Source: Planctomycetota bacterium
GTDB lineage: Bacteria; Planctomycetota; UBA1135; UBA2386
NCBI GenBank assembly: GCA_020425885.1
Contig: JAGQRA010000807.1
Location: 1 to 10,303 of the forward strand
Direction of reading: 5' to 3'
Length of the DNA stretch: 10,303 bases
Part shown: piece after piece, positions 1 to 10,303 of the stretch
How positions within the stretch are numbered: the stretch's first letter is position 1
Layout of the letters: every line of letters starts with the position of its first letter
Made by a program: the position numbers and the translations under genes
The notes under the pieces: generated by a model
Database searches by the model: none
What the model was told of the DNA's origin: nothing
The model's input: only the letters and a program-made list of their open reading frames with translations

Positions 1-437
1 TCGAGCACCATCGCGATGTCGGGGCCGAGCTTCTGTTGGAAGGTCAGCACCGACTCGGGCGTGCAGCGGTGCGTGCTGCCGTCGATCACCGACTGGAACG
101 TGACGCCGTCGTCGTCGATGCGAACCTTGTTGCTCAGCGAGAACACCTGGTAGCCGCCGCTGTCGGTCAGGATCGGTCCGTTCCAGTTCATGAAGCGATG
201 CAGACCGCCGAGGCGCTCGATCCGTTCGGCGCCGGGCCGGACGTGCAGGTGGTAGCTGTTGGCGAGGATCAGCTCGGTGCCGGTGGCGCGGACCTGCTCC
301 GGCAGCAGTCCCTTCAGCGAGGCGTAGGTGCCGACCGGCGCGAAGCACGGCGTCTCGAAGGTGCCGTGCGGCGTGTGGAAGCGACCGCGGCGCAGCTTGC
401 CCTTGGTCGACAGCAGCTCGAAGCGGAACGGGCTCAC
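1..437 (-). CDS. tgt: Queuine/preQ1 tRNA-guanine transglycosylase, N-terminal 145 codons (partial at window edge)
   Basis: Reading the minus strand from a GTG at 437-435 gives 145 codons that leave the window still open. The enzyme exchanges guanine-34 in the anticodon of GUN tRNAs (Tyr, His, Asn, Asp) for preQ1 in the cytoplasm, as part of queuosine biosynthesis. Visible family motifs are ETPCFAPVGTYASLKG (residues 28-43), the NSYHLHVRPG segment (60-69, NTYHLMLRPG type), and TDSGGYQVFSL (91-101), whose Asp92 corresponds to the conserved base-binding aspartate. The sequence is collinear with E. coli Tgt throughout, and the last residues precede the expected FDEC-type segment. The catalytic nucleophile aspartate and zinc site lie beyond the edge. 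The start is chosen because GTG overlaps the ruvB stop in a GTGA, implying translational coupling; no other plausible start keeps the conserved N-terminus. Confidence 0.95.
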   Translation of the reverse strand, partial: MSPFRFELLSTKGKLRRGRFHTPHGTFETPCFAPVGTYASLKGLLPEQVRATGTELILANSYHLHVRPGAERIERLGGLHRFMNWNGPILTDSGGYQVFSLSNKVRIDDDGVTFQSVIDGSTHRCTPESVLTFQQKLGPDIAMVL

Positions 438-1447
438 GGAAACGGCAGCTCGCCGGTCTGCGGTCTTGCATCGTGGGCGATGCCGAGATGGTCGTAGGCC
501 CGCGGCGTGGCGACGCGGCCGCGCGCCGTGCGGGCCAAGAGGCCGCAGCGGATCAGGTGCGGCTCGATGACGTCCTCGAGCGTGTCCTCGGCCTCGTCGA
601 CCATCGCCGCCAGGGTCTTGAGGCCGATCGCATCGCCGCGGTCGGTCAGGGCCCTGAGCACGCGGCGGTCGAGTTCCTCCAGTCCGAGGGGGTCGATGCG
701 CAGACGTTGCAGACCTTCCTCCGCGGTCTGCAGGTCGATGGCCTCACGCTGATGCACCTGGGCCAGGTCGCGGACCCGACGCAGGATGCGCAGCGCCATG
801 CGCGGCGTGGCCCGGCTGCGTTCGGCGAGCATCCGCGCCGCCGCCGGCTCGAGTCCGACCTGCAGGCGTCGGCTGGCCCGCTCCAGGATCTGCTCGAGAT
901 CAGCGGGCGGATACGGTTCGAGCCGTTCGACGATGCCGAAGCGCGACCGGAACGCCGCCGTCAGCAGGCCCTCGCGCGTGGTGGCGCCGACCAGGGTGAA
1001 CGGCTGCACGCCGAGGCGCACGCTGCGACCGCCGGGCCCCTGGTCGAGCACGACGTCGATGGCGTGATCCTCCATCGCCGAGTAGAGGTACTCCTCGAGC
1101 GCCTTCGGCAGGCGGTGGATCTCGTCGATGAACAGCACCTGGTTGCGCTGCAGCCGCGTCAGCGTGCCAGCGAGATCGCGCGGCGCGCCGAGCGCCGGAC
1201 CGGAGGTGATGATCAGGTCGGTCGCCATGCCGATCGCGATCAGGTGGGCCAGCGTGGTCTTGCCGAGACCCGGGGGGCCGCAGAGCAGGACATGATCGAG
1301 CGGTTCCTCGCGGCCTCGCGCCGCGGTGATGGCGATGCGCAGGTTGTCGCGGATCTGCTCCTGGCCGACGAACTCGGCGAACGAGGCCGGCCGCAGGCTG
1401 CGGTCGAACTCGCGGTCGATCGGATCGGGCAGGTCGTGGAACACCAT
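434..1447 (-). CDS. ruvB: Holliday junction branch migration helicase RuvB
   Basis: This 337-residue protein is the normal length for RuvB, the hexameric AAA+ motor that pumps DNA through RuvA-bound Holliday junctions during recombinational repair. Motifs in order are the N-terminal LRPASFAEFVGQ linker (18-29), Walker A GPPGLGKTT (57-65), Walker B LFIDE (105-109) followed by IHRL, sensor I GATTR (154-158), the arginine-finger RSRFG (167-171), and sensor II TPRMALRILRR (214-224). The C-terminal winged-helix DNA-binding domain ends in GRVATPRAYDHLG (310-322). All catalytic residues are present. No ruvA or ruvC is adjacent: the upstream neighbour is divergent, so ruvB appears to be the first gene of its unit, followed by tgt with a 4-base stop/start overlap. 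ruvB next to queA/tgt is a common bacterial arrangement; queA is absent here. I see no good Shine-Dalgarno before the ATG at 1447. Confidence 0.97.
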   Translation of the reverse strand: MVFHDLPDPIDREFDRSLRPASFAEFVGQEQIRDNLRIAITAARGREEPLDHVLLCGPPGLGKTTLAHLIAIGMATDLIITSGPALGAPRDLAGTLTRLQRNQVLFIDEIHRLPKALEEYLYSAMEDHAIDVVLDQGPGGRSVRLGVQPFTLVGATTREGLLTAAFRSRFGIVERLEPYPPADLEQILERASRRLQVGLEPAAARMLAERSRATPRMALRILRRVRDLAQVHQREAIDLQTAEEGLQRLRIDPLGLEELDRRVLRALTDRGDAIGLKTLAAMVDEAEDTLEDVIEPHLIRCGLLARTARGRVATPRAYDHLGIAHDARPQTGELPFP

Positions 1448-1500
1448 GGCGGACCGGGATCGTACTTGCGTTCTGGTGACGTTCCACCACGCTCTTCGCT

Positions 1501-1884
1501 GTGTCTCCCGCCGATGAGTTGCCGATCTACGAGTTGCTGGGCGAAGCGAAGCTCAGCGCGATCATCGCCGGCTTCTACCGGCGCGTGCCGGACGATCCGA
1601 TCCTCGGGCCGATGTATCCCGAGCAGGACTTCGCCGGCGCCGAGTACCGGCTGCGGACCTTCCTGATCTACCGCTTCGGCGGACCGCCGGTCTACCTGCA
1701 GGAGCGCGGTCACCCGCGGCTGCGGGGGCGGCACATGCCGTTCCGCATCGACCAGGCCGCGCGCGATCGCTGGCTCGAGCTGATGATGGCGTCGGTCGAG
1801 GAGCACGAGGTCTCGCCGCCGCATCGTGACTACCTCGAGCGCTTCCTCGGCGACATCGCGACCTTCCTGATCAACACGGTGTGA
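1501..1884 (+). CDS. glbO: Group II truncated haemoglobin (GlbO-like)
   Basis: A 127-residue single-domain 2-over-2 globin that binds haem in the cytoplasm. Members of this group bind O2 tightly and are linked to O2/NO chemistry or redox protection rather than bulk transport. It aligns almost without gaps to Mycobacterium tuberculosis GlbO. Tyr26 matches TyrB10, Tyr39 (in MYPE) matches TyrCD1, His78 in RGHPRLRGRHMPF is the proximal HisF8, and Trp91 (RDRWLELM) matches the TrpG8 diagnostic of group II. FAGAEYRLRTFL and the GGP turn are also conserved. The start is GTG at 1501; the ATG at 1514 is out of frame. The stop is 3 bases before the next reading frame, so the two genes are probably co-transcribed. 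Haem-pocket residues are intact. The physiological ligand cannot be read from sequence. Confidence 0.93.
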   Translation: MSPADELPIYELLGEAKLSAIIAGFYRRVPDDPILGPMYPEQDFAGAEYRLRTFLIYRFGGPPVYLQERGHPRLRGRHMPFRIDQAARDRWLELMMASVEEHEVSPPHRDYLERFLGDIATFLINTV

Positions 1885-1887
1885 GGC

Positions 1888-3552
1888 TTGGAGCGACCCG
1901 AACGATCCGCGGCGCGCACGGCGATGCTGCTGTTCGGCTTCGGCCTCTGCCTGCGGCTGTTGTTCTGGCACGCCGGGCCCGACGGCGGCGCCGTCTGGCA
2001 CATCGGCTTCAAGGGCGATGCGGCGATCTGGCAGGACTTCGCGCTGCGGCTGGCGAACGGCATCCCCGATGCCGAGCTGCGGCTGCCGTGGCGGCCACCG
2101 GCGATGCTGTGGTTGCTGGCGAACACGTGGGACGGCACCGCCAGCGCGTTCTGGTTGCGCGGCCTGTTCGTGGTCCTGGGCGCCGCGGTCGCGCCGCTGT
2201 TGTGGCTGCTGTTGCGGCGACGGGTCGACGATGACGTCGCCTGGCTCGCGGCCGGCCTCTGTGCCGCCTCGAGCAACCTGATGCTCGCCGGTAGCGGCGT
2301 GCAGGTCGAAGGGCTCTACCTGCCGCTGGTCCTGCTCGCGTTGCTCGGACAGGCCCGGATGGCGACGCCGCACCGGATCTGGTTGCCCGTCTGCTGGGGC
2401 GCCGGCAACGGCCTGCTCTGTCTGCTGCGGGCCGAGCATCTCGCGTTCTTCGCCGCGTTCCTGCTGGTCGCGATGGTCTGCCGGCTGCGCTGGCGGTCGC
2501 TGCTGTTGGCGGTGCTGGGATGCAGTGCGGTGCTGCTGCCCTGGCAGCTGCAGGCGAAGCGGATGATCGACGAGTTCAACGCCACCGGACCGCCGTCGCC
2601 AGCCTTGTCGTTGCCGTGGGATCAGGCCGCCACCGACGCGGTCCTCGAGCTGCCGGCGTTCGCCCGCCGCGCCGTCTTCGAGGTCGTCGATGCCACCGTC
2701 CGCCATCGCGGCGGCGCGCGAGTCGCGGTCGCCGATCTGGCGATCGTGCGCGAGGCCTACGGCTGCTGGCCCGAGCCGTTGCCGGTGCCGTTGATCGCGC
2801 TCTACGGCGCGCTGAACTTCTTCGTCGCCAATGCTGCCGAAGCCGAACGCGGCGGGACCTGGGCCGCGCTCGATCGCGAACCGTTGCTCAGCGGGGGCGC
2901 CGATCGCTATCCGGGCTGGCTGCGCCTCGCGCCCGGTCGTCATCGTCAGTTCTCGCTCGACTATCCGCCGCATCTCGACGTCGCCGTGCACGGCTATGCC
3001 CGCGGCCTCGACGAGATCCTCGCCGATCCGGCGGCCTGGTGCGGCCGGGCCATGCAGAAGCTGTGGCAGCTGATGGCGGGCGCCACGGGCGGACTCGGCG
3101 GCTACGCGTTGCCGATCGGCATGTCGGGTGTGCGACGGCCGATCGACATGGTCGTGGCCGAGGGCGTGTGGCCGGGATCGTGGCGCGGCGCGGTCGTGCT
3201 GTTCGCCATCCTCGGGTTGTGGTCGCTGCGGCGGCACCGGGCGCTGTGGCCGCTGCTGGCGTTCACGGTCGCCAAGATCGGACTCGTCGTGCTGTTCTTC
3301 GGCCAGGCCCGGCACGGTGTCCAGTGCCTGCCCGCCGTCGCGATCGGTGTCGCCGCGGCGCTCCTGGCGCTGCCGCGACGCTGGCCTCGACTCCGCCTGC
3401 CGCCGGCCGGGCTCACGGTGTTCGGCCTGCTGCTCGTGCTCGAGTTCGTGCGCGCCGGCTCGAGCGGCGCCACCGTCGACGGTCATCCCGTGGCCGGCCT
3501 CGAGCCCTACGGGCCGCAGGACATCGAGTCGCGCGTGATCGAGTTCCGCTGA
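1888..3552 (+). CDS. Multi-spanning membrane protein, GT-C / ArnT-RgtA-like glycosyltransferase family (putative)
   Basis: This 554-residue protein has hydrophobic segments at about residues 13-28, 91-110, 142-156, 184-199, 203-220, 432-449, 453-472, 478-496 and 508-523, and a large polar region (about 222-430) between the helix groups. The layout fits the GT-C fold, which moves sugars from polyprenyl-phosphate donors on the outer face of the inner membrane. Supporting signs are an acidic residue in the first external loop (Asp44, FKGDAAIWQDFALRLANG), an RPP turn (69-71) before the next helix, Glu141 in a GVQVEGLYL segment like the second acidic motif of GT39/ArnT relatives, and RAEHLAFF (181-188). 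The acceptor is unknown. The start is uncertain: TTG at 1888 gives the full ORF, and ATG at 1924 removes 12 polar residues and still begins just before the first helix. It follows the globin stop by 3 bases and is probably in the same transcript. An O-antigen-ligase-like or generic PMT-like protein is the alternative. Confidence 0.65.
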   Translation: MERPERSAARTAMLLFGFGLCLRLLFWHAGPDGGAVWHIGFKGDAAIWQDFALRLANGIPDAELRLPWRPPAMLWLLANTWDGTASAFWLRGLFVVLGAAVAPLLWLLLRRRVDDDVAWLAAGLCAASSNLMLAGSGVQVEGLYLPLVLLALLGQARMATPHRIWLPVCWGAGNGLLCLLRAEHLAFFAAFLLVAMVCRLRWRSLLLAVLGCSAVLLPWQLQAKRMIDEFNATGPPSPALSLPWDQAATDAVLELPAFARRAVFEVVDATVRHRGGARVAVADLAIVREAYGCWPEPLPVPLIALYGALNFFVANAAEAERGGTWAALDREPLLSGGADRYPGWLRLAPGRHRQFSLDYPPHLDVAVHGYARGLDEILADPAAWCGRAMQKLWQLMAGATGGLGGYALPIGMSGVRRPIDMVVAEGVWPGSWRGAVVLFAILGLWSLRRHRALWPLLAFTVAKIGLVVLFFGQARHGVQCLPAVAIGVAAALLALPRRWPRLRLPPAGLTVFGLLLVLEFVRAGSSGATVDGHPVAGLEPYGPQDIESRVIEFR

Positions 3553-3624
3553 CGCGCCCCTGTGTCGTGCGGCGCGCGCTGCCGAGTGTGATCCGTGGCC
3601 GGACCGGACTACGATCCGCGCGCG

Positions 3625-5754
3625 ATGAACATGCCTACCCTGCTCGCGGCTTCACTCGGCTTCATGACGGCGCTCGTGGCCCAGGAACCGCAGCCGTTGC
3701 CGATCCTGGCCGACGCGACCCGGATCTTCGACACCGCCGCCGAGACGACGCGCAGCTGGGATCAGCTGCTCGATCACCTGGCCGAACTCGATGTCGTCTT
3801 CCTCGGCGAGACCCACGTCGACGACACCACGCACCGGGTCGAACTCGCTGTGCTCGAAGGCCTGCTGCAACGCCGCGACGGCAAGGTCGTGCTGTCGCTC
3901 GAGATGTTCGAGCGCGATTCGCAGCCGGTGCTCGACTCCTACCTCGCCGGCGAGATCGGCGAGGCCGAGTTCGTCGCCCGGTCCAATGCCTGGGAGAACT
4001 ACCGCACCGGCTATCGGGCGCTGATCGAAGCCGCCAAGGCCGCCGGCATCCCGGTGGTCGCGGCCAACTTCCCGCGGTCGTTGCGGCGCGCGCTCGCCGG
4101 TGGCGGCAAGCAGGCGATCGATCGGCTCACCCCCGAGCAGCGCGCGTTGATGCCGGCCGAGATCTTCCCGGCCAGCGCCGACTACTGGGAGCGGGTCGAC
4201 CGCGCGATCCGCGGCCACATGGGATTCAGCGCTGGCGGCACGCCGGAGCAGCGGCAGTACGAGACGCAGAACCTGTGGGACAACAGCATGGGCCACAACG
4301 TCGCCGTGGCGCAGGCCGCGCATCGCGACTCGGTCGTGCTGCACGTCGCCGGCGGGTTCCACGTCGCCTACCGCGATGGCACCGTGGCGCAGTTCGTCCG
4401 CCGCAGCCCCGACAGCCGCTTCGCCGTCGTGCAGGTCTCGCCGGCCTCCGGGCTCGAGCTGGCGCAGCCGCAGCGCGACCGCGACGAGGCCGACTTCCTG
4501 ATCTACGCCCGTCAGGTCGCGCGCGGCTTCCACGATGACACCTTCGCGGTGACGGTGGGGGCCGAGATTCGCTACCGCCTCGACGCACCGCAGGGCGATG
4601 TCGCGGTGCCATTGCTGCTGTGGCTGCCCGACGGTCGCACCCGCCCCGAGGACGCGATGGCCTTCTGGCAGGCGGCGGTCGGCGGCGAGGCCGCCATCGC
4701 CGTCGTCGAGCATCCGTTCCCCGAGCTGCAGGACGACCTCGCGCTCGGCGGTCGCTACGCCTTCGGCGACGGCTTCCGCGCCGACTACGGTCGCATCCAG
4801 AACGGTCTGGTCCGCATCGCCGAGTACGTGGCGCGACACTATCCGATCGATCGCGAACGGATCCTCGTGGCCGGAATCGGCGACGGCGCGGCGGTGGTGC
4901 TGTGGAGCGCGCTCTACGGGCAATGGCTGGCGCAGGACCACGTCGCCATCGATCCGAAGGATCTTAGGCGGCTGGCGATGGAGGCGCTGCCCGATCGCCG
5001 GCCGGCGACCCGGTCGCTGCAGTTCGTCGCCAGTGAGGTGCCGCTGCTCGAGCTGGCCAAGGTGGCCGCCGACTATGGCAAGGTCGGGGTCGAGACCGGC
5101 ATGACGCATGTCGAACCGGGGCTCGGGTCGGTGTGCGCCATCGTCCGCGACAAGCTCGGGTTGCCGCCCGAGCGCGCAAGTCAGGACGAGGCGACCGAGC
5201 TGCTCGTGCTGCCGTCGGAGCTGCCGCGGGCGCGTGAATGGGCCGAGGTCTACCGGCAGCGATTGCTGCGGACCGGCACGATCGCGCGCATCGTCACCGC
5301 CGACTCCGTGCCAGAAGGCGTCGATGCCGCGCACCGCAGGCTGCTCACGATCGGCGCCGGAGGAACGTTCGAGCTCACGAGCTTTGCGTCCGGCCGGGGG
5401 CTGCCGCTACCCGGTGGTGCCTTCGGTGGCACCACGGTCGTGGTGCTGCCAGATGGCACGGCCGAGGCGGAGCGCGAGGTCTGGCGCGAGCTCGAGCGCA
5501 AGAACGTCCTCAAGCGCCGCAGCATGTTCGCCAACCTGGCCGTCGCCGAAGGCACCGCCGACCGCTGCCTTCCCCAGGTGGTCGCGGCGCTGAAGGCGAA
5601 GGGTCGGTCACGGGTCCTGATCGTGCCGGCCGTGTTCTGCGCCGATGCCGCGACCATGCGCGCGCTGCAGGCGCAGCTCGGTCCGGTCGCGCAGGGTATG
5701 GACGTGCACTGGCTGCCGGGGCTCGGCGGCGAGCTTGTGCGTGGCGGTCACTGA
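3625..5754 (+). CDS. Exported ChaN/Tiki-superfamily (haem-binding uptake) protein with degenerate alpha/beta-hydrolase extension
   Basis: The ORF is open from a GTG at 3595, but ATG at 3625 is preferred because it opens directly on a Sec signal peptide (MNMPTLLAASLGFMTALVA, probable cut before QEPQ), giving 709 residues. Residues about 50-275 are a ChaN-like domain (PF04187, Cofac_haem_bdg family): VVFLGETH (57-64), LSLEMFERD (90-98), a WENY segment (123-126), NLWDNSMGHNVA (216-227) and VAGGFH (241-246). The conserved GE.H and G.H positions fit the metal/haem-site pattern of the family. Relatives bind haem or act as Tiki-type proteases; the role here is open. Residues about 310-500 resemble a PHB-depolymerase/phospholipase-type esterase, including YPIDRERILVAG, but the nucleophile elbow reads GIGDG (417-421) with no serine. 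The last 200 residues are unassigned. It stands 72 bases after the membrane protein and converges on the glycosylase gene. Confidence 0.75.
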   Translation: MNMPTLLAASLGFMTALVAQEPQPLPILADATRIFDTAAETTRSWDQLLDHLAELDVVFLGETHVDDTTHRVELAVLEGLLQRRDGKVVLSLEMFERDSQPVLDSYLAGEIGEAEFVARSNAWENYRTGYRALIEAAKAAGIPVVAANFPRSLRRALAGGGKQAIDRLTPEQRALMPAEIFPASADYWERVDRAIRGHMGFSAGGTPEQRQYETQNLWDNSMGHNVAVAQAAHRDSVVLHVAGGFHVAYRDGTVAQFVRRSPDSRFAVVQVSPASGLELAQPQRDRDEADFLIYARQVARGFHDDTFAVTVGAEIRYRLDAPQGDVAVPLLLWLPDGRTRPEDAMAFWQAAVGGEAAIAVVEHPFPELQDDLALGGRYAFGDGFRADYGRIQNGLVRIAEYVARHYPIDRERILVAGIGDGAAVVLWSALYGQWLAQDHVAIDPKDLRRLAMEALPDRRPATRSLQFVASEVPLLELAKVAADYGKVGVETGMTHVEPGLGSVCAIVRDKLGLPPERASQDEATELLVLPSELPRAREWAEVYRQRLLRTGTIARIVTADSVPEGVDAAHRRLLTIGAGGTFELTSFASGRGLPLPGGAFGGTTVVVLPDGTAEAEREVWRELERKNVLKRRSMFANLAVAEGTADRCLPQVVAALKAKGRSRVLIVPAVFCADAATMRALQAQLGPVAQGMDVHWLPGLGGELVRGGH

Positions 5755-5761
5755 GTCCGGG

Positions 5762-6445
5762 TCAGGCCATCGCCGGCGGCTGGTCCCGGCTCGGGCAGGT
5801 GCGCCGCAGCGGGCACTCCGCGCACGACGGATTCGAATTGCGGCAGATGGTCCGGCCATGCTGCTGCAAGACCAGATGGGCCTCGATCAACGGCTCGACC
5901 GCGGCCGGCAGTTCGCTCATCGCCGCGGTCTGCGCCGAGCGGTAGCTGGTCGCATAGGACTTCGCCTCGGTGCCGTAGCCGAGGCGAAGCAGAACGCGCA
6001 GCGCGTTGCTGTCGAGGGCCAGCACGGTGTCCCTGCCGGCGAACAGCAGCATGCGTTCGGCGCCTGGCGCCCCGATGCCGGGATAGCGGCGCAGCGCTTT
6101 GCCGGCTTTCGCCGGCGGTAGCCCGATGAGCTCGCGGGGATCGCCATCGCTTAGGAACAGCTCGGCGCAGCGGCGCAGCTTGGCGATCTGATTGGCGGCC
6201 ATGCGGCCGTGACCGCAGGCCTCGGCCAGCAGCTCGTCGGGACAGCGCGCGATGGTGTCGGCATCGAGGTCGGTGAGTTGTTTCAGGCGGGCGAACGCGC
6301 GCTGACGGACGGCGTCGTCGACGAGGTAGACCACGTTCTCGAGCAGGATCAGATGCCACGGATCGCGGCTCGGCGGCCGCAGTTCGCCGTGATGGGCGGT
6401 GAGCTTCGCGATCAGCCCCGGCAACGAACGCGCGCGTCTCGGCAT
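5762..6445 (-). CDS. HhH-GPD superfamily DNA glycosylase, endonuclease III-like with [4Fe-4S] cluster
   Basis: A 227-residue protein read from ATG 6445; the frame stays open upstream to 6586, but those extra 47 residues are Arg/Pro-rich and unlike the family. Base-excision repair glycosylases of this superfamily remove damaged or mismatched bases. Seen here are an N-terminal six-helix-barrel segment (DPWHLILLENVVYLVDD, 28-44), the helix-hairpin-helix RRYPGIGAPGAERML (119-133), the catalytic aspartate in LALDSNALRVLLRLG (Asp145), and a perfect C-X6-C-X2-C-X5-C iron-sulphur motif (Cys201, 208, 211, 217). The usual LPGVGRKTA lysine that makes EndoIII a bifunctional lyase is replaced by Pro127, so it is probably a monofunctional glycosylase, or a divergent branch rather than true Nth. 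Its stop lies 7 bases from the convergent stop of the ChaN-like gene. Substrate cannot be assigned. Confidence 0.85.
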   Translation of the reverse strand: MPRRARSLPGLIAKLTAHHGELRPPSRDPWHLILLENVVYLVDDAVRQRAFARLKQLTDLDADTIARCPDELLAEACGHGRMAANQIAKLRRCAELFLSDGDPRELIGLPPAKAGKALRRYPGIGAPGAERMLLFAGRDTVLALDSNALRVLLRLGYGTEAKSYATSYRSAQTAAMSELPAAVEPLIEAHLVLQQHGRTICRNSNPSCAECPLRRTCPSRDQPPAMA

Positions 6446-6550
6446 GCGCGGCAGACTACCGCCGCGGCACCGCGGCCGGATGGTCCGGGTCGGCGATGGT
6501 CGAGGATTCGCGACAACGATGGCGCGCCCTCGCATCGCTCGCCGGAGAGG

Positions 6551-6659
6551 TGGGCAACAGGTCGCGACTCCCGCGACCGCAACCAAACAGGATCGAACGA
6601 TGAAGACGACCTTTCGCAGTCACCTCCTGGCGCTGACCGGCGCCCTGATGTTCTCGAAC
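6551..6659 (+). repeat. Leader/signal-peptide cassette, copy 1
   Basis: This stretch spans the 5'UTR, Shine-Dalgarno, start codon and signal-peptide codons of the gene at 6600. It aligns to 7142-7251 with one single-base gap in the UTR. Shared blocks include TGGGCA, GGTCGCG, ACAGGATCGAA with AGGA 7 bases before each ATG, and an identical 20-base block (6633-6652 and 7225-7244) at the same codon phase encoding LTGALM. The similarity ends soon after the signal peptides. Confidence 0.75.
6560..6578 (+). promoter_or_regulatory. 5'UTR stem-loop upstream of the small secreted protein gene
   Basis: A perfect 7-bp stem, GGTCGCG (6560-6566) with CGCGACC (6572-6578), closes a 5-base loop. It sits 10 bases before the AGGA Shine-Dalgarno (6589-6592) and 21 bases before the ATG. 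The related leader at 7142 can also fold a 5-base-loop hairpin at the same place from different bases (GCGGGT/ACCCCGC, 7148-7165, one bulged C). A role in mRNA stability or translation, or an operator inverted repeat, is inference. Confidence 0.4.
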
Positions 6660-7013
6660 CCGATGGCGGCGCAGGAGCAGTCGCGGGCGCCCGTGCTCGA
6701 GCCGATCCCCGTCGACCAGCTGACTCAGGCCGGCGGCGAGGGCGGGTTCAAGCTCGTGCTGACGAGCGCCGACAGCTCGAGCCGGTTCATGGGAGTCATC
6801 CTGGTCTCGTTCGAGCGTACCCTGAAGCGGCAGCACGACCTGTTGCCGCCGCTGCTCTGCGACGCCGCGGTGCTGCACGCCGGCTACGGCATCGGCTCGA
6901 TCGGCGCCGTGCTCAGCGACAAGCCGATGACCGCCGGCTTCGATGTCTACGCCCAGGGCATCCTGTTCGACAAGAACGGCATCCGGACGACGGTCGTCGA
7001 CAAGGTCCAGTGA
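6600..7013 (+). CDS. Small Sec-exported protein of unknown function, planctomycete secretome type
   Basis: This 137-residue protein starts at ATG 6600 with an AGGA Shine-Dalgarno at 6589-6592 and 7-base spacing. The signal peptide is MKTTFRSHLLALTGALMFSNPMAA, probably cut before QEQS (residue 25). The mature chain has no domain I can name. It runs through VLEPIPVDQL (32-41) and a predicted beta-rich part with GGFKLVL (48-54) and SRFMGVILV (61-69). It ends in AVLHAGYGIGSIGAVLSD (90-107) and GFDVYAQGILFDKNGIRT (113-130). The last segment resembles the 'YVQA..FD..G' tail that I associate with many planctomycete extracellular proteins (inference from memory). There is one cysteine in the mature chain (Cys87). 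It is transcribed away from the divergent glycosylase gene, so a promoter should lie in 6446-6559, though I see no clear -35/-10. Confidence 0.7.
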   Translation: MKTTFRSHLLALTGALMFSNPMAAQEQSRAPVLEPIPVDQLTQAGGEGGFKLVLTSADSSSRFMGVILVSFERTLKRQHDLLPPLLCDAAVLHAGYGIGSIGAVLSDKPMTAGFDVYAQGILFDKNGIRTTVVDKVQ

Positions 7014-7141
7014 TCACCTCGCCGGGGGCGTCGAGGCATCGCGGTCGACCGCACTCGGGAACCGTCGCTGCGCGTATGGTGCCACTGCTTGCAGAATCCT
7101 GGTGAGAAAGGTGGCGCGGTAGGGCGCCGTTCGACGGGGAA

Positions 7142-7251
7142 TGGGCAGCGGGTCGCGAACCCCGCCCACCTCAACCTCACAGGATCGAATGATGATCACC
7201 CGTCTCGAAAGCCTCCTCTTCGTACTGACCGGCGCCCTGATGTTGTCGAAC
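7142..7251 (+). repeat. Leader/signal-peptide cassette, copy 2
   Basis: This is the second copy of the cassette at 6551-6659. AGGA at 7181-7184 is 7 bases from ATG 7192, exactly as in copy 1, and the signal-peptide core LTGALM is encoded by an identical 20-base block. The UTR holds a hairpin at the equivalent position. The remaining 177-base gap between the genes (7014-7191) shows nothing else I recognise. Confidence 0.75.
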
Positions 7252-7548
7252 GATCTTCTGGCCGAGGCGCGGTTCCTGGCCATCGCCCGCAGCGCGGTCG
7301 ATCGGCGGGTGCCCGCGCGCTGCGAGGTCGCAGCGAAGCCGTCGCTGCCTGGCCCGCGTCAGCCGACCGCGGCCATGGTCGATCACACGGTGTCGCCGGC
7401 CAAGACCCTCGGAACGCGGCCGGGGCTGTCGCCACCATCGTTGCCGAAGGCGCGGGTCTGCCCGCCGATCGCGCGGCCGGATCGAGCGGCGTTGTGCTCA
7501 CCGTCGGAACGTGGCCGAACCAGGGGCGCGCACGGCAGCGTGACGTGA
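7192..7548 (+). CDS. Putative exported protein sharing the leader of the 6600 gene; possibly a decayed paralogue
   Basis: The ORF encodes 118 residues from ATG 7192 (an adjacent in-frame ATG at 7189 is also possible), with AGGA at 7181-7184. The N-terminus MITRLESLLFVLTGALMLSNDLLA is a signal peptide clearly related to that of the upstream gene, and the 5'UTR is related too. After about residue 24 the protein no longer resembles it. The mature part is rich in Pro, Arg and Ala (for example VPARCEVAAKPSLPGPRQP), has no family I recognise, and carries more second-position G/C than the neighbouring genes. Third positions remain mostly G or C, so decay is not proven. It could be a real short secreted protein that captured a leader, or a pseudogene whose mature region was replaced or frameshifted. 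It ends 64 bases before the DUF1080 gene. Confidence 0.4.
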   Translation: MITRLESLLFVLTGALMLSNDLLAEARFLAIARSAVDRRVPARCEVAAKPSLPGPRQPTAAMVDHTVSPAKTLGTRPGLSPPSLPKARVCPPIARPDRAALCSPSERGRTRGAHGSVT

Positions 7549-7612
7549 CGCCGGCGACGGATGGCAGGGGAGTGTGGTTCTCGACGGGTTCGTCGGCGAG
7601 GATGCGCGCCAC

Positions 7613-8896
7613 ATGCACCGCTTCCTCGCCGTCCTGTTCTCGTTCACCGTCGCCATGGCCCAGGACTCCGCACCGGGGTTCGGTGGTTGGCGCAAGCTGC
7701 AGAACGGGACCGATCTCGGCGGCTGGCACGGCCAGCGCCACTTCGATCCCTACAAGTTGGCGTCGATGCCCGCCGATGAACTGGCCAAGATGCGGGCCGA
7801 GGACGAGGCGACGATGCGCGAGCATTGGCGTGTCGAGGAGGACGAGCTGATCAACGACGGCAAGGGTGCCTACCTGACCACCGACGAGCAGTTCGGCGAC
7901 GTCGACTTCAGCCTCGAGTACCGGACGGTGGCACTGGCCGATTCGGGCATCTATCTGCGCGGTTGTCCGCAGGTGCAGATCTGGGACTACACCGAAGCCG
8001 GCGGCAAGTGGAACCTCGGCGCCGACAAGGGCAGCGGCGGGCTGTGGAACAACCAGCAGCACGAGCGCTTCCCGCCGGCCGTCGCCGACAAGTCGTTCGG
8101 CGAATGGAACACGCTCGCGATCCGGCAGATCGGCGAACTCGTCTGGGTCAAGCTCAACGGCATCACGACCGTCGACGGGGTCGTCATGGAGAACTACTGG
8201 GATCGCTCGCGGCCGCTGCCGGCGACGGGGCCGATGCAGCTGCAGACCCACGGCGGCGAGATCCGGTTCCGCAACATCAAGGTGCGCGCGATCGACGCCG
8301 AGGACGCCGCCAATGCGCTGCGCGCGCGGGCCGGTGCCGGCTTCGTCGAGCTGTTCGATGGCGAGACGTTCGCCGGCTGGCAGGGCGCGGTCGACAACTA
8401 CGAGATCAGTAACGGCGCGATCCGCTGCCAGGCCGGCAAGGGCGGCAACCTTTTCACCGTGGACAGCTATCGCGACTTCACCGTGCAGCTCGAGTTCCAG
8501 CTGCCCGCGGGCGGCAACAACGGATTGGCGATGCGCTATCCGGGCGAGGGCGATCCGGCCTACACCGGGTTCGAGTTGCAGGTGCTCGACGACTCGGCGG
8601 CGAAGTACGCGAACCTGAAGCCGTACCAGTACCACGGCTCGGTCTACGGCGCCGTGCCCAGCGTGCGGGGTTACCAGCGGCCGGTCGGCGAATGGAACTT
8701 CCAGGAGGTCACCATGCGCGGCTCGCACGTGACCGTGACCCTCAACGGCACCGTGATCGTCGACGCCGACCTCGCCGGCCTGGAGTCGAAGCTGAAGAAC
8801 CAGACCGGCATGCACCGCGAGCAGGGCTTCTTCGGCTTCTGCGGTCACAACGACCCGGTCGCCTTCCGTCGCATCCGCATCAAGCGGTTGGACTGA
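7613..8896 (+). CDS. Exported tandem DUF1080 (3-keto-disaccharide hydrolase family) protein
   Basis: A 427-residue protein whose ATG at 7613 opens on a Sec signal peptide (MHRFLAVLFSFTVAMA, cut before QDSAPG). The frame runs back to a GTG at 7574, but that adds charged residues ahead of the signal. GAGGA lies at 7598-7602, 10 bases upstream. Two PF06439 (LamG-like) domains follow. The first, about 23-227, has WRKLQNGTDLGGW, then DSGIYLRGCPQVQIWDY, GEWNTLAIRQIGELVWVKLNG and GEIRFRNIKVRAI. The second, about 243-427, has FVELFDGETFAGW, NNGLAMRYPGEGD, TGFELQVLDD, WNFQEVTMRGSHVTVTLNG and FGFCGHNDPVAFRRIRIKRL. Characterised relatives cleave 3-keto-glycosides or bind carbohydrate. The first copy carries an insertion (KLASMPADELAKMRAED) after its opening motif. 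No partner sugar dehydrogenase is adjacent, so activity is family-level inference. It likely acts in the periplasm or outside the cell. Confidence 0.88.
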   Translation: MHRFLAVLFSFTVAMAQDSAPGFGGWRKLQNGTDLGGWHGQRHFDPYKLASMPADELAKMRAEDEATMREHWRVEEDELINDGKGAYLTTDEQFGDVDFSLEYRTVALADSGIYLRGCPQVQIWDYTEAGGKWNLGADKGSGGLWNNQQHERFPPAVADKSFGEWNTLAIRQIGELVWVKLNGITTVDGVVMENYWDRSRPLPATGPMQLQTHGGEIRFRNIKVRAIDAEDAANALRARAGAGFVELFDGETFAGWQGAVDNYEISNGAIRCQAGKGGNLFTVDSYRDFTVQLEFQLPAGGNNGLAMRYPGEGDPAYTGFELQVLDDSAAKYANLKPYQYHGSVYGAVPSVRGYQRPVGEWNFQEVTMRGSHVTVTLNGTVIVDADLAGLESKLKNQTGMHREQGFFGFCGHNDPVAFRRIRIKRLD

Positions 8897-8913
8897 GAGC
8901 GGCGGGTGCGTCG

Positions 8914-8932
8914 CGGCGGTCGTCAGCCGCCG
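8914..8932 (+). terminator. Possible stem-loop terminator after the DUF1080 gene
   Basis: CGGCGG (8914-8919) pairs with CCGCCG (8927-8932) around a 7-base loop, 18 bases past the stop codon. There is no T-run, so if it terminates it is not a classical intrinsic terminator. A second weaker inverted repeat, GCCGG/CCGGC, lies at 8947-8965. In this GC-rich DNA such stems also arise by chance. The rest of 8897-9155 shows no gene; it holds an AGGAGGT at 9128-9134 with no start codon at usable spacing. Confidence 0.25.
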
Positions 8933-9172
8933 AACCGGTATGTGGAGCCGGACCGGCACGCCGGCAGCGATGCGGCATGGCGGAGTGATCGAGTAGGTCG
9001 CCTGGGCCGATGTTCGTTTGGCGCTGCGCCCAGTGGCGACTGTGGGAAGGAGCAGAGAGGGGGCAACCTGGGCGCAACTCGGGGTCGTGATGAGGTAGAG
9101 TCCTGAGTGGCAGGTGCGCATCTCCGCAGGAGGTGGCGCCTGACGCGGGCAAGAAATGCGCGACGCCGAGCG

Positions 9173-9177
9173 AAGGA
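9173..9177 (+). promoter_or_regulatory. Ribosome binding site deciding the start of the repeat-bearing exported gene
   Basis: AAGGA at 9173-9177 lies 5 bases before ATG 9183 and supports that start. An in-frame ATG at 9156 lacks a well-spaced Shine-Dalgarno; the strong AGGAGGT at 9128-9134 is about 21 bases from it. The 9156 start would supply a positively charged n-region (MRDAERRITM), which the 9183 start lacks, so both remain possible. Confidence 0.6.
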
Positions 9178-9182
9178 TAACG

Positions 9183-10303
9183 ATGCTCAGCTCTCAGCTC
9201 TCAGCTCTCAGCTCTCAGCTCTCAGCTCTCAGCTCTCAGCTCTCAGCAGGCGTACTGCTGCTGACGTGCGCCGTCATCGGCGGAGGTAGTGGAGTTGCGT
9301 TGGCTCAGTCGCCGCCGATTCCGATCCCGCGGTACACCGGAATCACCACCGAGTTCACGACGCACGACGCGACGACCACGGTGTCGCATACGCCCCCCGC
9401 CCTGTTTGAAGCCTGGGCCGACGTGAAGACCACCGGTGGCCTCGTGCCGGGCTCGGGATGGACGTTCTGTGTCGGCACGATCGAGGTGTCGACGACGGAT
9501 CCGACCGACAATCCTACCTTCTCTGACAAGGCCGTCGTGCCGCCTCTAGGTGCGGCTCTATTCCAGATCCCTGGTACCGCGACCTTCGCTACCAAGCAGG
9601 TTGTCGTGCTCCAGGCTCGCGGCCCGGATCCGTCGGTAACCGGTCCCAACGCAGACCAGGACATCCGCTGGCAACGCCTGTTCTATGGCGACTCGGGGCT
9701 TTGGACCTCGACGACCATCGGACCGATCGGCCGCACCGCCACCAACGCGCGCGCCGTTTCGGTGTGGCCGGTCTGGAAGGAGGCTACTGGCGAACTGGAC
9801 CAGGTAGAGACCCGGATCGCGATCTGTGGTGAGACCTACGATTCGCGACTCCCCAACAACCAGTTCAACGGCACCGGCGGTTGGAACAAGTTCTACGGTC
9901 CGATCCAGTTCCAGGCGAACTACCCCAGGGGCCTGCCGAGCGGATTCATCGCCGTCTACCGCGGCAACGGCGACCTTCTTTGGTCGCACCAGTTCTTCTT
10001 CGAGGACGCGAGCATCCCTCCCGGTGGCCCGGAGGGAGCCTGCGCCATCACCGATGTCAGCATCCGCGTCGAGCAGGTCGGCGAGGTGAAGCGCGACGTG
10101 GTGACCTACTGCGGCATCTCGTCGTTCGGATTGCGACTCAACGAGACTACCGCACTGACGGCCTATCGCAGCTACGCGGCCCCGACCTCGGCCGTCACGG
10201 GCTACGTGCCCGGAGGCGGTGCGACCGACAACTCGAACAACGGTGCCATCCTCGACCAGTGGGACGGCATCGTCGGGCGCATCTCGAACCTCCACAGTGC
10301 CAA
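9183..10303 (+). CDS. Large exported protein of unknown function with repeat-encoded signal-peptide region; predicted phase-variable (partial)
   Basis: From ATG 9183 the frame stays open for 373 codons and leaves the window. The first 22 residues are Met then three LSSQLSA units, all encoded by the heptamer tract. The hydrophobic core AGVLLLTCAVIGGGSGVALA follows, with a probable signal peptidase cut before QSPPIPIP. The mature part is Thr/Gly/aromatic-rich and predicted beta. A module with RIAICGETYD (about 217-226), GFIAVYRGNGDLLWSHQFF (254-272) and ACAITDVSIRV...VVTYCGISS (about 286-313) recalls one blade of SBBP/PQQ-like beta-propellers, a weak match. Mature cysteines occur in at least four places. 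Codon use is less GC3-extreme than in the neighbours (CTA, CCT, GCT, GTT, CTT are frequent), which could reflect transfer or relaxed selection. It is separated from the DUF1080 gene by 286 bases and is probably an independent transcript. The present repeat number keeps it in frame. Confidence 0.85.
   Translation, partial: MLSSQLSALSSQLSALSSQLSAGVLLLTCAVIGGGSGVALAQSPPIPIPRYTGITTEFTTHDATTTVSHTPPALFEAWADVKTTGGLVPGSGWTFCVGTIEVSTTDPTDNPTFSDKAVVPPLGAALFQIPGTATFATKQVVVLQARGPDPSVTGPNADQDIRWQRLFYGDSGLWTSTTIGPIGRTATNARAVSVWPVWKEATGELDQVETRIAICGETYDSRLPNNQFNGTGGWNKFYGPIQFQANYPRGLPSGFIAVYRGNGDLLWSHQFFFEDASIPPGGPEGACAITDVSIRVEQVGEVKRDVVTYCGISSFGLRLNETTALTAYRSYAAPTSAVTGYVPGGGATDNSNNGAILDQWDGIVGRISNLHSA
9186..9247 (+). 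repeat. Heptanucleotide microsatellite (CTCAGCT)8 plus CTCAGC, inside a coding sequence
   Basis: There are eight exact copies of CTCAGCT from 9186 to 9241, then CTCAGC at 9242-9247, with no interruption over 62 bases. Three units make 21 bases, so the tract encodes the 7-residue LSSQLSA three times. The unit length is not a multiple of three: losing one unit brings TGA at 9262-9264 into frame, and gaining one brings TAG at 9287-9289 into frame. Both stops fall inside the signal-peptide coding region. Slipped-strand mispairing on such tracts is the established mechanism of phase variation in other bacteria. Confidence 0.97.

Follow-up and report, generated by a model that had tools for sequence, protein, structure and literature searches.

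In a planctomycete gene for a predicted exported protein, a perfect heptamer tract lies at the 5' end of the reading frame and, judged against its relatives, very probably acts as a slippage-driven translational phase switch. The gene starts near the end of the window, by which we mean the whole 10,303-nucleotide stretch of DNA analysed. Replication slippage would add or remove whole 7-bp units of the tract. As 7 cannot be divided evenly by 3, changes in unit number would shift the signal peptide and the protein behind it in or out of frame. At counts equal to the present one modulo 3 the exported protein would be produced, and other counts would lead to an early stop. The same design, built from different 4-, 7- or 8-bp units, is present in most members of the gene family. 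We read the tract as a genuine on/off switch because most relatives have a frame-shifting run at this position and the repeat number varies between near-identical copies.

Anatomy of the tract and its start region

The tract directly abuts an ATG and is a perfect period-7 run of 62 bp, or 8.86 copies of CTCAGCT (Table 1), confirming an initial sequence-only reading of eight copies plus 6 bases after the start codon. It is the best tandem repeat in the window, with a score of 124 against 39 for the runner-up. It encodes residues 2-22, reading LSSQLSA in the present frame, and is followed by a hydrophobic stretch and a predicted cleavage site (ALA before Q), both recognised by eye. Relatives share this layout of tract, hydrophobic stretch and AQ. 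The ATG beside the tract has a Shine-Dalgarno match, AGGA, at 5 nt spacing. An alternative in-frame ATG lies upstream, and the choice between the two leaves the frame consequences unchanged. TAGAGT occurs in the 200 nt 5' of the start in 11 of the 23 family members examined, at a distance of 71-94 nt, and is possibly a shared promoter element. An Rfam search gave no match at gathering score. Elsewhere in the window, the segments at 6600-6659 (MKTTFRSHLLALTGALMFSN) and 7192-7251 (MITRLESLLFVLTGALMLSN) look alike in translation by eye, which suggests a degraded duplication.

Table 1. Features around the window tract, and GGAA tracts of a second exported family.
Feature	Positions	Strand	Remarks
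TAGAGT element (in AGGTAGAGTC), promoter-like	9096..9101	+	87 nt 5' of ATG 9183; putative function
Alternative in-frame ATG, without Shine-Dalgarno match	9156..9158	+	start-codon scoring
GAAGGA, Shine-Dalgarno-like	9172..9177	+	ends 5 nt before ATG 9183
Start codon ATG	9183..9185	+	in most relatives a start codon closely precedes the tract and usually has a Shine-Dalgarno-like match
(CTCAGCT)8.86 perfect heptamer tract, proposed phase switch	9186..9247	+	repeat scan, frame test
Predicted signal peptide hydrophobic core and cleavage site (GVLLLTCAVIGGGSGVALA, cleavage before Q)	9249..9308	+	by eye
Exported protein (predicted), N-terminal part, cut by window end	9309..10303	+	relatives
GGAA tract	L197 3046-3067		second exported family
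GGAA tract	L198 3092-3118		second exported family
GGAA tract	L199 3301-3346		second exported family
GGAA tract	L202 1826-1867 (L202/L060)		second exported family

Scripted changes to the unit number reproduced the frame consequences predicted in the sequence-only reading. With one unit fewer or two more, translation meets a stop at original position 9262, and with one more or two fewer at original position 9287. The reading frame remains open in silico at -6, -3, 0, +3 and +6 units, in agreement with the earlier claim that only the present copy number modulo 3 gives the full protein. A tract one or two units off the present count ends translation in silico after 24-37 codons. As in a contingency locus, the tract is perfect, lies in 5' coding sequence, has a unit length that 3 does not divide, and shows three-state periodicity.

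A gene family found in one GTDB family of Planctomycetota

A first protein search returned 20 relatives with 36-45% identity to the window protein. Six of these are named, five from planctomycete metagenome-assembled genomes (MAGs) and one labelled Rhodoglobus sp. (P0017). A fuller search with alignment A2 gave at least 170 relatives among the best 7993 candidates scored, 120 of them listed. When a genome collection was scanned with the window protein alone no relative was found, and with alignment A1 13 loci were found. Family genes are present in 13/34 genomes of one GTDB family of Planctomycetota, that of genome G003. In the order of G001 they occur in 13/154 genomes, the same 13, and in a phylum-wide sample in 1/392, which is the centre genome G001 itself. 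G002 and G003, both MAGs like the others, have 6 matches each, some of them fragments, and the remaining genomes 1 to 3. Several genomes hold two to five tract-bearing copies and others one or none. Two loci, L011 and L012, are titled Candidatus Kuenenia stuttgartiensis, and their genome, G007, falls within the GTDB family of G003. G007 is probably a mislabelled MAG, and the Rhodoglobus sp. label of P0017 is probably wrong in the same way.

For a full-length relative, L010, modelling gives a beta-propeller, and the model aligns with propellers from residue 3 to residue 585. Searches of Pfam and PHROGs gave no match for the family protein, and NCBIfam, searched with four proteins, gave matches in one alone, far below cut-offs. 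By sequence, the family profile had no match in the PDB and L010 had one, at E 0.84. The match between the L010 model and the propeller domain of CylK, at 15% identity, is one of fold. This likeness to CylK or to WD40-type propellers points to no function.

Tract position and frame-shifting length are kept while the unit varies

For a tract census we took the 26 members whose 5' end could be read, the window gene included. A tract had to be perfect, with a length of 20 bp or more and no fewer than 2.8 copies, and the scan began 260 nt upstream of the domain start. By this measure 22/26 members carry a 5' perfect tandem tract. Among the first 13 loci, a perfect 5' run of 7- or 8-bp units, at least 2.86 copies long, is found in 11. 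The family uses 12 distinct units (nine heptamers, two octamers and one tetramer), none of which is CTCTT and none of which has a period divisible by 3. The gene bodies of the 26 members, 55,890 nt scanned in all, hold no tract of period 2-12. Four members lack a tract at threshold and are in frame by eye: L026, where a decayed stretch is visible by eye, L035, L046 and L051.

In 21 of the 22 cases the tract lies 3' of the start codon, within the coding frame. The exception is L047, where (GAACCAT)3.86 at 1262-1288 overlaps the start. The unit itself contains an ATG, and unit number at this locus would thus alter the count of start codons and not the frame.

We compared these tracts with a background of 116 stretches, 1.97 Mb in total, taken from the genomes of five relatives. 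Here 25 tracts pass the threshold and 22 of them have a period divisible by 3. A single tract of any period-7 unit passes, and no CTCAGCT tract does. The background holds 3 frame-shifting tracts, one of which, L060/L202, belongs to a second switch-like family described below. Family and background periods differ by Fisher's test at 1.9e-10 by tract, an optimistic figure given that the members are related, and at 2.5e-7 by distinct unit. Counts over members are in general not independent, because the members are homologous.

Further (CTCAGCT)n tracts, which the sequence-only reading had proposed to look for, were found in the relatives, at this gene family and not scattered. CTCAGCT x3 is present in 2/8 relatives' genomes, at one place each, and in both that place is a family gene. 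Searches of eight genomes (44 Mb) with three patterns that take in the most frequent units hit a family gene at every site. At the peptide level, a search for periods of 4, 5, 7, 8, 10 and 11 showed repeats in 13/136 proteins, in a set where many entries start 3' of the tract. Protein P0127 suggests a pentamer unit in the family. A role for the repeat peptide itself was set aside, as the units encode differing peptides (LSSQLSA, LRFSASPL, LTHS and RSSKLEA). Unit sequence thus varies whilst place and frame-shifting length are kept, and we rest the case for selected switching mainly on this.

Most scored alleles are OFF in the assemblies

States were scored from the start codon close 5' of the tract with the most plausible Shine-Dalgarno match, a choice that is a matter of judgement. 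The 22 tract members comprise 4 in frame, or ON (the window gene, L023, L034 and L039), 15 out of frame, or OFF, 2 ambiguous with two candidate starts each (L041 and L043) and 1 special case, L047. Most members have more than one candidate start within 45 nt, and the state agrees between candidates except at L023, L039, L041 and L043. L023 has a GTG that is in frame and an ATG that opens 2 codons. At L039 two ATGs are in frame and a third opens 2 codons.

The 4/19 alleles scored as ON fit an expectation of one third (p = 0.33), and with the window left out the fraction is 3/18 (p = 0.21). Removing L023 and L039 gives 2/17 (p = 0.07) and counting both as OFF gives 2/19 (p = 0.048), at which ON alleles are possibly too few against one third. 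The OFF alleles divide 7:8 over both wrong frames, with L027 assignable to either; it has two ATGs, both without a Shine-Dalgarno match.

An open frame of at least 793 aa without a stop is found at 11/15 OFF loci. Three OFF loci look broken, namely L030 with one internal TGA, L037 (353 aa) and L042 (188 aa), and at L022 the frame runs off the contig end. By eye, many database entries of the propeller family start 3' of the signal peptide. For OFF loci such as L037, L031 and L024, the matching entries P0011, P0022 and P0023 begin past it.

Near-identical loci differ in tract length

Four near-identical pairs of loci differ within the tract, three by whole units and one by 8 nt, and two of the pairs differ in state. 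All are pairs of relatives; the window locus, seen once, has no such partner among the sequences found. P0021 and L030 come from different assemblies and are identical at 56/57 residues upstream and 189/190 downstream of the tract, their match ending at residue 265 of the 351 in P0021. Their tracts measure 35 and 28 nt, one unit apart, and are ON and OFF, respectively. The 7-nt difference was deduced from the codon count, since P0021 is known as protein only. The paralogue pairs L041/L043 and L042/L194 are near-identical beside the tract and have a 12-nt gap, or 3 units, inside it. L042 and L194 part ways shortly 3' of the tract. At L194 (3231-3259, G002:C120), a CACT tract and a leader identical to L042 until shortly past the tract are followed by what appears to be a later part of the protein, and the locus is possibly an internal deletion or a recombinant. 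The fourth pair, L197/L198, consists of orthologues from the second family in two genomes. Their tracts differ by 8 nt, as much as two units would span, one of which carries a substitution, and their states differ. The two share 92.5% identity over 228 nt and have a further 2-nt indel upstream. Variation in unit number is thus present among the gene's relatives, where the sequence-only reading had proposed to look for it; the closest relative, P0108, is without its 5' end.

GGAA tracts in a second exported family

GGAA tracts of 5.5-11.5 copies were found at L197, L198, L199 and L202/L060, 7-10 nt 3' of an ATG and 5' of a hydrophobic leader. Three of these loci are OFF and one is ON. The proteins of L197, L199 and L202 are related, at 44% and 37% identity, and L198 aligns with L197 as DNA. 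L197 matches the galactose-oxidase-like early-set domain PF09118 at 3.5e-16 and L202 has weak Kelch matches, whilst a Pfam search with L199 gave no match. TAGAGT is also visible in an alignment 5' of L197 and L198.

Other frame-shifting tracts in the background are CCTTC x9.4 at L156 6069-6115 (the same as L201 3070-3116) and CTGCTGG x5.7 at L165 629-668. L195, L196, L200 and L201 carry tracts of tetramers or pentamers to which no exported gene clearly belongs.

Weighing the explanations

The contingency-switch reading first made from the window is strengthened by tracts at the same place in 22/26 members with varied sequence, by periods never divisible by 3, by the 15/19 scored alleles that are OFF and by tract differences between near-identical loci. 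The tract could instead be a neutral microsatellite, a by-product of slippage with no selected role that is tolerated by flexible signal-peptide n-regions. Such regions do tolerate varied sequence, and the tract is absent at L026, L035, L046 and L051. Neutral tolerance in coding DNA, however, predicts multiples of 3, as in 22/25 background tracts, whereas the family units give 0/12. Frame-shifting tracts number only 3 across the 1.97 Mb background, including the one in the second switch-like family, and we hold this explanation to be very unlikely. Nor do we give much weight to the idea that the OFF alleles are pseudogenes or assembly errors in a decaying family. OFF alleles outnumber ON, and L030, L037, L042 and L043 are truncated or broken, but the long open frames at 11/15 OFF loci argue against decay. 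The scored frames also fit one third ON, barring the possible shortage of ON alleles under other start choices. Decay is accordingly a highly improbable account of the family.

The tracts might also work as regulatory repeats in DNA or RNA, as binding sites near the start, a role proposed in the available text on the TAACTGA repeats of Beggiatoaceae (PMC4679880). The position at the start codon is common to both cases. Against this stand the 12 kinds of unit across relatives and the 21/22 tracts inside the coding frame, and regulatory repeats give no reason for avoiding multiples of 3; there is very little likelihood of such a role. Programmed ribosomal frameshifting or slippery translation could yield protein from OFF alleles, many of which keep an intact downstream frame. 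Yet OFF alleles occur in both wrong frames, which one programmed shift cannot serve, and the units vary in sequence and length and hence offer no common slippery site. Frameshifting of this kind is extremely unlikely. A translational phase switch remains our preferred reading, and for it we infer that slippage is the cause, that switching is reversible inside a single population and that the protein is exposed at the surface. A pressure that fluctuates, exerted for instance by phage, predators or neighbours, may lie behind it.

Relation to known systems

The closest counterpart we discuss is the opa family of Neisseria gonorrhoeae, described in the text available to us as about 11 genes in which CTCTT pentamers in the leader-peptide coding sequence set the frame (PMC3745409). 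Both are multigene families of exported proteins with the frame set by leader repeats in each copy. The opa unit is CTCTT, whereas the planctomycete units vary and are 4, 7 or 8 bp long, with CTCAGCT in the window. Opa proteins are outer-membrane barrels, in contrast to the propeller modelled for L010, and the planctomycete family is not a member of the opa family. We read the planctomycete system as a likely case of Opa-like slippage-driven phase variation in environmental bacteria.

Tetranucleotide repeats drive phase variation of surface structures in Haemophilus influenzae, according to the portion available of PMC2651432. The CACT and GGAA tracts of planctomycetes resemble these loci, but the genes and the phylum are different and planctomycete units are more often heptamers or octamers. 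TAACTGA heptamers of Beggiatoaceae, Cyanobacteria and Bacteroidetes are likewise repeated in tandem where genes begin, and again in environmental bacteria. They are reported, in the accessible part of PMC4679880, to lie mostly just 5' of start codons and to form 169 sets in one genome without a common function. That system has a single, mostly intergenic unit, whereas the planctomycete tracts have many units, inside the coding frame, in particular gene families. Few reports of repeats of 6-9 nt exist, according to the accessible sections of PMC4692102. The literature searched, whose scope left most subscription papers outside, held nothing on point about planctomycete phase variation, and the available text of PMC3711429 and PMC4060949 describes no planctomycete switch. 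A 2025 review expects, in the part available, that gaps in knowledge will be filled for bacteria from other settings, ocean and soil among them (PMC11868660).

Repeat-driven phase variation is known chiefly from host-associated pathogens, and the present data make a strong comparative case for it in a phylum whose members are environmental bacteria, most of them uncultured. The natural series of differing units at one position makes selection on the frame-shifting property testable. On the practical side, database entries for OFF alleles (P0011, P0022 and P0023) miss the signal peptide. Taken together, it is fairly likely that within one family of Planctomycetota a set of exported propeller proteins is maintained under independent slippage switches. 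The switch, and not its sequence, would be selected, with units of 4, 7, 8 and perhaps 5 bp repeatedly replacing one another and lengths divisible by 3 avoided. Two or more unrelated protein families would be switched in this way, giving combinatorial variation of exported proteins. The finding points to uncharacterised exported proteins that are seemingly worth switching.
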